Shown here: one piece after another, positions 1 through 64,000 of the stretch
How positions within the stretch are numbered: position 1 is the first letter of the stretch
Layout of the letters: each line of letters starts with the position of its first letter
Assembly (NCBI GenBank): GCA_020353515.1
Contig: CP070695.1
Coordinates: forward strand, 2,640,155-2,704,154
DNA: 64,000 bases
Source of the DNA: Candidatus Heimdallarchaeota archaeon
GTDB lineage: Archaea > Asgardarchaeota > Heimdallarchaeia > Hodarchaeales > Hodarchaeaceae
Direction: 5' to 3'
Program-made: the position numbers and the translations under genes
The notes under the pieces: generated by a model
Databases searched by the model: none
Told to the model about the DNA's origin: nothing
The model's input: only the letters and a program-made list of their open reading frames with translations

Positions 1-1
1 G

Positions 2-91
2 TTCTTAACTCTGAATTCTAATTTACTCCATGATTATGCGGCAAGTAACAGTACGGATGAGATAAAAAAAATCGAACTTGAATATTTTTGA
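2..91 (+). CDS. possible 3' end of a gene cut by the left edge
   Basis: An open frame enters from the left edge and ends at a TGA at 89-91, giving a 29-residue charged tail ending in KIELEYF. It is too short to assign to a family. The composition is compatible with a real C-terminus, but it could be chance. The next 137 nt up to the UPF0179 gene show no coding signal. Confidence 0.3.
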   Translation, partial: FLTLNSNLLHDYAASNSTDEIKKIELEYF

Positions 92-228
92 ACCTAGAAT
101 TTTTTAATGTAGTGTTTTAGATTCTGATTTCGAAAGGAAAGGGAAGAAAAAAATTAAGTTAAAAAGTAAATCTTCTCTTATAACCGTAAATCCTAAAATA
201 AAATGATTTAAATGGAGCAAAAATCCTC

Positions 229-693
229 GTGACTGCAGATAAGCCTTTGAAAATTACCTTACTGGGTGTGAAGCAGTCGAAACCAGGGAACAAGTTCATT
301 TTCATGGGTGAGACTGAATATTGTTCTGAATGTCGGCTTCGTGGGGTTTGTTTAAAACTCGAAGAAAACAGAGTCTATGAGGTTGCCAGTGTAAAAGACA
401 CAATTCATCCCTGTGAGGTTTTTGTGCAAGGAGTTCAAACAGTCGAAATATTTGAACCGTCATATGTAGTCACAACAGGAGCAAAACTCGCAGTGGAAGG
501 AGCAACTATTACTTTTAATCATCGAGAGTGCACCTTAATCGAGTGTCCCCACTATTATCATCATTGTTGCCCAACCTATCTTAATGAAGGGGAAAAACTT
601 AGGATTATAGATATCTCAAATGAATCTGTCGAGTGCAAGCAAGGATATCAATTAAAATTGATCACTGTTGATCGTAATAGTGAGTACGATTAA
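229..693 (+). CDS. UPF0179 family protein
   Basis: This is a 154-residue cysteine-rich protein of the archaeal UPF0179 family, whose molecular function is unknown. Visible cysteine clusters are CSECRLRGVC near residues 32-41, a CTLIECPHY stretch near 101-109 and HHCCPTY near 111-117, which together suggest bound metal. The start is GTG at 229 and the next gene begins 28 nt after the stop. The family assignment rests on overall pattern and length, which match the usual size. The cysteines are seen directly and the metal binding is inferred. Confidence 0.8.
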   Translation: MTADKPLKITLLGVKQSKPGNKFIFMGETEYCSECRLRGVCLKLEENRVYEVASVKDTIHPCEVFVQGVQTVEIFEPSYVVTTGAKLAVEGATITFNHRECTLIECPHYYHHCCPTYLNEGEKLRIIDISNESVECKQGYQLKLITVDRNSEYD

Positions 694-720
694 TGGAATT
701 TTTGTTGAGGAATTAAAAAA

Positions 721-1476
721 ATGCCGATTGCTGAAAATGATTGGATAAAAATTGACTACACAGGCCGTCTAAAGGAGAACTCTAAAGCTTTTGATACAAC
801 ATTAGAGGATATAGCGCGTTCTGAACGTATTTTTGATGAGAAACGGGGATATAACCCCCTATTATGTCGAGCTGGGGATGAGAAGTTCTTAATCCCTGGA
901 TTGGCTAAAAACCTAATCGGATTAGAATTAAATTCTCCTCAAACCTTTGAAATTCCATCTGAAGATGCATATGGAGAAAGGGATAGCAAAAAAATCGAAA
1001 TGGTTCCTACAAAACGTCTGCGAAAAGCCAATCTCGATCCAAGGGTTGGCAATCGTGTACAATTAGCTGGTAGAAGTGGAACCATAATTTGGGTAGGTGG
1101 AGGTAGATCACGGATCGATTTTAACCATCCCCTAGCGGGAAAGGATCTAATCTTCGATGTTACAATCGTTGAACATCTAGAAGATGAAGAACAAATTCGA
1201 AAAGAAATTGTATCTCGCCGATTTCCTGGAATTAACATTGATGAACTTGAGATCGAGATTTCAGAGGATCCAGATACTATATCCATTTCATTACCAAATT
1301 ATCTGATCTTCATGGAGGGTCTTGCAATTGCCAAATATTCGTTAGCAACAGAGCTTCGTGATTTTCTAGAGTTTAAAGTCGTTAAATTCGTTGATGTTTT
1401 TGATTATCAAGAAACACCACCTTCAGATGAAGAAGTAGAGCCTCAGGAAGAAGAAGGTTCCGAAGAAGAGGAGTAA
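721..1476 (+). CDS. FKBP-type peptidyl-prolyl cis-trans isomerase, SlyD-like
   Basis: This is a predicted cytoplasmic prolyl isomerase and chaperone of the archaeal long FKBP type. The N-terminus has the FKBP opening (IKIDYTGRL, residues 9-17). It is followed by the FKBP core with LIPGLAKNLIGLELN (57-71), an insert-in-flap region (PRVGNRVQLAGRSG) and the return strand LAGKDLIFDVTIVEHLED. A C-terminal extension of about 90 residues ends in a run of Glu, as in other archaeal long FKBPs. It is 251 aa, starts with ATG at 721, and is probably co-transcribed with the UPF0179 gene just upstream. Confidence 0.9.
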   Translation: MPIAENDWIKIDYTGRLKENSKAFDTTLEDIARSERIFDEKRGYNPLLCRAGDEKFLIPGLAKNLIGLELNSPQTFEIPSEDAYGERDSKKIEMVPTKRLRKANLDPRVGNRVQLAGRSGTIIWVGGGRSRIDFNHPLAGKDLIFDVTIVEHLEDEEQIRKEIVSRRFPGINIDELEIEISEDPDTISISLPNYLIFMEGLAIAKYSLATELRDFLEFKVVKFVDVFDYQETPPSDEEVEPQEEEGSEEEE

Positions 1477-1536
1477 TCCTTAATCTAAATACTATCATTT
1501 GATTCTATTATTGAACAAATTCAATAACAATGATGT

Positions 1537-1740
1537 TCATTCTTCAGATACCGCTCGCATCTTGGGTGTATATTTCTTAGTCCATTTAAACTTTCTAGGA
1601 TCCCGCTTAAAATCCAATAAAGATCTACGACATTTGCGACTGCAAAATCGAAGTAATTGTCCACTTCTTCGTACAAATGAGATCCCCGTCCCAGCCTCAA
1701 TATCATGTCCACAAAAGGCACAAGGGAAAATTCTGACCAT
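1537..1740 (-). CDS. rpl24e: 50S ribosomal protein L24e
   Basis: This is a small zinc-binding protein of the large ribosomal subunit. The zinc site is formed by CAFCGHDIEAGTG at the N-terminus and FCSRKCRR in the middle, followed by a basic tail (DPRKFKWTKKY). An in-frame ATG four codons upstream at 1752 is possible, but the family begins at the MVRIFPC sequence, so 1740 is preferred. It is the last gene of the L7Ae-S28e-L24e operon, a conserved archaeal order, 27 nt after S28e. Confidence 0.93.
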   Translation of the reverse strand: MVRIFPCAFCGHDIEAGTGISFVRRSGQLLRFCSRKCRRSLLDFKRDPRKFKWTKKYTPKMRAVSEE

Positions 1741-1767
1741 TGTTTTCACCAATCAATATACTGCGAC

Positions 1768-1983
1768 TCAGGGACGTTTCAAGTTTCGAGCTTCTCGTTC
1801 TGTTTCTCTTAAAAGGAGAACGTCACTTTTACGGATCGGGCCTTTAACATTACGTACAATAATTCGACCTCGATCTCTTCCTTCTAGTACTCGAACACGT
1901 ACTTGAGTAATTTCACCTGTTACACCAGTACGTCCAATAATCTGAAGAACTTCGGCTGGAATAGAGATTTCTTCCTCACTCAT
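1768..1983 (-). CDS. rps28e: 30S ribosomal protein S28e
   Basis: This is a 71-residue small-subunit protein with the S28e OB-fold signature [17 protein letters not shown] followed by [13 protein letters not shown] and the terminal LRETEREA. The length is typical. A clear Shine-Dalgarno sequence (AGGAGG) lies 7 nt before the ATG. It lies between L7Ae and L24e, the usual archaeal arrangement. Confidence 0.96.
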
Positions 1984-1995
1984 TTAGATGCCTCC

Positions 1996-2373
1996 TTATA
2001 TTCCAGCTAATTCTTTTATTCGAACAGCAAGATTGTCGATTTTGGCTTTGACTTCGCCTTCGTTTATAATTGAGCAGCTCGCTGTCTTTACTCCAAGATT
2101 ACAGGCTTTTCCTAGCTCATCTTTGCTAATAACATAAAGATAAGGGATTTTCTTATCCTTGCAAAGAAGGGGTAGATGTGCAACAATCTCTGGTGGATCT
2201 ACATCTAACGCAATAAAAACTAATTTAGCTTCACCACGTTCGATACTTTTTGTGGTTTCGTTCGTCCCCTTACGGATATTCGCTGGTTCAGTGCTGACGT
2301 TTTCGAGTAACGCCAAAGCATCGCTGTCCAGCCCTTCAGGTTGTTCATAATTCACATAGAATGGTTTACTCAT
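1996..2373 (-). CDS. rpl7ae: 50S ribosomal protein L7Ae
   Basis: This is the kink-turn binding protein of the large subunit, and in archaea also a part of box C/D and H/ACA RNPs and of RNase P. It is 125 aa. The diagnostic core includes IRKGTNETTKSIERGEA (around 34-50), FIALDVDPPEIVAHLPLLC and IPYLYVISKDELGKACNLG. It heads the three-gene ribosomal operon and is preceded by a strong Shine-Dalgarno site. Confidence 0.97.
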   Translation of the reverse strand: MSKPFYVNYEQPEGLDSDALALLENVSTEPANIRKGTNETTKSIERGEAKLVFIALDVDPPEIVAHLPLLCKDKKIPYLYVISKDELGKACNLGVKTASCSIINEGEVKAKIDNLAVRIKELAGI

Positions 2374-2375
2374 TT

Positions 2376-2475
2376 TTTTTGCGACCTCCAGGGTCTTATT
2401 TCAGTAAGAATAGTCATACCCAATCCTTGGTCGGGCAGTCAACCCCGCTTTTTGAAGAATTAAATATTTTACTTT
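2376..2475 (-). promoter_or_regulatory. promoter and ribosome binding site of the L7Ae operon
   Basis: On the minus strand a GGAGGTC Shine-Dalgarno element (2384-2390) lies about 10 nt upstream of the L7Ae ATG. An A/T-only element reading AAAATATTTAA (2460-2470) is a good archaeal TATA-box candidate for a leadered transcript. The TATA assignment is inferred from composition and distance. Confidence 0.5.
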
Positions 2476-2539
2476 TTTTGTGAAAGGTTTCCAACCTTTT
2501 TCTTCTTAAATAACCCTTAGATATCGCCAAAATTTGTAA

Positions 2540-2827
2540 TTATCTCTGATCCAACCAGTAGACTCTCCATTCAGAGACACGTCTATCTCGTATTTTAGCA
2601 GTCCACATGCTTGGACCATTTAATCGTCTCTCATTAGAGCAGATGGAATAACCAATCATAACAACAACATTATCAGCGACAGTAACAGAGGTGAATATGT
2701 TTCTGTAGTCAGGATAATTCGCAAAGAATTGTCTCCACCCCTCTTTCATATTATTATCAACGTCTCCAGAGTTATCTATGAACATATGATCCTCAGTCAT
2801 TAACTTCACTAAACCAGAATCGTTCCA
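2540..2827 (-). pseudogene. truncated SnoaL/NTF2-like protein remnant
   Basis: The frame encodes most of a SnoaL/ketosteroid-isomerase-like (NTF2-fold) domain: LMTEDHMFIDNSG, then WRQFFANYPDYRNI, then a central strand region, then SMWTAKIRDRRVSEWRVYW. The family also needs an N-terminal helix of about 20-25 residues. Only WNDSGLVK of it remains before a TGA at 2828-2830 closes the frame, and a second stop lies a few codons further up. The only available start is a GTG at 2809 inside the domain. The simplest reading is a decayed gene; a lost start by sequencing error is possible. Confidence 0.6.
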
Positions 2828-3677
2828 TCATAGAAACCAGAGTTATGTATACATAATATTTCTATGCTATTGGATTCTTATTCACTTTAGAAAGAAAAAG
2901 AACCATAGTTACCTCACATGATTATGCCATTACCAGATTGGTACTTGAGATCAACCATTGGAGAGACAAATCAGGAGTTAAAAGAGCAAGTTGGTATATC
3001 TGCAATACCCAAGCCTGTATATCATGTGTAAAACTCTCATATAAAAGGTATTGAAGTATTAACCAACCATTAGAGAGATTTATTTGCGAAAGGGGCCCTG
3101 AATTTCACTTTAATATAAGATATAATCATTTTAATAAATTATTTTCTAAATAAAACCATTTCTAGAGTTTAATCAGAGTTTATGCACAGAAACAGGGGAA
3201 TTATTCTTTAATCAATAGTACTTCTTTTTTGATAAGTCTTAGAACTCGTATTTCTGGTAGTTGGTGACGTCAGTTCTTTTTTTACATTGAAAGAAAGCAT
3301 AATATGTAATTTTTTCAGACAAAATGCTATAATTACTGGAAGCAATGTAGGGCACATAATTCAGGAAAACAAGAGATATAAATTTCTGTATATATTAACA
3401 AAGGTTCGAGACGCTTAATTACTAGCGTATCTAATTACTATAGACTATTTATCAAGAAATCTGGTTGAGGGAGTAAGATGTGAATGGTTAAATTCAAAGT
3501 TAAAATGAATAGCTTTATTAATATGATATGTTACGCCGAGATTAACATTATTGAAAAAAATTTCAGGTTATAGGACTGACAATACGATTATGAGGGTCAC
3601 AGTACCCTTCCTCGGGTAATATAAATCCTCCTAAGGTCATTTGAAACAATTCTATAACTTTGAAAAATCCTACCACA
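2828..3677. other. 850-nt stretch without a recognised gene
   Basis: AT-rich DNA between the NTF2-like remnant and the DMT exporter. The only notable item is a small plus-strand frame at 2918-3031 (37 codons, beginning MIMPLPDWYLRS), which has natural-looking codons but no recognised homology and could be a gene fragment. I see no tRNA, CRISPR or obvious structured RNA. Confidence 0.4.
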
Positions 3678-4577
3678 ATGTTATGGATGATTTTTGCAAG
3701 TCTATCGGCTATTTTTGAGTCCTTTCGGTACATTCTGCTTAAAAAGAGTGTCATTACTAATATACATCAATTTACCTGTCATATGTATTTTTTGTCTGGT
3801 ACTTTGATGTTATTTTTCAGCTGGTTAATTGGTTTTCCTAGTTTGAATTCATACTTCTGGATGACTTTTATTATTGTACTTCTTCTTAATACTCTAGCTG
3901 TTCCCATGTATTTGAAGGCTATTCAGCTCTCAGAAGTTTCTCTTGTCGTACCATTATTCTCATTTGGGGCTATATTCTCTATCTTCTTAAGTTTTTTATT
4001 GATACAAGAGATACCTTCCTTGATTGGGATGATAGGAGTATTATTGATCTGTTTAGGTTCTTACGTTCTGAACTCGCCCTCAGGAAAAAACTCGTGGTTA
4101 GAACCCTTAAGGCAACTTTTGGTATCAAAAACAAATATACTTATGTTGATAAGTGTGTTGCTAACTAGTATAGTAACAATTTACTCAAAGGTATTAGTTC
4201 AACAATCAGACGTCATATTTGGTACCGCTTTAGTTTATCTTGGTTTAGGCTTATTTTTTTATTCATTTGGTTTCAGGAACTCATCCCATAGAGGCTATTT
4301 ATTTGATAATAGAGAAGAACTAATCCTAGAAGAAAATATTCCTAAGAAAACCTTTCAGGTGATTTTTTTTCTAAGTGTTTTACTTGTTTTGAGTGTGATT
4401 ACTAGGAATCTTGCTTTAATCTTGCAAAAGGTATCTTATGTGATGGCATTCCGATCAATTAGTATTATTTTTTCAATATTGCTTGGAGTAATATTGCTAA
4501 AAGAAGTTAAAACCCAAGGAAAGGGCTTTGCAATACCAATAATGGGACTAGGTTTAGTTCTAGTAGCCTTTGTGTAA
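3678..4577 (+). CDS. EamA/DMT-superfamily membrane transporter
   Basis: This is a predicted ten-helix membrane protein of the drug/metabolite transporter type, built from two EamA-like halves. The first half runs from MLWMIFASLSAIFESF to about residue 140 and the second from about 160. Small loops and lysine/glycine-rich turns (VLLKEVKTQGKG near the end) match the usual DMT pattern of a short cytoplasmic loop before the last helix. A TTG at 3660 could add six residues, but ATG 3678 fits the first helix better. The substrate cannot be told from sequence. A hydrophilic stretch at about 220-235 separates helices in the second half. Confidence 0.75.
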   Translation: MLWMIFASLSAIFESFRYILLKKSVITNIHQFTCHMYFLSGTLMLFFSWLIGFPSLNSYFWMTFIIVLLLNTLAVPMYLKAIQLSEVSLVVPLFSFGAIFSIFLSFLLIQEIPSLIGMIGVLLICLGSYVLNSPSGKNSWLEPLRQLLVSKTNILMLISVLLTSIVTIYSKVLVQQSDVIFGTALVYLGLGLFFYSFGFRNSSHRGYLFDNREELILEENIPKKTFQVIFFLSVLLVLSVITRNLALILQKVSYVMAFRSISIIFSILLGVILLKEVKTQGKGFAIPIMGLGLVLVAFV

Positions 4578-4639
4578 AAAGATATGATAATCTAGTCATT
4601 CTAAAAATGTTAATATGTAACTTATTTTCTTGATTTTTA

Positions 4640-5143
4640 TTATTCTTCTTTGTCAATAAAGTGTTCAGAACGAACAATAATACTCATGATATATTTTTCT
4701 GCTTCTAGTGTTAATCTAGCTTTTATTATGGGATACTTTAAGAATTCTTTCTGTGAGGTATCAATCACTAATTTAGATTTAATCCGCTTATTAATTGTTG
4801 CAATTGAAACAACTACCTCCTCATTTGATGATGATGAAATGCTTAACAATCTATTATCTAAATCAATACTCAACCTTTTGAACACATGCAATTTTTTCCT
4901 ATTTTTCTTGTATGTGAGAACTACTTTATCTCTAGCTCTTACTACAAAGTTTGCTGGAATATCATATTTTATTCTAACCTCTTTATAGGTTAAATGATGA
5001 AGTGCAACTGAATTAAAACACCCTTCATCATATGCAATAGTGCTAATATAGTTACAGACCTCTCTATAGATTCTTATTGTATTTTTCAACTTTGAAGAAT
5101 CTTCGACAGTAGGCTCCAGTATACCTAGGATGGTAAAATTCAT
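4640..5143 (-). CDS. TnpB (IS605 OrfB)-type N-terminal domain protein, lacking the nuclease
   Basis: The 167 residues match only the N-terminal part of IS200/IS605-family TnpB proteins. Recognisable pieces are the opening with LEPTVEDSSKL, the conserved VCNYISTIAYDEGCFN (about 31-46), LHHLTYKEVRIKYDIPANF, VVRARDKVVLTYK and RLSIDLDNRLLS. Full TnpB is about 400 aa and continues into the RuvC-like nuclease and zinc ribbon. Here the frame ends normally with a stop and no RuvC or zinc motif follows. No TnpA, terminal palindrome or omega-RNA-like end is evident. It is either a decayed element or a retained nuclease-free derivative. Confidence 0.65.
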   Translation of the reverse strand: MNFTILGILEPTVEDSSKLKNTIRIYREVCNYISTIAYDEGCFNSVALHHLTYKEVRIKYDIPANFVVRARDKVVLTYKKNRKKLHVFKRLSIDLDNRLLSISSSSNEEVVVSIATINKRIKSKLVIDTSQKEFLKYPIIKARLTLEAEKYIMSIIVRSEHFIDKEE

Positions 5144-5282
5144 TCTTCATCAAACAACTTTCAGATTAAATGATCCAAGTAAATGTGTGGATCAATCATA
5201 TTTTTAGTAAGTTCAATCCTTAGTGATAATAAGATTTCCATATTGATCTGAATCCTGAGATTGACGAAACATTATTTAGAAA

Positions 5283-7007
5283 TTACTTGAGGGGTAACAT
5301 TGCTGATCTTCTTGAGAATTGTTTAGCTCCATAATTTTCTAGCTGTTTTTCTAAAAGTGGGTAACCATTGTCTTCTAAAATTCTATTTAAACGATCTAAT
5401 TCAGATAATATAGAAAATAAATTTGGATCAATAGCTAAACATCTTCCGTCAACAATGGCAGTTTGGATCTCTCCACGTGCTATATCAGATCCCTTCAAAT
5501 GTGGTGCATCAAAAATTCCTAACTTAACTGCTTTTGTTAATGTTAATGGATCAATAAATGGATCTTTCACAGATTCTCCTGAGATTTTTTGAATTGCTTG
5601 AAGAATCAGATAACTGTCAGAAATAAGCTTTAATTTATAAGCCTCAAGCTTTCGATCTAAGTTGATTGAAGGTAATCCCCTTATAGAATTTGAAATCACT
5701 TTATGAGCTATTTTGGCACTTTCTATCACGTCTTCAGATGTTGCTGCATGATCAGCCTCACAATAACTGACCACATGGACAATATGTGGTTTAATAAACA
5801 TAGCCATTTGAATAGAAGATGCCAATTGCCCTTTTGCGAGATGAGGATCCTCGGGAAAACTCATGAGTCCAGTACGAACCTGACGATATGTAGTAAAGGT
5901 TTCAGAATGTAAACTTTCAATTAATTCCGTCTTAGCTAGCATTTTTGCTAAGTCATATCTAGGAGCTAGACCAATAGGAGTATTAAACATCATTTGAGAA
6001 ATATAATTATGCACTCCAGCCTTTTTTGAATTGTATGCACCTAAGAAGGCAGCTGCGACCGCTATAGCATCTGGAGCTGAACGAAGACTCCAATGATGCG
6101 CCTCATTTGCTTCAAATGGTATGTTATGTTCACCATGCCAAGTCATATTAGCAATATTCTCTTTAATTGCTTCCTGTAATACTCTATCACTTCTACCATC
6201 CAATTCAGAGTACCAGAAAAGAGGAGTAGCCCCCCAAGCATTATCAATAGTATTTCTAAGCATTCTTGATATTTTTATTAAATTTCTTGTACCTGAATAA
6301 CAACGTAATAAAGGATAATTTCCACGTCGAGAAACCTTATAAAAACTAATTAGATCTTCTTCCGAACGAATTGGAACTCCACCTGCTCCCTGTTCTGACT
6401 TTTTCATCTTGATAGGATTGAAAAAGTGTTCTTGAAAATTTTGATCTGGCCCTATTGAGATTATATCAATGATTTTTGCTGCTGCTACAGTTTTGATGCC
6501 TTTCTGGGTCTCTTCAACAGAAGGAACCCCATAATGGGCACGTAATAAGGGATAAGGATAATAAAATTCTATTCGGCCGATTAAACTCGTGGGAAAAGAA
6601 TTCTTTTCCTTTGAGGAGGAGAGTGAATCTCTCAAATATTCAATAACGTCCTTTTCTGTTGTGTTTCCACTAAAAAGACGATCAAATATTCCCAAGCGTC
6701 CAATTGCATTACATACAGGACTAGTACCCCCGAAGATCCACTTTTTCTTTCTTATCTTAGGGGTCATTCTGTTATTAAGTTCCTTCACAAGCTCAACACA
6801 GGCTTCTGGGGTTAAACGATAACTTAAAGCAATGATATCAGGATCCAATTTTTTGATTTCTGCAATAATATCTTCAATTGTGTTTGGAGGACGTAAGAAA
6901 GATGTTTTATACCCTTGTTGCTGTGCAATTCCCATGAAATTAAACACACCAGCAACATGAACACAGGAACCTAAAGTAGCACAAAATATGTGATTACTAT
7001 CTGTCAT
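5283..7007 (-). CDS. cobalamin-binding domain plus TIM-barrel mutase-like protein
   Basis: The first 125 residues look like a B12-binding Rossmann domain: CVHVAG (13-18) stands in for the usual DxHxxG motif, with Asp replaced by Cys but the cobalt-ligating His and the Gly kept. LSYRL corresponds to SxL and FGGTSP to the GG motif. The remaining 450 residues read as a TIM-barrel-type catalytic domain with well-formed segments such as MTWHGEHNIPFEANEAHHW and KAGVHNYISQMMFNTP. The overall order recalls B12-dependent mutases such as glutamate mutase, but I cannot assign a known substrate. The start overlaps the stop of the upstream opine-dehydrogenase-like gene by 4 nt, so the two are translationally coupled and probably act in sequence. 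Confidence 0.6.
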   Translation of the reverse strand: MTDSNHIFCATLGSCVHVAGVFNFMGIAQQQGYKTSFLRPPNTIEDIIAEIKKLDPDIIALSYRLTPEACVELVKELNNRMTPKIRKKKWIFGGTSPVCNAIGRLGIFDRLFSGNTTEKDVIEYLRDSLSSSKEKNSFPTSLIGRIEFYYPYPLLRAHYGVPSVEETQKGIKTVAAAKIIDIISIGPDQNFQEHFFNPIKMKKSEQGAGGVPIRSEEDLISFYKVSRRGNYPLLRCYSGTRNLIKISRMLRNTIDNAWGATPLFWYSELDGRSDRVLQEAIKENIANMTWHGEHNIPFEANEAHHWSLRSAPDAIAVAAAFLGAYNSKKAGVHNYISQMMFNTPIGLAPRYDLAKMLAKTELIESLHSETFTTYRQVRTGLMSFPEDPHLAKGQLASSIQMAMFIKPHIVHVVSYCEADHAATSEDVIESAKIAHKVISNSIRGLPSINLDRKLEAYKLKLISDSYLILQAIQKISGESVKDPFIDPLTLTKAVKLGIFDAPHLKGSDIARGEIQTAIVDGRCLAIDPNLFSILSELDRLNRILEDNGYPLLEKQLENYGAKQFSRRSAMLPLK

Positions 7008-8152
7008 TCCTCTAATACACTCTCCTGTTTCTTTATTTCGATATAGAATTCATCACCCAGAGTCATGTATTCTTTCAGTAAGTAAAATGGAATTTTATCA
7101 AGTTCCAGTGACTCAACAGTCCTCCCAAGAGATCTATAATCTTTATTGAACATACAATTGGCTAAATTAATTATTGCATCTATGAAAGGGGTTGGAACTT
7201 CAGCTACCTCTCCAAAACTAGAAAGGGGAATTAATCCAGTTGGAATATCTTCAAAGATATACCGGACATTTAAGGTTGAAGGTGCCATAACATTTTGATA
7301 TTCTTTTGTATTATGAATGGTTTCACATAAACTACCTCCACTACTTCCATAAACAGAATTCAACCATTTTTGTAGAGTAATTGCCTGTACTCCGAACGCG
7401 TCTGCTACAGCAACTCGTTCTTTATCCATTTTTTCTAAGAAAGAAGCAACAGAAGGAGATACTCCATCAATGTAATGTCGGTAGTTAACCTTTGGATCCT
7501 CACATCTAGCAATATTAAGTAATAAAGGGGTAGGGTGAAAAATAGCACCAATGTTATCGAAAGAAGTATTCAAAACAGATTCAGTTTCCCAAAAAGCACC
7601 ATTAAGATCCTTCAAAAACGGGACAACTTCCTCATTTTCACAGGAAGGAAATGCTGAAATTGGGACTCTTCTCTTTATCCCGGAAATTGTTACTTGACCA
7701 GGTTTTGAACATCGAGACACAAATAGAAGAGATTGAGCTTCTACAACATGTGGTTTGAAAGGGCCATTATTGTTCCGAATGGAATTTCTCACTTCAATTG
7801 CGCCTCCAGTTCTCCCTGGATTTAAAACAACGATTTGATTGCCATCTAAATAAGGAGTAATTCTTGCAGCTACATCTTTATGCGCATTAGCGGTCGTTAC
7901 GACCATTATTAACCTACTTTGTTTAATAACCTTGTGAATTGATGAAGAAATAAAATCAACGTCATAATGTCCTTCTAATAGTCCTGAGGAAGTAATACCT
8001 TTATTTTCTTTTATCGATTCAAGGACTGCTCTTGACCGATTCCAAATTTTTACTTTATAACCTTGTGATTTCGCATACGCAGCAAACGCATGTCCTCCAT
8101 TTCCTAACCCGAGAATAGATATAGAATCGTCTTGAATCTTATTATTTTTCAT
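7004..8152 (-). CDS. NAD/NADP opine dehydrogenase-family protein
   Basis: An N-terminal Rossmann domain carries GLGNGGHAFAAY (residues 15-26) for dinucleotide binding and a VLNPGRTGGA strand-turn. The C-terminal helical domain has the family signature DNIGAIFHPTPLLLN (about 199-213), which includes the conserved catalytic His of octopine/nopaline and CENDH-type dehydrogenases. It is 382 aa, within the normal range. These enzymes reductively condense, or oxidatively split, an amino acid and a 2-oxo acid. The true substrate is unknown. It is the first gene of a two-gene operon with the cobalamin protein. Confidence 0.8.
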   Translation of the reverse strand: MKNNKIQDDSISILGLGNGGHAFAAYAKSQGYKVKIWNRSRAVLESIKENKGITSSGLLEGHYDVDFISSSIHKVIKQSRLIMVVTTANAHKDVAARITPYLDGNQIVVLNPGRTGGAIEVRNSIRNNNGPFKPHVVEAQSLLFVSRCSKPGQVTISGIKRRVPISAFPSCENEEVVPFLKDLNGAFWETESVLNTSFDNIGAIFHPTPLLLNIARCEDPKVNYRHYIDGVSPSVASFLEKMDKERVAVADAFGVQAITLQKWLNSVYGSSGGSLCETIHNTKEYQNVMAPSTLNVRYIFEDIPTGLIPLSSFGEVAEVPTPFIDAIINLANCMFNKDYRSLGRTVESLELDKIPFYLLKEYMTLGDEFYIEIKKQESVLEE

Positions 8153-8739
8153 ATATAATCTTCCTGTTAGTTTTAAATAATTCTCGTCTATTAAATGCTA
8201 TTTTAATGAGTGTTCTCTCATTTATTTGCTGATTATCCTATTAAAAAAAGAAAGTCTAACTAAAATGAGAATTTCTTAGGAAATCAGATCTATTATCTCT
8301 TTTTACTGAATTTATTCATATGAATGAACAAAGAGGAAATTTTAATGTTCTTTACACAAGTAATTCTTACAAAATTTCTTTATTAGCTTTTCGGATGTAT
8401 AAAACGTGATATTTATAAACAATACAACTATAGGCATAACAAATTACTATAAAATACCCATATTCATATATGAATATAGCTTAATTTCGATATTAAACTA
8501 TTACTTATGTTTTTTAGGGATAGTATATTCATAAATGACTTATTTTTTATTGTAAAAAGACCAATTACAGTTATACTCGAATTGATAGACTTCCTTATAC
8601 TCGGAAGAAGTACATTATTGAGGGAAACCATGAATTTAAAATCAGTTAGTCCCCAGTATTGGCTAGGTCCATCAAAAGAGGAGTAAATTTAAATCTCCAA
8701 ACCTTGAAGAAGATTCTAGAAAATTAATTACTATTTCTT
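8153..8739. other. 587-nt AT-rich intergenic region
   Basis: This lies upstream of the opine-dehydrogenase operon and downstream of the GNAT gene. It presumably holds the operon promoter: several A/T-only runs occur just 5' of 8152 on the minus strand, but no single TATA box is decisive. I see no coding frame of convincing composition and no structured RNA. Confidence 0.4.
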
Positions 8740-9273
8740 TTAATACTCATTGGGTATGCGTTCCATTAAACAGTCAAAACCTATTCCTTTCATTTCAGAG
8801 TTCTCTTTAAATCCGAATCGATGATAATAGTTTTTTAATTTTAAGATCTCTTCGTCAGTTGGTTTTTTCTCTGGACTAATGAAGGGCATTGCATGCAGAG
8901 TTAAAGTAATTCCTAATTCATCTGCAATTTCCGTTAATTCTTCGAAGATATAAGTGGACAATCCATTTCCTCGAAATTCTGGTTCAATCCAAAGAGTGCC
9001 TATATAGCATTCATTTTTTTTAGCTTTCCATGCTAGTGAAAAGCTCCCTATCCTAAGAAAATCGTCTTTAATTTCTTCACCAATGTCTATAAAACAATTT
9101 ATTGTCTTTTTTTGGTCTATTACTCTTTTTAACGAGATAGGTTCTCCCATAAATACTTCTTCTAAGCTATTAATGTTGAAATGACAAAACTGACTATTTG
9201 TTTGGAATTCAACCTGGAAATCCCAATAATCAAGGTTTGCACAATCTTGATTAGTTTCGGTCACAGAATACAT
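8740..9273 (-). CDS. GNAT-family N-acetyltransferase
   Basis: The central part has the GNAT acetyl-CoA motif: strand CYIGTLWIEPEFRGNGLSTY (motif A, with RGNGLS as the pyrophosphate-binding loop, about 90-109) followed by a helix. Near the C-terminus YYHRFGFKEN is motif B (residues 149-158). The first 60 residues form the variable substrate side. It is 177 aa, a normal length. The acceptor is unknown. It stands alone, flanked by long non-coding DNA on both sides. Confidence 0.8.
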   Translation of the reverse strand: MYSVTETNQDCANLDYWDFQVEFQTNSQFCHFNINSLEEVFMGEPISLKRVIDQKKTINCFIDIGEEIKDDFLRIGSFSLAWKAKKNECYIGTLWIEPEFRGNGLSTYIFEELTEIADELGITLTLHAMPFISPEKKPTDEEILKLKNYYHRFGFKENSEMKGIGFDCLMERIPNEY

Positions 9274-10291
9274 TAGTCGTCTCCTTTAATAGCTTTTATT
9301 ATTTTATTCTACCCTATTTAAGATTTAAGATGGTCTACATAAATCAAAAAGCATTCATGAACTTAAGATCTCCAATGGTATCATCACACACGAGAAAAAC
9401 GAATATTTTCAGGTTTTAAACCCAATAAACTATTTCTCTTAATTTCATGATGAATGTGAAAAGGATTGAGGCTTCTTTCTGATTCTATCTCATTATTCAT
9501 GTATTGATCATTCATAAGAAAATATCTTAATGCAATTAATCATGCTTGTTTTCGATTTATTATATAAAAATTCAGCTATTTAAGGTTTTTGGTATTCTAT
9601 CACTTTTATTCTTAAGGTATTAGACATATATTTCTTCAAGCGATCTCATGAGAGTAGAACGGCTAAAGTATGATGAGAGGCGGAAAATTAAGCCCATAAT
9701 GAGAGGATAAAGGATGAATTTTCTTTTTTTATAATATAGTATTGTAAGATAATCTAGGATTCAAACAGATTTTTGGAACAAAATTCTTTGAAAATTCGAG
9801 TCAATGATTGTTTCAGAGGAAATTCGTCTTATAATATATTGTAATAACCTCTTAGATTAGGTATTAACACAAATATCGGCCAATGGTGCTAATTTTTCAG
9901 TTGGTCAGAAGAACTCAAGAAAGCTAGATGCGATTCTCCTCCACTCAAAATATGAGATTTGCCTTATTTTAATGGATACTATGATAAGATTAGGTTATAT
10001 CTTTGAATTGTGTGACTCAGGACATTTAATTGATTGAAACGCGAAAGAATAATTAAAATCATCATTTCACTTTAGTATATATGAATTTAACATATATAAG
10101 TGATATTCAAGTCAATGGATTAAACATATATCGTTGATGCCTAAAAGGGACTTAGCTAGTTATCTAGGAATTTAGATGTGATTGAATTTTAATAACAAAT
10201 CATTAATGGGTTTAATACTAAAAAGTAAGGGATTTGATGTAGAAATATATTGAATCTGTTATTAGATGTGCAAGGATTTTTTTGTTATTCA
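9274..10291. other. 1,018-nt region without a recognised gene
   Basis: This is the longest non-coding stretch in the window. It is AT-rich, and both strands are broken by frequent stops. An ATGATGA at about 9670 resembles a box C, but no matching box D follows. I could not find RNase P RNA, SRP RNA, tRNA or repeat signatures. The last part follows the end of the isoprenoid operon (idi2 stop at 10292). Confidence 0.4.
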
Positions 10292-11422
10292 TTATCTAGA
10301 ATAATAGGCGGAGAGGTCAAGTCCATGGATTTTTAGAAGTCCGGCCGTTTTACCAGTAATTATTAGAGGTACTTTTTTTAACTCTGAAATATTCCGAGAA
10401 CCAGTAAGGAAACAAGCCACTCTTAGCTGATAGGTGATTTCTTCGATTTTCTGCACAACTGCTTCTGCAGAGTGTTGTTGAACTGTGAAAAGAAATGGAA
10501 TCGCAATCCCGGCTGCATCCGCTCCGAGAGCAATTAATTTTGCAATATCTAATCCACTTCTTACCCCCCCAGATCCAATAATTATTCCATCGAAATTTCT
10601 TTTGGCTAGGATTGTACTTAACACTGTAGGAATTCCCCAATCCCAATAAACTTCCCCAGTGTTCTTAAACTTGGGCAGGCTTGTCCTAATCGCCTCTACC
10701 CCTGCCCATGACGTTCCTCCCGCTCCTTGCACATCAATTGCTTGAAATCCCATCTTCTTAATTACTCTAATATCATGAAGACTAAATCCTGCACCAACTT
10801 CCTTGGCGATAACAGGGACAGAATGAGCTTGAATTAACTGTCTCGTTTTTTCATGGAGTCCTTTTAATTCCGTGTCACCTTCAGGTTGAATTGCCTCTTG
10901 AAGGGGATTAAAATGCACTGCAATGGCATCAGCTTTAATCATGTCAATGAGTTCTTGAAATTGATTATTAGTAAGCCCCTGAGCTATTTGACCCGCTCCT
11001 ATATTTCCAATAATCAGGGAATTGGGTGCTTTTTCTCTCACAATATTAAATGATTCTTTAACCTCATCATTTTCTAGAGCTGCTCTCTGACTTCCTACTC
11101 CCATACCGATATTGGTTTGTTCAACAGCTTGAGATAAAAACGCATTTAATTTGTGGGTAAAATCATGTCCTCCTGTCATCCCTGATATAATTAAGGGAAT
11201 GGAGAGCTTTTTATTAAAAATCTCACATGATAAATCAATCTCGTTAAGATTTAAATCAGTGGTTGCGTGATGCACAAATGAGATATCCTCTAATCCTGTT
11301 GTTATAGCTCGGCCTTGAACATCATGTTCCAAGCAAATTTGGATATGTGCTAGCTTCCTATCGGATGTCAAATTATTTTTTTTCTCAATTTTATCAGTTA
11401 ATACTTTATATTCTGTTTCCAT
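10292..11422 (-). CDS. fni: isopentenyl-diphosphate delta-isomerase, type 2
   Basis: This FMN- and NAD(P)H-dependent enzyme interconverts IPP and DMAPP, the last step before prenyl chain building. Diagnostic parts are FVHHATTDLNLNEIDL (29-44), the ISGMTGGHDFTHKLN loop, MGVGSQRAAL (about 102-111), the GNIGAGQIAQG strand, the Gln/Glu pair in AIDVQGAGGTSW, and the FMN phosphate loop GSGGVRSGLDIAK. It is 376 aa, a normal size. It is the final gene of the mevalonate operon, 12 nt after ubiX. Confidence 0.95.
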   Translation of the reverse strand: METEYKVLTDKIEKKNNLTSDRKLAHIQICLEHDVQGRAITTGLEDISFVHHATTDLNLNEIDLSCEIFNKKLSIPLIISGMTGGHDFTHKLNAFLSQAVEQTNIGMGVGSQRAALENDEVKESFNIVREKAPNSLIIGNIGAGQIAQGLTNNQFQELIDMIKADAIAVHFNPLQEAIQPEGDTELKGLHEKTRQLIQAHSVPVIAKEVGAGFSLHDIRVIKKMGFQAIDVQGAGGTSWAGVEAIRTSLPKFKNTGEVYWDWGIPTVLSTILAKRNFDGIIIGSGGVRSGLDIAKLIALGADAAGIAIPFLFTVQQHSAEAVVQKIEEITYQLRVACFLTGSRNISELKKVPLIITGKTAGLLKIHGLDLSAYYSR

Positions 11423-11434
11423 GTTGGGATTCTC

Positions 11435-12019
11435 TCACTTTACTACTTGCTGTTCACTTTTTTTCCATCGTCTATATTTCTCATTTGGAATATTTAAACA
11501 GTCTAAAACTTTCCCAGTAATGAAATTAAATAAATCTTGGATGTTTTGTGGTTTATGATAGAATCCTGGACTTAATGGGAGAATTATCGCACCATATGTG
11601 GCGAGTTTGTTTAAATTGTGGATGCAGGGGGGACTTAAAGGAGTTTCACGTATTCCTATGATCAAAGGTCGTCGCATCTTGAGCATTATATCAGCTGCCC
11701 GCGAAATAAGATTTTCAGTATTTGCATTGGCGATGTTACTAACTGTTTTTACTGTAGCTGGTATAACAACCATCCCATCTATCAATGTTGAGCTACTGGA
11801 AAGGGGTGCATCCATTTCTTTGCTATCATATACTCGAAAAGCTATTTCTTTGATTTTCGAAACGTCTATCCCTACTTCATCTTGTAGTACATATTCTGCC
11901 CATTCGCTCAAGATAACATGAGTCTCTATTCTGCTTTCTACTAAAGCTTGGAGTACCTCTATTCCATATTGGATTCCAGAAGCCCCTGTTAAAGCAACAA
12001 TTATACGCTTCGATTTCAC
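11435..12019 (-). CDS. ubiX: UbiX-type flavin prenyltransferase
   Basis: This enzyme makes prenylated FMN, the cofactor that UbiD-type decarboxylases need. The N-terminal FMN loop reads VALTGASGIQYGIEVLQ. The middle has VVIPATVKTVSNIANANTE, and later come RRPLIIGIRETPLSP and a C-terminal PLSPGFYHKP. It is 194 aa, a typical length. Its place between phosphomevalonate dehydratase and idi2, in one operon with ubiD, indicates that it serves the anhydromevalonate phosphate decarboxylase. Confidence 0.95.
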   Translation of the reverse strand: MKSKRIIVALTGASGIQYGIEVLQALVESRIETHVILSEWAEYVLQDEVGIDVSKIKEIAFRVYDSKEMDAPLSSSSTLIDGMVVIPATVKTVSNIANANTENLISRAADIMLKMRRPLIIGIRETPLSPPCIHNLNKLATYGAIILPLSPGFYHKPQNIQDLFNFITGKVLDCLNIPNEKYRRWKKSEQQVVK

Positions 12020-12101
12020 GAGATTTCACATCTATTGAGCGCTCTTAACCATCTCTTGTACTAGAAAGAATGAATAGCGGAAAAAGAAAGAATGGAAACT
12101 A

Positions 12102-12512
12102 TTATTCCACTTCAACTACTCCTGCACCAGCATCAATGATTACTTTTGATCCAGTTGTTATTTGACTGGTATCGATTTGATCTACACAGGGGATTTCCCC
12201 AATAATGCACCCAACAGCTACAATCGCTTCGCATTCTTGAAGGATTAGTGCCTTAGGTCCTTTTCCAGTCTTGGCCATTTGATAAATTACATAAGATCCG
12301 ACCGTTGACCCTTTACCTGTCGGAAACACCAGTATTTTATCGGTGGTGTCGACACCTTCTAATTCATGGCCTTTCTCGACTACTATTCCAGTCTCGGGGT
12401 CAACTCCGCCATAAAACGAGATACTATCTTTTGTCACTAGGGCTTCCCCTTCGGTCTTTCCTTGGTAAATTCGTCTACCTGTCAATTTCATTTTAAGGCC
12501 TCCTCTATACAT
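12102..12512 (-). CDS. phosphomevalonate dehydratase small subunit (AcnX swivel, DUF126)
   Basis: This is the small subunit of the archaeal 5-phosphomevalonate dehydratase, which makes trans-anhydromevalonate 5-phosphate. The swivelling domain shows GEALVTKDSISFYGGVDPET, GKGSTVGSYVIYQMA (active-site loop with the conserved Ser) and a terminal VIIDAGAGVVEVE. It overlaps the 3' end of the large-subunit gene by 25 nt. A GAGGAGGCC Shine-Dalgarno element sits before the internal ATG (12488), so the shorter start MKLTGRRIYQGK is more likely than the TTG/ATG at 12512. Confidence 0.92.
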   Translation of the reverse strand: MYRGGLKMKLTGRRIYQGKTEGEALVTKDSISFYGGVDPETGIVVEKGHELEGVDTTDKILVFPTGKGSTVGSYVIYQMAKTGKGPKALILQECEAIVAVGCIIGEIPCVDQIDTSQITTGSKVIIDAGAGVVEVE

Positions 12513-13669
12513 TCATCTACAGACATTAATTTCACTGAAAATTTATTCCTACCCGATCCATAATAACACATTTTAGCTGAATCGGATGCCAAGCCATGAA
12601 ATCGTCCTTTGATTGGAGCGACGACACAACATGTGTCTGCAGCAACTTTTGCTCCTGAATCTTCAATCATTTTTGTAAAACCCATACGATCAGCGATTTG
12701 TTTAGTAGGACGAGCCGTTGTGACCCATACCTCTTTTTGGGGATTTGTTTTTTTACCTTCTAATTGTTTAGCAATGTATTCTAATTCCGCTAGAGAGGCG
12801 TGTGGACATCCTAAGCTTATAAAATCAATCTCTGTATCTTCATCAAGATCAGCCATTGCACCTTTAAGATCATCTTCGTTTACTTCTATAGTCTCAGAAG
12901 GGATCGTTTCAACTCTATCAGGGGTAATGCCTTCCATATGGAATAATGCTACTCCACCATAAGTCGCATATGATGCACAGAATGATTTGAGTTCTTCAAC
13001 AGAAGCTTTTGGAATACCAGTGATATAACTAATCTTCTTTCCCAGACGATCACCTAAGACTTTACCTAATGCTCCAAATTGGAATGTTCCCTCAACTTTT
13101 GTTTTCACTTCAACCTTTACACTTGGCTGCCTGTTTTCATCAAGGTGAAAACCATATTCAGGTGTCTTTCCGACAAGAGCTGCACTGAGAGCGCTGGGGC
13201 CGCCTTCTCGGTTCGTTCTAGCACCTAAGACTGAGTTTGCATAGCAGACCGCGCTACTTTCAGACCAAGCAATGTGTTGACCATAATGAGGCAAGTTACC
13301 ATATAGGTAGGGAGTGCAACTGCAAGTAGTAATCACACCCATCTTTCCAAACGCTTCAACAACCCGGTGTTGGTTTTCTGCGAAATCTTCACTGATGGCT
13401 AATTTTTTCCATTCTTCAAGGTCCATACCCGCAGGATTGAGAGTGGTAAAAACTCTTACTTTGCCATCAACAGCCATATCAGCTAACCATTCTAGGCCAG
13501 GTTCGTTTAAGTTAGCATAACTTACACCTGCAATTTGGACAGATGTGATATCAATCATCCGCTTGGCACCATAAATATCCCCAAGCGTGACTAATATTTC
13601 CATAGCTTTTTGTGTGGCTTTTCCATACTTGCCTGCAGCCATATCTTGTTCTTCATTAGTTAGTTCCAT
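12488..13669 (-). CDS. phosphomevalonate dehydratase large subunit (aconitase X catalytic)
   Basis: This is the catalytic subunit of the AcnX-type enzyme that, with the small subunit, dehydrates mevalonate 5-phosphate in the archaeal mevalonate pathway. The iron-sulfur cysteines are seen in TTCSCTPYLYGN (about 113-124), SLGCPHASLAE and AADTCCVVAPIKGR. Other family segments are GHIAW-like QHIAWSESSAVCYANSVLGA and ARTNREGGPSAL. It is 393 aa, the usual length. It sits 17 nt after the ubiD gene. Confidence 0.94.
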   Translation of the reverse strand: MELTNEEQDMAAGKYGKATQKAMEILVTLGDIYGAKRMIDITSVQIAGVSYANLNEPGLEWLADMAVDGKVRVFTTLNPAGMDLEEWKKLAISEDFAENQHRVVEAFGKMGVITTCSCTPYLYGNLPHYGQHIAWSESSAVCYANSVLGARTNREGGPSALSAALVGKTPEYGFHLDENRQPSVKVEVKTKVEGTFQFGALGKVLGDRLGKKISYITGIPKASVEELKSFCASYATYGGVALFHMEGITPDRVETIPSETIEVNEDDLKGAMADLDEDTEIDFISLGCPHASLAELEYIAKQLEGKKTNPQKEVWVTTARPTKQIADRMGFTKMIEDSGAKVAADTCCVVAPIKGRFHGLASDSAKMCYYGSGRNKFSVKLMSVDECIEEALK

Positions 13670-13686
13670 ACTTCATCTCCTCATTT

Positions 13687-14999
13687 TCACATATAATCTT
13701 TTAAATCAACTTCGGGAAATTCAGCCCGAGTAAAACTTTTCCCCTTTGTCACCAAAGGGGCAGTAAAATCAAAACCAATTTTATTTGTGATTTTCGTCCC
13801 TGGTTCTGCACTCGGGTCTAAGCTAGAACCTGGTTCCTTTCCCATGTCTACTAAGTCTCTTTCAGCCTGAAAACGAGTTGCCATTGACCATTCCACTTCT
13901 AAGGGGTTATAGATATCAATATCTTTATCGACAACAAATACATGTTTACAGCTTCTATGTCCAGCGAAGGCAGCACGTATAGCTTTCTTTCCATCTTCTT
14001 CGTTCTGTTTATCGATCCTCACTATGGCATGAAGCCATGAGGAACCACCAGGGTTTACATTTACATCTAAACATTTTACCCCTGCTTCATTCACAGACTT
14101 GAATATTGTGGGCTCTCGAGGCATCCCCATAAGGACCTTATGTTCTAAGGCACCTGGGACAAGAGCTTGCCATACTGGGTTTTTCCTATGAGTGACCGTT
14201 TTCACTTCAAAAACAGGTTCATCACGTGTGATATCATATGTTTCAGTAAGATCGATGAATGGCCCTTCTTCCGCACGATCTTTCATGAATACTTTTCCTT
14301 CGAGTACTACCTCACACCCCGCAGGAATTAAGAGATCAACTGAATGGGCTTTTGTCACCTCCGTTTTTGCAAGAGCATTAGCAATCTCTAATTCGTTGAT
14401 TCCCGTTTTTACAGATGTTGCAGCAGCAACAAGTATGTTGGGGGTGTTTCCGACGCAATAAGCTGCCTCTACTTCTCCTGTTCTTTCAAGAAACTTGTAG
14501 AAATCACGTCCTTTAATTATCCGTGTACTCATTCGACTTTCTGAAAATTGCATAGCCCGATGAAAATCAAGGTTTTGACCAAATTCAGGATCTTTGGTCA
14601 CAACAACAGCGGAAGAAATGTATCTACCACCGTCTCGTTCATTATGTTTTAATATTGGAAGTTTATCCAGATTAACTCCATCCATAACAACTTCTTGACA
14701 TGGCGCACCGCTGATTTCCTCGGGTTTCGATTGTCAATCGCTGCTGTCAGTTTAGGAATTAAATCTGCTGTAGTGATTTTAAAATAATCTGCAATGCTTT
14801 CCTTTGTACAAAAAACGTTACCTGAGACCTGAAAATCAGAATATCCTTTTACATTTTCAAATAAAAGGGGGGTTGGTTCTGCTGCCTTTAAGACTGCCGC
14901 TGCTTCTATATCTATGCTAACTTCTTTCTTTATGCTAGTAATTTTTCCACTTTTTTTAAGTTCATTTAGATATTCCCGAAAGTACATTTTATTTTCCAC
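13687..14999 (-). CDS. UbiD-family anhydromevalonate phosphate decarboxylase, split by a -1 frameshift
   Basis: Two overlapping frames together give one UbiD protein of about 437 residues, the family's normal size. The first frame (start 14999) reads through TPLLFENVKGYSDFQVSGNV and DLIPKLTAAIDNRNP. It then loses register at an AAACCC run (14722-14727 on the plus strand). The other frame continues as EEISGAPCQEVVMDG, LDKLPIL, DGGRYISSAVVV and later RAEEGPFIDLTETY with the catalytic Glu region. The product decarboxylates anhydromevalonate phosphate to isopentenyl phosphate using prenyl-FMN from UbiX. One missing base in the homopolymers explains everything; sequencing error or a genuine mutation cannot be told apart here. 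Confidence 0.88.
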
Positions 15000-15014
15000 C
15001 TTCTATACTAGAGC

Positions 15015-15965
15015 TTATACTCCAATTAGAGTTTTCCATGCGGGATGTCCCGCGTCTTTTAATGCGTTGTATACTTTATCTTGAAGTTCTGATCCAGGGG
15101 TTAAAGCGATTATATTTCCTCCTCTTCCAGTTCCAGTTACTTTGGCTCCTAAAGCTCCGTTATCTCTTGCAAGCTTGACCATTTTATCCAAAACATCATT
15201 AGATACAGTGACCTTTTGAAGCAGTTCATGATTTGTGTTCATGAGTTTCCCCACTTGCTCTAATTCCATGTTTTCTAGTGCTTCTCGCCCTTCTTTAATT
15301 ACTTCTTGATATTCTTTAACTATCCCTTCAAACCACTCAGGGTTCTCCTCCTTCTTTTTCCGAACATCTCCAACAACAACTGCTGTATTAGCTGTCATTC
15401 CTGAGCTTGCAATCACTAATTCAATTGGTTTTTCTAGTTTTATTGTTTCTATTGTATTGGGGCCCCCCTTGAGATTTCGAATGAAATAAACTAATCCACC
15501 AAATGTTGAAGCAGTATTATCAATTCCACTAGGAGTACCATGATATCCCTTTTCACCTTCATAAGCAGCATTATTTATTTTCTCATTATCCCATCCTAGG
15601 TTAAATTCATCATTGATTGCTCTCGCAAGTGAAACACAGTTTGCTGCAGATGCTCCAACACCACTAGCACAAACAAGATCTCCACCGAATGTTATCTTCA
15701 GGGAGGTTCCTTCTAGGTTAACTCCCATAAACTCCAAAACATTTTTTATGGCTACTTTTTGCTCGTTAAACTTCTTTTCCTTATATCCAGGGATTTCTGG
15801 TCGGTTATCATTCAATTCATACCCTTTTCCTTCTTTAGATTCAACAACACATGTAGTAGTATCACCTATTGCGGATGCAAGCGCAGGTACACCATATACA
15901 ACAAAATGTTCTCCAAATAAAATGGTTTTTCCATAGCCAGATCCTTTACCAGCCATTTTTATCAC
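15015..15965 (-). CDS. mvk: mevalonate kinase
   Basis: This GHMP-family kinase phosphorylates mevalonate at O5. Motif 1 is GKTILFGEHFVVYGVPALAS (13-32). The ATP loop is CASGVGASAANCVSLA, where GVGASAA replaces the more common GLGSSAA. The catalytic-Asp segment is GTPSGIDNTASTFGG, and motif 3 is GALGAKVTGTGRGGNII. It is 316 aa, normal for the family. The start could be the ATG three codons further in (MAGKGSG). It is the first gene of the isoprenoid operon and its promoter lies in the divergent gap facing pgk. Confidence 0.95.
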   Translation of the reverse strand: MIKMAGKGSGYGKTILFGEHFVVYGVPALASAIGDTTTCVVESKEGKGYELNDNRPEIPGYKEKKFNEQKVAIKNVLEFMGVNLEGTSLKITFGGDLVCASGVGASAANCVSLARAINDEFNLGWDNEKINNAAYEGEKGYHGTPSGIDNTASTFGGLVYFIRNLKGGPNTIETIKLEKPIELVIASSGMTANTAVVVGDVRKKKEENPEWFEGIVKEYQEVIKEGREALENMELEQVGKLMNTNHELLQKVTVSNDVLDKMVKLARDNGALGAKVTGTGRGGNIIALTPGSELQDKVYNALKDAGHPAWKTLIGV

Positions 15966-16262
15966 CTAATATTTTCTTCCATAAAATTCTCAAAAAACTG
16001 ATTACTTTTTATCAATTTGTAAGTGGAGCTAAAAAATACTTCTGACTGAAAGTAACGAAAAGAAACCCGTTACGTCATTTCCTGATACCCTTACACCCCT
16101 ATATTGAATTTTTATGGCTTACTGTTAATAATGCTTTTCAATAAATTCATAGATTTCTTAAAGGGATAATGTATTTTTACAATCTTGAAAAATTTCTCCT
16201 TTCCACTTATTATGGCCCATTTTGAGAAAGATTGATATAATTAAGAATTAATACTTATAGAT

Positions 16263-17459
16263 ATGAAAACCCTTTCAGATATTGATGTAAAAGGAAAGGT
16301 TTGCTTAACTCGCGTTGATTTCAATTCTCCATTAGATGAGAATAATAACCTCCTTGATACGACGAGAATTAAGGCTCATGCCAAAACAATCAAACGTATT
16401 TCTGACAATAAAGGGAAAGTTGTAGTTATAGCCCACCAAGGACGACCAGGCAGTTCTGATTTTACCAAACTCAAACTTCATGCTGAAAATCTACAAGAAA
16501 TCCTAGGAAAGAATTATAATATAAGTTATAGTCCCTTTACTCACGGACCAGAAGCAGAAATCCTCATAAATTCCTTGAATTCGGGAAATATCCTTGTTTT
16601 GGAAAATGTGCGAATGGTAGAAAATGAGATGAAGAATAGACCAGCAGAGGAACACGCTAAGGATCCTTATATCAAGAGTTTAGCCAAAGTTGGGGATATT
16701 TTTGTGAATGATGCCTTTTCAGCAGCGCATCGTTCTCATGCAAGTTTAGTTGGGTTTACTACACTTATGCCTTCTGTTGCTGGATTAATCATGGAACATG
16801 AGGTTGTTAATCTTCAACGAGTCGTCGATAATCCAGAAAAGCCTTGTATTTTTATTTTAGGTGGAATAAAACCCGAAGACTCGTTTAAAGTGGGAGAATA
16901 TGTTCTAGAAAATAATATCGCTGATTCTGTTTTAACTGGTGGTACGATTTCTCAACTTCTTTTACTTGCCATGGAAAAACCATTGGGCGAATCTACAATG
17001 AATTTTTTAGAGAAGAAAAAGCTTCTCCAATTTCTTGAGACTGCTAAAAATCTCTACAGGCGATTTGGTGAGCAAATCAAGACTCAGTTTGATTTTGCTG
17101 TTGATGAAGGAGGACGTAAACTTTATTCACTTGGAGATCTTCCTCTTGACTCACCAATTTTAGATATTGGTGACCAAACAATTGAAGAGTACGCAAGAAT
17201 TATAGAACGAGCTTCTACAATAGTTTTAAATGGCCCTATGGGAAAATTTGAACAGTCAGGGTTTGAAAACGGAACTTTAGCTGTTTTTAAGGCAATGGAA
17301 AAATCGAATGGGTTTTCTTTAGCGGGTGGAGGTCATAGCGTATCAATTATTGAGAAAAATGACATTAAACTCTCATATGTGAGTACTGCTGGTGGTGCCA
17401 TGATCCAGTTCTTGATGGGAAAACCTCTCCCTGCCATAATAGCTTTGAATGCAAACTAG
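16263..17459 (+). CDS. pgk: phosphoglycerate kinase
   Basis: This is the glycolysis/gluconeogenesis enzyme transferring phosphate between 1,3-bisphosphoglycerate and ADP. The N-terminal substrate motif LTRVDFNSPLDENN (14-27), the VVIAHQGRPG loop, VLENVRMVENE, the VNDAFSAAHRSHAS segment, and the C-terminal nucleotide part NGPMGKFE and STAGGAMIQFLMG are all present. It is 398 aa, close to the family norm. It is divergent from the mevalonate operon; the 297-nt gap between them must carry both promoters. Confidence 0.97.
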   Translation: MKTLSDIDVKGKVCLTRVDFNSPLDENNNLLDTTRIKAHAKTIKRISDNKGKVVVIAHQGRPGSSDFTKLKLHAENLQEILGKNYNISYSPFTHGPEAEILINSLNSGNILVLENVRMVENEMKNRPAEEHAKDPYIKSLAKVGDIFVNDAFSAAHRSHASLVGFTTLMPSVAGLIMEHEVVNLQRVVDNPEKPCIFILGGIKPEDSFKVGEYVLENNIADSVLTGGTISQLLLLAMEKPLGESTMNFLEKKKLLQFLETAKNLYRRFGEQIKTQFDFAVDEGGRKLYSLGDLPLDSPILDIGDQTIEEYARIIERASTIVLNGPMGKFEQSGFENGTLAVFKAMEKSNGFSLAGGGHSVSIIEKNDIKLSYVSTAGGAMIQFLMGKPLPAIIALNAN

Positions 17460-17554
17460 ATGATTTTTATGATTTATTAGCTTTTATAGAATCGGAAGAA
17501 ATAAAAAGTAAATTAGAGGAAAAAAATTCGAAGTATGTAATAGTTGGTTTGAAC

Positions 17555-18049
17555 ATGACTGATTCTAAAGATATTGAGCAGCTTAAAGCAGATCTAGAAC
17601 TAGTTACTAAAACAGCTAAAGTTCTTGCAAATAAGCTGGAAAAAATTTCTCAAAGATTTGAACAACTGTTCATAACCGTGGAAGGAATATCAACCATCCC
17701 GCAAGCGCCGTCTCAAAAAATTGAAGAAATTCAACCAACTCCCAAGCCAGCACCAGCCCCAACACCCTCAGCACAGGCTGTTAGCTCTGGAGGAAGCACA
17801 AAAGCGGGACGATTACTGGATTCTTTTTTAGGTCAGGTTCAGACTATGACTAAGGGAAAAGAGATATCTAAATTGTTATCACGGTTACGAGATCAAGTTA
17901 TGCAGTCTGCAGAGGTGGGTTTTCATCCTGCTTTTCATGAAATGGGAAGATATGCAGATCAAATTAAAAATATTAGTGAAATTACCGCAGCAGAAAAGGA
18001 ACAGCTTTTTGAAAAAATTTATGATTGGAAAGCACGGTTAACTGGGTGA
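17555..18049 (+). CDS. hypothetical protein with coiled coil and Pro-rich linker
   Basis: I do not recognise the family. Residues 1-45 (from ATG 17555) form a likely coiled coil (LKADLELVTKTAKVLANKLE). A proline/alanine linker follows (TPKPAPAPTPSAQ), and then a helical C-terminal domain of about 85 residues (AGRLLDSFLGQVQTMTKG and ending IYDWKARLTG). A TTG at 17549 could add two residues. There is no signal peptide or membrane segment. It follows pgk by about 95 nt on the same strand and may be co-transcribed. Confidence 0.65.
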   Translation: MTDSKDIEQLKADLELVTKTAKVLANKLEKISQRFEQLFITVEGISTIPQAPSQKIEEIQPTPKPAPAPTPSAQAVSSGGSTKAGRLLDSFLGQVQTMTKGKEISKLLSRLRDQVMQSAEVGFHPAFHEMGRYADQIKNISEITAAEKEQLFEKIYDWKARLTG

Positions 18050-18091
18050 CCACGTCTCATCCATTAAAAAAGAAATACTAATGTAAGGAAT

Positions 18092-18619
18092 TCACCCTGA
18101 TCTCACGTGATTCCCGCATTTATTACAGAAAAATGCGTTTTGGGGGATAGTTGCTCCGCAAGATGGACATTTCTGGCGATTCTCGTAGAAGCTGTTGCTA
18201 ACGCTAAAAAATTGGTCTTTTTCTTCTTCATCATCTTTCGATTGAAAAAGAGATGAATTAAAAGGTGAAAAAGATGGTTGTACTGGGTTATCTGGTTTAG
18301 ATGACGGAAAAGAGCTATTTGATGGTGGAAAACTGGAATCTTTGTGTTGATCATTTAGTCGAGCTGTTAAATCCTCAAGTTGGGTTGTGATCTGAGACAT
18401 ATATGGAATAAAAGGACAACTATTGTCTGTATTTCCTTCAACCGTATTTTGATAAGATGTTGACTCTGGTGGAAAGAGCTTGAATCCGATTTTTAGTCCT
18501 TCAGAACCCTCAGTTATTGCTATTCCTTGTTCTAACAACCCTCTTATGACTTCTTTGGCCGAATAAACCCGTCCCTTAATGATGATCTGGCCTGAAATCT
18601 GATCGAAAGGATTATTCAT
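18092..18619 (-). CDS. zinc-ribbon protein of unknown function
   Basis: The C-terminus carries a clear four-cysteine zinc ribbon, CPSCGATIPQNAFFCNKCG (about 152-170). The first 60 residues form a small folded domain (IIIKGRVYSAKEVIRGLLEQ). A long Ser/Pro/Asn/Phe-rich low-complexity linker (about 95-140) lies between. This is a common layout for archaeal scaffold or regulatory proteins, but no specific role can be named. It is convergent with the preceding coiled-coil gene. Confidence 0.65.
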   Translation of the reverse strand: MNNPFDQISGQIIIKGRVYSAKEVIRGLLEQGIAITEGSEGLKIGFKLFPPESTSYQNTVEGNTDNSCPFIPYMSQITTQLEDLTARLNDQHKDSSFPPSNSSFPSSKPDNPVQPSFSPFNSSLFQSKDDEEEKDQFFSVSNSFYENRQKCPSCGATIPQNAFFCNKCGNHVRSG

Positions 18620-18922
18620 ACCTAAGAGTCCTCGAATATAAAGGATCGCTGATGAATTATAGAATTCGTAACATTAACGTATCATCATGTAGATCTTTCT
18701 AAACCCTAAAAAGCTCTCTTTGGACTTTTTATCATTATTTATCTGATTTTAAAAACCTAAAGCGAATCTATTGAGAGGAGATCAAGGAAATTTTTTGACA
18801 AATCAACTAGTAATCAAACCACATTGCAATTTATCAACAAATTTTTAGGAGGTTTTTTAAACTAATAAGTGGAGAAGAATAATAGTAACCAATATAATCA
18901 TAGTTAATTTAGAGGTGAAAGA
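18620..18922. other. 303-nt divergent intergenic region
   Basis: This lies between the zinc-ribbon gene (minus) and the stand-alone RAM gene (plus) and should contain both promoters. An AGGAGG at about 18848 has no start codon at a proper distance in a useful frame. A second element, GAGGTGA, sits directly before the ATG at 18923 and is the working ribosome binding site. Confidence 0.4.
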
Positions 18923-19165
18923 ATGCCTGCAGCTTTTGTGTTAGTAAATGCTGAGATTGGATCAGAAGATGAAGTCCTTGAGGACTTAAAATCCACTAAA
19001 GGGGTCGTGGGTGCGTGGATTGTTTATGGTGTTTATGACATTGTCGCTAAAGTTGAAGCCGATACCATGGACGAATTGAAAGAAATCATTACGAGTAACA
19101 TTCGAGGATTGGACAACGTTCGGTCAACCTTAACCATGATTGTAGTCGAAGGAGCAAATGAATAG
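18923..19165 (+). CDS. stand-alone Lrp/AsnC ligand-binding (RAM) domain protein
   Basis: The 80 residues are a complete RAM/AsnC effector domain without a DNA-binding part: AFVLVNAEIGSEDEVLEDLK, GVVGAWIVYGVYDIVAKVEA and VRSTLTMIVVE. Such proteins are common in archaea and bacteria, form oligomeric rings and bind amino acids. They may modulate full-length Lrp regulators. A good Shine-Dalgarno (GAGGTGA) precedes the ATG. Confidence 0.9.
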   Translation: MPAAFVLVNAEIGSEDEVLEDLKSTKGVVGAWIVYGVYDIVAKVEADTMDELKEIITSNIRGLDNVRSTLTMIVVEGANE

Positions 19166-19390
19166 ACTTCATTTCCCTTCTTGACTGGACCTTATTGATA
19201 GTAATTAAAACACTACGTCCAGTCTTTCTTTTTTTAATACTGTTTTTCGAAGCGAAGACTAAATTATCTTCTGAACTCTAGCTTTTTTTGATAATTTCTT
19301 CTATGAAAAGCACAAATTATTGAGGGATCATTCCTGAAAGAGCTATTAAAAGGTATAACTTGGCTACTTGGCCAGGGTTTAGATTGTAAT

Positions 19391-20026
19391 GTGTTTATTA
19401 TCGAATCCAAAGGCGAATCCTTGATGATTGATTCAGGCCTAGGTCTTGGTTTTGGAGGCCAAAAAAATAGCACTGAAATTTTAAAGGATACTATTTCTAG
19501 TAAGGGCCTTTCTCAAATTTTGTTAACTCATGGGCATATAGACCATGTTGGTGGTCTTATGGCCCTCCAATCCAAGATTGAGCTAGAGGTAATAGCGTCA
19601 GAAATCGAAGCTCAACATTTGAAGTCGGGAGACAGCTCCTATATCGAACCATTTATGGGATCCCAATGCTCCCCCATCGAAATCACTAAAGAAGTAGTTG
19701 AAGGAGATGTCTTTTATGTTGGTAATTTTTCGTTTGATGTATTGCACACTCCTGGCCACACTCATGGATCAATTTCCTTGTGGGATGAAAAAAATAGAAT
19801 CTTAATCAGTGGGGATACAGTTTTTCCTCAAGGATCCTTTGGCAGAACTGATTTACGTACGGGAAATAGTAATGATATGGTGGAATCACTAAAACGCTTA
19901 TCAAGTTTAGATATTCGAGTTCTACTTCCAGGACACATGCCTCCAGTAATTTCCGCTAGTGGATCTCCTCTTAATTCAGTAAAGCAGTCATTCCAAAATG
20001 CTCGGATGATGTTGTCGTACTATTGA
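19391..20026 (+). CDS. metallo-beta-lactamase fold hydrolase (glyoxalase II-like)
   Basis: The metal site is intact: THGHIDHVGG (HxHxDH), HTPGHTHGSISLW, ISGDTVFPQG and a final LLPGHMPP. The role is probably a thioesterase or glyoxalase-II-like hydrolase; the substrate is unknown. The GTG at 19391 lies inside the fold. The frame is open upstream to 19307 and reads ITWLLGQGLDCN just before it, which belongs to the domain. No ATG, GTG or TTG exists there, so the real start is either a rare ATT (19316 or 19319) or lost by a small indel after an ATG at 19303. It overlaps the convergent AK6-like gene by 39 nt. Confidence 0.85.
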   Translation: MFIIESKGESLMIDSGLGLGFGGQKNSTEILKDTISSKGLSQILLTHGHIDHVGGLMALQSKIELEVIASEIEAQHLKSGDSSYIEPFMGSQCSPIEITKEVVEGDVFYVGNFSFDVLHTPGHTHGSISLWDEKNRILISGDTVFPQGSFGRTDLRTGNSNDMVESLKRLSSLDIRVLLPGHMPPVISASGSPLNSVKQSFQNARMMLSYY

Positions 20027-20509
20027 GACAATTTGATTACATGTTTCATCAATTGTAATATTATCGTTATAAATTTCAACAATCTCTTGACCTGGAAAAA
20101 ATTCAACAGCCTCATAATATACGATATTCATTATTTCAGCTTCAAGATTAGATTCGATTTTGTCTTTGGGATAATTTCGGGAAGTTAATCGTTGTTTGAG
20201 GATGTTGACACCGCAACGTAAGACAATAATAAGATCAATAACGTTTTTCAGAGGAATTATTCCTCCAACTAAGCATAACCGCTTTTTATCAGTTATTATT
20301 GACTCTATATGAGAAATTAATAGCTCGTCATCAATGATTACAGAATCTCGATTAATATCATACCCTAGATAGAATCCTTTCTCAAGGACAAGTGTGTTTA
20401 TCTCTAAATAATCAAGAGATAATTGTTTGCTAAGCTTCTTTGCTACACTTGTCTTTCCTGTTCCAGTTACTCCGGTAATATACAAGCAAAACGGAGAAAG
20501 ATCAACCAT
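19988..20509 (-). CDS. Fap7/AK6-like adenylate kinase
   Basis: This is a P-loop NMP kinase of the AK6/Fap7 type, which in archaea and eukaryotes takes part in small-subunit ribosome maturation. The Walker A motif is GVTGTGKTSVA (13-23). It is followed by DYLEINTLVLEKGF, GYDINRDSVIIDDELL, DLIIVLRCGVNILKQRL and SRNYPKDKIESNLEAEIM, all characteristic of the family. It is 173 aa, the expected length. Confidence 0.9.
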   Translation of the reverse strand: MVDLSPFCLYITGVTGTGKTSVAKKLSKQLSLDYLEINTLVLEKGFYLGYDINRDSVIIDDELLISHIESIITDKKRLCLVGGIIPLKNVIDLIIVLRCGVNILKQRLTSRNYPKDKIESNLEAEIMNIVYYEAVEFFPGQEIVEIYNDNITIDETCNQIVSIVRQHHPSILE

Positions 20510-20606
20510 ATGATATACCCAGAAAGAGGAGTATATTTCTTTATCTTTAAAACTTTGATTTAATTTGTTGAATAATGAAGTGAAAATAATTATTTGGGTT
20601 TGAATC

Positions 20607-23084
20607 GTGGGCGCTATTATTTCAATTTTTGCCGAGAAACCTTCTATTGCGCGTGCTCTCGTTAAAGCCTTTTCTATTGTTTATAAACTGAAATTTAAAA
20701 GCCGAAAAGGCAAAACAAGATATAATTATGTCTTCGAAAGCACGATATCTAATCATGCAATCCGTTTCAAAATAGAAAAAGATGAATATCGCCTTCGTAA
20801 AGACGATCAGCTCCTCATATCTAGTGTTACTGGACATATCCTCAATTATGATTATCCTCCACCTTTTGATAAAGATACCAACTGGCATAATTCAGATCCT
20901 CTTAATATGATAGAGCTTGTACCGATAGAGATCCCAATTCAAAAGAACATGGTTTCGCATATTGAGGAGATAGGGACAGCTTCTGATGTGATTGTTATTG
21001 CTACTGATTGGGATGGTCATGGTGAATCTATCGGCCGTCAGATTCTTGAAATAGCTGCTAGAAGTAACAAGAAAATTCGTCACGGACGGATGCATTTTAC
21101 TAGTACTAATCCAAACTCCTTGAAAAAAGCGTTTGAAACTCAGACAGATCTCAACTGGGATTGGATTAAACAGGTTGATTCTCTTAGAAAACAAGATTTA
21201 CGAATGGGGTCATCAATAACTCGATTTTTAACTGTTGGAATCCAAAACCAAGGAATTAAAAATCGAATGATTTCATATGGTCCTTGTCAGACGAGTGTTT
21301 TATGGTTAATTACAAATAGGTTTCTTGAGAATAGCAACTTCACTCCTACGAAATTTTGGAAAGTTTCTGTTAAAATTGCCACATTAGAAGGGCCATTATT
21401 TCTGGATTGGAAAGAAAATCCTGTAAAAGAGGAAGCTATCGTTGACTCCTTAATAACCAAATTAAAGAAAGTTGCAGAAGGTATCATAACAGAATATAAT
21501 GAGGAGTCTGCATCTATCAAGCGTCCACTACCATTAGACACTGATACTCTTGAATCAGAGTGTGCCCAGTTCTTCAGAATTAGTCCAAAACAAGTAGCAG
21601 ATATTGCTGAAAGATTGTACAACAATGGTTATATTACCTATCCACGAACAGAGAGTTCATTCTACCTTGAAAAAGACCTTACTAGCTTAGCTGAAAAGTT
21701 TACATCTCATGATGAATTTGGTCTTGTAGCAAAAGAGTGTATTGCCTTAGAAGGTGTACTTAATCCCAGTAAAGGCAGATTTACAAAAGATCACGAGCCA
21801 ATCAAACCTGTAAAAGCAGCCACACAATCTGAAATCAAAAAATCCTTTAAAAAAACACCTGCGTTGGCCAATCAAGCGTGGAATATCTATTCTTATATTG
21901 TATGGAGATTTTTGGCTACTATTCACTCTGAAGCTACTGTTGTGAATCAATATATTATTCTTAATGCTGCACAAGAGGAATTCATTGCAAAAGGAAGAAA
22001 AATAATTGATCTAGGCTTTCTCAAATTTTATAAATTCAGAAGCTTAAAGGGAAAAGAATTACCTCGGTTTGAGAAGGGAAGTACTCACTTAATTGAAGCC
22101 TTTAAACATCAGGGATTTACAACTCCACCCCCTTTATGGAGTGAATCTCAGTTAATCCGAGAAATGGCAAGACTTAATCTTGGAACTGATGCCACACGAT
22201 CAACGCATATTGAAACAGTTCAGAAACGGATGTACACCATAAGTCAAGGACCACGGAGAATGCTAGTACCAACAGCTCTCGGAATGGCATTATATCAGAT
22301 ATTTACTCAAAATTCAGAAGACCTTATTTTACCTGAAATTCGAGGGAAAGTTGAATCTTGGACCATGCAAATTCGAGAACATGAAAAAACTCCCGAAGAT
22401 GTCGATAAACTTGTCATCGAATTGACAACTCGTGGTTTGCAGAGAATGAAAGCTAACCATGAGGAGATCTTCTCAACACTTGTTCAAAGTATCGAATTAA
22501 TGACTGGAATAGGGAAAATTTTGGGTCAATGCCCCGATTGTCAAGGAAATCTTATTCTCCATCAGGGAAAACGAGATTCACGATTCTTAAAGTGTTCTAA
22601 TCCTCTTTGTGAGGTGAGCCTTCCGCTCCCAAAAAAAGGTGAATTAACGGCAATATATAATGAGAACTGTCGCATTTGTAACGGAACTCCACTCCTGATC
22701 TCAACAAAATCTTATACTTGGATTATGTGTCCTATCTGCTGGACAAGAAAGGCCGAGGAAGATCGTCCATGGTTTTGTACTGATTGTAATAGAACAGATT
22801 GCCCTTTTTCAGGGTCATGGGAGGTTCCTTCTCCTGAACAACATCTTGGGAATTGTCCTGAATGCGGAGGAGACGTTCTTTTAAAATTTGACCAACAAAA
22901 CACCCAAGTAATATGTAGCAAATGTAACCGTACTTGGAAAGCACCAAATCTCCGTAAAGGAACAGCTATCACCCTTAGTGATCCCTGTGAGAAATGCGGA
23001 CGTCAAACCTTGTCTGTTATAAAAAGAGGAAAAAAGCCGTACCGTATATGTGTATTTTGTTCACTTTTCTTTTTCCAGGAATAG
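20607..23084 (+). CDS. type IA DNA topoisomerase with C-terminal zinc fingers
   Basis: The N-terminal Toprim domain starts ISIFAEKPSIARALVKAF and has the acidic pair in ATDWDGHGESIGRQ. The catalytic tyrosine is in the segment ITYPRTESS (about 345-353), which corresponds to the YxRTxS signature. The last 200 residues hold several four-cysteine fingers, for example CPDCQGNL with CSNPLC, CRICNGTP with CPICW, CPECGG with CSKC, and CEKCGRQ with CVFC. It is 825 aa, in the range of archaeal TopA/Topo III. The start is GTG. It relaxes or decatenates DNA; no helicase part is present, so it is not reverse gyrase. Confidence 0.92.
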   Translation: MGAIISIFAEKPSIARALVKAFSIVYKLKFKSRKGKTRYNYVFESTISNHAIRFKIEKDEYRLRKDDQLLISSVTGHILNYDYPPPFDKDTNWHNSDPLNMIELVPIEIPIQKNMVSHIEEIGTASDVIVIATDWDGHGESIGRQILEIAARSNKKIRHGRMHFTSTNPNSLKKAFETQTDLNWDWIKQVDSLRKQDLRMGSSITRFLTVGIQNQGIKNRMISYGPCQTSVLWLITNRFLENSNFTPTKFWKVSVKIATLEGPLFLDWKENPVKEEAIVDSLITKLKKVAEGIITEYNEESASIKRPLPLDTDTLESECAQFFRISPKQVADIAERLYNNGYITYPRTESSFYLEKDLTSLAEKFTSHDEFGLVAKECIALEGVLNPSKGRFTKDHEPIKPVKAATQSEIKKSFKKTPALANQAWNIYSYIVWRFLATIHSEATVVNQYIILNAAQEEFIAKGRKIIDLGFLKFYKFRSLKGKELPRFEKGSTHLIEAFKHQGFTTPPPLWSESQLIREMARLNLGTDATRSTHIETVQKRMYTISQGPRRMLVPTALGMALYQIFTQNSEDLILPEIRGKVESWTMQIREHEKTPEDVDKLVIELTTRGLQRMKANHEEIFSTLVQSIELMTGIGKILGQCPDCQGNLILHQGKRDSRFLKCSNPLCEVSLPLPKKGELTAIYNENCRICNGTPLLISTKSYTWIMCPICWTRKAEEDRPWFCTDCNRTDCPFSGSWEVPSPEQHLGNCPECGGDVLLKFDQQNTQVICSKCNRTWKAPNLRKGTAITLSDPCEKCGRQTLSVIKRGKKPYRICVFCSLFFFQE

Positions 23085-23296
23085 TGGACGCCATCATTCT
23101 GTCGATTGTTGAATGAGAGAAAAGAAGTCGAATCTATTCCTCCACCAGAGCGTTTTTAGATTTATCATCTGGTTGGTGTAATGAAATACCACAATTTATA
23201 AGTTGTGAGAATAAAATGATATAAAATATTTTAATTTGTTCTTATGATAACTATCACTAAGATGACTTGATGTTGAGGCCCTTTTTGGTGAATTGA

Positions 23297-25750
23297 ATGA
23301 GCACAGAAAGGCTAGAGAAGGATCCTGCACCAGCAGCAATTAGATATCTTGTATTAACAAGCGCTTTCACATGTTTATTCACAGGATTATCCTTTGTTCT
23401 TGCTCGAGTAGGTACAAGTACTCAAGAAGATCAATTTTACCAAACTGCAATGACAGGATTCACTTTAGTTTTTGCTATGACGATGGTAGAGTGGTTTTTA
23501 CTTCGTCGTTCTCGAAGACTTATCGGGCCTTACGGTTTTGCTTTTGTACTTGAGATCATTAAGTATCTTCTATTCGGTTTTGCTACTGCTCAATATATTG
23601 AAGCGGTTCCAAGGGTATCCGCTTCTCCCTTTTTCCTTCACCAAATACTCTCATTAGGTATCGTTTTTCTACTTGCATTGACTAAAATTGCTCGTACTAG
23701 GATTGATCAACTCGCCCAAAAGGATATTAGCAGAAATGTCTTGAATCTTTTACCTACAGTACTTATTTTAGTTGTTTTTTTAGGAACATATGTCACAGAA
23801 ATAGTGGGACTAGGTACTCCAAGACAGCGTATTGAGTTTGAGGATTATGAAAAAAAGAATATTGACTGGAGCTTATTTCATACTCCAACTTGGGATGCGA
23901 CCTATCTCCTTGAGAATCTTCTTGACCAATTTACTGCGGGAATACAAAACCCCTACAAAGCTCTCTTTAATGTGTCAAACGAACTCGGTGCCGATCCAAC
24001 CTCACCACCCGCCTACTGGAGGGTTGGTAGTCTTGAAACATATGAATTGCACGATAAAGGAGAAGACCCCACAACAAGATGGACGTCCGTAGACCCATTG
24101 GGGTATCGGATACTGACTCCTAGTTCAGAAAGTGAAGGTACATCATATTCATCAGATATTGACCCGTCGGATAGAATAGCTGAATTTAAGGTCGAAGTTC
24201 CTCTAGACTATAGTACCGCGAGTGCAGATGTCAGTGTAAATCCAAATTTTCCAAATTATCTCCCTTCGCCTTGGAATGGCAAGAGTGGCGCGTATATAGA
24301 TGAGAACTCCTTCGTACTATATGACTCAAACGATAGGAGAATAAATACACTCACAACTCAAACAAAAGAAGTTTATCCAGGAGGATATAGCGATTCATTT
24401 GATGATCTATTAGGAATCCAAGCCTACATCACTACAGGCGAAAATTCTGCAAAAGAGGGGGTATTTGAATATACAATAAACTATAAAGATATAAGTGAGA
24501 CATTATATGATGCAGCACTGTTCTCAAAAACCAAAGATGATTATCAAAGCATTTTAGGATCATCAGACTGGATCGATATTCGAGATCTTTACTTACAGTA
24601 TCCTAATACTTCCTCAGAATTACCAAGTGATGCATATGTATATGGAACAGGTCCAGGAGTTACCCCAGATTATTATAGAGATTGGGCTCCTGAGGTGGTG
24701 GCAAGTACCATTGATCAATGTACTATTCCAGGTCAGAGTGTTTTTTCCCAAGCATATACAGAAATGCAGAGATTAGCCCCAAATTATTATATTAATACAA
24801 ACGAAGATGTAGCTGCGGAACTAGGAGGAACACTTCAATCTGATCCTGACCGTATTCCAGTACCTGGTTCAACTGGAGAATTTGAGCTTGCATTTGATTT
24901 TGATATGTGGTTAGGAGAGTACGCAACTATAGCTGCTATGACTGGAGAAGATGAGTATGATATGCCTCACCCTGAACCCTATGAAGATTATAATGAATGG
25001 TTCATAAATAATAAGCAAGGAACCGCACTTCACTTTGCTTCCCTTTTCGTGACTATGATGCGTTTACGGGGGATACCAAGTCGTGTAGTAATAGGTTATT
25101 TAGGAGGGTCGGAATCTACTGACAAAACAAAACTTGTAATTACAAATATGATGCTTCATGCTTGGGCTGAAGTACTGATACCCATCGAAGAGATTATTCC
25201 AGGACTCCCACCGACAATAGAACGACGAACTGAATGGGTCAGTTTTGATCCCCTTTTGAAATTCTTATCAGATATTCTTCAAACAGGCACTCCAATAGAC
25301 ATGCCAGTTATGTCAGAAGTATCAACTACCGTCTTAATTGGTTCCGATTATGATCACAGGGCTTTTGGACCCGCTACTGCCCCTATCGCGAATATTACTA
25401 CCACAGATGACTCTGATCAAACCTTAAACTTAGTACAAGACAATATTACCCTTTCTGCTCGTCTTATGATGGTCACTGGAGTGTCTACTTGGATGCCCTG
25501 GCAACCAGCCTGTGATTATCTTGGTACAAGAATGTCTTTTTATTGGAGTAACACTCGTACCTTTAGTGATGACTCACGCTATTTTATTGGTAATTCAACT
25601 ATTGATAGCGCTGGTTATGGCTCGGTTCAGTTTGACTATGATATTTTAGATTATGGTTCTCCAATTTGGTTTTTTGCACGAGTTGTTTTTAATCCAGGAG
25701 CTACTGATCAGCACATAGCAGGAGCTAGATCTCTTAGACACGAGATATAG
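23297..25750 (+). CDS. membrane-anchored transglutaminase-like protein lacking the catalytic cysteine
   Basis: About five membrane helices occupy residues 15-172, followed by an 640-residue soluble part that should lie outside the cell. Residues 575-655 match the TgpA-like transglutaminase core: GTALHFASLFVTMMRLRGI, PSRVVIGY, HAWAEVLIP and WVSFDPL. The family nucleophile Cys (as in GYCEHFAS) is Ala577 (codon GCA), while His621 and Asp651 are kept. This predicts a non-hydrolytic, binding or structural role. The C-terminal 130 residues look beta-rich. It is followed after about 217 nt by a small acidic-tailed membrane protein that may be a partner. Confidence 0.8.
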   Translation: MSTERLEKDPAPAAIRYLVLTSAFTCLFTGLSFVLARVGTSTQEDQFYQTAMTGFTLVFAMTMVEWFLLRRSRRLIGPYGFAFVLEIIKYLLFGFATAQYIEAVPRVSASPFFLHQILSLGIVFLLALTKIARTRIDQLAQKDISRNVLNLLPTVLILVVFLGTYVTEIVGLGTPRQRIEFEDYEKKNIDWSLFHTPTWDATYLLENLLDQFTAGIQNPYKALFNVSNELGADPTSPPAYWRVGSLETYELHDKGEDPTTRWTSVDPLGYRILTPSSESEGTSYSSDIDPSDRIAEFKVEVPLDYSTASADVSVNPNFPNYLPSPWNGKSGAYIDENSFVLYDSNDRRINTLTTQTKEVYPGGYSDSFDDLLGIQAYITTGENSAKEGVFEYTINYKDISETLYDAALFSKTKDDYQSILGSSDWIDIRDLYLQYPNTSSELPSDAYVYGTGPGVTPDYYRDWAPEVVASTIDQCTIPGQSVFSQAYTEMQRLAPNYYINTNEDVAAELGGTLQSDPDRIPVPGSTGEFELAFDFDMWLGEYATIAAMTGEDEYDMPHPEPYEDYNEWFINNKQGTALHFASLFVTMMRLRGIPSRVVIGYLGGSESTDKTKLVITNMMLHAWAEVLIPIEEIIPGLPPTIERRTEWVSFDPLLKFLSDILQTGTPIDMPVMSEVSTTVLIGSDYDHRAFGPATAPIANITTTDDSDQTLNLVQDNITLSARLMMVTGVSTWMPWQPACDYLGTRMSFYWSNTRTFSDDSRYFIGNSTIDSAGYGSVQFDYDILDYGSPIWFFARVVFNPGATDQHIAGARSLRHEI

Positions 25751-25967
25751 GTCAAAATTACTCATCTATTACTGCAAATTAGCTGCTTTAGGCTTTAATC
25801 TGAATTTGTTCACCCAATGGATAGGTTTTATGGATGAACAAAAATAAAATAAATAGTTATAAAAACAAAGCCTACATATCCTTTTCACTCGATAAACGTC
25901 AATTCCTTACAAGTGTGAGTAGGAATACTGTAAAATTAGATTATTAATACTGGAGAATGGATAAAAA

Positions 25968-26282
25968 ATGGCAAAAGACAAGATTTATGGCTATGGAATC
26001 TTCTTTCTAACTATTATCTTCTTAATTATATACACATATTATGTACCAATCCAGTCTTGGATCGGAGCAGATCATGAATTAATGTTCAATCCTTTGAATT
26101 TGGCTGTCGCTGATTTAGTCATGGTACCTGTTTATCTTGCAACTTTGATGATCGGATTCATAATTGCCTGGATAGGTATCACAATGGCTACTACACCTCC
26201 TCCAGAACCCATTGACCTAGATGATCTGAATCTCGATGAGGAGGAGTTTGAGGAAGAGGAAGAAGAAGAAAAAGACGATTGA
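25968..26282 (+). CDS. small two-helix membrane protein with acidic tail
   Basis: I do not recognise a family. Two hydrophobic segments are visible: residues 8-27 (YGIFFLTIIFLIIYTYYVPI) and about 48-75. The last 25 residues are almost entirely Asp and Glu (for example FEEEEEEEKDD), and they are probably cytoplasmic. Its position right after the transglutaminase-like gene on the same strand suggests a common membrane assembly, which is inference only. Confidence 0.7.
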   Translation: MAKDKIYGYGIFFLTIIFLIIYTYYVPIQSWIGADHELMFNPLNLAVADLVMVPVYLATLMIGFIIAWIGITMATTPPPEPIDLDDLNLDEEEFEEEEEEEKDD

Positions 26283-26360
26283 GAACAGAAACATTATTTA
26301 TATCTGTTCATTTATTTCTCATTTTTTCTAGGTTTTTTTTTATTTTTATAATCTAAATCA

Positions 26361-27386
26361 TCAAGGAGGGTCTGGGATTCCCAATAGATTATCAAGAAAA
26401 TTAGGATAATAGATTGCGATAAAGAATAGTAGAAGAATGGTAATCCCAACTAATAAAAGTTGCTTATCAAAAAATAATCGTTCCGCTCTCCGTCCTACAA
26501 TGCTATTCCCTGAGACCAGAAATAAATAGCGGAAAATTGCAAAAGTAAATAAGGGAAGTGCGAGTACAATAAAAACTGTTTCATTAGGATGACGGTCTAC
26601 TAAGTAGATAAAGACTGCTAAAAGCTCAATTGCTGCACTAGTCGCCAAACTTTGATCCAAAAGCTCTGGGGTATATTTTTCAAAGACCTGCTTGTGTTGA
26701 ATGGCTTTTTCTTTTAATATAGAAAAATCCCCCTTCCGTTTAGCTAATGAAAGCATCATTGCTGTTATAAAGCAGAGAATTATAAGCCATGGAGAGACAT
26801 ATACATTGATGAGTACGGCACCTGCGATTGCTCGCCAAACATAGTTTACAGAAATCATAATTGTATCCGCGAAGACAACTCGTTTCAGAAAAAGAGAGTA
26901 GATCTGACTAGTGATAAAGAATCCACCTAAGACTAAAATAAACGCCGCTTTTGAGGGATTAGAAATACTTCCCTGCTCTATTACTTCATCATATGCACCA
27001 GAAGAGATAATAGGTGATGGGGGTAGGATTATTAAAATTATAACGATGAATAAAGATAAAAGAAGGGCAATAAGTAATCCAAAGAAATTAGATATAGTAC
27101 CCGAGGGGAAGGGACGGTTCTTTTTTTCTGGATGATGACGATCCTTTTCTCGATCACGAAAGTCGTTTATCAGATAGTTTAAGGAGGAAGTGAGACAGAG
27201 TACGATAAATGCCAAAACGATAGGAAACCAAAGCTCAGTTTTGAACAGATTTCTTGAAAAGAATAATCCAAAAAAAACTAGGAAATTTTTGTAATATTGG
27301 TGAGGCCTGAGAAGAAAGAAAATAGCCCGAAGGCGGTCATTCAAAGTGATCACTGGTTGATTTGATCTTGATAGCTCTGCTGGCAT
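26361..27386 (-). CDS. UbiA-family prenyltransferase, decaprenyl-phosphate phosphoribosyltransferase-like
   Basis: This is a polytopic membrane enzyme with about nine helices. The first Asp-rich motif is NDFRDREKDRHHPEKKNRP (about 74-92), which is the pattern of the DPPR-synthase branch of UbiA rather than that of quinone or archaeal lipid synthases. VNYVWRAIAGAVLINVYVSP and LSLAKRKGDF support this branch. Members transfer phosphoribose to polyprenyl phosphate for cell-wall arabinan in actinobacteria; the archaeal product is unknown. It is 341 aa. The downstream small gene at 27420 is on the same strand and upstream of it. Confidence 0.8.
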   Translation of the reverse strand: MPAELSRSNQPVITLNDRLRAIFFLLRPHQYYKNFLVFFGLFFSRNLFKTELWFPIVLAFIVLCLTSSLNYLINDFRDREKDRHHPEKKNRPFPSGTISNFFGLLIALLLSLFIVIILIILPPSPIISSGAYDEVIEQGSISNPSKAAFILVLGGFFITSQIYSLFLKRVVFADTIMISVNYVWRAIAGAVLINVYVSPWLIILCFITAMMLSLAKRKGDFSILKEKAIQHKQVFEKYTPELLDQSLATSAAIELLAVFIYLVDRHPNETVFIVLALPLFTFAIFRYLFLVSGNSIVGRRAERLFFDKQLLLVGITILLLFFIAIYYPNFLDNLLGIPDPP

Positions 27387-27419
27387 TGAAATTTCAGCTC
27401 CTATTACCGTTACTTGTTT

Positions 27420-27818
27420 TCAACCAAAATGTTTGGCTGCACTTTTCTTGTAGTATTGTAAAAGTTCGAAGAGGATTATGCCTGGATCTAAATCATCTCC
27501 AATAGCTGCCAACACGTTGCTAGTATCCATTCGTAGAGCAATCATATAACGATTTGCTCGTCCTTCTTTAGCAACGATCCCTCTATCGTTACGTAAAATC
27601 ATTTCATAAATCTCATTATTAGAGAGGCGAATGGGCATGGGAGGCATATCAGACTGAAGGACAACGAGGAGATTTGAACTTGTAAGGGCATTACCAAGAG
27701 ATTCATCACCTGCATTTCCCATTAACCCCTCATTCATCTCGAGATGGACAAGTGTGTTTAGTTGAAGCTCTTTTAACATTTGATTCAGAGGGTACGGGGA
27801 TTTTTGCGTCATATTCAT
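27420..27818 (-). CDS. hypothetical protein
   Basis: A 132-residue soluble protein without a recognised family. It alternates predicted strands (LVHLEMNEG, NLLVVLQSD, RYMIALRMD) with helices and ends LLQYYKKSAAKHFG. The alpha/beta alternation would be compatible with a small roadblock- or PAS-like fold, but no diagnostic residues support either. It lies 33 nt upstream of the UbiA-type gene on the same strand and is probably the first gene of that pair. Confidence 0.6.
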   Translation of the reverse strand: MNMTQKSPYPLNQMLKELQLNTLVHLEMNEGLMGNAGDESLGNALTSSNLLVVLQSDMPPMPIRLSNNEIYEMILRNDRGIVAKEGRANRYMIALRMDTSNVLAAIGDDLDPGIILFELLQYYKKSAAKHFG

Positions 27819-27866
27819 CCTTTTAATGGAATTTAAAGGGTTATAAAAAAATGTTTTATTAACTAA

Positions 27867-28355
27867 ATGAGATTTTTTTATATTGAAAAAAATGTGATTA
27901 ACTGTCTATCTTATGTTATAAGAATAGAGGATCTTTCTTTGGAAACCCTAACATCTCTTCAACAATTTGAGCTTGTTTTAATACCTTTTTGTTTTCTGTT
28001 TAGTCAGATTCTAATCCTGATATTCGGATTAAATTTCCTTGGTAATGAAACTTGGGTAATGATGGGCATTCCAGTACTGTTAGGCTCTATAATCAGTTTT
28101 ATATTCGGATATTTTTTAAATCACAAGAAATTAATTCAAGAATTTAAACAACTAGAGAAGCTATTTCGTATTTTGGTGTTAGCTGGAGGTGGAGCTTTAA
28201 TCCCACTATTGATAGCTCAAAATTTTCATTTTATGAACGTTTTTTTGATCTTTTTTATTCTATCACTCATTTTCTCAACATTAGGTGGAACAATGACAAT
28301 TTCGTGTATCCTTCTGGTCTGGCATTTTCGACTTATTCAGAAACCTTCAGAATGA
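27867..28355 (+). CDS. four-helix membrane protein of unknown function
   Basis: The 162 residues hold four hydrophobic segments, around 34-55, 64-86, 99-118 and 124-150. They are separated by short charged turns such as NHKKLIQEFKQLEK. There is no recognised family. An in-frame later start near the first helix is possible because the first 30 residues are unremarkable. The 3' end overlaps the convergent acyl-CoA synthetase gene by 23 nt. Confidence 0.55.
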   Translation: MRFFYIEKNVINCLSYVIRIEDLSLETLTSLQQFELVLIPFCFLFSQILILIFGLNFLGNETWVMMGIPVLLGSIISFIFGYFLNHKKLIQEFKQLEKLFRILVLAGGGALIPLLIAQNFHFMNVFLIFFILSLIFSTLGGTMTISCILLVWHFRLIQKPSE

Positions 28356-29034
28356 TTCGTGCGTCCACTACAGACACTCCATCCTCAGTAGCAAAGACTG
28401 GATTTAAATCCAGTTCTTCGATCTCTGGATGATGATCAACAAAAGTAGATGTTTTTATCAGTAAATCAACAAGTGCTTTTTTATTTATAGGAGGCTGTCC
28501 TCTGATTCCATCCAGTATTTTTGCTGCTTTAATCTCAGAAAGCATTTCTGTGGCGTCTTCACGTTCAATAGGGATTAATCGAAAAACAACATCCTTTAGA
28601 ACCTCGACATAAATCCCACCAAGGCCAAACGCCAAGATTGGCCCGAACATCTGATCTACTGTTGAACCCACAAGGAGTTCGATACCTGATTGCATTTTTT
28701 CTATGATGTATCCTTCGATTTTTGCATTGGGAACTTTTTGGGAGATTCTCTGTTGCATTTGCTCAAATCTTTCCTTGAGTTCGGTAGTACTTCTGATTTC
28801 AGTGACCACTCCTCCAACATCTGATTTATGAATTATATCATGAGAACTAACTTTGAGTACAACTGGGAATCCAATCTTCTCAGCTTCAGTTATAACTTCA
28901 TTTAGGTCGGTTCCAAAACCTGTTGGATTTATTGGGAAATTCTCTTGTAATAATATTTTTTTAGATTCCTGTACGGTGAGAACTTTCTTTTTTTGCTGTA
29001 TTGCCTTCTCCAAGAATTGTCGAGTCTCAGACAC
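28333..29034 (-). CDS. acdB: ADP-forming acetyl/acyl-CoA synthetase beta subunit (ATP-grasp)
   Basis: This is the beta subunit of the archaeal ADP-forming acyl-CoA synthetase, which makes ATP from acyl-CoA. The ATP-grasp features are FPVVLKVSSHDIIHKSDVGG (55-74), EGYIIEKMQSGIELLVG, FGPILAFGLGGIYVE and LDLNPVFATEDG. It is 233 aa, the length of separate beta subunits. No alpha subunit lies nearby, so it must be encoded elsewhere. Confidence 0.92.
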   Translation of the reverse strand: MSETRQFLEKAIQQKKKVLTVQESKKILLQENFPINPTGFGTDLNEVITEAEKIGFPVVLKVSSHDIIHKSDVGGVVTEIRSTTELKERFEQMQQRISQKVPNAKIEGYIIEKMQSGIELLVGSTVDQMFGPILAFGLGGIYVEVLKDVVFRLIPIEREDATEMLSEIKAAKILDGIRGQPPINKKALVDLLIKTSTFVDHHPEIEELDLNPVFATEDGVSVVDARIILKVSE

Positions 29035-29141
29035 CCTTTTCTCATCTCTTTCTCATTATTTTTCTCGTAATAGGCCTTTTTTTTCTCTTATTTAAGGAAA
29101 AAATACTTAGTTTAACAACGTTTTGAAATTGAATAATCTAA

Positions 29142-30035
29142 TTATAGAGACTTAATTTCAATTTTTTTTACACCATTAATATGTAAACTATCTTTACTTT
29201 CGCCTAGTAAAATTGTTGCGAATTCCATTCCATCTCCTAATAAGTCACAGCAATCAGAAACAATTGCATAAATTGCTGCTTGGGTTCCTAAACTACGAAC
29301 ACCAGCTAGAATGAGAATCCAAAAATCGATTGCCTCGGGATTCTGAAACAAAGCTACCATCCCATGAGCAGGATGAGAAAAATCTTTAGAATTACTCCTG
29401 ATACTATTTTCGCTAAAATACATATCAAATTTAGATTTGAGAATTTCATTATAGTGAGCTGTTAGAGTATTGGTGATATGTCCTCCTATTAATATCAAAT
29501 TAGTTTTTTTATTACGCATCACTTTGTTATAAAGCAAATCTGTAGTGACATAATTAGGCACAAAACCTTTCTGTTTTGAAAGGTGATTTCCTAAATACCA
29601 ACATAACTCCCCTGTGAGAAATCCGTCACGAGAAATAGCATCATACCGCCCATGTGGTTCTGCACTCCCAACAACGATTTTGCCAATGAATCTCCCGTTT
29701 TTACAAAAAGCTCTTGAGATGACCTTGTTAAACGCGGTTTCCTCATTAGTTACTCCATACTTTGCTAAAGATAATACGAATTGATTTGCTACGGGTTTGA
29801 ACAGTTTAGCTCGTCCACGTTTTATCGGTTTAATGCCAATAGGTACGAGTAAACCAGCATCTCGTAATTTAGTTAAATGATAATGGACTTTTTGCTCAGA
29901 TAAATTTAGTTTTTTTGCAATACTTTTCGCATAAAGGGCATCATCACTTGATAGATGCTGCATGATCTCCCATCGGATATCATGAGCCAAAATCTGCGCT
30001 TTCTTAGGTGAGATTTCATATGTGTTCTGTACCAA
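29142..30035 (-). CDS. ArsR-type HTH protein with S-layer-like C-terminal domain
   Basis: Residues 10-85 are a winged helix of the ArsR type (HDIRWEIMQHLSSDDALYAK, then KKLNLSEQKVHYHLTKLRDA). The following 200 residues resemble the C-terminal domain seen in archaeal S-layer proteins and some regulators, with NLILIGGHITNTLTAHYN and WILILAGVRSLGTQAAIYAI as the clearest parts. A DNA-bound sensor is the likely role. It is 297 aa and stands alone. The regulated genes are unknown. Confidence 0.7.
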   Translation of the reverse strand: MVQNTYEISPKKAQILAHDIRWEIMQHLSSDDALYAKSIAKKLNLSEQKVHYHLTKLRDAGLLVPIGIKPIKRGRAKLFKPVANQFVLSLAKYGVTNEETAFNKVISRAFCKNGRFIGKIVVGSAEPHGRYDAISRDGFLTGELCWYLGNHLSKQKGFVPNYVTTDLLYNKVMRNKKTNLILIGGHITNTLTAHYNEILKSKFDMYFSENSIRSNSKDFSHPAHGMVALFQNPEAIDFWILILAGVRSLGTQAAIYAIVSDCCDLLGDGMEFATILLGESKDSLHINGVKKIEIKSL

Positions 30036-30378
30036 CTATATAACATCCCCTCGAAAGATATCTGAAGGCTTTTGGATTATTGTGATCCTTTTTATTCTTA
30101 CTGATCACATCATAACTAGATCAGTGAATTAGCAATATCAGTTCTGTCGTCTTCTTCTTGGATTTAAAATGGTTTGTGAAAAAAGAAAGGTAGAATAATC
30201 TTTTCAGGCTGTTCTAGAGTTCTTTTATTCGTCTTTTAGTAAAGTTAATTCTCTTTAACTTCAAGAAAAGTAAAAGCTAAAACATTTAAATTCTTACAAA
30301 GGTAAGTAATATGCTTTTACTGTTCTCTTCATTGGCATTCGTGTTATTCAAACTTAATTCAGGGTTGAAGCTAAGAAA
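30036..30378. other. 343-nt divergent intergenic region upstream of glmS
   Basis: This lies between the ArsR/S-layer-like regulator and glmS. An ATTTAAAT run at about 30293 is a possible TATA element for glmS, leaving a leader of roughly 55-60 nt. No small gene is evident. I looked for a glmS ribozyme-like element and saw none, and none is expected in archaea. Confidence 0.35.
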
Positions 30379-32205
30379 ATGTGCGGAATCATTGCAATAA
30401 CTACTAGTTCAAAAACTAATGTTTCTAAGATGATCACTGATAGTTTAAAAAAACTTGAGTATCGCGGTTATGATAGCGTGGGAGTTGCTACCATAAATAA
30501 CGGGAAAATTGAAATCTTAAAAGATATTGGAATGATTGATAAAGTCAATAAGAGATTATCTTTGGAGAATCTTCGAGGAACTATCGGGATCGGCCACACT
30601 CGATGGGCTACTCACGGTGCGATTAACCAAGAAAACGCTCATCCACATTCAGATTGCAAGGGGAACATAATAGTTGTTCATAATGGGATAATTGAAAACT
30701 ATCTTGACCTGAAGAAAACCCTCAAAGAAAAGGGGCATTTTTTTTCATCAGAAACTGATTCAGAGGTTATTGCTCATCTTATGGAGGAAGAACTAAAACA
30801 AGATAATCCAAACTCATCAAAGATTAACGCATTCAAGAGAGTAATAAATAAAATAGAAGGAACTTATGCGATTACATTAATACACTCCAAAGATCCTGAA
30901 ACGATCTTTTTAGCCCGAAAAGATAGTCCTTTAGTTATTGGAGTTCGGGAGGATACGAAATTTGCTGCGAGTGATATCCCTGCGTTTTTAGAGTATACAA
31001 AACAAGTTATTGTTCTTAAAAATGGTGAAATTGCCACACTAACCCCTCAAGCTGTCTATATTGAAAAAAATGGCTTTAGGGTACAACCTAAACCTGTCAT
31101 TATCTCTTGGACAGCCGAAAGCGCACAAAAAAGTGGTTATCCCCATTTTATGTTGAAAGAAATTCATGAACAGCCAATTGCTCTTAAAAACACTTTGAAT
31201 ATTGACCCCCGTGTTATTGAGAAAGCCTCTAATAAAATTTTAGAAGCAGAACGAATTATTTTTTTGGCTTGTGGTACAAGTTACCATGCAGGATTATCTG
31301 GTTATCACCAGTTTCAACGTATTCTCAAAAAAAGACCTTTGTACAAAGTAATCGCTTCTGAATACGAAACATACTCACATCTAATTGATGAAGATACTTT
31401 AATCATTGCTGTCAGTCAATCTGGTGAAACATTAGATGTTATGAAAGGACTAGGGGCAGCTCGCAAAACTAGGGCTTCGATTATTTCAGTAGCCAATGTT
31501 ATTGATTCTTCTATTCCCCGATTGAGTCAGATCGCTCTTTATACTAAAGCAGGCCCAGAAATTGGTGTTGCTGCAACCAAAACTCATACTGCACAGGTTG
31601 CTCTCCTAGCACGATTAGCTCTTCAGATAGAACATGATGTCGGTCTTCTTAACACAACTGAGTTCAATGAAAATCTTGGTACTCTTGTTACAGAAGCACC
31701 TCAAATAACTCGTACAATTATCAATCAAAATGAATTCAAAGCAAAGGAATTAGCAGCAAAGATATCTAATCAAAATCATGCTTATTTTCTTGCCAGGGGA
31801 TATAATCTGCCCATTGCATTAGAAGGGGCATTGAAACTCAAAGAAATTTCATACATTCATGCTGAAGCATTTCCTGCAGGTGAAAGTAAACATGGACCTA
31901 TCGCAATTGTAGAACCAGATTTTCCAGTTGTTATAATTTCTCCAAATGATTGGACCGCAAAAAAGATGTTGAGCAGCACTGAAGAAATGCGTGCTCGAGG
32001 CGCATATATCATTTCAGTCACAGAAGAAGGTCATAATATTATCGAACGATCTGATTATCCATTTATTCTACCTACATCTCTTTCTTTACTCAGACCGATA
32101 ACTCATATCTTGCCTTTGCAAATGTTAGCCTATTATGCTGCAGTTAAAAGGGGTTTTGATCCTGATAAACCAAAAAATTTGGCTAAAACAGTGACAGTTG
32201 AATAA
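30379..32205 (+). CDS. glmS: glutamine-fructose-6-phosphate aminotransferase (isomerizing)
   Basis: This enzyme makes glucosamine-6-phosphate from fructose-6-phosphate and glutamine, the entry to UDP-GlcNAc for glycans and S-layer glycosylation. The mature N-terminus after Met1 is Cys2 (CGIIAI), the Ntn glutaminase nucleophile. GIGHTRWATHGAINQENAHP follows. Two SIS domains carry ACGTSYHAGLSG, AVSQSGETLDV and EAFPAGESKHGPIAI. It ends with the usual DPDKPKNLAKTVTVE. It is 608 aa, full length. Confidence 0.98.
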   Translation: MCGIIAITTSSKTNVSKMITDSLKKLEYRGYDSVGVATINNGKIEILKDIGMIDKVNKRLSLENLRGTIGIGHTRWATHGAINQENAHPHSDCKGNIIVVHNGIIENYLDLKKTLKEKGHFFSSETDSEVIAHLMEEELKQDNPNSSKINAFKRVINKIEGTYAITLIHSKDPETIFLARKDSPLVIGVREDTKFAASDIPAFLEYTKQVIVLKNGEIATLTPQAVYIEKNGFRVQPKPVIISWTAESAQKSGYPHFMLKEIHEQPIALKNTLNIDPRVIEKASNKILEAERIIFLACGTSYHAGLSGYHQFQRILKKRPLYKVIASEYETYSHLIDEDTLIIAVSQSGETLDVMKGLGAARKTRASIISVANVIDSSIPRLSQIALYTKAGPEIGVAATKTHTAQVALLARLALQIEHDVGLLNTTEFNENLGTLVTEAPQITRTIINQNEFKAKELAAKISNQNHAYFLARGYNLPIALEGALKLKEISYIHAEAFPAGESKHGPIAIVEPDFPVVIISPNDWTAKKMLSSTEEMRARGAYIISVTEEGHNIIERSDYPFILPTSLSLLRPITHILPLQMLAYYAAVKRGFDPDKPKNLAKTVTVE

Positions 32206-32231
32206 AAGGGGAAAGTGACGACACTCTTCAA

Positions 32232-32552
32232 TTATACTTTAATTTCATAGGCATTAGATTGTTTTTCTTCTTCCTCCTCATCTACCGATATTCGATAAAA
32301 TTTATTTTCATTACCTACCTGTACACAGATAGCTCCAGGAAGATGATGTCGTGGATCTAATTTTTCAGAGAAATCGTGAAAATGTCGGACAATTTCGTCT
32401 CTAGTCTCTGAAACTGCAATTACTCGACTACCATATAACAACACCCACTTCCCCTTGCAAATTGCTTTCCTTAAAAGAGCCTGTATGCTCCAATAAGATT
32501 TTTCCTCTTGAAGATAATGATCTAGGAGTGTCAAACGATTTCTTCCGTACAA
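32232..32552 (-). CDS. hypothetical protein
   Basis: A 106-residue soluble protein without a recognised family. It has a basic helical first half, a GKWVLLYGSRVIAVSETRDE segment resembling a small strand-turn-strand unit, a CVQVG strand near residue 78, and an acidic stretch VDEEEEEKQ near the end. The start is a TTG at 32552, and no better start is in frame. It is convergent with glmS. Confidence 0.5.
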   Translation of the reverse strand: MYGRNRLTLLDHYLQEEKSYWSIQALLRKAICKGKWVLLYGSRVIAVSETRDEIVRHFHDFSEKLDPRHHLPGAICVQVGNENKFYRISVDEEEEEKQSNAYEIKV

Positions 32553-32778
32553 TTGATGACAATTGCATAGGCTGGAAAAAAATCATGTGACTACAAGATT
32601 AACTATTAAAAAAGCTTATGGTTGGCTATTTTTTCTACTAGAAAAAAGACCTACTATGATCATGAAATAATTTAATAACTACCAATGTGGAAATGAAAAG
32701 CCGAATTACTTTTTATATCTTGTTTTTTTCAGAGTAATTAGCGTTTTAATGTTCTATCCTAATAAATATTAAAAGAAA

Positions 32779-33327
32779 TTAAATTGGTTCGAAAAGAATC
32801 CAAAAATGAAGAGCTAAACCTAAAAATAAGCTCATTAGAATTAAACGAATTGCAGAGCCAAAGATCCGCTCACGAATTGTCCGTTCTTTACTAGTTTCCA
32901 CAAAGAATATCAGCCACAAGGTTGATAAAATTCCTAATACTGAAAAAATCAATGCGAGAGGATAATAAAGATTCTCATCAAAGTAGACAAGATTTCCAAA
33001 GAAATTTATATTTGGTTTCCAAGGAGGAAACTCCTCTGTTTCTGTTACATTTGTCCCCTCTGTTTCTTCGGCTGATGTTTGAGTTGGCGTTTCTGCTGTT
33101 GTATTTGTATCATCTTGTGCAATTACTCTTGGTACCTTGATTTTTATTGGTGAAATTTCTAGTTTAGATTTGTCTTCCTCTATATCTACCTGTGATATAT
33201 CCATTATCGAATTTTGAGAAGTGAAAACTATTGAGATCGAGATGACATTACTGAGGATAATCATTGAAATAATGGTGATAATTAGGCATTGGTTAAGTTT
33301 AGGGGACATTATTTTTCCTTTCTCCAA
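32779..33327 (-). CDS. secreted-face membrane protein of unknown function
   Basis: Residues 12-33 form an N-terminal hydrophobic segment (signal anchor). A Thr/Glu-rich hydrophilic stretch (TTAETPTQTSAEETEGTNVT) then faces the outside, and two helices (about 118-143 and 155-178) close the protein. An ATG three codons downstream of the annotated start is an alternative. The Thr-rich part could be glycosylated. No family is recognised. Confidence 0.6.
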   Translation of the reverse strand: MEKGKIMSPKLNQCLIITIISMIILSNVISISIVFTSQNSIMDISQVDIEEDKSKLEISPIKIKVPRVIAQDDTNTTAETPTQTSAEETEGTNVTETEEFPPWKPNINFFGNLVYFDENLYYPLALIFSVLGILSTLWLIFFVETSKERTIRERIFGSAIRLILMSLFLGLALHFWILFEPI

Positions 33328-33529
33328 GGATAGGGCTTAAATTGAAGCCTTTTTAATCGAATTTGGCTTAAAAAGGGATCTTTAAAAAACGTTCCTTTAA
33401 AACAAGTTTCTTAGTCTTTTTTGAAAGGTTTCATTCAGAATAGTCTGAACTATCAAAAAGAATATAGTTAGAGTAAAAAAAGGATTTTTCAGCTCTACTG
33501 GAATTGTAGAGAAACCATTTGGAATTAAA

Positions 33530-33623
33530 GCGCTGATGGTCTAGTCTGGTCTAGGACTCCAGCCTTCCATTCTCATTGAAGAGAAGATAGCTGGCTACCC
33601 GGGTTCAAATCCCGGTCGGCGCA
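33530..33623 (+). tRNA. tRNA-Gly(UCC) with 37/38 intron
   Basis: The acceptor GCGCTGA pairs with TCGGCGC (one G-T), and the T-arm is CCGGG-TTCAAAT-CCCGG. The anticodon stem CCAGC/GCTGG encloses CTTCCA plus a 19-nt insertion (33570-33588) whose ends TTCTC and GAGAA pair. Removing it leaves 75 nt with anticodon TCC. CCA is not encoded. Confidence 0.9.
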
Positions 33624-33643
33624 TTTTTTCTTTGTTATTAGCT

Positions 33644-34885
33644 TCATGAAGGGATATACCGTAAAATTGCACAAATCCCTCCAAAATTTTGTATTTGGCG
33701 TCCTTCTTCTGTTTGGGGATTGATTATTTCGATTGTGGCACCTGTTTTTTCGGCCATATCCCCCAAATCCATAATGAGGTCTTTTTGTTTAATTTCCCAC
33801 TTAATTACATTACACTGAGAACACTGTTGTTTTTGTAGCACAGATATATAATTTTCTACTTCATCTGGTTTTACTGTTTTCTCTTCTTTATAACCACAAT
33901 TCTGACATTCAGCTTCTATTCGTATTAAATCTATCCCTTTTGAGACTAACAAGATTTCAACAGCTCCCATCTGAAGGTTCTTTCGAACTTCCTTTTCTCC
34001 ATAATTGGCTTTTCCTACTGTTAATGCATCTAGGAATTGTTGAACCAGTCGTTTTTCCTCTATTAAGACAACTCCTTCTAAAATATCTTCGATTTCTGCA
34101 ACCAATTCATTTATTCCGCTCCTGTCTCCTCCATATCCTAAATCTTTAATTCCAACTACTTTAGCCTTTAAACGATTGTCGAAATATTCAACGACTTGAT
34201 CCTTTATTTGACCAGGTCCGCCAAGAATTACACCCTTTAATTCAATACGGTCATCTTCGATAAAGAACTGTTTCATATCGTCAGCAACACGTTTTAGAAA
34301 CCGTGCAACAACCTCTTCCCGCAATCTAGCAAAACGAACACTGCTCTGGCCTCCTTTCCGATGCTTTTTTGCTGCACCGCTTCGTGTGCTTTTCACAATC
34401 TCGATTTGATCCCCTTTCAATGTTGCTATTGTTGCTTTTGCACTATCGATAGCTAATAAAGCGTAGGTATCTTTCTCAACCAAACGATCAACTAGATACT
34501 CCACATGGAAGCGATTATCACAAACATATAGTTTACGTGATATCGGTTGTGGGGGTTCAAAAACATAGGATTCAATTTTATAATCTTTATGACCAGAATC
34601 CGCGGTTGCACCTGCAAATATTGCTATACCTGATTCTGGTGATTTATGACCGTAAAGCTTCAGCTTTCCAATTACATTGCGTAAAGCTGAAACAACATTT
34701 TTTTGTGTGAACTTACTTCGAATATTTGTGGCAGTACCTACCTCATCAGTTAATTCTTGAACAAAATCAGCAATTGCTCGGTCGGGAGGTACATATAAAG
34801 ATATTAAACAAGTGCTGCCATCAGGAGATTCCTTGTTCTGCAAGTCAGTGAGCATTCTTTCGAGTTTGTACTGTTCATAGCTCAT
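33644..34885 (-). CDS. prf1: peptide chain release factor aRF1
   Basis: This factor reads all three stop codons and releases the nascent chain. The GGQ loop is in HRKGGQSSVRFARLRE (about 176-191). The codon-reading motif is NIRSKFTQKNV (about 54-64), with Arg in place of the almost universal Lys of NIKS. The C-terminal mini-domain has a zinc site formed by CQNCGYKEE and CSQC. It is 413 aa, the normal length. The 3' end lies 20 nt from the tRNA-Gly gene. Confidence 0.96.
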   Translation of the reverse strand: MSYEQYKLERMLTDLQNKESPDGSTCLISLYVPPDRAIADFVQELTDEVGTATNIRSKFTQKNVVSALRNVIGKLKLYGHKSPESGIAIFAGATADSGHKDYKIESYVFEPPQPISRKLYVCDNRFHVEYLVDRLVEKDTYALLAIDSAKATIATLKGDQIEIVKSTRSGAAKKHRKGGQSSVRFARLREEVVARFLKRVADDMKQFFIEDDRIELKGVILGGPGQIKDQVVEYFDNRLKAKVVGIKDLGYGGDRSGINELVAEIEDILEGVVLIEEKRLVQQFLDALTVGKANYGEKEVRKNLQMGAVEILLVSKGIDLIRIEAECQNCGYKEEKTVKPDEVENYISVLQKQQCSQCNVIKWEIKQKDLIMDLGDMAEKTGATIEIINPQTEEGRQIQNFGGICAILRYIPS

Positions 34886-34960
34886 TCCAAATCACACATG
34901 ATAATCTCGACAAAATTCCTCTGCAATTTATGATTTAAGTAATGTATAAAAAAACCTTAG

Positions 34961-35965
34961 TCAGGTTTGTATAATAGCTCGATATCTAGGATAATTCTTA
35001 ACAAATTCATTTATTGTAAATTGATTCCAGTCACAGATTGGGGAATATTCGACGAAATCTATACAGAGAAGAGCAGCGGAATTTTTATGACATAGATACA
35101 TTATTTTTTCCAGGGTAATCAATATCTCTGTAGTTTGTTTTTGTAAACTCTCCTTCTTTTCTTGCGTAAAAGTTTCTAAATTGGAGAAAAAACCCAATGA
35201 TTTTCCTAGAAGAAGAGGTGTTTTGAATTTTCTCTCTTCTTTTTTTTCAGCGAGTATCTGTTCTATAGTCATAGAATGGCCGATAATCTTGTTTCTATGC
35301 CAATAATTCGAGTAACCTAAAAAATCTCCTTGAGAAAGTTGATAATAATCCAAATCGATACTTAAATATATTTTTTTACCTTTCAACCAAGTATTGAGGT
35401 CACGGTTTAAACTCACATCACTAAAATCTGGCTTAATGAATGGAAAAAGACTGGAAGCCTCTTCATAATCTTGACTAGTATCAGCCCATCCTCCAAATAC
35501 AGAGGTAATGCTTGCTAGTTCCTTAGTAATCCATGCTCCATGTGGTTTTTGAGAATTGGATAAATCCAGGTGAGCATCAAGAGTAATAATGCCAAAATCA
35601 TCACCATGTTGTTGCCAGTAATCCTCAGCAATTAACCTGGAAGGTGCATGAGAAGTTGCAATGTTTATCATACGGCGTTTATCTTCCCATAAAAATGTGG
35701 ATATATCGTCATATCTTCTCGTGCCCAATATATTTTCATGGAAAGACCCCTTGACAAGATTTGGAAATTTTTGTATGAAACATGGATTAATGAGTCCAGA
35801 TAAATCAATATGTGGATACAGTCTTTTTAATTCTTGGATTTTTACCACCGCCCAGTATTCTTCAGGCCAGAATAATGTCATACCATAGGTTTGAGACGGA
35901 ATACATAGTGGAAATGGGCTTATATCTCTTGAATTACACTCAGAAGTAAAAGAATTAATAGTCAT
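34961..35965 (-). CDS. arginase/ureohydrolase-fold protein, divergent
   Basis: Metal-site motifs of the ureohydrolase superfamily are recognisable: ITLDAHLDLS (about 136-145, the DAHxD pattern), YLSIDLDYYQLSQG (the SxDxDxxDP pattern, with the last Asp and Pro changed), and LCIDFVEYSPICD near residue 305 in place of the usual E-x-x-P-x-x-D. HGAWI precedes the substrate loop. It is 334 aa. The altered second motif makes arginase or agmatinase activity uncertain. It is 6 nt upstream of nothing else on its strand except the UMP kinase gene, with which it is likely co-transcribed. Confidence 0.65.
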   Translation of the reverse strand: MTINSFTSECNSRDISPFPLCIPSQTYGMTLFWPEEYWAVVKIQELKRLYPHIDLSGLINPCFIQKFPNLVKGSFHENILGTRRYDDISTFLWEDKRRMINIATSHAPSRLIAEDYWQQHGDDFGIITLDAHLDLSNSQKPHGAWITKELASITSVFGGWADTSQDYEEASSLFPFIKPDFSDVSLNRDLNTWLKGKKIYLSIDLDYYQLSQGDFLGYSNYWHRNKIIGHSMTIEQILAEKKEERKFKTPLLLGKSLGFFSNLETFTQEKKESLQKQTTEILITLEKIMYLCHKNSAALLCIDFVEYSPICDWNQFTINEFVKNYPRYRAIIQT

Positions 35966-35971
35966 TACTTT

Positions 35972-36652
35972 TCATGTATTTTGAATAACTGTTCCAACAT
36001 TCTTTCCTTGGATTGCTTCCTTTATCTTATCTACGTTTTTAGGACAGATTATGATACGCATATTGGTGCGTTCGCAGATCTTAGCAGCAATTAGAGTAAA
36101 TGGCGCATTTGACCCAGCACCTAATGATAATGGAGTGACAATGTCATAGAATTCTTTATAGGTTAATTCTTTGTATTTTTTCGCATCAGGGAATTTATTC
36201 GGATCTTTATCATAAATCCCATCAACATTGGTCACGTTCACAAGAATGGGAGACCCAAATAAATCAGCTAAAATTGCTGCATCCTCATCAGTCTTAATTG
36301 CTGGTAAAAATCCTCCAGATATACCAATTTTTTGAAACTGAAGGTGTTCACTTAATTTTTTCACGGTTGTAGGCAATATTGGAGAACAGTGTCCTTTGAA
36401 ATAATAAGTTAACAACTGGGCATTAAGCCAAGTTGCTGCAATTCCCATATAGTCGCGTTCACCTTCAGTCAATCCTTCAGGAAGTCCTTTGATGTATTGA
36501 CGAGCTACCTTCCCACCACCACATACAATCATGAATTTATGTTGATGTACGAACTCTTTAACTACTATGGAAAAATCTGTAAGGAATTGGGTATCAATTT
36601 CGCCAGGGTTGATGATGCTTCCACCCAAAGATAATGTAATTAGAGATTTCAT
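35972..36652 (-). CDS. pyrH: UMP kinase, archaeal type
   Basis: This amino-acid-kinase-fold enzyme phosphorylates UMP to UDP. The N-terminal glycine loop is LSLGGSIINPGE. The phosphate-binding turn is MIVCGGGKVARQYI. DYMGIAATWLNAQLL, TDEDAAILADLFGSP and NVTNVDGIYDKDPNKFPDA are typical of archaeal UMP kinase. The isopentenyl phosphate kinase signature (the HGGG loop with the following His) is absent, so this is not the missing mevalonate-pathway kinase. It is 226 aa. Confidence 0.93.
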   Translation of the reverse strand: MKSLITLSLGGSIINPGEIDTQFLTDFSIVVKEFVHQHKFMIVCGGGKVARQYIKGLPEGLTEGERDYMGIAATWLNAQLLTYYFKGHCSPILPTTVKKLSEHLQFQKIGISGGFLPAIKTDEDAAILADLFGSPILVNVTNVDGIYDKDPNKFPDAKKYKELTYKEFYDIVTPLSLGAGSNAPFTLIAAKICERTNMRIIICPKNVDKIKEAIQGKNVGTVIQNT

Positions 36653-36825
36653 TCTTCAACTCACCAGAATTTAAAGTGTTTTGTCTCCTTAATTCTCTTT
36701 AGTTTTTTCTCTCCTGATTATGAAAATATCCTAGCTATACTCCCTCAAGAATCTATACTTTTTACTTATTTTTTTCAAGAACTAGGGATTAGGCTTCCAT
36801 CTCTCCCTTAACAAATATGAAAATA

Positions 36826-36984
36826 TGCCGAGGGTGCGATTTGAACGCACGACAACTGGATATCCATCTCACAGATGAACTGGAGACTTCAGTCCAGCGC
36901 TAACGGGATTTGATACCATTATAAAATGGTGATACTCCCGGGATTCTCATTTACTCATTAAAGTAAACTCTAAGCTACCTCGGC
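36826..36984 (-). tRNA. tRNA-Phe(GAA) with three introns, two in the D-loop
   Basis: The acceptor GCCGAGG pairs with CCTCGGC and the T-arm is GTGCG-TTCAAAT-CGCAC. The anticodon stem CTGGA/TCCAG encloses CTGAAG and A after removal of a 25-nt intron (36862-36886, internal helix CATCT/AGATG) at 37/38. The D-arm is also interrupted. My best reading is one intron at 36944-36969 (helix TTTAC/GTAAA) and one at 36902-36934 (helix ACCAT/ATGGT), leaving GCTTAGTCCCGGGAGAGC. With all three removed, the tRNA is exactly 75 nt. The exact D-loop boundaries are uncertain by a few bases. Confidence 0.88.
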
Positions 36985-37069
36985 AAACGTAAATACGAAG
37001 TAATTCAGTCATTGCTAGCAAGTGATAAAAATTTTTACCTGTTTTGTAGTAAAAAATCCAAGATTACTT

Positions 37070-37258
37070 TTAATCAGTACGTCGACGCCTATTGAAATTT
37101 TTATTTGTCCAAGAATATCGACGTAGTTTTGGGTTAGGAAACCCACAATAAGCACATTGGCGCTTACGTTTGTGGTATGAACGATTACCACATCTTCGAC
37201 ATTGCATATGAGTTCGTTTAGCAGTATGTTTTCCTCGTGATGCTGTTCCTTTTGTCAT
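37070..37258 (-). CDS. rpl37e: 50S ribosomal protein L37e
   Basis: A 62-residue zinc-finger ribosomal protein. The metal site is [20 protein letters not shown] (20-39), in a very basic protein starting [11 protein letters not shown] and ending in RRRRTD. The length and spacing are standard. It follows the LSm gene by 48 nt on the same strand, the classical archaeal LSm-L37e pair. Confidence 0.97.
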
Positions 37259-37306
37259 TTTTTACACCTCGGTTAATAATCAGGTTTTTGGCTATATTAG
37301 CTCTCC

Positions 37307-37540
37307 CTAGGGGGGAGAAATAAGAATTACATTGTCTCCTCGTAAGATAATATTTCCTAATGATTCTGTTACGGCTTCTTCCTCTTCCTTTGGAGGATAA
37401 ATCATTTCTGCATCTTCTAGGTATAAATTGAGATGGGGATCGTAACTCCGTAAGATTCCGCGAATTTCACGTTGTCCTCTCACTTTGAGAATAACCTTCT
37501 TGTTGAGAGCGGCTGTTAAGACATCTAAGGGTCTACTCAT
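37307..37540 (-). CDS. Sm-like (LSm) RNA-binding protein
   Basis: This is a 77-residue archaeal Sm protein that forms a heptameric ring and binds U-rich RNA. The Sm1 motif is KVILKVRGQREIRGILRSYDPHLN-like; visible parts are REIRGILRSYDPHLNLYLED and, for Sm2, NIILRGDNVILISPP. It is directly upstream of L37e. Confidence 0.96.
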   Translation of the reverse strand: MSRPLDVLTAALNKKVILKVRGQREIRGILRSYDPHLNLYLEDAEMIYPPKEEEEAVTESLGNIILRGDNVILISPP

Positions 37541-37583
37541 AATAATTCACTTGCTAAAATTGGATATTTGTAACAAAAAGGAA

Positions 37584-37723
37584 TGCTCCGACCGGGATTT
37601 TCCAACCACAAACAGTGTGTTTGGGTTCTTTGAACCCGGGTCCTTCCGCTTAGATTCAATATTGAATTCAGCCAGATTCGGGGCGAAAGCCCGGAATGAT
37701 GGGCCGAGCTACACTATCGGAGC
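37584..37723 (-). tRNA. tRNA-Glu(UUC) with a T-loop intron and a second non-canonical intron
   Basis: The acceptor is GCTCCGA/TCGGAGC with discriminator A, and the first 30 nt are identical to those of the tRNA-Glu(CUC) gene at 49342. The anticodon arm reads CCGGG-CTTTCGC-CCCG, anticodon TTC, with no insertion at 37/38. Instead about 32 nt (37647-37678) interrupt the 3' side of the anticodon stem near position 42-44, containing the palindrome ATTCAATATTGAAT. A second insertion of 31 nt (37598-37628, helix CAAACA/TGTTTG) splits the T-loop after TTCAAA. Removal of both leaves about 75-77 nt. Confidence 0.88.
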
Positions 37724-37933
37724 AAATCCTCTTGGAATATAGCCCTTTATTGGCAATACAACCCCCTCTGCTTTAAATTAAAAAGTTTTGTTGATATATG
37801 TTTAATAATGAAACGGGTGCTAAAGGAGTGAAGCAGTATTTTTAGTTTAGTTAAAGATTAAATTAGAAACACTTTAAATCTGGATCAAACTTATTTCGTC
37901 AACGTAAGATTTGAGGATTAGGTGTTCATTAGA

Positions 37934-38281
37934 ATGGTATCTTCTCACCGTCGTAAAAAACGAAAAAGATCTATAGAACGCCAAGATATCCAATTTCTAA
38001 CACAAGAAGCTATGACATTCTTCATCGAGGAGAGTATAAAAACACGTTCAACGAATCCTCTACAATCTCAAGAATTTTATCGAGCAGCTCGAAAAATTGG
38101 CAAACGTGGACGAATTCATCTTCCACATCAGTATCGAAATTATTTTTGTCGGTCGTGCAATTATCCAATAAGCATTAAAACGACAAGAATTCGTTTAAAT
38201 AGTAAAAAAAGGCAGATTCATTATTTTTGTTTTAACTGTAGGAAGGAGCAGCGATTTGGTTATAATAAGAGATCAGAATAA
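37934..38281 (+). CDS. rnp4: RNase P protein component 4 (Rpp21/Rpr2)
   Basis: This is a zinc-ribbon protein subunit of archaeal RNase P, needed for 5' tRNA maturation. The zinc ligands are CRSCNYPI (about 74-81) and FCFNCRKEQ near the C-terminus. The first 60 residues are basic and helical (AARKIGKRGRIHLPHQYRNY). A GTG at 37922 would add four residues; the ATG at 37934 is preferred. It is followed 15 nt later by cutA. Confidence 0.9.
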   Translation: MVSSHRRKKRKRSIERQDIQFLTQEAMTFFIEESIKTRSTNPLQSQEFYRAARKIGKRGRIHLPHQYRNYFCRSCNYPISIKTTRIRLNSKKRQIHYFCFNCRKEQRFGYNKRSE

Positions 38282-38296
38282 GAAGGAGTAATAACC

Positions 38297-38632
38297 ATGT
38301 ATATTGCCATTTATACAACATTTGATAGTCCGGAGGAGGCAAAGAAATTTGCACACCTTTTACTTGAGAAAAAACTTGCAGCTTGTGTGAATCTAATTTC
38401 GGATGTCCAATCCATCTATCGTTGGAAAGGAAAGATTGAGGAAGCAAACGAAATAATCCTGTGGTGCAAGACACAAGATTTTTTGGTTGAAGAAATCCAA
38501 TCAATGATCCAAGAATCTCATTCATATGAATTACCAGCTTTTGTGGTCTATCCAATTCACTCAGGGAGCGAAAAATATCTAAAATGGATAGCTGATGAGA
38601 CTCAACCAGTTAAACATCGATCAAAACCTTAA
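38297..38632 (+). CDS. cutA: CutA family protein
   Basis: A 111-residue trimeric CutA1 protein, associated with tolerance to divalent metals though its true role is debated. The sequence is complete: YTTFDSPEEAKKFAHLLLEK, LAACVNLISDVQSIYRWKGK, ILWCKTQ, and HSYELPAFVVYPIHSG. It overlaps the 3' end of the convergent rtcA gene by 23 nt. Confidence 0.96.
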   Translation: MYIAIYTTFDSPEEAKKFAHLLLEKKLAACVNLISDVQSIYRWKGKIEEANEIILWCKTQDFLVEEIQSMIQESHSYELPAFVVYPIHSGSEKYLKWIADETQPVKHRSKP

Positions 38633-39644
38633 ATCGATTATTAACTTCTTCTGTGCTTACATCAACATCAAGTGAGTCTTTTATCAAGTTAATATTGGTT
38701 TTAGTATGGTTAGATAAATAAGGAGTGAAAAAAGAACTAGAATTTGAAGCTAATGCCATGATAGGCAGAATTTGATCAGCTAAAAAAGGATCAACGGTAC
38801 TTCTACTCTTTATGGTAATAGAATAACGCTTGAACGCATTTTGGCCTACTTTTTCTGCAGGAAGCTTTCGTTCACCAACAAAATCACCGCTAATTACAGC
38901 TTTTTCAGCTTTTGAGTATATTAATACACCAGAACCAGGATTAGCTGAATTTACTGATTCTTTGAGAATCTTTGGATCAATATCTTGTTTTTCTAGAGCT
39001 GTTGCGATTGTATTCGCCTGTCTTTCTGCAACTCGTGCCCTTTGAAGGTGTTTTGACTCGAAGGATAAAATATTGGCTACTTTTGGTTTCTTAAATACTT
39101 CTAGATCCAACCCCTGTATATGAGAGGGAGAACGTAATTTAGCTGAAACACGTGCACCTCCTTTGGGATAAAATCCATGTCGAGAGATTTCAGTTTTAAG
39201 ATCAAAATTCATATTGCGAAAGATTTCCCAAGTGACATGATTTACATAAGGAATACTAGGTGCCCATTTTCCAAAAGTAGCCCCTCCCTGAAATTCAACT
39301 TCCAAATCATGATTCCTCACTCCAAGGATAGCTACCTGAAGAGATTGTAATATTAATCCCAGACTACCTGCTGTAGAAACATGAATTTTCAGGTTAGAAC
39401 GCCAAGAATTACAAGGTACAAAAATAATAGTTCCTGATCCGAGATTATCCCCATCTAAATCACCCCCACAAAATTCAGCTAATGCTCGGAGACCTACAAG
39501 ATGTTGCGTTTGGAGTCCTGGCTTCGGACGGTTTTTACGAATATTTACAATTTTTATAGATTCTTGTGTCACGAGAGCTAGAGACGTCGCTAATCGAAGA
39601 ATAGATCCTCCTCCTTCACCTACACTGCCATCATAAACATGCAT
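38610..39644 (-). CDS. rtcA: RNA 3'-terminal phosphate cyclase
   Basis: This enzyme converts RNA 3'-phosphate ends to 2',3'-cyclic phosphate with ATP. The N-terminal signature is DGSVGEGGGSILRLATSLAL. The motif ATFGKWAPSIPYVNHVTW and the C-terminal DQILPIMALASNSSSF and LSNHTKTNINLIKDSL follow, with the His of SNHTKTN as the likely AMP-accepting residue. It is 344 aa, full length. Confidence 0.95.
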   Translation of the reverse strand: MHVYDGSVGEGGGSILRLATSLALVTQESIKIVNIRKNRPKPGLQTQHLVGLRALAEFCGGDLDGDNLGSGTIIFVPCNSWRSNLKIHVSTAGSLGLILQSLQVAILGVRNHDLEVEFQGGATFGKWAPSIPYVNHVTWEIFRNMNFDLKTEISRHGFYPKGGARVSAKLRSPSHIQGLDLEVFKKPKVANILSFESKHLQRARVAERQANTIATALEKQDIDPKILKESVNSANPGSGVLIYSKAEKAVISGDFVGERKLPAEKVGQNAFKRYSITIKSRSTVDPFLADQILPIMALASNSSSFFTPYLSNHTKTNINLIKDSLDVDVSTEEVNNRFKVLIDV

Positions 39645-39725
39645 TTAGAAACCCCTTTGAAATAGAAGTGATAAATATGTTGAAAGAAAATATGGGTTAA
39701 TGATCTTTACTTCTAGTAAAATACG

Positions 39726-39887
39726 CTATCCTGCTCTCTCTTTTCGTTTGGGGCGTAATCTTGTTGAGCGACATCGTCGACATTTAGTTGCTCCTGGAGG
39801 ATTTCGGGCATAACACTTTCTACAGATCATCATATCAAGTAGTGCCTTACGAACAATGTCTCGTTTCTCAGGCTCGGTGATTGGCAT
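39726..39887 (-). CDS. rpl40e: 50S ribosomal protein L40e
   Basis: This is the zinc-finger ribosomal protein fused to ubiquitin in eukaryotes but separate here. The metal site is CRKCYARNPPGATKCRRC, followed by the basic tail RPKRKERAG. The family begins at MPITEPEKRD (ATG at 39887). An ATG at 39938 would add 17 residues of low-complexity Lys/Leu and is less likely. Confidence 0.93.
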   Translation of the reverse strand: MPITEPEKRDIVRKALLDMMICRKCYARNPPGATKCRRCRSTRLRPKRKERAG

Positions 39888-39938
39888 TGTTTTAAGTTCC
39901 TTTTTAATGGTTAGCTTTGTATCAAGCTTTTCTTCCAT

Positions 39939-40523
39939 GGATCACCTTTCATTCAAGAACCAAAAGTTTTTCTCTGGAATTGGTGATGAAATATTATCAT
40001 TTTGAGGGATTTTACCTAAATTTAAATTCTTTCTTGTTAATTAGAAGCCAAAATTGCAGAAAAAATGTGGTTATGAGAATTTTCTCTATAATTGCCATAA
40101 AATGATCTAAAATCATCATTAATGATGAAATCATACCCCGTCTAAAACTTTAAGTTCAAATTGGTGAGCATGATGATATTTTTAATATCTCGTATGCAAA
40201 ATGCAGTAATGATGTTATAATTCCACTTTTTTCCTTCTCTACAAGTGAAAGTGATATGATTTATTTGGAAAACACACCTCCATGTTTTTTAATCTTCTAA
40301 GACTTAACAACCTTGCTTAGAATTCAAATCATGATTACAAGTTATATTATCTTCTCGTGACAATAGTTTGGTAATTCCCCCCGCCCCCCCCTATTTCGAG
40401 TGTAAAATATGAGAAAAAACGACAAAAATGAAGAATAAATCCAAATCGCAACCTCCATAACGATTAATTATCCCCGTACTATTTCCAGAAAACATTAATA
40501 AATAAGAAAAAACCAATAGTAAC
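39939..40523. other. 585-nt AT-rich non-coding region with a poly-C tract
   Basis: No gene is visible on either strand. At 40377-40391 there is a run of cytosines interrupted once by G, very unusual in this AT-rich DNA. On the complementary strand this is a G-run that could form a G-quadruplex. The rest carries frequent stops in all frames. Confidence 0.45.
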
Positions 40524-40844
40524 ATGAAGCAAAAATTCGGACAAGGTGAGACCTCAATGCAATATTACATGAGTGTATCTGAGATTCAAGATCGAGTTAG
40601 AACATTGATCAATCATTTCACTGGCAGTTATAGCGTGAAATCACCCTTTTTCAACCCAAAACTGGTAAATTCACTCCAAAAAATGGTGGATCCCAACCTT
40701 TTAAATAATGAAAAAGTAGCTGAAGAAATAATTACTACTTTTTTAAATTCCATAATTTTAGCTGGACAGTTGGGCATTGATATTGAAACAAAGGTGAATG
40801 AATACCTTATCCAACTTGAAAGAGAAGCTCTCTTTGCAATGTGA
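40524..40844 (+). CDS. hypothetical small helical protein
   Basis: A 106-residue, mostly helical soluble protein with no recognised family. Two segments stand out: YMSVSEIQDRVRTLINHFTG and AEEIITTFLNSIILAGQLGI. A later ATG (40557, MQYYMSVSE) may be the true start. It is isolated, with non-coding DNA upstream and the presenilin-like gene convergent downstream. Confidence 0.55.
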   Translation: MKQKFGQGETSMQYYMSVSEIQDRVRTLINHFTGSYSVKSPFFNPKLVNSLQKMVDPNLLNNEKVAEEIITTFLNSIILAGQLGIDIETKVNEYLIQLEREALFAM

Positions 40845-40887
40845 CTTTTTGATAATATTCTATCTCACTAAATAGTATAGTGGTAAT

Positions 40888-42009
40888 TTAGACAAAGAGG
40901 GCAACTATCGAATCAAGGGTAATAATTCCGAGAAGTAAACTCCCTAAGACACCTAAAACTAGGCATCCTAGTCCACCAAAAATAGGTAAAGGAAGACCAG
41001 GTAGAGCACGATCCTTTTTTAATAATCTAAAGGTAAGAATTGCTCCTGTGAAGAGTCCAACCAGCGAAGCAAAAAGGGGAACTGGAGTAGCTAATTCGCT
41101 GCCTATTACTACCGCAGCACTGATTAACATACTAAAAAATGCAAAATCGCCTAAACCAATATTTATTAAAGGAGTAGAATAAACAGGGAGAGCTGGTAAT
41201 AAAGGTACTTTCTCAAATTCCCCCTCTTCAACATGAAGAGCCATATCATTTTCGATTTGCTCTACAGTTTCACGTCCATGGTCAATAATTCCTTTTAATG
41301 GACCACGAAACACGGCATAAATATCATACAATGATAAACCTATTAAAATGAGAACCGTTGTAAGTAAACCAAGATGTATCGCTAGCATTGAACCAATCAT
41401 TGCCCCAAAAAATATCATCATCAAATTTCGGATCCAAATCTTATCAAAACTCTGAATTCCGAATGTAAAGGTTCCTAGAAAACCTAAGAGTATGGAAAAA
41501 AGCCATAACAATATTTCTACAATAGAGATTTTTTGTGTTCCAATCGCCACACTCCATCTAAAAAAATCATCAATCCAATTCTGAATGAAGGAAGGAAATA
41601 TGGTCCAGAATAGGTTTAGTACTCCAAGGAGAACAACAACTCCATAGAAGAAGCCAAAGACAAACCAGCTAAATCCCATCATCACTGCAAAGAAATAGAC
41701 CAAAAATTGCATAAATCCTTTCTTAATTATAATTAAGACTATCAGTCCTCCGATAAAAGCTAATGAAACATAGAAAATCATATTGAGTATTGCCCCATAA
41801 GCTATCCCACCAGGATCCTCTGGATTCTCTGGAATTGGTGAAATATCAGGAGGAGAATACTCTGGGTCTAATTCTTGCATTGCTGCATAGTAATCAAGTG
41901 TAAATAATGACAAAATGATTGCTATCAGGATTACGAAAATAATTGGCTGAATAAAAGCCTGTAGCTTCGCTTCAGTGGTTTCATGACTTTCGGATGTGTT
42001 TTCACTCAT
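40888..42009 (-). CDS. presenilin/signal-peptide-peptidase family aspartyl protease
   Basis: This is a nine-helix-type intramembrane aspartyl protease (peptidase family A22). The two catalytic aspartates are in SLYDIYAVFRG (YD motif, about 231-241) and NIGLGDFAFFSM (GxGD motif, about 281-292). The C-terminal PAL-like motif is LPGLPLPIFGG. A soluble N-terminal stretch of 18 residues precedes the first helix. It is 373 aa, similar to archaeal homologues. It would cleave membrane-spanning peptides. Its start overlaps the longest possible thiL frame on the other strand. Confidence 0.88.
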   Translation of the reverse strand: MSENTSESHETTEAKLQAFIQPIIFVILIAIILSLFTLDYYAAMQELDPEYSPPDISPIPENPEDPGGIAYGAILNMIFYVSLAFIGGLIVLIIIKKGFMQFLVYFFAVMMGFSWFVFGFFYGVVVLLGVLNLFWTIFPSFIQNWIDDFFRWSVAIGTQKISIVEILLWLFSILLGFLGTFTFGIQSFDKIWIRNLMMIFFGAMIGSMLAIHLGLLTTVLILIGLSLYDIYAVFRGPLKGIIDHGRETVEQIENDMALHVEEGEFEKVPLLPALPVYSTPLINIGLGDFAFFSMLISAAVVIGSELATPVPLFASLVGLFTGAILTFRLLKKDRALPGLPLPIFGGLGCLVLGVLGSLLLGIITLDSIVALFV

Positions 42010-42076
42010 TTACTATCAAGAAAGATCCAAACATAAAGTGAAAATAAAAATAGTGGAGCGAGAACTATTCATACAA

Positions 42077-43078
42077 ATGCCGAACCTCGAAAATTTGGGA
42101 GAATTTAACATCATCAATCTCCTACAAACATATATTGATTCTTCTGACCTTATTGGGAGGAATGAAGACGCCTATCTTTATAGTAACAACCATCCGTATG
42201 TTCTTGTCAATGTTGACACCATGACTAGGAATTCTGATTTTCTACCAAAACAAACGTGGAAGCAATTAGGAGGAAAGCTGGTAGCAATAACTTTCTCTGA
42301 TCTAGCAGCGAAAGGAGCAACACCAGATTTGTTTATTTCATCTTTAGTCCTAGAAAAGACAATGAAGGAAAGTGAGCTTAAGGAATTAGTCGCAGCCATC
42401 CAAAAAACTAGTAATAAATATGGAGCAAAGTATTTAGGTGGCGATCTGGGGTCTTCAGTTGAAACAGTTCTAACTGGAGTAGGAATGGGTTCTATAAAAA
42501 GAGGAAAGATTTTAACTCGAAGAGATGCCAGACTTAAAGATTTAGTTTGTGTTACAGGTCATTTTGGATTGAATACTATAGGTTTAGACTATCTCTTATA
42601 TCCAGAAAATAGAAAATATGACATTATACCAGATAACCTCTTTGAGATCGGCATTTCATCTCTTTATGAACCAAAACCGAGGCTTACTGAGGGTGTTTTA
42701 CTAAGTGAAAATAGTCTTGCAACATCCTCAATTGATAGTTCTGATGGCTTGGCAATTTCATTACACTGGATTGCACAAGCTTCTCATGTTGGAATTGCAA
42801 TATATGACCTTCCAATACATCCTGAGCTGAAATCTTCATTAAATTCATTTGATACAGTTCTAGAAATTACTATGTTTGGTGGTGAGGAATATGAACTCAT
42901 TTTTACCATACCACCTGCAAATTTAGGAAAATTAGAACAAATTTTTTATGAAAATAATTGCAATTTCTACGTTATTGGTGAATGTATTGATACTCAGGGT
43001 GTTTTTGTATCTCAAAACGGAACACTAACTCCTGTACCAATGAAAGGATGGGATGCTTTCAGAAAAAAAATCTCCTAA
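42077..43078 (+). CDS. thiL: thiamine-monophosphate kinase
   Basis: This enzyme phosphorylates TMP to thiamine pyrophosphate. The conserved segments are NEDAYLYS, VLVNVDTMTRNSDFLP, LAAKGATPDLFISSLVL, YLGGDLGSSVETVLTGVGMG, and SSIDSSDGLAISLHWIAQ, followed by FGGEEYELIFT. The frame is open to a GTG at 41996, but that would overlap the divergent presenilin-like gene. The ATG at 42077 (MPNLENLGEF) fits the family, giving 333 aa. Confidence 0.93.
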   Translation: MPNLENLGEFNIINLLQTYIDSSDLIGRNEDAYLYSNNHPYVLVNVDTMTRNSDFLPKQTWKQLGGKLVAITFSDLAAKGATPDLFISSLVLEKTMKESELKELVAAIQKTSNKYGAKYLGGDLGSSVETVLTGVGMGSIKRGKILTRRDARLKDLVCVTGHFGLNTIGLDYLLYPENRKYDIIPDNLFEIGISSLYEPKPRLTEGVLLSENSLATSSIDSSDGLAISLHWIAQASHVGIAIYDLPIHPELKSSLNSFDTVLEITMFGGEEYELIFTIPPANLGKLEQIFYENNCNFYVIGECIDTQGVFVSQNGTLTPVPMKGWDAFRKKIS

Positions 43079-43119
43079 AGAATATGTTTCGAGATTAATT
43101 CGATTATCTGAAAAGAGAG

Positions 43120-43192
43120 TGCGCCGACCGGGATTTGAACCCAGGTCACCTGTGTGGCAGACAGGAGTCTTACCAGGCTGGACTATCGGCGC
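43120..43192 (-). tRNA. tRNA-Gly(GCC)
   Basis: The only uninterrupted tRNA gene in the window. The acceptor is GCGCCGA/TCGGCGC, the anticodon arm CCTGT-CTGCCAC-ACAGG gives GCC, and the T-arm CTGGG-TTCAAAT-CCCGG has one G-T pair. It is 73 nt with no encoded CCA. Confidence 0.96.
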
Positions 43193-43404
43193 TTGATATA
43201 ATAATATCATAAAAATGATTTACATTTGATTTTTCTTTAATAAATGCCTTTATTAGGAGAAGGATTGCATTTTATCCCCGTTTTCCTTCTTTTCATTAAT
43301 TTTTTCATTGATTCTCTTACTAATCCTGGTGAATTTTTATGAGGATTGATAATAATTTTTGACTAAATCTGAAACCTTCTTCTAATTGGATTTTATTGAG
43401 AATA

Positions 43405-44214
43405 TTATTCATTTATATTCTGAAGTTTAAGATAAATCCATTTCATTACTCCCATTAAGGTTGTTAGCTCGCGTCCCGTGACGTATCCTCGTGATAGAAC
43501 ATTTGAAAAAGCTTGTAATGCCACGTGATGTTTTTCAGGACGATATCCTGTAAAATTAATTACCTGTTCAAAATAGCTCTCTAATTGTTGTCGTTCTCTA
43601 AATGAAGCCGCTCTATGTTTTAATTTAACCTTAGAATTTTGGTAAATATCCTGGAACTTTTGAGAAAGAAAGTAAAGTATAATAGTAACAGCATGAGAGA
43701 GGTTCATGACAGGATAAGTGCTGTGAGTTGGAATAGTAACCAGTAAATCACATATACTGATCTCCTCATTAGATAAACCAGATGGTTCTCTTCCAAATAC
43801 AATTGCTATCTTATTGTAAGAAAATTCTTCTTTCAATAATCGTTCTGGAGGGATTGTTATCCTTTTCAGATTATAATCACTCCCAACTCGGGCTGTAGTG
43901 CCAATCATAAAATCGAAGCTTTCACGTACATCCTGAAGATCCATAACAAGCTGAGCTTGATTAATTATCATATCAGCACGGCGAGCAACAACCTTGATCT
44001 CTGGATTTGATAAGTCAAGAATAGGATTGGTTATTATAAGGTTTGAAAATCCAAAATTCATCATCACACGGGCAATATTACCTAAATTTTGAGGTTTGCT
44101 TGGTTGTACTAGAATTACAGACGCAAAATCCCATGTCATATTCTTTTTTAACGTATCCGAGTTAGAATTTTTGATCATTTTAATCATCTCAATGTAAAAA
44201 TGACTCCTATGCAT
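43405..44214 (-). CDS. trmJ: TrmJ-like tRNA 2'-O-methyltransferase (SPOUT)
   Basis: This is a trefoil-knot SAM methyltransferase of the TrmJ group, which modifies tRNA position 32. The SPOUT motifs are VQPSKPQNLGNIARVMMNFG, AIVFGREPSGLSNEEI and PVMNLSHAVTIILYFLSQ. A helical C-terminal extension of about 75 residues follows. Conserved sequence starts around residue 28, so a later start (for example the Met of MTWDFAS) is possible. It is 269 aa as given. Confidence 0.9.
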   Translation of the reverse strand: MHRSHFYIEMIKMIKNSNSDTLKKNMTWDFASVILVQPSKPQNLGNIARVMMNFGFSNLIITNPILDLSNPEIKVVARRADMIINQAQLVMDLQDVRESFDFMIGTTARVGSDYNLKRITIPPERLLKEEFSYNKIAIVFGREPSGLSNEEISICDLLVTIPTHSTYPVMNLSHAVTIILYFLSQKFQDIYQNSKVKLKHRAASFRERQQLESYFEQVINFTGYRPEKHHVALQAFSNVLSRGYVTGRELTTLMGVMKWIYLKLQNINE

Positions 44215-44437
44215 CCCATTGGAAGGAAGCTTGCTTTCTACTTGTTATTTCATTTATTAGTAAGAATTATTAGTTTACCAGTTAAGAAGCTACAATTTAG
44301 GTTATTTCTAGGAAATAAACCCTTTTTTAAAGAATTTTAGTAGTAGAATAATTAATAGTTATATCTTAAAAAAGGTAAATATTGATCCTTATCCAGCAAA
44401 TCTTGCCCCCAAAGAGTCCTGGTTATATCTCTAAGAT

Positions 44438-44599
44438 GCGGGGGTAGCCAAGCTAGGTCAAAGGCGGCATTAAATGGGCTAGATGATAGTTTAGCATATC
44501 ATAAATTAATGCGCTGTCCAAAGGCGCTGGACTTAAGATCGCTTTTGATAAGCAATCCAGTCATATAGATGTACGAGGGTTCAAATCCCTTCCCCCGCA
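44438..44599 (+). tRNA. tRNA-Leu(UAA) with two introns, one at the D-arm/anticodon-arm junction
   Basis: The acceptor GCGGGGG/CCCCCGC, a class II variable arm and discriminator A identify tRNA-Leu. The anticodon loop CTTAAGA gives TAA. A 17-nt intron (44538-44554) sits at 37/38. A 60-nt insertion (about 44467-44526) lies after the D-stem near position 26, with strong internal pairing GCATTAA/TTAATGC. It is bordered by the direct repeat CAAAGGCG, so the exact ends can slide by up to 8 nt. Removal of both gives 85 nt, the expected Leu length. Confidence 0.92.
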
Positions 44600-44619
44600 T
44601 TTATTCCTTGACAATCTGA

Positions 44620-45960
44620 TCAGGTGCCCTTTTCCCTTTCTCCGATAAGATATGTAGGACCAGTGTCGGTTACAAAGACAGTTAGAAACTGACCCAATGA
44701 CAGATCTCCATCCTCGATCACTATTGGTAAGTATGACGTATTTCTTCCAATATATTGATTAGCTAGCTTTCCAATTTCGTCAATTAACATAATTCCCTTC
44801 CAACCAATCCATTTCTTTAGCTCTCTTTGAGTAATCTCCCGAGTTAATCTGGTTAATTCCCTGCTTCTATTAGCTTTGACTTTTGTTGGTATCTTATCTG
44901 GTAATTTCGAAGCTAAAGTTTGTGGACGATCGGTATACTTCGATATATTTACAATAACAGGGTTTATTTCTCGTATTAGGTCTTTAGTTGCTTTGAAATC
45001 TTCTTTTGATTCTCCAGGAAATCCCACTATAATGTCAGTTGCTAATACCAATTCATCTATTTCTTGCCGTAATTGGGAAACGAGGTCAATGAAATATTGT
45101 TGTGTCTCTTTTCTTCTCATTTTTTGAAGGATTGAATTGGATCCAGACTGAATTGGTAAATGGAGAAAAGAAAAAACCTTAGGATTACGTATTTGTCGAA
45201 CTAGGGGCTTGAAAAATCTTTTCAATGTAATAGGAGTCATCATCCCTAATCGGATGAAAAACTCACCTTTTGAACGTGCGATAGAGTCAATGAGAGTTGG
45301 TATATATAGCTTAGGGGAGAGATCCCAACCATATACACCAGTATCTTGTGATGTGAGCCATATTTCTCTACTTCCCCTTTCAATTGCGGAGCCGACTTCA
45401 GCTAATATTGATTCTTGTGAGCGTGAGCGAACTGACCCCTTGATATTTCTAACAATGCAAAAAGTACAATTTCCTAAGCAACCTCGAGATATTTCAATAG
45501 TTGTAATTATAGGATTATATCGAAAACGATCTTCTTTATACATCTGTGACCAATCGTGGGGGGGTGTAGTCTTCGTCTCCAATACAGATTGGTTCTTTAA
45601 CAGCTCTGTAATCTGGTTAGCAACCTCTGGAAAAAGAATTTTTGCATGTGGTAAGTTCTCAGAAACCCAATCACGCATAACAACTGGTAAACAACCAGTT
45701 ATTATGATTTCTTTAGCTTGAGATAAAGATAATAACTTACTTTTCATTCTATGCTCTGTATTTTGCTTAACGACACATGTATTAACAATTATTACCTTAG
45801 CATCTTCTGCGAAATTGGTGAGAGTATATCCATGTCTTTGTAATATCCCTGTCAAGCCCTCTGCAATCGCACGATTTGCGCTACAACCATAATTTAGGAC
45901 ATGAATAGGATTTTTACTCTCTTCTATTGATTTCATTGCAGTACGATCCAAATTACTCAT
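44620..45960 (-). CDS. tRNA t6A37 methylthiotransferase (archaeal MtaB/CDKAL1 type)
   Basis: This radical-SAM enzyme adds a methylthio group to t6A at tRNA position 37. The N-terminal UPF0004 domain has three cysteines for the auxiliary cluster (NYGCSAN, NTCVV, TGCLP). The radical-SAM cluster is GCLGNCTFCIVR (about 158-169), and a TRAM-like domain ends the protein (GWKGIMLIDEIG to LTVFVTDTGPTYLIGE). It is 446 aa. The gene ends 21 nt from the tRNA-Leu gene, convergently. Confidence 0.94.
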   Translation of the reverse strand: MSNLDRTAMKSIEESKNPIHVLNYGCSANRAIAEGLTGILQRHGYTLTNFAEDAKVIIVNTCVVKQNTEHRMKSKLLSLSQAKEIIITGCLPVVMRDWVSENLPHAKILFPEVANQITELLKNQSVLETKTTPPHDWSQMYKEDRFRYNPIITTIEISRGCLGNCTFCIVRNIKGSVRSRSQESILAEVGSAIERGSREIWLTSQDTGVYGWDLSPKLYIPTLIDSIARSKGEFFIRLGMMTPITLKRFFKPLVRQIRNPKVFSFLHLPIQSGSNSILQKMRRKETQQYFIDLVSQLRQEIDELVLATDIIVGFPGESKEDFKATKDLIREINPVIVNISKYTDRPQTLASKLPDKIPTKVKANRSRELTRLTREITQRELKKWIGWKGIMLIDEIGKLANQYIGRNTSYLPIVIEDGDLSLGQFLTVFVTDTGPTYLIGEREKGT

Positions 45961-46022
45961 CTGTGCAAAACCTTTTTTTAATGTCTGAGATCTAAATACA
46001 AGTGTGTGATTTATTCCTGAAG

Positions 46023-46172
46023 GTGTATGAGATTCGAACTGTCACTCTCTATGTAGAAGAAGAACTTATTGATGCTATGGCTGAATTAGTCAGAAATGGA
46101 AAATATCCAAATCGTTCTGAATTTGTACGTTCTGCCATTCGTGATCTCATAGACAAATATCAAGAGTCCTAG
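46023..46172 (+). CDS. ribbon-helix-helix (CopG-type) DNA-binding protein
   Basis: A 49-residue gene starting at GTG with a GAAGG Shine-Dalgarno just upstream. The ribbon strand is IRTVTLYVEEELIDAMAELV and the second helix unit is RSEFVRSAIRDLIDKY, a textbook RHH domain that binds DNA as a dimer. No toxin or other partner is adjacent, so it is more likely a small regulator than an antitoxin. It is short enough to be missed by routine gene calling. Confidence 0.85.
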   Translation: MYEIRTVTLYVEEELIDAMAELVRNGKYPNRSEFVRSAIRDLIDKYQES

Positions 46173-46207
46173 AATTATTTTTAAGGGATAATCACCAATG
46201 TATTAGT

Positions 46208-47140
46208 TTAACTATTCTCTTCAATCCAATTACCGATGAGAGGAACAACACTTACTGTGGTAAGACCAATAATATTTGTTTTGATAGTGTCAGTTGCAAT
46301 TATAAGCGTGGGATTAACTTTTCGCATCGTAGCAAAGTTAGGAGGAGAATGAACTGCATGTATATAGGCCAAAATTATTTCTTTTGCACCTTTATCCTTT
46401 GCAATTTTTGCAGCACCAATCATTGTTTTTCCTGAGCTGACTAAATCGTCAATAATGATAACTGTTCGATTCTTAAGTTCGAAAGAAAGGCCTTCCAGTT
46501 TTTGGGTAATTTCCCCAGTTTCTAGATTTCTTATTTTTTGGATAGCAGCGAAATAAGGCGTGTTCATAGCTTTTGCTAGTCCTCTGGCTAAAAAAAGCGC
46601 ACCTTCGTCTGGAGAAAGACAAATACTCTCTTGAGGAGAAGAGACACGTGATTTCAAAGATTTCCCTAAAACTGGTATCGCAGAAAGATCGCTAGCCTGA
46701 GATTTTGTAAAAAAATGAGCAATATCTACCTTTCCATGAGTATGCGAATTAATGGTAATAAAATCATCTATTCCAGCAGATTCCAAAGCTGAAGCGAGAT
46801 GTTTACTTGAAATGGGTTCCCCTTTCCGAGTTTCCCTATCTTGTCTGGAATAAAGATGATATGGCATAATGCAAGATATTCGAGCAGGATTATGTCGTTT
46901 CACATTATAAATTGTCCAAAGCAGGGAAATTAAATATTGGTTCTTAGGTTGATTCAGTTCCAGCTGCATAGCTATAACAATGTGGTTTCCTTTCAGTTGA
47001 TCCTCCTCAGATAATTGTAAGCGGGGACAAACTTCGCCGTCAGGAAAAATTCTATGGTCAATTCCAACAAAAGCTGAGGATGATAATGTTTCTGAAATTT
47101 TACCCGCAAATTCTGGGTTTCCTACCAGTATAACACCCAT
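46208..47140 (-). CDS. prs: ribose-phosphate pyrophosphokinase
   Basis: This enzyme makes PRPP for nucleotide, histidine and cofactor synthesis. The conserved parts are HRIFPDGEVCPRL, CIMPYHLYSRQDRETRKGEP (active-site loop), TINSHTHGKVDIAHFF, CLSPDEGALFLARGLA, and the PRPP loop IIDDLVSSGKTMIGAA. The frame is open to 47245, but the extra 35 residues are unlike the family. The ATG at 47140 (MGVILVGNPEF) is the natural start, giving 310 aa. Confidence 0.95.
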   Translation of the reverse strand: MGVILVGNPEFAGKISETLSSSAFVGIDHRIFPDGEVCPRLQLSEEDQLKGNHIVIAMQLELNQPKNQYLISLLWTIYNVKRHNPARISCIMPYHLYSRQDRETRKGEPISSKHLASALESAGIDDFITINSHTHGKVDIAHFFTKSQASDLSAIPVLGKSLKSRVSSPQESICLSPDEGALFLARGLAKAMNTPYFAAIQKIRNLETGEITQKLEGLSFELKNRTVIIIDDLVSSGKTMIGAAKIAKDKGAKEIILAYIHAVHSPPNFATMRKVNPTLIIATDTIKTNIIGLTTVSVVPLIGNWIEENS

Positions 47141-47276
47141 GATTAAAGAAACTCCTGCTGTTCTTACATGATCATGATGTTTGTAATGGTATATTATAGT
47201 TAATCTAAAGAGAAAATCTAAATAAAAGTACAGATCACTCAACAATCAGCTCAAGAAAGATGAAGAGAGGAGCTTT

Positions 47277-48542
47277 TTGAATAAGAAGCAAAAAAACAAC
47301 ATTGAAACTAAGAAGAATAGTAAATGGTATTCAGGGAACGTTTTATTACTGGGTCTCGTATCTTTCTTTGCAGATATATCAGGAGAAATGATGACTCCTG
47401 TATTGCCCCTGTTTATTGCTGCATTAGGTGGCTCTAGTATAGTTGTTGGATTTATCGGGGGTTTAGGAGATGCTGTTGCGAATATTGTAAAAGTCATTTC
47501 TGGGTACTTAGCTGACAAAACAGCAAGAAGAAAACAGCTGATTGCAGTAGGATATGGCATTCCTTTTTTCGCAAAGCTTGGAATTGGCCTATCAAACTCT
47601 TGGGAACAAGTACTAATCTTGAAACCGACAGAAAGGCTGGGAAAGGGAATTCGAGGTGCTCCCCGCGATTCATTATTAGCTGATTCAATCCCTTTCGAGT
47701 TAAGAGGAAAAGCTTTTGGCTTCCATCGAATGATGGACACAGCAGGAGCCATTATTGGATCATTTCTAGCATTAATTATTGCTCTTCTCTTTTTCAATGT
47801 TTTAATTAGTGAATTAGAAATTCTCAAGATTATCATAATCATATCCGCCTTCATATCATTACTTGCAGTAATTCCGATATTTTTTATCTCTGATTCAGCG
47901 GAACTAACACCTAAAGGAGAGCAACGAAAAATAAGTTTAGTCCAAAATCTTAAAGAATTGCCGAAGAGCTATTATAAATTTTTAATTGTCTCAATAATCT
48001 TTGGTTTAGCTAATTTTACTATCCTCCTGTTTATTCTACATTCAAAAAATGTTGTTCTAGGAATAGATGAGACATCACCCCCTCTTGTCTTAATAACAAT
48101 CCCAATTATTATTTTTATCTGGTTCAATATAGTTTATACGGTTTTATCAATTCCTTTTTGTGATTGGTCTTACAAGTATTGGCGGAAACCAGTTTTTGCA
48201 ATTGGTCTCGCTCTATTTGCCATTACATGTTTTGGTTTCCTATTCACTACGATTTTTATCCTGCTTTTCTTATTCTTTGGAATATATGGAGCCTTTAATG
48301 CAGCAACTGATGGAATCCAAAAAGCATTTGCAGTAGATCTACTTCCCCAAGATCTTAAAGGAACGGGAATAGGATTATTGCAGACTTTAATGGGGTTTGC
48401 AGGCATTCTTGGTGGATTTATTGCTGGTTACCTATATAATTTTGAAGCTAATCTTGCGTTTATTTATGGAGGGATTATGACAATCATTGCATTAGTTTTA
48501 TTGCTGCTAACCACCTTCACGTCTAAAGAGAGGGCTTCTTAA
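47277..48542 (+). CDS. major facilitator superfamily transporter
   Basis: This is a twelve-helix transporter. Helix 1 region reads VLLLGLVSFFADISGEMMTP. The MFS motif A loop is SGYLADKTARRKQLIAVGYG (helix 2-3) and the central stretch is GKGIRGAPRDSLLADSIPF, which is shared by a group of uncharacterised MFS proteins. It is 421 aa. The start is TTG at 47277 with a GAGGAG ribosome binding site. The substrate is unknown. Confidence 0.88.
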   Translation: MNKKQKNNIETKKNSKWYSGNVLLLGLVSFFADISGEMMTPVLPLFIAALGGSSIVVGFIGGLGDAVANIVKVISGYLADKTARRKQLIAVGYGIPFFAKLGIGLSNSWEQVLILKPTERLGKGIRGAPRDSLLADSIPFELRGKAFGFHRMMDTAGAIIGSFLALIIALLFFNVLISELEILKIIIIISAFISLLAVIPIFFISDSAELTPKGEQRKISLVQNLKELPKSYYKFLIVSIIFGLANFTILLFILHSKNVVLGIDETSPPLVLITIPIIIFIWFNIVYTVLSIPFCDWSYKYWRKPVFAIGLALFAITCFGFLFTTIFILLFLFFGIYGAFNAATDGIQKAFAVDLLPQDLKGTGIGLLQTLMGFAGILGGFIAGYLYNFEANLAFIYGGIMTIIALVLLLLTTFTSKERAS

Positions 48543-48632
48543 AAAATATGATTTTAATATTAGTATGATCTGTTTAACGTAAGAATTTATCCTCATATTA
48601 GTATGAGCTCCAAAACGGAAGCAAAATTTAAG

Positions 48633-48737
48633 CGGGCACAGAGGGATTTGAACCCCCGACCAACAGGTATCTTCAGTCAAATTCTTAAAATATGAACATT
48701 AAAAGCCTGTCGCTCTACCTGGCTGAGCTATGCGCCC
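48633..48737 (-). tRNA. tRNA-Lys(UUU) with 37/38 intron
   Basis: The acceptor GGGCGCA pairs with TGTGCCC (one G-T) and the discriminator is G. The D-arm is GCTCAGCCAGGTAGAGC. The anticodon stem ACAGG/CCTGT encloses CTTTTAA plus a 31-nt intron (about 48668-48698). The T-arm is CGGGGG-type with TTCAAAT. Mature length is 74 nt. Confidence 0.94.
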
Positions 48738-48749
48738 TTAGGTTTCTGG

Positions 48750-48854
48750 CGCCCCGGTCGGGATTTGAACCCGAGTCGGATGGGTTCGGCAGACTATCAG
48801 AGTTGATAAGGCTTTGACAGCCATCAATGCTAGGCCAGACTACACCACCGGGGC
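48750..48854 (-). tRNA. tRNA-Asp(GUC) with 37/38 intron
   Basis: The acceptor GCCCCGG/CCGGGGC with discriminator G, and the T-arm CTCGGG-TTCAAAT-CCCGA, frame a D-arm of the Glu/Asp type. The anticodon stem GATGG/CCATC encloses CTGTCA, C and a 30-nt intron (48785-48814, internal helix TATCA/TGATA). The mature length is 75 nt. It is 12 nt from the tRNA-Lys gene and may share its transcript. Confidence 0.94.
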
Positions 48855-49041
48855 TAGATACCAAGTGAAGGTCTTAATTACCTTAGCGATAAATAAGCGT
48901 CCACGTCTGTCCCTTCTTTCTCAATTTTTTAAATTGATCCTCTCTTAAAGAAGTTCCTGCATAACCTTAAAATCCTAGAGCCATTGCAAGGAAAATTGCC
49001 GAATACCCCTTCGTGTAAGGTGATTACCCCTAATTATATGT

Positions 49042-49262
49042 GCTGGGGTGGCTTAAACGATAATAATCATTTTATCGTGGCGAAGCCTGGTATAATCATA
49101 CTGTCTATAGTCAGAATGCCGAGAGCGCGGGACTCATAATCTGAGAACAATTCTCATAGCGTTCTAAGGGCACGAATCTCGCTTTCAGACGAGACATCCC
49201 GAAGTCGGGGGTTCGAATTTAGGTAAAATGCATTTTATCAAACGAAAAGCCCCCCCCCAGCA
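49042..49262 (+). tRNA. tRNA-Met(CAU) with four introns
   Basis: The acceptor GCTGGGG/CCCCAGC, discriminator A, T-stem GGGGG/CCCCC and anticodon arm CGGGA-CTCATAA-TCCCG are all clear once insertions are removed. Proposed introns are: D-loop 49056-49083 (helix CGATAA/TTATCG), D-loop 49093-49122, anticodon loop about 49140-49196, and T-loop about 49219-49249 (palindrome TAAAATGCATTTTA). The remaining D-arm is GCTTA-GCCTGGTA-GAGC, nearly the same as in tRNA-Lys. Introns make up about 146 of 221 nt and leave about 75 nt. The type is elongator Met by sequence, but an Ile(CAU) identity cannot be fully excluded. Confidence 0.87.
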
Positions 49263-49341
49263 TGTTTATTTCAATCTAACAATTTCAGGAAATAATGTAT
49301 AGAGAAAATCAATATAACAGAAGACATGGTAATCATTATAT

Positions 49342-49448
49342 GCTCCGATAGTGTAGCTCGGCCCATCATTCAGGGCTCTCAATGAAAGTCTATTAATCAG
49401 ATTTTCAGGAGCTCCCCTGTGACCCGGGTTCAAATCCCGGTCGGAGCA
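49342..49448 (+). tRNA. tRNA-Glu(CUC) with 37/38 intron
   Basis: The acceptor GCTCCGA/TCGGAGC, D-arm and T-arm CCGGG-TTCAAAT-CCCGG match the tRNA-Glu(UUC) gene at 37584. The anticodon stem CAGGG/CCCTG encloses CTCTCA, C and a 32-nt intron (49382-49413). Unlike the UUC gene, there is no T-loop intron. Mature length is 75 nt. Confidence 0.94.
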
Positions 49449-49499
49449 TTCCTTATCCTTCGATAGAATCCAGAATGAGAATTTTTTCTATTTATATAC

Positions 49500-50864
49500 T
49501 TACCCAAATAATCCCTCAAAACCAGGTGGGATCCCACCAGGAGGAGCCCCACGGCGTCCTCGCATTTTTCGCATCGCTTTTAATGATTTTGAAGCTTGGT
49601 TAAACTGGTTTAAAAGGAGTTTTACTTCTTGAGGGGAAGTACCTGATCCTTGTGCTATCCTTTGAATACGTCTACCTTTAATTATTCGAGCATTATCCAA
49701 TTCTTCCTCTGTCATTGAATTACAAATTGCGATAAATCGTTTCACATTTCTTTGACCTTCTGCTTCTAATATGGGTTGTTGACCCGTTATAGCACCAACT
49801 CCAGGTATTTTGGAAACCAATTTTCCTATAGATGATTGCTTACTCGCATTCTCCATTTGGATTTTAAAATGTCGTAGAGTTAATTTTCCTTTTTTGAAAG
49901 CATCGCGAAGTTCAGCCGTGTCTTGCTCATCAAATGCTTCGTTAACACTTTCTATTAAACCCTCGATATCACCAAGCCCTAAGAGAGATCCAACAAATCG
50001 AGTTGGATTAAACTCCTCTAAATCTTGAATTTTTTCCCCGTCACCATAAAATCGAATTTTTGCTCCTGTTACAGCAACAGCAGAGACAGCCCCTCCACCT
50101 TTAGCGGAACCATCCATCTTTGTTAAAATGATTGACCCAATAGGGGTTGTACGATTAAAAGCATCTGCTTGTGCTTGAGCTTGTTGACCTATTGTAGCAT
50201 CAATCACTAGGATAATTTCTGTGGGTTTAGCTATTTTAGCAATTTCTTGCATTTCTTTTAATAAAGCTTTTTCCTCTTTATGTCGTCCTGCTGTATCTAG
50301 TAATATGAGATTGATATTCCTTTTCTCTTTAAAATAGCTTAATCCTTTTTTAATTATTTTTGAAGCTTTTTTCTCCTTTTCATCCCCAAAAACCTCAACA
50401 TTAATGGGAGCAAGATATTGTTGAAGTTGAGCTAAAGCACCGGGTCTAAACGTATCACCTCCTATAACTCCAACGGAATATCCCCTTTTCTGGAAATAAT
50501 TTGCAGTTTTCCCGATACATGTTGTTTTACCTGATCCTTGGATACCGATGAACATTAAAATAGATAAATCATCAGGATTTAGGCGTAAAGGAGTAAATTT
50601 CTTACCCAATAGGCTGGCCAGTTCATCATAGATCACTTTCAGAGTATAATCTTTACGACTAATAGCCATAGGTAAGATGTCTTTGAGAGCTCTCTCACGT
50701 ACTCTTTCAGTAACATTTAGTACTAAATCAAGGTTAACATCAGCTGCAAGCAGAGCGTTTTCTAAATCATTAATCAATTCATTGATCAATCTCTCATCAA
50801 CAATGGGTGCACCACGAATTTTCATGATTGTTTTACGTAATGATGAGCTTAAAGTATCTAGCAT
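49500..50864 (-). CDS. srp54: signal recognition particle protein SRP54
   Basis: This is the GTPase that binds signal sequences and SRP RNA for membrane targeting. The N domain runs to residue 90. The G domain has GIQGSGKTTCIGKTANYF (P-loop), GGDTFRPGALAQLQ, LLDTAGRHKEEKALL and LTKMDGSAKGGGAVS. The M domain has GKLVSKIPGVGA and ends GGIPPGFEGLFG, with RRIQRIAQGSGTSPQEVKLL as its SRP-RNA-binding segment. It is 454 aa, complete. Confidence 0.97.
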   Translation of the reverse strand: MLDTLSSSLRKTIMKIRGAPIVDERLINELINDLENALLAADVNLDLVLNVTERVRERALKDILPMAISRKDYTLKVIYDELASLLGKKFTPLRLNPDDLSILMFIGIQGSGKTTCIGKTANYFQKRGYSVGVIGGDTFRPGALAQLQQYLAPINVEVFGDEKEKKASKIIKKGLSYFKEKRNINLILLDTAGRHKEEKALLKEMQEIAKIAKPTEIILVIDATIGQQAQAQADAFNRTTPIGSIILTKMDGSAKGGGAVSAVAVTGAKIRFYGDGEKIQDLEEFNPTRFVGSLLGLGDIEGLIESVNEAFDEQDTAELRDAFKKGKLTLRHFKIQMENASKQSSIGKLVSKIPGVGAITGQQPILEAEGQRNVKRFIAICNSMTEEELDNARIIKGRRIQRIAQGSGTSPQEVKLLLNQFNQASKSLKAMRKMRGRRGAPPGGIPPGFEGLFG

Positions 50865-51013
50865 CTATATTAAACTCCATTGGTTTTTCTATTTCTTTGA
50901 AGACGATATAGGACCCTCATTACACAAGAGATCTGTTTGTTTGAACCTCGGTGAATGTATGCAATAGTTCTGAAGTGAGTTATTCATCTTTACTGGTAAC
51001 TGATTAATAAATT

Positions 51014-51583
51014 TTATTCCAAGGGCATTTTATCATTAATGATAAAATTTGGTTTAATGTCATCTAAAAGATAATTGAGAATTGTTATCGTCTGAGAGGT
51101 TAAATATTCAGTGGATCCTAGGGAGAATTTTGGAAACTTCGAAAAATACTGGTAAATTTCTTCTTGAAATCCTAATTGATCACCGAGTAAGAATGAATCA
51201 AACTCATTAAGTAGATTAAGAGATTGCTCTCCCATTCTATCGATAACGACAAATTTCTGCTTCTTTAGACATTGTTCTAGGCTGGATGAATAAAATTTTA
51301 TCCCAGGATACGAATGACCGTTAAACACGTGTTTCAATACTCCTGCTATCGCTCTTTCATCTGGATTTATCCCACGAACTTCTTCACCCCAAATTTCCAA
51401 AATTTTATTGTTAATCTGAAAATAAATAATAAAGATAACATCTTTCCTAAAATCATTGGAGAGGAAGAAAGCTGCATTAATACACCGACACAGAACATCT
51501 AACCGCCCATATCCTGTTAATGAATTTAAAGAAAGGTGTTTAGAAGTATCAACTGTGTTTGAAATCACAAAAAACCATCTCAT
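51014..51583 (-). CDS. trmY: tRNA pseudouridine-54 N1-methyltransferase TrmY
   Basis: This archaeal SPOUT enzyme methylates pseudouridine 54, the product of Pus10, in the tRNA T-loop. The N-terminus RWFFVISNTVDTSKHLSLNS and the following GYGRLDVLCRCINAAFFLSN are typical, and the C-terminal LGDQLGFQEE and SLGSTEYLTSQTITILNYLL form the SAM site. The ATG at 51583 fits the family, and an upstream start would add 12 residues. It sits opposite its partner gene pus10, 204 nt away. Confidence 0.94.
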   Translation of the reverse strand: MRWFFVISNTVDTSKHLSLNSLTGYGRLDVLCRCINAAFFLSNDFRKDVIFIIYFQINNKILEIWGEEVRGINPDERAIAGVLKHVFNGHSYPGIKFYSSSLEQCLKKQKFVVIDRMGEQSLNLLNEFDSFLLGDQLGFQEEIYQYFSKFPKFSLGSTEYLTSQTITILNYLLDDIKPNFIINDKMPLE

Positions 51584-51786
51584 GATAATTTTTCTGCTCC
51601 TAAAATTCTGGTTGACCAAAATTAACTATTTAATTGCAGCTAAATTCATTTATTTGTCTGCTTATTTATTCTATAGAAAATAAGTAAAATAACTTCATGA
51701 AAATGAGATATTTAGATAAATTACTTTTCAAAATAATTAGATTTAATCCTTCTATTCCTTTTCATTACTAATGAAGGGTTTTATAA

Positions 51787-53142
51787 ATGGAAACATCAAT
51801 CTTTAATAAGGCTAAGCACCTAATTACGCATGTCCATTGCTGTAATTCCTGCCTAGGTCGGCAATTTGGCAATTTATTGTCAGGATTATCAAATAAAAAA
51901 CGAGGTGAAGCATTAAAAATTATACTCTTGATGGAATGGGAAAATATTCATCGATTGTTAAAAAAAGAACCTCCAAAATCATCATCACTGTTATCTGAAG
52001 ACTTCAATATTGGAAAAATGTCAATTCAACGTTTTTTTTCAGAGATTCAATCTGCAAGTACTCATTGTGAAATTTGTCAAGGGAATCTTTATCCCCAAAA
52101 ACTAAAGGAATTAGCCAACAGTGCTCTAGAAGCGCTCAATGAATATGAATTTTCAACATTTCTTGTGGGAAGTCAGTTCCCTCCGTCAATAATAGATAAA
52201 GAAGATACAATTCGAAGTACCTATAATCTCGAATTTGGAGAATCAATTAAATCAGAGTTTAACCGTGAAATTGGTAAAATACTACAAGAACAACTAACCC
52301 TTGCAACAGTTGACTTCAAAACACCTGACATTGTCATAACATTTAATCTCCGTAGTGATCAGATAACCATTAAAACGAATCCTTTATTCATCCTTGGGAG
52401 ATATAGAAAATTCGAACGCGGAATTCCACAATCAAAATGGTTCTGTCGTGAATGTAGAGGGAAGGGTTGTGAGTATTGTAATTTCACGGGGAAAATGTAC
52501 CAAGAATCTGTGGAAGAATATATTTCTGAGCCTTTCCTTTCTGCAGCTAAAGGTACAGCCAGTAAATTTCATGGTTCAGGTCGAGAAGATATTGATGCCC
52601 GTATGTTAGGAACTGGAAGACCATTTATTCTTGAAATTTCAGAACCAAGGAAGAGAAACTTAAATCTCACCGAAATCATGGAGATAGTAAACGAAAAAGC
52701 AGGAGGGAAGGTTGAAATTGACATCGAAGGAATAACCAACAGATCTAAAGTTCGTGAACTTAAGACACGTTCAAGTAGGAATGCAAAAGGTTATCGAGTG
52801 ATTATTTCCTTAGATCCCCCCATAAAGCTTGAAGAACTGGAAATCTTAGCCATTGCAGATGAATTTTCAGATTTACTTATCCAACAGCGAACTCCATTAC
52901 GAGTAGTTCATCGTCGAGCTGATAAGATTCGATCTAGAAAAGTTCAAACATTTCGAATTGAGAAATTTGAACCACATCAATTGACTGCTTATGTGGTTTG
53001 TGAGGGAGGGTTATATGTGAAAGAGTTAATCAGTGGGGATGAGGGGCGAACTCAGCCGAATCTTTCTGAGCGTCTTAATACTACTGCTGTGGTTACTCAA
53101 CTTGATGTCATAGAAGTTTTGAGTGAGAAGGACTCTTTTTAA
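51787..53142 (+). CDS. pus10: tRNA pseudouridine synthase Pus10
   Basis: This enzyme makes pseudouridine 54 and 55 in archaeal tRNAs. The N-terminal zinc and THUMP part has CCNSCLGRQFGN and CEICQGNL. The middle has a second cysteine cluster CRECRGKGCEYCNFTGKMYQ. The catalytic region is FHGSGREDIDARMLGTGRPF, with Asp of DIDAR as the nucleophile. YVCEGG-like VVCEGGLYVKELISGDEGRT is close to the end. It is 451 aa. TrmY, which acts on the same base, is the divergent neighbour. Confidence 0.95.
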   Translation: METSIFNKAKHLITHVHCCNSCLGRQFGNLLSGLSNKKRGEALKIILLMEWENIHRLLKKEPPKSSSLLSEDFNIGKMSIQRFFSEIQSASTHCEICQGNLYPQKLKELANSALEALNEYEFSTFLVGSQFPPSIIDKEDTIRSTYNLEFGESIKSEFNREIGKILQEQLTLATVDFKTPDIVITFNLRSDQITIKTNPLFILGRYRKFERGIPQSKWFCRECRGKGCEYCNFTGKMYQESVEEYISEPFLSAAKGTASKFHGSGREDIDARMLGTGRPFILEISEPRKRNLNLTEIMEIVNEKAGGKVEIDIEGITNRSKVRELKTRSSRNAKGYRVIISLDPPIKLEELEILAIADEFSDLLIQQRTPLRVVHRRADKIRSRKVQTFRIEKFEPHQLTAYVVCEGGLYVKELISGDEGRTQPNLSERLNTTAVVTQLDVIEVLSEKDSF

Positions 53143-53288
53143 TACTATTTCTAGAAAGATTCTTCAATTTTAAAAGAAATCCAAAAATAGGTTAAGAAAA
53201 CTCCTTTCTAATGGTGTCACTGAAGCCTAAAGCCCTCTCTTGGACTTAAAAACCAAAGAATAGCTAAAATACTTGGAGAAAAGACAGA

Positions 53289-53585
53289 ATGGTAAAGAAA
53301 TCAAAAGGTGTGAACTTTAGGACACGGAAACTTTTTTCTAAACATCCAAGGAAACGAGGTTTACCTTCTTTATCCCGAACATTGGCAAATTATGAGGTGA
53401 ATTCCAAAGTAAACATTGTAATTGAACCCAGTATCCAAAAAGGACGACCTCATAGAAGATTTCATGGAAAGACTGGAATTGTTTTGGAAAAACGAGGCCA
53501 AGCTTATTTAATCCAAGTTTCAGATGGAAATAGCCTCAAAAAAGTAATTGCTCGACCCGAACATCTGAAAGCACAATTGCAATGA
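53289..53585 (+). CDS. rpl21e: 50S ribosomal protein L21e
   Basis: A 98-residue SH3-like ribosomal protein with the family segments RTRKLFSKHPRKRGLPSLSR, VNIVIEPSIQKGRPHRRFHG and KTGIVLEKRGQAYLIQV. The length is normal. It is followed 34 nt later by the Rpb4/RpoF gene, a conserved archaeal order. Confidence 0.97.
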   Translation: MVKKSKGVNFRTRKLFSKHPRKRGLPSLSRTLANYEVNSKVNIVIEPSIQKGRPHRRFHGKTGIVLEKRGQAYLIQVSDGNSLKKVIARPEHLKAQLQ

Positions 53586-53619
53586 AGAACTGATAGATTT
53601 GTAGGATTGGTAATTAAGA

Positions 53620-54012
53620 ATGGTTAGAAAAGTCCTGGATGAGAAACCAATTACTTTAGGGCAAGTATATGAACTCTTGAAAATACGGGAAGAAACAGGT
53701 ATAAATTATGTGCAACGGGTCACAGCACAGCATGCTGAAAAACTCTCACGCGATGCTGCCTTTTCAGAGGAAGCTATTCAGACAATAAAGGAAGAATTTG
53801 ATCTTCCTCGAATACTAGTTGTCCAAATATTAAATATAAATCCTAAGACATCAATTGATGTTAAAGCAATAACTGGTGATCGACTTTCTGACGATCAAAT
53901 AGATCAACTTCTTTCACGTTATACAGAGTATGTTACTTTGGCTGCAACAAAAGACAAGGAAATTTCTGAGGAAGAAGAGGAAGAAGTGGAAGAAGGATTT
54001 GAAGATCTCTAA
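53620..54012 (+). CDS. rpoF: DNA-directed RNA polymerase subunit F (Rpb4)
   Basis: This subunit pairs with RpoE (Rpb7) to form the polymerase stalk. The Rpb4 core is EKPITLGQVYELLKIREE, SRDAAFSEEAIQTIKEEF and NINPKTSIDVKAI. A C-terminal acidic tail (EISEEEEEEVEEGFEDL) is present. It is 130 aa. The usual archaeal next gene (DUF655) is missing here; a tRNA-Pro gene follows after 198 nt. Confidence 0.93.
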   Translation: MVRKVLDEKPITLGQVYELLKIREETGINYVQRVTAQHAEKLSRDAAFSEEAIQTIKEEFDLPRILVVQILNINPKTSIDVKAITGDRLSDDQIDQLLSRYTEYVTLAATKDKEISEEEEEEVEEGFEDL

Positions 54013-54210
54013 TATTTTTCACTCATTTTCTTTAAGAGAGTACTAATAGATAACTATTCATCGCTTGACTGATCTCTTCTGAAAGGATTACATATTCTGC
54101 AGCTTAATTCTACTTGAAATTTCTCCATCTTGTTGTACCAACTAAAATTAAATTTCAAAAGTAGTAAAAAGAATAAAGAAAATCATTGAGTTAAAGTACG
54201 ATTCTAATAA

Positions 54211-54346
54211 AGGGACGTGGCTTAGTTTGGAAAAGTTCCCGGTTCGGGTCCGTAAGCCGATTTCGGCTGGCGGCGTAACTCCGGGAGATCGGGGGTTCAA
54301 AGTTATTACGGCTGTGCGCCGTGTTATGAAAATCCCTCCGTCCCTA
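54211..54346 (+). tRNA. tRNA-Pro(CGG) with anticodon-loop and T-loop introns
   Basis: The acceptor is AGGGACG/CGTCCCT with discriminator A, and the D-arm GCTT...AAGT is intact. The anticodon stem CCCGG/CCGGG encloses TTCGGG, T and a 31-nt intron (54249-54279, helix AGCCG/CGGCT). The T-stem GGGGG/CCCTC encloses TTCAAA, T and a second 31-nt intron (54302-54332, helix ACGGC/GCCGT). Removal of both gives 74 nt. Confidence 0.9.
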
Positions 54347-54497
54347 TACCCTAGATACAGTCAAATTTAGTGAAGATCTTAACTTAAAGTCTTGTATACC
54401 TAATGAAATCCGGTTTCAGGAATTGTGATCAAGGATTCAAATCCCTTCATAACCATTGGATAAGATCGTATATCAAATACAAGCGAGAAACTCAACA

Positions 54498-55028
54498 ATG
54501 ACATCTTTTCCAAATTATTTTGATTGTATTCAATTACTGCTGGATCATTCAACCCCTCTGAGTGTTATTTCTCATCTGATTTTAACGACTCAAACAGCAC
54601 TTGATGTTACAAAAACTCTAAAAAAGAAGGGAAAATCAATCAATTGCGATCTTATTTTGGCAGGTGCCTTATTACATGATATTGGACGTTCAAAATCGCA
54701 TCGTTTGAATCATGGGATTATTGGTGCTCAAATTTTGCAAGAAGAAGGGTTTCCCGAGGAATTATCACAAATTGCAGAACATCACCTTTTTAGTGGAATA
54801 ACGAAGTATGAAGCCAGAGACTTAGGATTACCGTTTCAAAATTACCTCCCTAGAACCTTAGAAGAAAAAATAATCACTTATGCAGATAATATTTCCAAAA
54901 GAAAACCACTTCTATCAATAGATGAAGTGATTCAACGATATAGTAAATATATCGACAAATCTCATCCAATTCTCAAGAGGGTGCGTGTATTGCATACAGA
55001 GGTTGAAACCTTATTAAATGATGAATAA
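54498..55028 (+). CDS. HD-domain (HDIG) phosphohydrolase
   Basis: This is a metal-dependent phosphohydrolase of the small archaeal HDIG group (176 aa from ATG 54498). The metal site is GALLHDIGRSKSHRLNHG, with a further His pair in IAEHHLFSG and an Asp in ITYADNISKRK. A TTG at 54456 would add 14 residues but without conserved sequence. The stop overlaps the start of the next DHH gene, so the two are translationally coupled and may act on the same nucleotide or RNA substrates. Confidence 0.88.
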   Translation: MTSFPNYFDCIQLLLDHSTPLSVISHLILTTQTALDVTKTLKKKGKSINCDLILAGALLHDIGRSKSHRLNHGIIGAQILQEEGFPEELSQIAEHHLFSGITKYEARDLGLPFQNYLPRTLEEKIITYADNISKRKPLLSIDEVIQRYSKYIDKSHPILKRVRVLHTEVETLLNDE

Positions 55029-56046
55029 TGGTAGAAATAGAATGAGATCAATTCCTTCTTGCCAAAATTTTTTTGAATTTCTTCAAAAATTTCAAGGTAT
55101 GATCGTTTTAGTAATGCACTCTCAAGCTGATCCAGATACCGTTGGAGCAGCTATTGGATTAACTCATTTAATCCAAGTTATAAACCCTAATCTAGAAATA
55201 CGTACTTTAAAGCCAACACTGAGTGCTTTAGGTCACAGTTTGCTGGAATTTGCTAATTTTCATTTAGACCCCATTGAATCTAGCCATATCATCTCTCCTG
55301 CCTTATGTGTGCTTCTTGATACAAATTTCATTGATCCTCAGTTGGTTACTCCAAGAAGGCAGTTTGCAGTTATAGATCATCATATCCGTACTCAATTGGA
55401 AGTTGAAGTAGCATTTGATTATCAATTCAGTTCTTTTCGGGCAACTACTGAAATTATTGCATCTTGGTACTACAATGAGGACATCTCTCTAACTCAACAA
55501 GTGATCAAAGGCCTTCTCGCAGGAATCATATTTGATACAAGACGATTTCTTCATGCTGATGAGGAGCTTTTCAAATGTGTCAATTTTCTTCTCAGTAATA
55601 ATTCAAATGTCTACATAGAAACAATGAACCTTTTTTCATCCTCTCGCACACAATCAGAAAAGCTAGCTTGTATTAAAGCAGCTCAACGTATGAAACGTTT
55701 TCACATAAATTCTAAGATCTTACTTTTATCATATGTAAGTTCGTTTGAAGCTGCAGCTGCTCGTTCACTCATTTCTTTAGGAGGAGATATTGCTATAGTC
55801 ATTGCTAATAGGAAACAAGAAACTCGAATCAGTTTTCGTACGACTTTGGCGCTACCTAAAGAAACAGGAATATCTCTCGGTAGAGATATCATTCCTGACT
55901 TAATTAATCAATTTGGGGGAACTGGAGGGGGACATGATAGTGCAGCAGGATACAATGCACCTCTATTAGAGATTAAGGCTGTCAAAGAATTCTTGTTCCA
56001 GCTTTTTGAGAAGATCTTGTCTAGGAAAGATCTAAAAAATAGCTAA
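55018..56046 (+). CDS. DHH/DHHA1 phosphoesterase (RecJ/NrnA-like)
   Basis: The DHH domain carries MHSQADPDTVGAAIGLTHLI (metal motif I), VLLDTNF and AVIDHHIRT (the DHH motif, here DHHIR). The C-terminal DHHA1 domain ends with FGGTGGGHDSAAGYNA. It is 342 aa, the size of nanoRNase- or archaeal RecJ-like enzymes. Its role is probably degradation of short oligonucleotides or cyclic dinucleotides, inferred from the fold. It is coupled to the upstream HD gene. Confidence 0.9.
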   Translation: MMNNGRNRMRSIPSCQNFFEFLQKFQGMIVLVMHSQADPDTVGAAIGLTHLIQVINPNLEIRTLKPTLSALGHSLLEFANFHLDPIESSHIISPALCVLLDTNFIDPQLVTPRRQFAVIDHHIRTQLEVEVAFDYQFSSFRATTEIIASWYYNEDISLTQQVIKGLLAGIIFDTRRFLHADEELFKCVNFLLSNNSNVYIETMNLFSSSRTQSEKLACIKAAQRMKRFHINSKILLLSYVSSFEAAAARSLISLGGDIAIVIANRKQETRISFRTTLALPKETGISLGRDIIPDLINQFGGTGGGHDSAAGYNAPLLEIKAVKEFLFQLFEKILSRKDLKNS

Positions 56047-56094
56047 TAATTGATCTTGTAGATAATGTTTGTTTCGGGTTACAGCTCCATTTTT

Positions 56095-56418
56095 TTAAGA
56101 TAAGAGGAACTCAGAACGAATAAAATCGTATTCTTCTTTATTGAGGCAATATGTATCAAATTTACTATCCCGAAGTGCGAGTTGAACAGCCAAATTATGT
56201 TTACATTTAGAAACACGGTTGTTCAACACACTATGTTGAAAATCGTAACAGCGACACCAATAAGGGTCCATCATAACCAAGTATTCTCTTGTATTTCCCA
56301 CAACAAGCCATCGTTCCACTTGCTGGGTACTACTAAAATTGATAATGTATTTTTTAACGCTCTCTTTTTCTACTAAATCCTTTGCTTCTTTTAATCGTGC
56401 TGAAAATTCTGATGTCAA
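56095..56418 (-). CDS. SWIM zinc-finger protein
   Basis: The 107-residue protein has a SWIM-type site: CRCYDFQHSVLNNRVSKCKH (about 54-73), that is CxC then CxH. The N-terminus is helical and basic. Small SWIM proteins in archaea and eukaryotes often partner Rad51-type recombinases or other nucleic-acid proteins; that role is inferred. Its ATG abuts the stop of the upstream coiled-coil gene with no gap, so they form one operon. Confidence 0.8.
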   Translation of the reverse strand: MTSEFSARLKEAKDLVEKESVKKYIINFSSTQQVERWLVVGNTREYLVMMDPYWCRCYDFQHSVLNNRVSKCKHNLAVQLALRDSKFDTYCLNKEEYDFIRSEFLLS

Positions 56419-57018
56419 TTAATTTCTCACCATTTCAAGTAAGAAATTAGTTGCTGAGAGCAATTCTTCTGATTGTGTCAATTCCTTCTTCAGATCTGAA
56501 ATTCGTTGATTAAAGATATCTTCTGGAATTTCTTCTATCTCTTTTCGTACAGAAAGCTCTTCAATACTATACTTTAAGGAATGAGCTCCTTTTGAAGCAC
56601 CTTGTTTTAATTCTCTTAATTGCTCAACTACCTGGTTGATTTGTTGTGTTATTGTTCCTTTCTCTTCCAAATATTCGTTTTTAAGAGATTTGTAAACTGA
56701 GGCTTGAATCCCAGCCTTTTTTTCCTCCAATCTTTTTATACGCTCTTGTAGGGTTTTTCGTTTATTAAGAAGATCAAAAACTGGGTGTTCTATTGATCCA
56801 ATTTTCTCTTTGTCTTTAACAAGATTTGCGATCGCTTGATCAAGTTCTTTTATCTCTTCGCTGAAATCAGATTCTTCGATTTCAGCACGAATCTTAAGCT
56901 TTTCTAACTTAACTTCCAGTTTTTTAAGCTCTTCGTCTATTTTAACTCTTTTTACTACTTTTTTTAACGATTCTGGAGTTATATCCATCTGATTAGCCGT
57001 CATTTCGAGAGTCTCCAA
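56419..57018 (-). CDS. coiled-coil protein
   Basis: The 199 residues are almost entirely a predicted coiled coil, with heptads in ELKKLEVKLEKLKIRAEIEE, RKTLQERIKRLEEKKAG and ISDLKKELTQSEELLSATNF. There is no recognised catalytic motif. A segment EELSVRKEIEEIPEDIFNQR recalls the hinge seen in several archaeal coiled-coil families. It is the first gene of a two-gene unit with the SWIM protein, which suggests that the two proteins work together. Confidence 0.75.
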   Translation of the reverse strand: METLEMTANQMDITPESLKKVVKRVKIDEELKKLEVKLEKLKIRAEIEESDFSEEIKELDQAIANLVKDKEKIGSIEHPVFDLLNKRKTLQERIKRLEEKKAGIQASVYKSLKNEYLEEKGTITQQINQVVEQLRELKQGASKGAHSLKYSIEELSVRKEIEEIPEDIFNQRISDLKKELTQSEELLSATNFLLEMVRN

Positions 57019-57460
57019 AGGAGAGGAATAACCTAATTTTTTGTTTTTTTTTACTAATAAAATGATTTCCTTAGGGGATTGAAGTGAGTTTAAAAAGGAT
57101 TTTTATTACATGTTATTGCATCCTTGGGTTGTATTTCAAAGTTTAAACAATGTATTTTGCCTTATTTGACATTTAAAGCAAATATTATTCTTTTCTATCC
57201 ATGTCATAATGAAATAAGATCTAAATGATGAGACGTTAAGAAATTATGGTTATTTTAGCTTCAATTTAACAGCAAAGATCTCTTTGATAACATTAAACTT
57301 GTTTCTTGATCGTTGAGGTGTAACAATCAATTTAAAATAACATTTTTAATTCCTTTGATGATGTCTGCAACAATCCTTTTCGATAGAACATCTCCTAGCC
57401 CTTAAGTATTCATATTAATAATTAACTAACTAGATAAAATTGAATTAGAAGGAACCTAAC
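57019..57460. other. 442-nt divergent intergenic region
   Basis: AT-rich DNA between the coiled-coil/SWIM operon and atpA. It must carry promoters for both. A GAAGGAAC element sits 8 nt before the TTG start of atpA and serves as ribosome binding site. No small gene or structured RNA is apparent. Confidence 0.4.
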
Positions 57461-59254
57461 TTGACATCAAAAGTCCAAACAGGTAAAATTGTTAGAATTT
57501 CAGGCCCTGTTGTTGAAATAAGTGGCATGAATCGTGCCCAACTTTATGAAATCGTTAGGGTCGGTGAGGAACAGCTAATCGGAGAGATCATTCGAATCAG
57601 TCAATCTGGAAATCGGCATATCTCAACAGTTCAAGTTTATGAAGAAACTACTGGTTTAAAACCGAGGGAAGAGGCAGTTGCAACAGGAAATCCTCTGAGT
57701 GCAGAACTTGGTCCAGGATTAATCACACGCATCTATGATGGTATCCAACGCCCATTACCAGCCCTTCAATTGGAAGAAGGAGATTTTATTACCCGAGGTC
57801 TAACAGCTGCTCCGTTAGATTTAGATAAAAAATGGTTTTTTAAACCACTTGTGAATACGGGAGATAGAATTAAGGGGGGATCCTATCTTGGAGAAGTAAA
57901 AGAATCTAGAATGGTGGATCATAGAATCATGGTTCCTCCTGGCATCGGTTCTGCAAAGGTAACCTCTATCGCTGATCCTGACGAATACTCAATAACGGAA
58001 ACAATTGCTCAAATCGATGTCGAAGGACAATTTCCATTTGCACTGCCTATAACTATGAGACAAATTTGGCCAGTTAGAAATCCTCGTCCGTTTAAACGAA
58101 AATTAGAAGCAAATATCCCACTAATAACAGGCCAACGCATATTTGATACCTTTTTCCCTATAGCTAAGGGAGGAGTAGCAGCCATTCCTGGAGGATTTGG
58201 TACAGGTAAGACTGTTAGTCAACATCAACTCGCAAAATGGTCTGATGCCACAGTTGTTGTTTATGTTGGATGTGGAGAACGCGGTAACGAAATGGCAGAA
58301 GTTTTGAAAGAATTTCCAGATCTTGAAGATCCACATTCGGGAGAAAAACTAATGCAGCGGACTGTTCTGATCGCTAACACCTCTAATATGCCTGTTGCAG
58401 CACGAGAAGCCTCCATCTACTTAGGAATTACTATAGCTGAATATTATCGTGATATGGGATATGATGTCGCTTTAATGGCAGATTCAACAAGTCGGTGGGC
58501 TGAAGCTCTCCGTGAAATTTCAGGTCGTTTAGAAGAAATGCCTGGAGAAGAGGGTTACCCTGCTTATCTCGCTTCCAGAATAGCAGAATTCTATGAAAGA
58601 GCAGGGAGAATTGAAACACTCTCTGGTCATAAAGCTAGTATATCTGCCATAGGTGCTATTTCTCCAGGAGGAGGAGATTTTTCAGAACCTGTAACTCAAA
58701 ATACATTGAAAACAGTAAGAGTGTTTTGGGCATTAAGTTATCCTTTAGCACGGTCTAGGCATTTTCCTGCAATATCGTGGTTAGAGAGTTATAGTCTATA
58801 TATTGATTCATTGGCAAAATGGTATCATGAAAAAGTTGCACCAGACTTTAATAAGCTTAGAGAAGAAGCAATGGCACTTCTTCAAAAAGAAAAGGAATTA
58901 CAAGAGATAGTACAACTTATAGGACCAGATGCTTTGCCTGAATCAGAAAAAATTATCCTTCAAGCTGCTAAAATGATTAGAGAAGATTTTCTCCAACAAA
59001 ATGCTTATTCAGATGACTCTTATTGCAGTCTGGATAAACAGTTCCAGATGCTCAAAATAATAATGAAATTCTACGAAAAGATGCGAGAAAAACACAGTGC
59101 AGGAGTCCCTCTTGAGAAAATGACTTCTCTTCCCGTTTTGGCGGAAATCGCTAGTTTAAAATGGTCTTTTGATGCAGAATTTGACGCATTATATGAAAAG
59201 TGTTGGGATTTCATTCAGAACAAAATGGAACCGAGTGATTTTGGGATTGCGTGA
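57461..59254 (+). CDS. atpA: A-type ATP synthase catalytic subunit A
   Basis: This is the nucleotide-hydrolysing/synthesising subunit of the archaeal A1Ao ATPase. The N-terminal barrel reads GKIVRISGPVVEISGMNRAQ. The Walker A loop is GGFGTGKTVSQHQLAKWS (about 244-261). GCGERGNEMAEVLKEFP, ADSTSRWAEALREISGRLEE and PGEEGYPAYLASRIAEFYER are all conserved. It is 597 aa, full length, with no intein. The start is TTG with a good ribosome binding site. No other ATPase subunit is next to it, and the following gene (3 nt gap) is a lipid enzyme. Confidence 0.97.
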   Translation: MTSKVQTGKIVRISGPVVEISGMNRAQLYEIVRVGEEQLIGEIIRISQSGNRHISTVQVYEETTGLKPREEAVATGNPLSAELGPGLITRIYDGIQRPLPALQLEEGDFITRGLTAAPLDLDKKWFFKPLVNTGDRIKGGSYLGEVKESRMVDHRIMVPPGIGSAKVTSIADPDEYSITETIAQIDVEGQFPFALPITMRQIWPVRNPRPFKRKLEANIPLITGQRIFDTFFPIAKGGVAAIPGGFGTGKTVSQHQLAKWSDATVVVYVGCGERGNEMAEVLKEFPDLEDPHSGEKLMQRTVLIANTSNMPVAAREASIYLGITIAEYYRDMGYDVALMADSTSRWAEALREISGRLEEMPGEEGYPAYLASRIAEFYERAGRIETLSGHKASISAIGAISPGGGDFSEPVTQNTLKTVRVFWALSYPLARSRHFPAISWLESYSLYIDSLAKWYHEKVAPDFNKLREEAMALLQKEKELQEIVQLIGPDALPESEKIILQAAKMIREDFLQQNAYSDDSYCSLDKQFQMLKIIMKFYEKMREKHSAGVPLEKMTSLPVLAEIASLKWSFDAEFDALYEKCWDFIQNKMEPSDFGIA

Positions 59255-59257
59255 TAC

Positions 59258-59896
59258 ATGGCACCTCTACTGCCTTTAGCTCCTGGACATGAGAATACAA
59301 CTCTAGCTTTGATTACTCTTTTCTTAGTTTTTGGATTTTATGGTTTAATTTTTCCTTTTTTATTGGTAATTCCCCCCATTCTATTTTTAGGATTATGTGG
59401 TCATCTTTTCTTCTTTCGTGATCCAAATCGTGAGATTAATCGCGATTCTCAACTCATTATCGCCCCTGCTGATGGAAAGGTTTACGAACTTGATGCTTTG
59501 AAAGGAATTATTAGAATTAGAATGTCTCTTTTCAATGTTCATGTAACACGAAATCCTGTCTCTGGTAATGTTACTGCAATTGATATTCAAGAAGGAAAGC
59601 ATTGGCCTTTCCTTTCTTTTATTCGTAAAGGAACGAATGAGAATACCAGACAGATAATTCAGATTGAAAATTCAAATGGTAAATTTTTCGTAGTTCAGAT
59701 TGTTGGGATTCTAGCTCGACGCTGTACATGTTATTTTTCTGTGAACGATCAGATTCAGCAGAGTGATCGCCTTGGAATGATTTACTATGGTAGTGAGGTT
59801 GATCTTCACTTTCCTCCTGAAAAATTTTATATTCTAGTCAAGATAAAAGATAAAATGATAGCAGGTCAAACTCCAATTGCTAGATTAAAAGATTAA
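59258..59896 (+). CDS. asd: phosphatidylserine decarboxylase-related (archaetidylserine decarboxylase)
   Basis: This is a short-form PSD proenzyme that would convert archaetidylserine to archaetidylethanolamine at the membrane. A hydrophobic N-terminus (about 25-50) anchors it. FFRDPNREINRDSQLIIAPA, FNVHVTRNPVSGNV and QIVGILARRCTCYFS are conserved. The self-cleavage site that forms the pyruvoyl group is the Gly-Ser of MIYYGSEVDLHFP. It is 212 aa. The partner synthase gene follows at once. Confidence 0.93.
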   Translation: MAPLLPLAPGHENTTLALITLFLVFGFYGLIFPFLLVIPPILFLGLCGHLFFFRDPNREINRDSQLIIAPADGKVYELDALKGIIRIRMSLFNVHVTRNPVSGNVTAIDIQEGKHWPFLSFIRKGTNENTRQIIQIENSNGKFFVVQIVGILARRCTCYFSVNDQIQQSDRLGMIYYGSEVDLHFPPEKFYILVKIKDKMIAGQTPIARLKD

Positions 59897-59914
59897 ATAA
59901 GCTAACCCTACTTT

Positions 59915-60664
59915 GTGGTGAGAATCCTGTCTTCGATTAACAAGTTTACTCTTCTTGCTTTCTTATTTACTGGCTTAAATGCAATGTGTGGTCTTATCGG
60001 AATAATTGCATCAATTTACTATTCAAATGACTTACCTTTTCTTCCAATGCAACTATTGATCTTTGGAGCAATCTTTGATTTTCTAGATGGAAGAATAGCT
60101 AAAATGGCTTCTGTAAGCTCTGCATTTGGAGCCTACTTAGATTCCATTGGGGATGTCATTACTTTTGCCATCCTTCCAGGGATTATGCTTCTTAATTCCC
60201 CACTACTTGGGAGTGAAATTGCTGGATTAAACTTGTATATTGCATTGGGAGTTGCGGGTTTTTATTCTTTATGTGGATGGGGACGATTAATACGTTTTGC
60301 CACACGACCCACAGACATTTATTTTGAGGGGCTTCCCTCTCCTGCAGCAGCCCTTTTAGTTGGATCCAGTGCAATTTTAGCAATACAACATGAAATGACC
60401 TGGTTATTTTGGTCCAATGGTCTTCCCCTCACATTTATTACTTTAATAACGGGTATTTTAATGATTTTAACAATAGATTATCCTACACCAAAAAGGGGGA
60501 AAACTCCAGATATGGTGGCTATTGGAATCGCTGGGCTAATTGTAATAATCTTTGTAATTCTCCCCAATACTCTAACTCTTAGTGGTATTCTTTTTATTGC
60601 CTTACTTTACACCATTTTAGGTCCCACTATGTATTTAAAAGTAACAAGCGGCTCGAAAAGATGA
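59915..60664 (+). CDS. pssA: CDP-alcohol phosphatidyltransferase (archaetidylserine synthase)
   Basis: This membrane enzyme transfers the CDP-activated archaeol onto serine. The CDP-alcohol signature is FDFLDGRIAKMASVSSAFGA followed by YLDSIGD, with all the Asp residues and the Gly kept but Lys instead of the usual Arg in the DGxxAR part. About seven helices cover the rest, and WGRLIRFATRP follows helix 4. It is 249 aa with a GTG start. Together with asd it forms an archaetidylethanolamine pathway. Confidence 0.9.
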   Translation: MVRILSSINKFTLLAFLFTGLNAMCGLIGIIASIYYSNDLPFLPMQLLIFGAIFDFLDGRIAKMASVSSAFGAYLDSIGDVITFAILPGIMLLNSPLLGSEIAGLNLYIALGVAGFYSLCGWGRLIRFATRPTDIYFEGLPSPAAALLVGSSAILAIQHEMTWLFWSNGLPLTFITLITGILMILTIDYPTPKRGKTPDMVAIGIAGLIVIIFVILPNTLTLSGILFIALLYTILGPTMYLKVTSGSKR

Positions 60665-60745
60665 TTAGTTAATTAAAAATCTTAGATATTCCTGTCATAT
60701 CATATTATTCCACTACAAGTCTTGTTAAAGGGTCGTATCTTCTTT

Positions 60746-61669
60746 TTAATTACCTCGCATTAGATCTAAGACAATTCTTGTTAAAGTATCCTCTATTTCT
60801 GTTTGTTGGAATAGCATTTTCAAGAAATTGTTCAAGTCAGTTAAATTTGGATGTCGAGTTTTTAATAAAAGAGAATATTCTTGGTTTGTTCGATAAACAT
60901 TCAGAACACGTTCATCCTGCAAACAATAATTAATTACAGTTCGATATCTCAATGGAGCTTTGACTTGTATGTATGAATGGATGTACCTTTCTTTCCAATA
61001 GGGAGTATTTATTGAATATCCCAAGATAAAATTCTCTTTTTTCCATTTTTTTAATTTTCGGTAAATAGTAGGCTGGTTATCTTTTAATTTTTCAGCTATT
61101 TTATAAGTGGAAGGAGGAAAATCAAATGTTTCTCCTAATTTCTGAATTGAAAGGAGTGTTTCTAATTCTTCGGATTTAAGTTGACTTTTCAATTCTGGAA
61201 TTGGTATCCCATTTTCTTTGTGAGCCTCAATAACTTCGATCATTTGGTATTTTTGAAAACCAGTCTCCCCGATGAGCTCATAGAGATGATCCAAAGACTT
61301 CAAAAATTCCGTTGTATTTGGAAAATGAAATCTACAAATAAGTGAAAATTCTCCTGTGATACCTTCTAAAGTGCTTAACGAGTTCTGATCGTAACTGCTT
61401 AATAATTCATCGACTACTAGAGGTTCATTTGGATTTGTTTTAAAAAGAAGAAAAAATATGCGCTGTTGATGTGACAGAGGATTTAACACTAGCTGCCAAG
61501 ATTTTATTAAACCCTTTTTTCGCATATCTAGTATTTGTTTTCGTAACCACGTTGATGAAAGCCCAATTTCTGCTGCAACACCCTGCAGCGAGGAATACCG
61601 TCGTGTACTTAAAGCACGTAAAATGTTTTCGATCAGTTCGGTAGATTTTGGATTTTTCAACATATTCAC
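60746..61669 (-). CDS. HTH regulator with two winged-helix-like parts (Lrp-like)
   Basis: The N-terminal HTH covers residues 10-55 (YSSLQGVAAEIGLSSTWLRK). Residues 56-150 resemble an Lrp-type effector domain. A second HTH lies at about 185-225 (STYKIAEKLKDNQPTIYRKL), followed by another RAM-like region to the end. The duplication of the HTH plus effector unit is seen in some archaeal regulators. It is divergent from ahcY across a 148-nt gap, so it may control that gene or itself. Confidence 0.7.
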   Translation of the reverse strand: MNMLKNPKSTELIENILRALSTRRYSSLQGVAAEIGLSSTWLRKQILDMRKKGLIKSWQLVLNPLSHQQRIFFLLFKTNPNEPLVVDELLSSYDQNSLSTLEGITGEFSLICRFHFPNTTEFLKSLDHLYELIGETGFQKYQMIEVIEAHKENGIPIPELKSQLKSEELETLLSIQKLGETFDFPPSTYKIAEKLKDNQPTIYRKLKKWKKENFILGYSINTPYWKERYIHSYIQVKAPLRYRTVINYCLQDERVLNVYRTNQEYSLLLKTRHPNLTDLNNFLKMLFQQTEIEDTLTRIVLDLMRGN

Positions 61670-61817
61670 TAAATGTAAAATGAATCATTTTTGAATATAT
61701 ATATATATTATTATTCTGTTTATAACACTTTATCTGGCCAATATGTATTAAACTAAAATTCTTGCTCTGAATCTTGAATAAAAATCTTAGAAATGTTTGA
61801 TTTTTGGTGATTTTATC

Positions 61818-63161
61818 TTGACGATTGAAACAGAGAAAGGTGAAACATACGAGATAAGAGATTTTTCCCTTAAAAATGAAGGATTAAAAACCATGGAATG
61901 GGCTGCAAGTCGAATGCCTGTTCTTCAGTTTATAAAAAAACGATTTGAAGAAGATAAGCCATTTAAAGGAATACGAATTGGAGCATGTCTTCATGTCACT
62001 AAAGAGACATCACAATTATGCGAAGCATGGCTCGCAGGAGGAGCAGAAGTTTACCTCTGTGCTTCAAATCCTTTATCATCCCAAGATGAGATAACAGCCG
62101 CCCTTGTTTCAAAAGGTGTCAATGTTTATGCGTGGAAATTTATGGACACCGAAGGATATTATCGAGCTATTGGCCATGTCATTAACGCTAGACCACATAT
62201 TACTATTGATGATGGTGCCGATTTAGTCTCAATTCTTCATAAACTAAAGCGAGGGGAAAGAGATGAGGAAGTAGAAATTGTTCAAAAGATCATTGGTGAT
62301 GTAACTGATATCATCGATGGAGTATGGGGTGGAGCAGAAGAAACGACAACAGGAATCATTCGCCTCCAAGCCATGGCAGATGACGGAGCCCTACTATACC
62401 CCATAATGGCAACCAACTCCTCTCCTAGTAAAAATTTGTTTGACAATGTGTACGGTACTGGTCAATCCAGTATTGATGGGATTCTAAGAGCAACAGCAGA
62501 TCTGATTGCATCAAAAGTGTTTGTAATAGCAGGATATGGCCATTGTGGAAAGGGGGTTGCAATGCGAGCCAAGGGTATGGGTGCAAGCCGGGTCATCATC
62601 ACAGAAATAGAACCTCACGCAGCATTGCAAGCAGTTATGGAAGGCATGGAAGTGATGCCTATGATCGAAGCAGCAAAGATTGCTGACATTATTATCACTG
62701 CAACGGGTTGTAAGGATGTTGTACGCAAAGAACACTTTGAAGTAATGAAGGACGGAGTAATTGCTTGTAATACAGGTCACTTTAATGTTGAGATTAATAT
62801 CCCTGATTTAGACTCATTAGCTGAGAATAAAGTAAAAATTCGTCCATTTGTCGATCAGTATACTATGGAAGATGGGAGAAAAATTAATCTCCTCGGTGAA
62901 GGGCGACTCATCAACTTAGCAGCAGCAGAAGGACATAGCCCTGAGATCATGGACACGAGCTTTGCCCTGCAAGCTCTCGCAACTGAATATATCTTAAAAA
63001 ACAAGGAGCAGCTTAAAAATATTGGTGGGAGAGTTATTCAGATTCCCGATGATATTGACAATAATGTAGCTTTATTAAAATGTAAGGCATTAGGTATAAA
63101 TCTTGATATTCTGACGCCTGGACAAGAAAAATATCTTTCAAGTTGGCACGTGGGAACGTAA
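61818..63161 (+). CDS. ahcY: adenosylhomocysteinase
   Basis: This enzyme hydrolyses S-adenosylhomocysteine (or an equivalent nucleoside thioether) and clears the by-product of methylation. The sequence has RIGACLHVTKETSQLCEAWL, ITIDDGADLVSILH, EETTTGIIRLQAMADDGAL, the NAD-binding loop IAGYGHCGKGVAMRAKGMGA, and ITATGCKDVV. The C-terminus ends KYLSSWHVGT in place of the bacterial KPDHYRY-type end. The TTG at 61818 lies 6 nt after a GGTGAT ribosome binding site. A TTG at 61797 would add seven residues. It is about 447 aa. Confidence 0.96.
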   Translation: MTIETEKGETYEIRDFSLKNEGLKTMEWAASRMPVLQFIKKRFEEDKPFKGIRIGACLHVTKETSQLCEAWLAGGAEVYLCASNPLSSQDEITAALVSKGVNVYAWKFMDTEGYYRAIGHVINARPHITIDDGADLVSILHKLKRGERDEEVEIVQKIIGDVTDIIDGVWGGAEETTTGIIRLQAMADDGALLYPIMATNSSPSKNLFDNVYGTGQSSIDGILRATADLIASKVFVIAGYGHCGKGVAMRAKGMGASRVIITEIEPHAALQAVMEGMEVMPMIEAAKIADIIITATGCKDVVRKEHFEVMKDGVIACNTGHFNVEINIPDLDSLAENKVKIRPFVDQYTMEDGRKINLLGEGRLINLAAAEGHSPEIMDTSFALQALATEYILKNKEQLKNIGGRVIQIPDDIDNNVALLKCKALGINLDILTPGQEKYLSSWHVGT

Positions 63162-63314
63162 TAATCCATCTTCTATCCGTATTTCATACTTTCTTCCTTT
63201 TTTTAGCTTGATACTGATTTTCACACTATAAGGTAATCCTGAAATTACTCGCTCGGGTAATGAAGGTAGGATCCCTTTGTAATATTGCCATTCATTCTTA
63301 GAAATCACACTCAT
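63138..63314 (-). CDS. small hypothetical protein
   Basis: A 58-codon frame starts at ATG 63314 and ends at TGA 63138-63140, overlapping the 3' end of ahcY by 24 nt. The sequence has natural composition (MSVISKNEWQYYKGILPSLP, then strand-like YSVKISIKLKKGRKYEIRIE). I do not recognise a family. Its position downstream of truA on the same strand suggests a common transcript. Confidence 0.4.
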   Translation of the reverse strand: MSVISKNEWQYYKGILPSLPERVISGLPYSVKISIKLKKGRKYEIRIEDGLLRSHVPT

Positions 63315-63492
63315 ATTTTTTCATTCACAACCGTGTGAAATGATAAATTATATTAATCTCCATATACATTGGGGCAACCTATCCCTTATACTCCTTCCCA
63401 TGAGACACCTTGATAGAAATAATTTGAAGAGCTACTCTTCTAGGAGGCAATTATTCATGAATCCTCCCCCTCTACTCTGAAATCGTATTATA

Positions 63493-63510
63493 AGAGCATA
63501 TTATTGCTCT
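63493..63510 (-). terminator. possible hairpin terminator after truA
   Basis: A perfect 6-bp stem AGAGCA/TGCTCT with a 6-nt loop lies 13 nt after the truA stop codon. No strong U-run follows on the minus strand, so it could be a terminator, an RNA-end stabiliser or chance. Confidence 0.3.
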
Positions 63511-63522
63511 CATGAACCCACC

Positions 63523-64000
63523 TTAACCCATTCTATCCTGTAAATGAGTGTCCATGAAATCATACATCGCTGATTTCGTTTTTGCAATTATTAACTGCTC
63601 TTTAAAAAGGCAAATAAAAGATTGAAGAGCTTTTTGATCATAATCGAACTTGAACTCTTGATATTGTATATCCTCTAAGATCAGGTTCTCTGGAGGAGCC
63701 GCAGCAGGTTTAATTTTTGCAGGTTCTGGGCTTAGTAGCTGGTAAGTGTATTCCAAATCATGCAGACCTGTTGACACTTCGATTAAATGGCCGATAATTC
63801 TCCTGATCTGTTGCCAAAGAAATGAATTCGAAGCTAATCGAATTTGGTAGGTACTATCCCCTACAACTATAATTTTAGCCAATTTTATATCTTTAGTTGT
63901 ATTAATTTCTTTTGTAGGATCTTTTTTTGCGAAATTATGAAAATTATGACGTCCAACAAACATTTCTAACATTTTAGTAGCGAGAGAATGATCAAATTTC
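63523..64000 (-). CDS. truA: tRNA pseudouridine synthase A, C-terminal part (cut by window edge)
   Basis: The frame stays open to the right edge, reading KFDHSLATKM before MLEMFVGRHNFHNFAKKDP. This corresponds to the second half of a TruA-type synthase, which makes pseudouridine 38-40 in tRNA. The segments FLWQQIRRIIGHLIEVSTG and PAAAPPENLILEDIQY are characteristic. The catalytic Asp lies in the missing N-terminal half. Confidence 0.9.
   Translation of the reverse strand, partial: KFDHSLATKMLEMFVGRHNFHNFAKKDPTKEINTTKDIKLAKIIVVGDSTYQIRLASNSFLWQQIRRIIGHLIEVSTGLHDLEYTYQLLSPEPAKIKPAAAPPENLILEDIQYQEFKFDYDQKALQSFICLFKEQLIIAKTKSAMYDFMDTHLQDRMG

Follow-up and report, generated by a model that had tools for sequence, protein, structure and literature searches.

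A widespread gene pair encoding an opine dehydrogenase and a predicted adenosylcobalamin-dependent mutase, with a candidate role in osmolyte synthesis

The window analyzed here, a 64,000-nt stretch of DNA that is part of one 4.94-Mb contig, contains two overlapping genes, one for an opine dehydrogenase (ODH) and one for a protein that joins a B12-binding domain to a TIM barrel (hereafter the B12 protein); the pair is real and old, and is a unit. We consider it rather likely that the two products, an adenosylcobalamin (AdoCbl)-dependent and PLP-independent mutase and an opine dehydrogenase, build an osmolyte or K+ counter-ion from an amino acid; as part of that joint explanation, and only as such, the two enzymes would be expected to act in one short pathway.

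The gene pair and its distribution

The two reading frames have four nucleotides in common, in the context ...gagGAATGAcag... (Table 1), in agreement with the overlap and translational coupling given in the preliminary description of this DNA. Its call of an opine-dehydrogenase-type enzyme is likewise borne out by a match of the ODH to Pfam Octopine_DH (PF02317) with an E-value of 3.5e-44 (150.9 bits against a cut-off of 30) and by a nearly full-length phmmer alignment (2.6e-79) to its closest solved relative, N-(1-D-carboxylethyl)-L-norvaline dehydrogenase (CENDH, PDB 1bg6). His202 and Asp297 of CENDH align with His206 and Asp302 of the ODH, and in an alignment of 102 relatives His206 and Arg297 are kept in all sequences and Asp302 in 100, the three residues aligning with the expected catalytic residues. 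Because of the alignment with 1bg6 and the conservation of these residues, the ODH is, judging from its sequence, very probably an active opine dehydrogenase.

Table 1. Coordinates of the gene pair, of features within it and of related fusion genes. Positions are those of the window unless a locus is named.
Feature	Position	Strand	Basis
Opine dehydrogenase (ODH), 382 aa	7004-8152	-	ORF list, Pfam, 1bg6 match
B12-domain/TIM-barrel protein, 574 aa	5283-7007	-	ORF list, Pfam, predicted structure
ATGA shared by ODH stop and B12-mutase start (translational coupling)	7004-7007	-	Sequence
CVHVAG codons, residues 15-20, C/D-x-H-x-x-G cobalamin-ligand motif	6948-6965	-	Computed from ORF start 7007
Three-domain fusion, B12-binding + mutase barrel + GlmL-like	L205:1739-5383		Family scan
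Three-domain fusion, B12-binding + mutase barrel + GlmL-like	L206:3306-7007	-	Sequence and length

A gene for the B12 protein is present in 91 of the 227 genomes examined from the window's phylum and in 60 of 299 from Bacillota, and a profile scan located relatives in at least 563 further stretches; a single-sequence scan of genome contigs returned no match, and the alignment-based scan returned hundreds. Carriers include Asgard archaea, Theionarchaea, methanogen and Thermococci metagenome-assembled genomes (MAGs), Thermoproteota MAGs, Clostridia, Aminicenantes, Halanaerobiales and Symbiobacterium, among others, and the protein was found on no plasmid and no phage in the plasmid and phage sets searched. 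An ODH gene adjoins that for the B12 protein in 99 of 109 distinct loci from archaea and bacteria, standing first in 79 of the paired loci and second in 20, and across the 109 loci the two genes overlap by four nucleotides in 48 cases and by one in 16. In three of the ten exceptions (L081, L091, L096) the end of an ODH gene lies at the contig edge just upstream, in L120 a frameshifted ODH is in place, in L050 and L149 the ODH is a few genes off, and in the others the contig mostly ends near the pair. The distance matrices of the two proteins correlate with r = 0.81, against a maximum of 0.15 in 999 permutations. The occurrence in 91 of 227 genomes of the phylum, the 563 or more further relatives and the adjacency in 99 of 109 loci argue against chance pairing, and the neighborhood survey called for in the preliminary description thus finds the pair conserved in hundreds of anaerobic archaea and bacteria.

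The source of the window itself appears to be an Asgard archaeon, because the nearest relatives by B12 protein in the profile scan are public Heimdallarchaeota and Hodarchaeum MAGs and an archaeal-type mevalonate cluster lies at 10-16 kb of the window. This cluster (10292-15965) comprises genes for IPP isomerase 2, UbiX, a DUF126/aconitase-X-like pair, mevalonate kinase and a UbiD-family decarboxylase; the last (13687-14999, minus strand) apparently consists of two ORFs in different frames with a break near 14650-14685, possibly a frameshift or a sequencing error, and the short ORF has no family match. Directly downstream of the pair, a 167-aa ORF (4640-5143, minus strand) has a weak match, below the cut-off, to a transposase N-terminal domain (TIGR01765) and may be a remnant of a mobile element. 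Four tRNA matches of 94-107 nt, given by Rfam and not by ARAGORN (33530-33623, plus; 48633-48737, minus; 48750-48854, minus; 49342-49448, plus), are probably intron-containing archaeal tRNAs.

Riboswitch, neighboring genes and physiological role

An Rfam scan placed a c-di-AMP riboswitch (RF00379) upstream of the operon and on the same strand in 25 of 49 bacterial loci, a count inflated by close relatives, with scores of 63-118 bits against a gathering score of 38; the other 24 loci have none. In 24 loci no more than 400 nt separate the end of the aptamer from the first gene, and in L120 the apparent gap is occupied by the frameshifted ODH. The carriers comprise Thermoanaerobacter/Caldanaerobacter, Thermoanaerobacterium, Tissierellia, Tepidanaerobacteraceae, Symbiobacterium, Fermentithermobacillaceae and others. 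Eight genomes were searched whole; in four of them the element at the operon is the only one over the cut-off, and the other elements precede genes that, read from sequence, are apparently for wall hydrolases and a glycine-betaine-type binding protein. Between the aptamer and the ODH start codon, terminator-like hairpins in three loci (L105, L086, L123) look as would be expected of an OFF switch. RF00379 has no match in the window, and the Rfam matches of the scanned loci include no cobalamin riboswitch; the riboswitch is thus known for the bacterial loci, and what it says of function would carry over to the archaeal window by extension. Riboswitches of this class control osmotic-shock and wall genes, and one precedes ablA, which serves the osmolyte precursor beta-lysine (PMC9337991).

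Third genes recur near the pair in about 20 of the 109 distinct loci, and all of these lie elsewhere than beside the pair of the window: AsnB-like genes accompany 12 operons and genes for Ddl-like ATP-grasp ligases 8. Most of the AsnB-like neighbors lack the glutaminase cysteine (MAGIAG, MTGIF); this N-terminal catalytic residue is replaced by Ala, Thr or Pro in L032, L034, L048, L050, L063, L080, L088, L119 and L147. These AsnB-like proteins are probably devoid of glutaminase activity and, because the cysteine is lost, could draw on free ammonia or some other amine. An NAD-synthase-like gene, a D-glutamate cyclase-like gene and an Asp/Glu racemase gene occur in single loci, and a PLP racemase gene in three. 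These neighbors suggest amidation or ligation of the product in some lineages and hint at a D-amino-acid substrate, although they are too sparse to carry much weight. A comparison with the logic of pyrrolysine synthesis (mutase, ATP-grasp ligase, dehydrogenase) was taken no further than analogy, because PylB is a radical-SAM enzyme, PylD belongs to a different dehydrogenase family and the ligase is not conserved here.

The preliminary description had suggested a possible route of amino-acid fermentation or salvage. The c-di-AMP riboswitch in front of the bacterial operon shifts the likely role toward synthesis of an osmolyte or K+ counter-ion, and together with the amide-forming ligases that sometimes adjoin the operon it leads us to favor osmolyte synthesis over fermentation or salvage; opines, amides and unusual amino acids would all fit a role as compatible solute or K+ counter-ion. 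Fermentation or salvage, in which the ODH would split an opine oxidatively and the mutase would rearrange the freed amino acid for degradation, as with the glutamate mutase of Clostridium, we judge unlikely. In its favor, the related mutases GlmE, lysine 5,6-aminomutase (5,6-LAM) and ornithine 4,5-aminomutase (4,5-OAM) are textbook enzymes of fermentation, and amino-acid fermenters are among the hosts. One of the fused paralogues (L206) also has Opp/Dpp-type ABC transporter genes and a gene for a Peptidase_C26 protein as neighbors; this counts against the osmolyte reading, as it suggests that some modules of this kind may be catabolic. However, it is the main operon that carries the c-di-AMP riboswitch, its recurrent partners are ligases that form amides and not lyases or thiolases, neither an importer nor a gene for downstream catabolism is conserved with it, and the pair occurs also in sugar fermenters such as Thermoanaerobacterium.

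That c-di-AMP riboswitches control cell-wall genes as well also speaks against osmolyte synthesis, and genes apparently for wall hydrolases stand under such riboswitches in the same genomes as the operon. An unusual amino acid or opine made for peptidoglycan or a surface polymer would be consistent with this, and with the Ddl-like ligase, the racemases and the D-glutamate cyclase-like gene that adjoin the pair in some loci. We nevertheless regard an envelope role as quite improbable: the pair is found widely among Asgard and other archaea, which, as textbooks have it, are without murein, no Mur or glycan genes recur beside it, and the D-amino-acid genes are confined to a handful of loci.

Cobalamin domain, mutase barrel and proposed mechanism

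The B12 protein matches Pfam B12-binding at residues 6-97 (E 3.2e-8), within a domain of about residues 1-135 that carries the motif Cys15-x-His17-x-x-Gly20 and precedes a TIM barrel at about residues 137-542. Searched alone against PDB sequences, the protein had no match; the domain as a profile matches solved corrinoid proteins, MetH, OraE and others. His17 and Gly20 are invariant in 109 relatives, of which 101 have Cys and the remaining 8 have Asp at position 15, no third residue being found there, and the other base-off/His-on signature positions are Ser62 (100 of 109), Leu65 (109), Gly93 (97) and Gly94 (86); 66 positions are at least 98% conserved over the 109 sequences. The base-off/His-on pattern DxHxxG, SxL, GG is thus recognizable by sequence, though the Asp itself is replaced in most relatives, and the B12-binding-like domain with Cys for Asp noticed in the window's CVHVAG proves to be a trait of the family at large. 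The Cys/Asp alternation at the cobalamin dyad should be of interest to B12 enzymologists.

An AlphaFold model of the protein (pLDDT 88.8, pTM 0.83) superposes best, over the barrel, with glutamate mutase epsilon (Z 31.6, 3.1 A over 373 residues, 13% identity; Foldseek E 5e-16), followed by lysine 5,6-aminomutase (Z 29.1), ornithine 4,5-aminomutase (26.2) and methylmalonyl-CoA mutase (about 20). The mutase-like barrel reported earlier is accordingly upheld by the structure prediction that had been called for, the modeled fold being that of the cobalamin mutases. The match to Met_asp_mut_E (PF06368; E 0.022) stays below the cut-off at 13.7 bits against 26.6, and a Thermoanaerobacter relative scores 16.5 against a TIGR01503 cut-off of 390.1. 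Because neither score reaches the curated cut-off of its MutE family, we do not file the protein as a glutamate mutase; it has the predicted glutamate-mutase fold and probably the chemistry, outside the families PF06368 and TIGR01503. TIGR01503 was silent in the window's own genome and so were the controls, and this result has no bearing on the presence of GlmE.

Invariant Glu417 aligns in five of five alignments with Glu330 of GlmE, a residue known to contact the adenosyl ribose. Because hhalign comparisons of the barrel with GlmE, KamD and OraE profiles gave no significance, only Glu417 is taken from the alignments, and mapping of the active site beyond it is uncertain at a barrel identity to GlmE of 13%. 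With the register ambiguous at that identity, the alignments put His158, Gln192 and Tyr237 at the GlmE arginine-claw positions Arg66, Arg100 and Arg149 (a set with which Glu171 was also named in the comparison), and the invariant Arg156 and Arg235 lie two residues off claw positions.

The gene for GlmL, which serves methylaspartate mutase as an accessory protein that reactivates it, lies beside the pair in L092, L094 and L122. Two genomes of the Bacillota set (L205, L206) encode paralogues of 1214-1233 aa in which the B12 domain and barrel are fused to a GlmL-like domain, and a fused paralogue of similar length occurs in an Asgard genome (L207, G140); the domains were assigned by family scan in L205 and from sequence and length in L206 and L207. 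An ODH paralogue precedes the fusion gene in L205 and L206, the two fusion loci with upstream sequence, and the fusions are apparently a second opine-mutase module, perhaps catabolic; the L206 fusion also has a DUF401 transporter gene nearby. Elsewhere, a 647-aa barrel paralogue in a Clostridium ultunense genome (G228, L208:5178-7121), with no recognized B12 domain or adjacent ODH, adjoins a hydantoinase/carbamoylase-family amidase gene. A CobO/BtuR adenosyltransferase gene lies inside the L080 operon, and the window's own genome encodes a CobA/BtuR-type adenosyltransferase away from the pair, a search there for the PduO type giving none. Dependence on AdoCbl is well supported by the predicted glutamate-mutase fold, the putative ribose-binding Glu417, the association and fusion with GlmL and the adenosyltransferase genes, so that of the AdoCbl-dependent rearrangement first suggested for this protein the cofactor stands as a well-supported prediction and the rearrangement itself as a proposal.

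The barrel's likeness to lysine 5,6- and ornithine 4,5-aminomutase (Z 26-29) and the alignment of the B12 domain with OraE could also point to a PLP-dependent aminomutase that supplies an amine to the ODH; this we find very improbable, as the OraE alignment with column counts over 109 relatives has no conserved lysine at the PLP-binding position of OraE/KamE, and glutamate mutase ranks first for the predicted model. A corrinoid methyl-transfer protein can hardly be meant, even though the best single sequence matches of the B12 domain are methyltransferase corrinoid proteins, for the barrel belongs with those of the mutases and keeps the Glu that binds the AdoCbl ribose, and the partners are GlmL rather than a methyltransferase or a RACE-type reactivase.

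In the mechanism that we propose for osmolyte synthesis, the NAD(P)-dependent ODH would join an amino acid to a 2-oxo acid in a reductive N-alkylation that yields an N-(carboxyalkyl) amino acid. The mutase would be a glutamate-mutase-type enzyme acting on carbon skeletons, a single chain that begins with the B12 domain; it would cleave AdoCbl homolytically to a deoxyadenosyl radical that abstracts hydrogen from a polycarboxylic amino-acid substrate, leading to a 1,2-shift. The invariant Arg156, Arg235, Arg309 and Arg378 would serve its carboxylates, and Asp188 and Glu299 its amine. The substrate of the mutase would probably be the opine itself or one of its halves, with the order of the steps left free, and the product would accumulate as an organic osmolyte or K+ counter-ion, in some lineages after AsnB-like or Ddl-like amidation or ligation. 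In bacteria the operon would be off at high c-di-AMP; in Asgard archaea the genes probably lead to the same product but are controlled differently. A more tentative idea is that bacteria and Asgard archaea share a B12 osmolyte pathway with an opine as the substrate, which a glutamate-mutase-like enzyme would rearrange into a new class of compatible solute, for example by moving the N-substituent of a propionate unit from C2 to C3, or by moving a glycyl unit inside an N-carboxyalkyl glutamate. We know of no enzyme that acts on an opine by such a rearrangement.

Comparison with known systems

The preliminary description considered that the route might be undescribed; the family had, however, been predicted by Zhang et al. 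in 2009 (BMC Genomics 10:78, PMC2667541), who described in 11 bacteria a new B12-dependent family with a COG5012-like B12 domain, always beside an octopine/nopaline dehydrogenase and in several organisms near D-Ala:D-Ala ligase and asparagine synthase genes, assigned it no function and called for experiments. The family of the window is evidently the same. Their account is without archaea, fold class, reactivase link, riboswitch or function; we add the predicted glutamate-mutase fold, the Asgard distribution, the link to GlmL and the c-di-AMP riboswitch in front of the operon. No later work on the family was found in the literature searched, in which surveys of the c-di-AMP riboswitch (ydaO) were partly covered. 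In that literature the family has no assigned function, yet it occurs in about one fifth of the Bacillota genomes sampled and about two fifths of those of the window's phylum, and the riboswitch gives it a physiological context that is tractable in Thermoanaerobacter-type bacteria. If our proposal is true, the known osmolytes would gain one that depends on B12, c-di-AMP and K+ would be tied to cobalamin, and Asgard archaea would turn out to have an unexpected route to a stress solute.

The operon shares with ablA (PMC9337991) a riboswitch of the same class before an amino-acid mutase for an osmolyte, the osmolyte role of the pair being our proposal; ablA encodes a radical-SAM/PLP enzyme, whereas the pair would combine AdoCbl with an opine dehydrogenase. 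The window's ODH belongs, along almost its entire sequence, to the family of 1bg6 and of octopine dehydrogenase (3c7a) and, unlike them, is the near-obligate partner of a B12 mutase. The lysine 5,6- and ornithine 4,5-aminomutases have an AdoCbl barrel of the same superfamily but bind PLP on a lysine of the B12 domain that is absent from the window protein. Closest is glutamate mutase GlmE/GlmS of Clostridium cochlearium (1cb7, 6h9e), with which the protein would have in common the barrel, the ribose-binding Glu, a C-terminal extension, PLP-independence and the use of GlmL. It differs at 13% identity in being one chain with the B12 domain first and in having mostly Cys for the Asp of DxHxxG; the arginine claw is not clearly conserved in the alignments, whose register is ambiguous, and its partner is an opine dehydrogenase where that of glutamate mutase is methylaspartase.

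Follow-up and report, generated by a model that had tools for sequence, protein, structure and literature searches.

A tRNA-Met(CAU) gene with four introns in an archaeon of the Hodarchaeales

Archaeal tRNA genes have been described as carrying 'a maximum of three introns' (PMC4033280) or 'up to three' (PMC8450103), in agreement with an earlier note that took three as the usual upper limit. That note had read, from the letters of a 64,000-nt stretch of Candidatus Heimdallarchaeota archaeon DNA (hereafter the window), a CAU tRNA gene broken at four sites. The question raised by this locus is whether a gene in five pieces can encode a working tRNA, and which one. In this work we conclude that the locus is very probably that of the elongator tRNA-Met, probably present in a single copy, whose four introns would be cut by an (alpha-beta)2 EndA endonuclease and whose exons would be joined by the RtcB ligase. 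Four introns are one above the published archaeal maximum. Our literature search found no archaeal tRNA gene with four, and the Asgard genomes of PMC11291895 may hold some.

Structure and detection of the gene

The gene lies on the + strand at positions 49042-49262 of the window (221 nt) and comprises five exons of 14, 9, 15, 22 and 14 nt (74 nt) and four introns of 29, 30, 57 and 31 nt (147 nt), at tRNA positions 14/15, 22/23, 37/38 and 59/60. Its layout is GCTGGGGTGGCTTA(29 nt)GCCTGGTAT(30)AGCGCGGGACTCATA(57)ATCCCGAAGTCGGGGGTTCGAA(31)GCCCCCCCCCAGCA, with the following features.

49042..49055, +: exon 1, GCTGGGGTGGCTTA, positions 1-14; acceptor 5' strand GCTGGGG, T8 and G9, D-stem 5' strand, A14
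49056..49084, +: intron 1, 29 nt, D-loop 14/15; H GGCT/GGCG with an outer G-G mismatch, 7-bp inner helix, without outer helix
49085..49093, +: exon 2, GCCTGGTAT, 9-nt micro-exon, positions 15-22; joined directly to both neighbours in the sister species G004
49094..49123, +: intron 2, 30 nt, D-loop/D-stem 22/23; H TGGT/GCCG
49124..49138, +: exon 3, AGCGCGGGACTCATA, positions 23-37; holds the anticodon CAU
49139..49195, +: intron 3, 57 nt, canonical site 37/38; h CGGGA/TCCCG, H CTCA/CGAG with one A-C mismatch
49196..49217, +: exon 4, ATCCCGAAGTCGGGGGTTCGAA, positions 38-59
49218..49248, +: intron 4, 31 nt, T-loop 59/60; h GGGGG/CCCCC, H TTCG/CGAA
49249..49262, +: exon 5, GCCCCCCCCCAGCA, positions 60-73; G60, 3' strands of the T-stem and acceptor, A73

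Once joined, the exons form a complete tRNA of 74 nt with anticodon CAU, an acceptor stem GCTGGGG/CCCCAGC followed by A, an anticodon arm CGGGA-CTCATAA-TCCCG and a T-arm GGGGG-TTCGAAG-CCCCC. The earlier picture of arms split by two D-loop insertions, one in the anticodon loop and one in the T-loop, was thus borne out, as was the statement that introns outweigh exons two to one (ratio 1.99:1). The figures given with it, about 146 nt removed and a 75-nt product, were each off by one and are corrected here to 147 and 74 nt. Placing the D-loop cuts one nucleotide away yielded a product 2 nt longer than the intronless orthologues, and 14/15 and 22/23 were therefore preferred.

The unspliced locus was reported neither by ARAGORN nor by Infernal with RF00005, the latter of which does find three neighbouring tRNAs. 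With introns of up to 100 nt permitted, ARAGORN found no tRNA in the 221-nt sequence, and it called the spliced 74-mer tRNA-Met(cat). We wrote a parser, supplied with no positions, that derives candidate introns solely from bulge-helix-bulge geometry and then rates how well the spliced product fits a tRNA. At the locus, its optimum was the same four-intron splicing as the parse made by hand, with a score of 37.7, including 30.6 for the tRNA part. As a control, the acceptor, T8 and T-arm side were held fixed and the remainder was dinucleotide-shuffled; none of 400 shuffles reached this score, the best one attaining 30.4.

Orthologues, copy number and identity

The strongest evidence for the introns is comparative. 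The gene adjoins SRP54, whose named relatives are from Candidatus Hodarchaeota and Heimdallarchaeota genomes, and the syntenic orthologues within the genus constitute a natural deletion series in which single introns are cleanly missing exactly at the inferred junctions. All four introns are present in this genome (G000) and in G005, G007 and G009; introns 1, 3 and 4 in G006; introns 1 and 3 in G001, G002 and G008; introns 2 and 3 in G003; and intron 3 only in G004. Farther away, the 37/38 intron is the sole one in G012, from another family, and G013, an order-level relative, has those at 37/38 and 59/60. Counted by intron, intron 1 thus occurs in eight genomes of the genus and is absent from G003 and G004, intron 2 occurs in G000, G005, G007, G009 and G003, and intron 4 in G000, G005, G007, G009, G006 and G013, both being absent from the other orthologues. 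Intron 3 is shared by all orthologues examined, among them those of order- and class-level relatives. The introns of G007 and G009 were read by eye, and G001, G002, G003 and G008 were likewise curated visually, as the parser preferred other optima there.

Where an intron is absent, its flanking exons meet precisely at the predicted junction, so that the boundaries are fixed independently of folding; the boundaries predicted for introns 1 and 2 rest mainly on this comparison. In a tree of SRP54 the four-intron species cluster with moderate support (87/65), the row of G009 being only 21% filled, and most other forks of the genus are unresolved. The exons are nearly invariant among the orthologues and the introns diverge. 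Their patchy distribution indicates repeated gains and losses of introns of this gene within the genus. In G003 an additional intron sits in the D-loop of the adjoining tRNA-Glu gene (L043, L036), and in G004 one sits in its T-loop, indicating that intron turnover extends beyond tRNA-Met.

The locus could also be imagined as a decaying pseudogene that accumulated insertions, the working elongator tRNA-Met being encoded elsewhere. Its invisibility to the standard finders would fit such decay, and a second copy could be missing from a genome estimated to be 96% complete. Against this, four species keep the same four-intron gene, whose exons are nearly invariant and whose introns covary. The earlier note had held that a complete, uninterrupted Met(CAU) gene elsewhere, together with a lack of mature RNA from this locus, would speak against its reading; no uninterrupted elongator copy was found in the 4.94-Mb single-contig genome, which gave only one Met-like match, the other CAU tRNA being Ile2-like. 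A T-arm pattern search of the genome returned match counts near those of a reversed-pattern control. We regard a pseudogene as very improbable.

Since tRNA-Ile2 (with a modified C34) also has a CAU anticodon and identity was judged from sequence, the locus might have been taken for that gene instead. However, G000:C1:2823463-2823589 holds a distinct CAU tRNA whose acceptor (GGGCCTG...CAGGCCCA) is of the Ile type, and ARAGORN calls the product of 49042-49262 Met, though by anticodon alone. An Ile2 identity is thus extremely improbable. The archaeal initiator tRNA begins with AGCGGG, from which the 5' end of the present gene, GCTGGGG, differs; the initiator gene itself was not found with two patterns. 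A Met(CAU) gene broken by four introns, as first proposed, and one that looks functional, remains the best-supported reading.

Pairing at the intron junctions

The earlier note had proposed that the junctions be folded for bulge-helix-bulge motifs. Pairing of this type exists at all four of them, strict at the anticodon and T loops and relaxed at both D-loop junctions. In each case, the central helix is formed by four exon bases and four intron bases, each set ending three bases before one of the two cuts; it is flanked by 3-nt bulges, and the cuts fall two nucleotides past it. All four H pairs are formed in introns 2 and 4, and three of four in introns 1 and 3, and the pairing is retained in the other species. 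The outer helix h is present at introns 3 and 4 only, and introns 1 and 2 are classed as relaxed because they lack it. The place of intron 4 in the T-loop mirrors that of the canonical intron in the anticodon loop, 59/60 being the counterpart of 37/38.

Covariation was seen at introns 1 and 4. For intron 1, 97.8% of the pair cells are paired, compared with 27-69% when the pairing is slid, and four pairs of its inner helix are altered on both sides. For intron 4, a G-to-A change at position 57 is matched by a C-to-U change in the intron, and 100% of the cells are paired. At intron 3 the exon stem covaries, and no pair of H or h' is altered on both sides across the orthologues. Two of the four pairs in the central helix of intron 2 are wobbles. 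In a comparison of five sequences by eye, the inner hairpin of this intron is strong and different in sequence in G007, G009 and G003 but weak in the present genome.

When the whole precursor was folded with ViennaRNA, neither the central helix of intron 1 nor the motif of intron 3 appeared in the minimum-energy structure. For intron 3 on its own, a fold with the motif costs 2.6-4.7 kcal/mol more than the optimum. Competing structures arise when the precursor is folded freely, and such folding is not decisive as a judge of motif formation. A rival exon helix, GGCUU/AAGCC, spans the intron 1 sites, though the invariant intron GGC favours the assigned pairing over it.

These weaker D-loop motifs bear on another possibility, a real gene from which fewer introns are excised, one D-loop insertion being kept as an enlarged D-loop. 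Such retention would fit the lack of outer helices at both D-loop junctions and the fact that the motif of intron 1 is disfavoured in free folds. But the D-loop would then exceed that of the sister species G004, which has no insertion there, by about 30 nt, and each D-loop intron is separately absent from a sister species in which the same D-arm is exactly restored. Other isotypes of this genome, moreover, are interrupted by introns at these sites or next to them (Arg GCG at 14/15; Phe at 15/16 and 22/23). Retention is accordingly given very little credence, and excision of all four introns is preferred.

Intron 3 has further conserved parts. A CGCGCU segment is complementary to exon AGCGCG in most species, with a matched change in G003, and pairs with it in one of the competing free folds of the precursor; this complementarity is lost in the present genome. 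A CTGAGA..TTCTCA hairpin and an AAGGGCA motif are also conserved in the intron (49139-49195 and orthologues), and class-level relatives have instead AAGGGCTAGA and TGAGTCC, complementary to the anticodon arm. A role of the intron 3 complementarities as a guide or a folding switch is possible.

Genome-wide tRNA introns, splicing enzymes and implications

A census of tRNA genes was made from Infernal RF00005 hits and about 0.8 Mb of scanned stretches, using the parser and curation by hand. It is a lower bound, since the initiator Met, Tyr and Leu CAA genes were not found in it. At least 44 archaeal-type tRNA genes were counted. Of these, 12 are intronless, 19 have a single intron, 10 have two, two (Phe GAA and Ser TGA) have three, and the tRNA-Met gene has four. 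Together they hold at least 49 introns (median length 30 nt); at least 32 of the 44 genes have introns and 13 have two or more. In Thr GGT, Trp, Glu TTC, Ser TGA and some others the introns are clearly present and their boundaries are not clear. Other multi-intron genes seen in the window are as follows.

36826-36984, -: tRNA-Phe(GAA), introns at 15/16, 22/23 and 37/38; missed at the Infernal gathering score, spliced form called Phe by ARAGORN
37584-37723, -: tRNA-Glu(TTC), anticodon- and T-loop introns; missed by ARAGORN and Infernal defaults
44438-44599, +: tRNA-Leu(TAA), D- and anticodon-loop introns; missed by both defaults
54211-54346, +: tRNA-Pro(CGG), anticodon- and T-loop introns; missed by both defaults

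The tRNA-Met gene is the extreme of this genome-wide pattern. The earlier note was right to place four introns near or beyond the known limit; its remark that they are unexpected in this kind of genome has to be qualified in view of the census and of the heavy tRNA intron loads reported from other Asgard lineages. In PMC11291895, three Asgard genomes have 228 tRNA introns, with several in over half of the tRNA genes, 92-95% of the tRNAs of Atabeyarchaeia and Freyarchaeia have at least one intron, often non-canonical, and the main text states no maximum number per gene. These lineages are likewise Asgard, but belong to different classes from the Hodarchaeales.

Two side observations concern other tRNA genes of the genome. 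The tRNA-Trp gene (G000:C1:2804468-2804666, -) has a D-loop intron and a long anticodon intron with ATGATGA and CTGA, which resembles the box C/D guide intron known from tRNA-Trp genes of archaea. Three intronless tRNA genes, at G000:C1:156715, 387279 and 2114959, are bacterial- or mobile-element-like in look.

Among previously described genes, tRNA-Pro UGG of Pyrobaculum islandicum, of the Thermoproteales, has three introns at 25/26, 37/38 and 56/57, and the elongator tRNA-Met of an algal nuclear genome also has three, both according to PMC4090602. Like the three-intron genes of Thermoproteales, the present gene combines several small bulge-helix-bulge introns, canonical and non-canonical, in a host with a predicted (alpha-beta)2 endonuclease and a high genome-wide intron load. 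It differs in having four introns, of which two flank a 9-nt exon within a single D-arm, and in its host, an Asgard archaeon and not a crenarchaeon. Nor is there a sign of transposition between isotypes: no similarity was detectable between introns of different isotypes (39 introns compared), and the only pair above the shuffled maxima, Thr CGT and Thr TGT, are isoacceptor paralogues and hence give no Thermoproteales-like signal. The algal gene likewise has several introns at canonical and non-canonical sites, but is eukaryotic.

Introns of this kind are removed by endonuclease cutting followed by RtcB ligation. The genome encodes one RtcB ligase, an alpha subunit of the predicted splicing endonuclease (183 aa), whose best match of known structure is Aeropyrum pernix EndA alpha (E 1.9e-43), and a beta-like second subunit (212 aa) without the aligned histidine. 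This points to a two-subunit architecture, the assembly of the subunits in this archaeon being inferred. The alpha subunit keeps the Y-H-K active-site residues and aligns gap-free through the crenarchaea-specific loop of the A. pernix enzyme, to which crenarchaea owe a broad specificity; Lys39, aligned with the loop lysine, is invariant in 30 of 30 Heimdallarchaeia sequences compared. Broad substrate specificity depends on this lysine, and relaxed motifs are cut efficiently by (alpha-beta)2 and epsilon2 enzymes only (PMC6379350). Judged by sequence, the genome thus has a putative relaxed-motif endonuclease together with a ligase.

We infer that the gene would be transcribed as a pre-tRNA of about 221 nt, which the (alpha-beta)2 endonuclease would cut at eight sites, at strict motifs for 37/38 and 59/60 and relaxed ones for 14/15 and 22/23, before RtcB joins the five exons into the 74-nt tRNA. 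Introns 1 and 2 would probably be removed in turn, with ligation between, because exon 2 would be a free 9-mer if both were cut first.

A broader scenario is tentative and rather doubtful: tRNA introns may have been gained in a burst in Hodarchaeales, separately from Thermoproteales and enabled by the endonuclease with the crenarchaeal-type loop, reaching in one essential gene a record of four introns, with a 9-nt micro-exon forcing ordered cutting and ligation, and with the intron 3 complementarity perhaps serving as a folding switch or modification guide.

Standard finders miss such multi-intron tRNAs and can thus report false gaps in Asgard genomes. The conserved four-intron gene indicates that the endonuclease-ligase pathway can face eight cuts and a 9-nt exon in an apparently single-copy essential gene. 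Hodarchaeales are regarded as among the closest archaeal relatives of eukaryotes, and the gene therefore bears on the origin of the four-subunit eukaryotic enzyme and of its restriction to 37/38. As the genus has living one-, two-, three- and four-intron states, the gain and loss of tRNA introns become directly testable in it.
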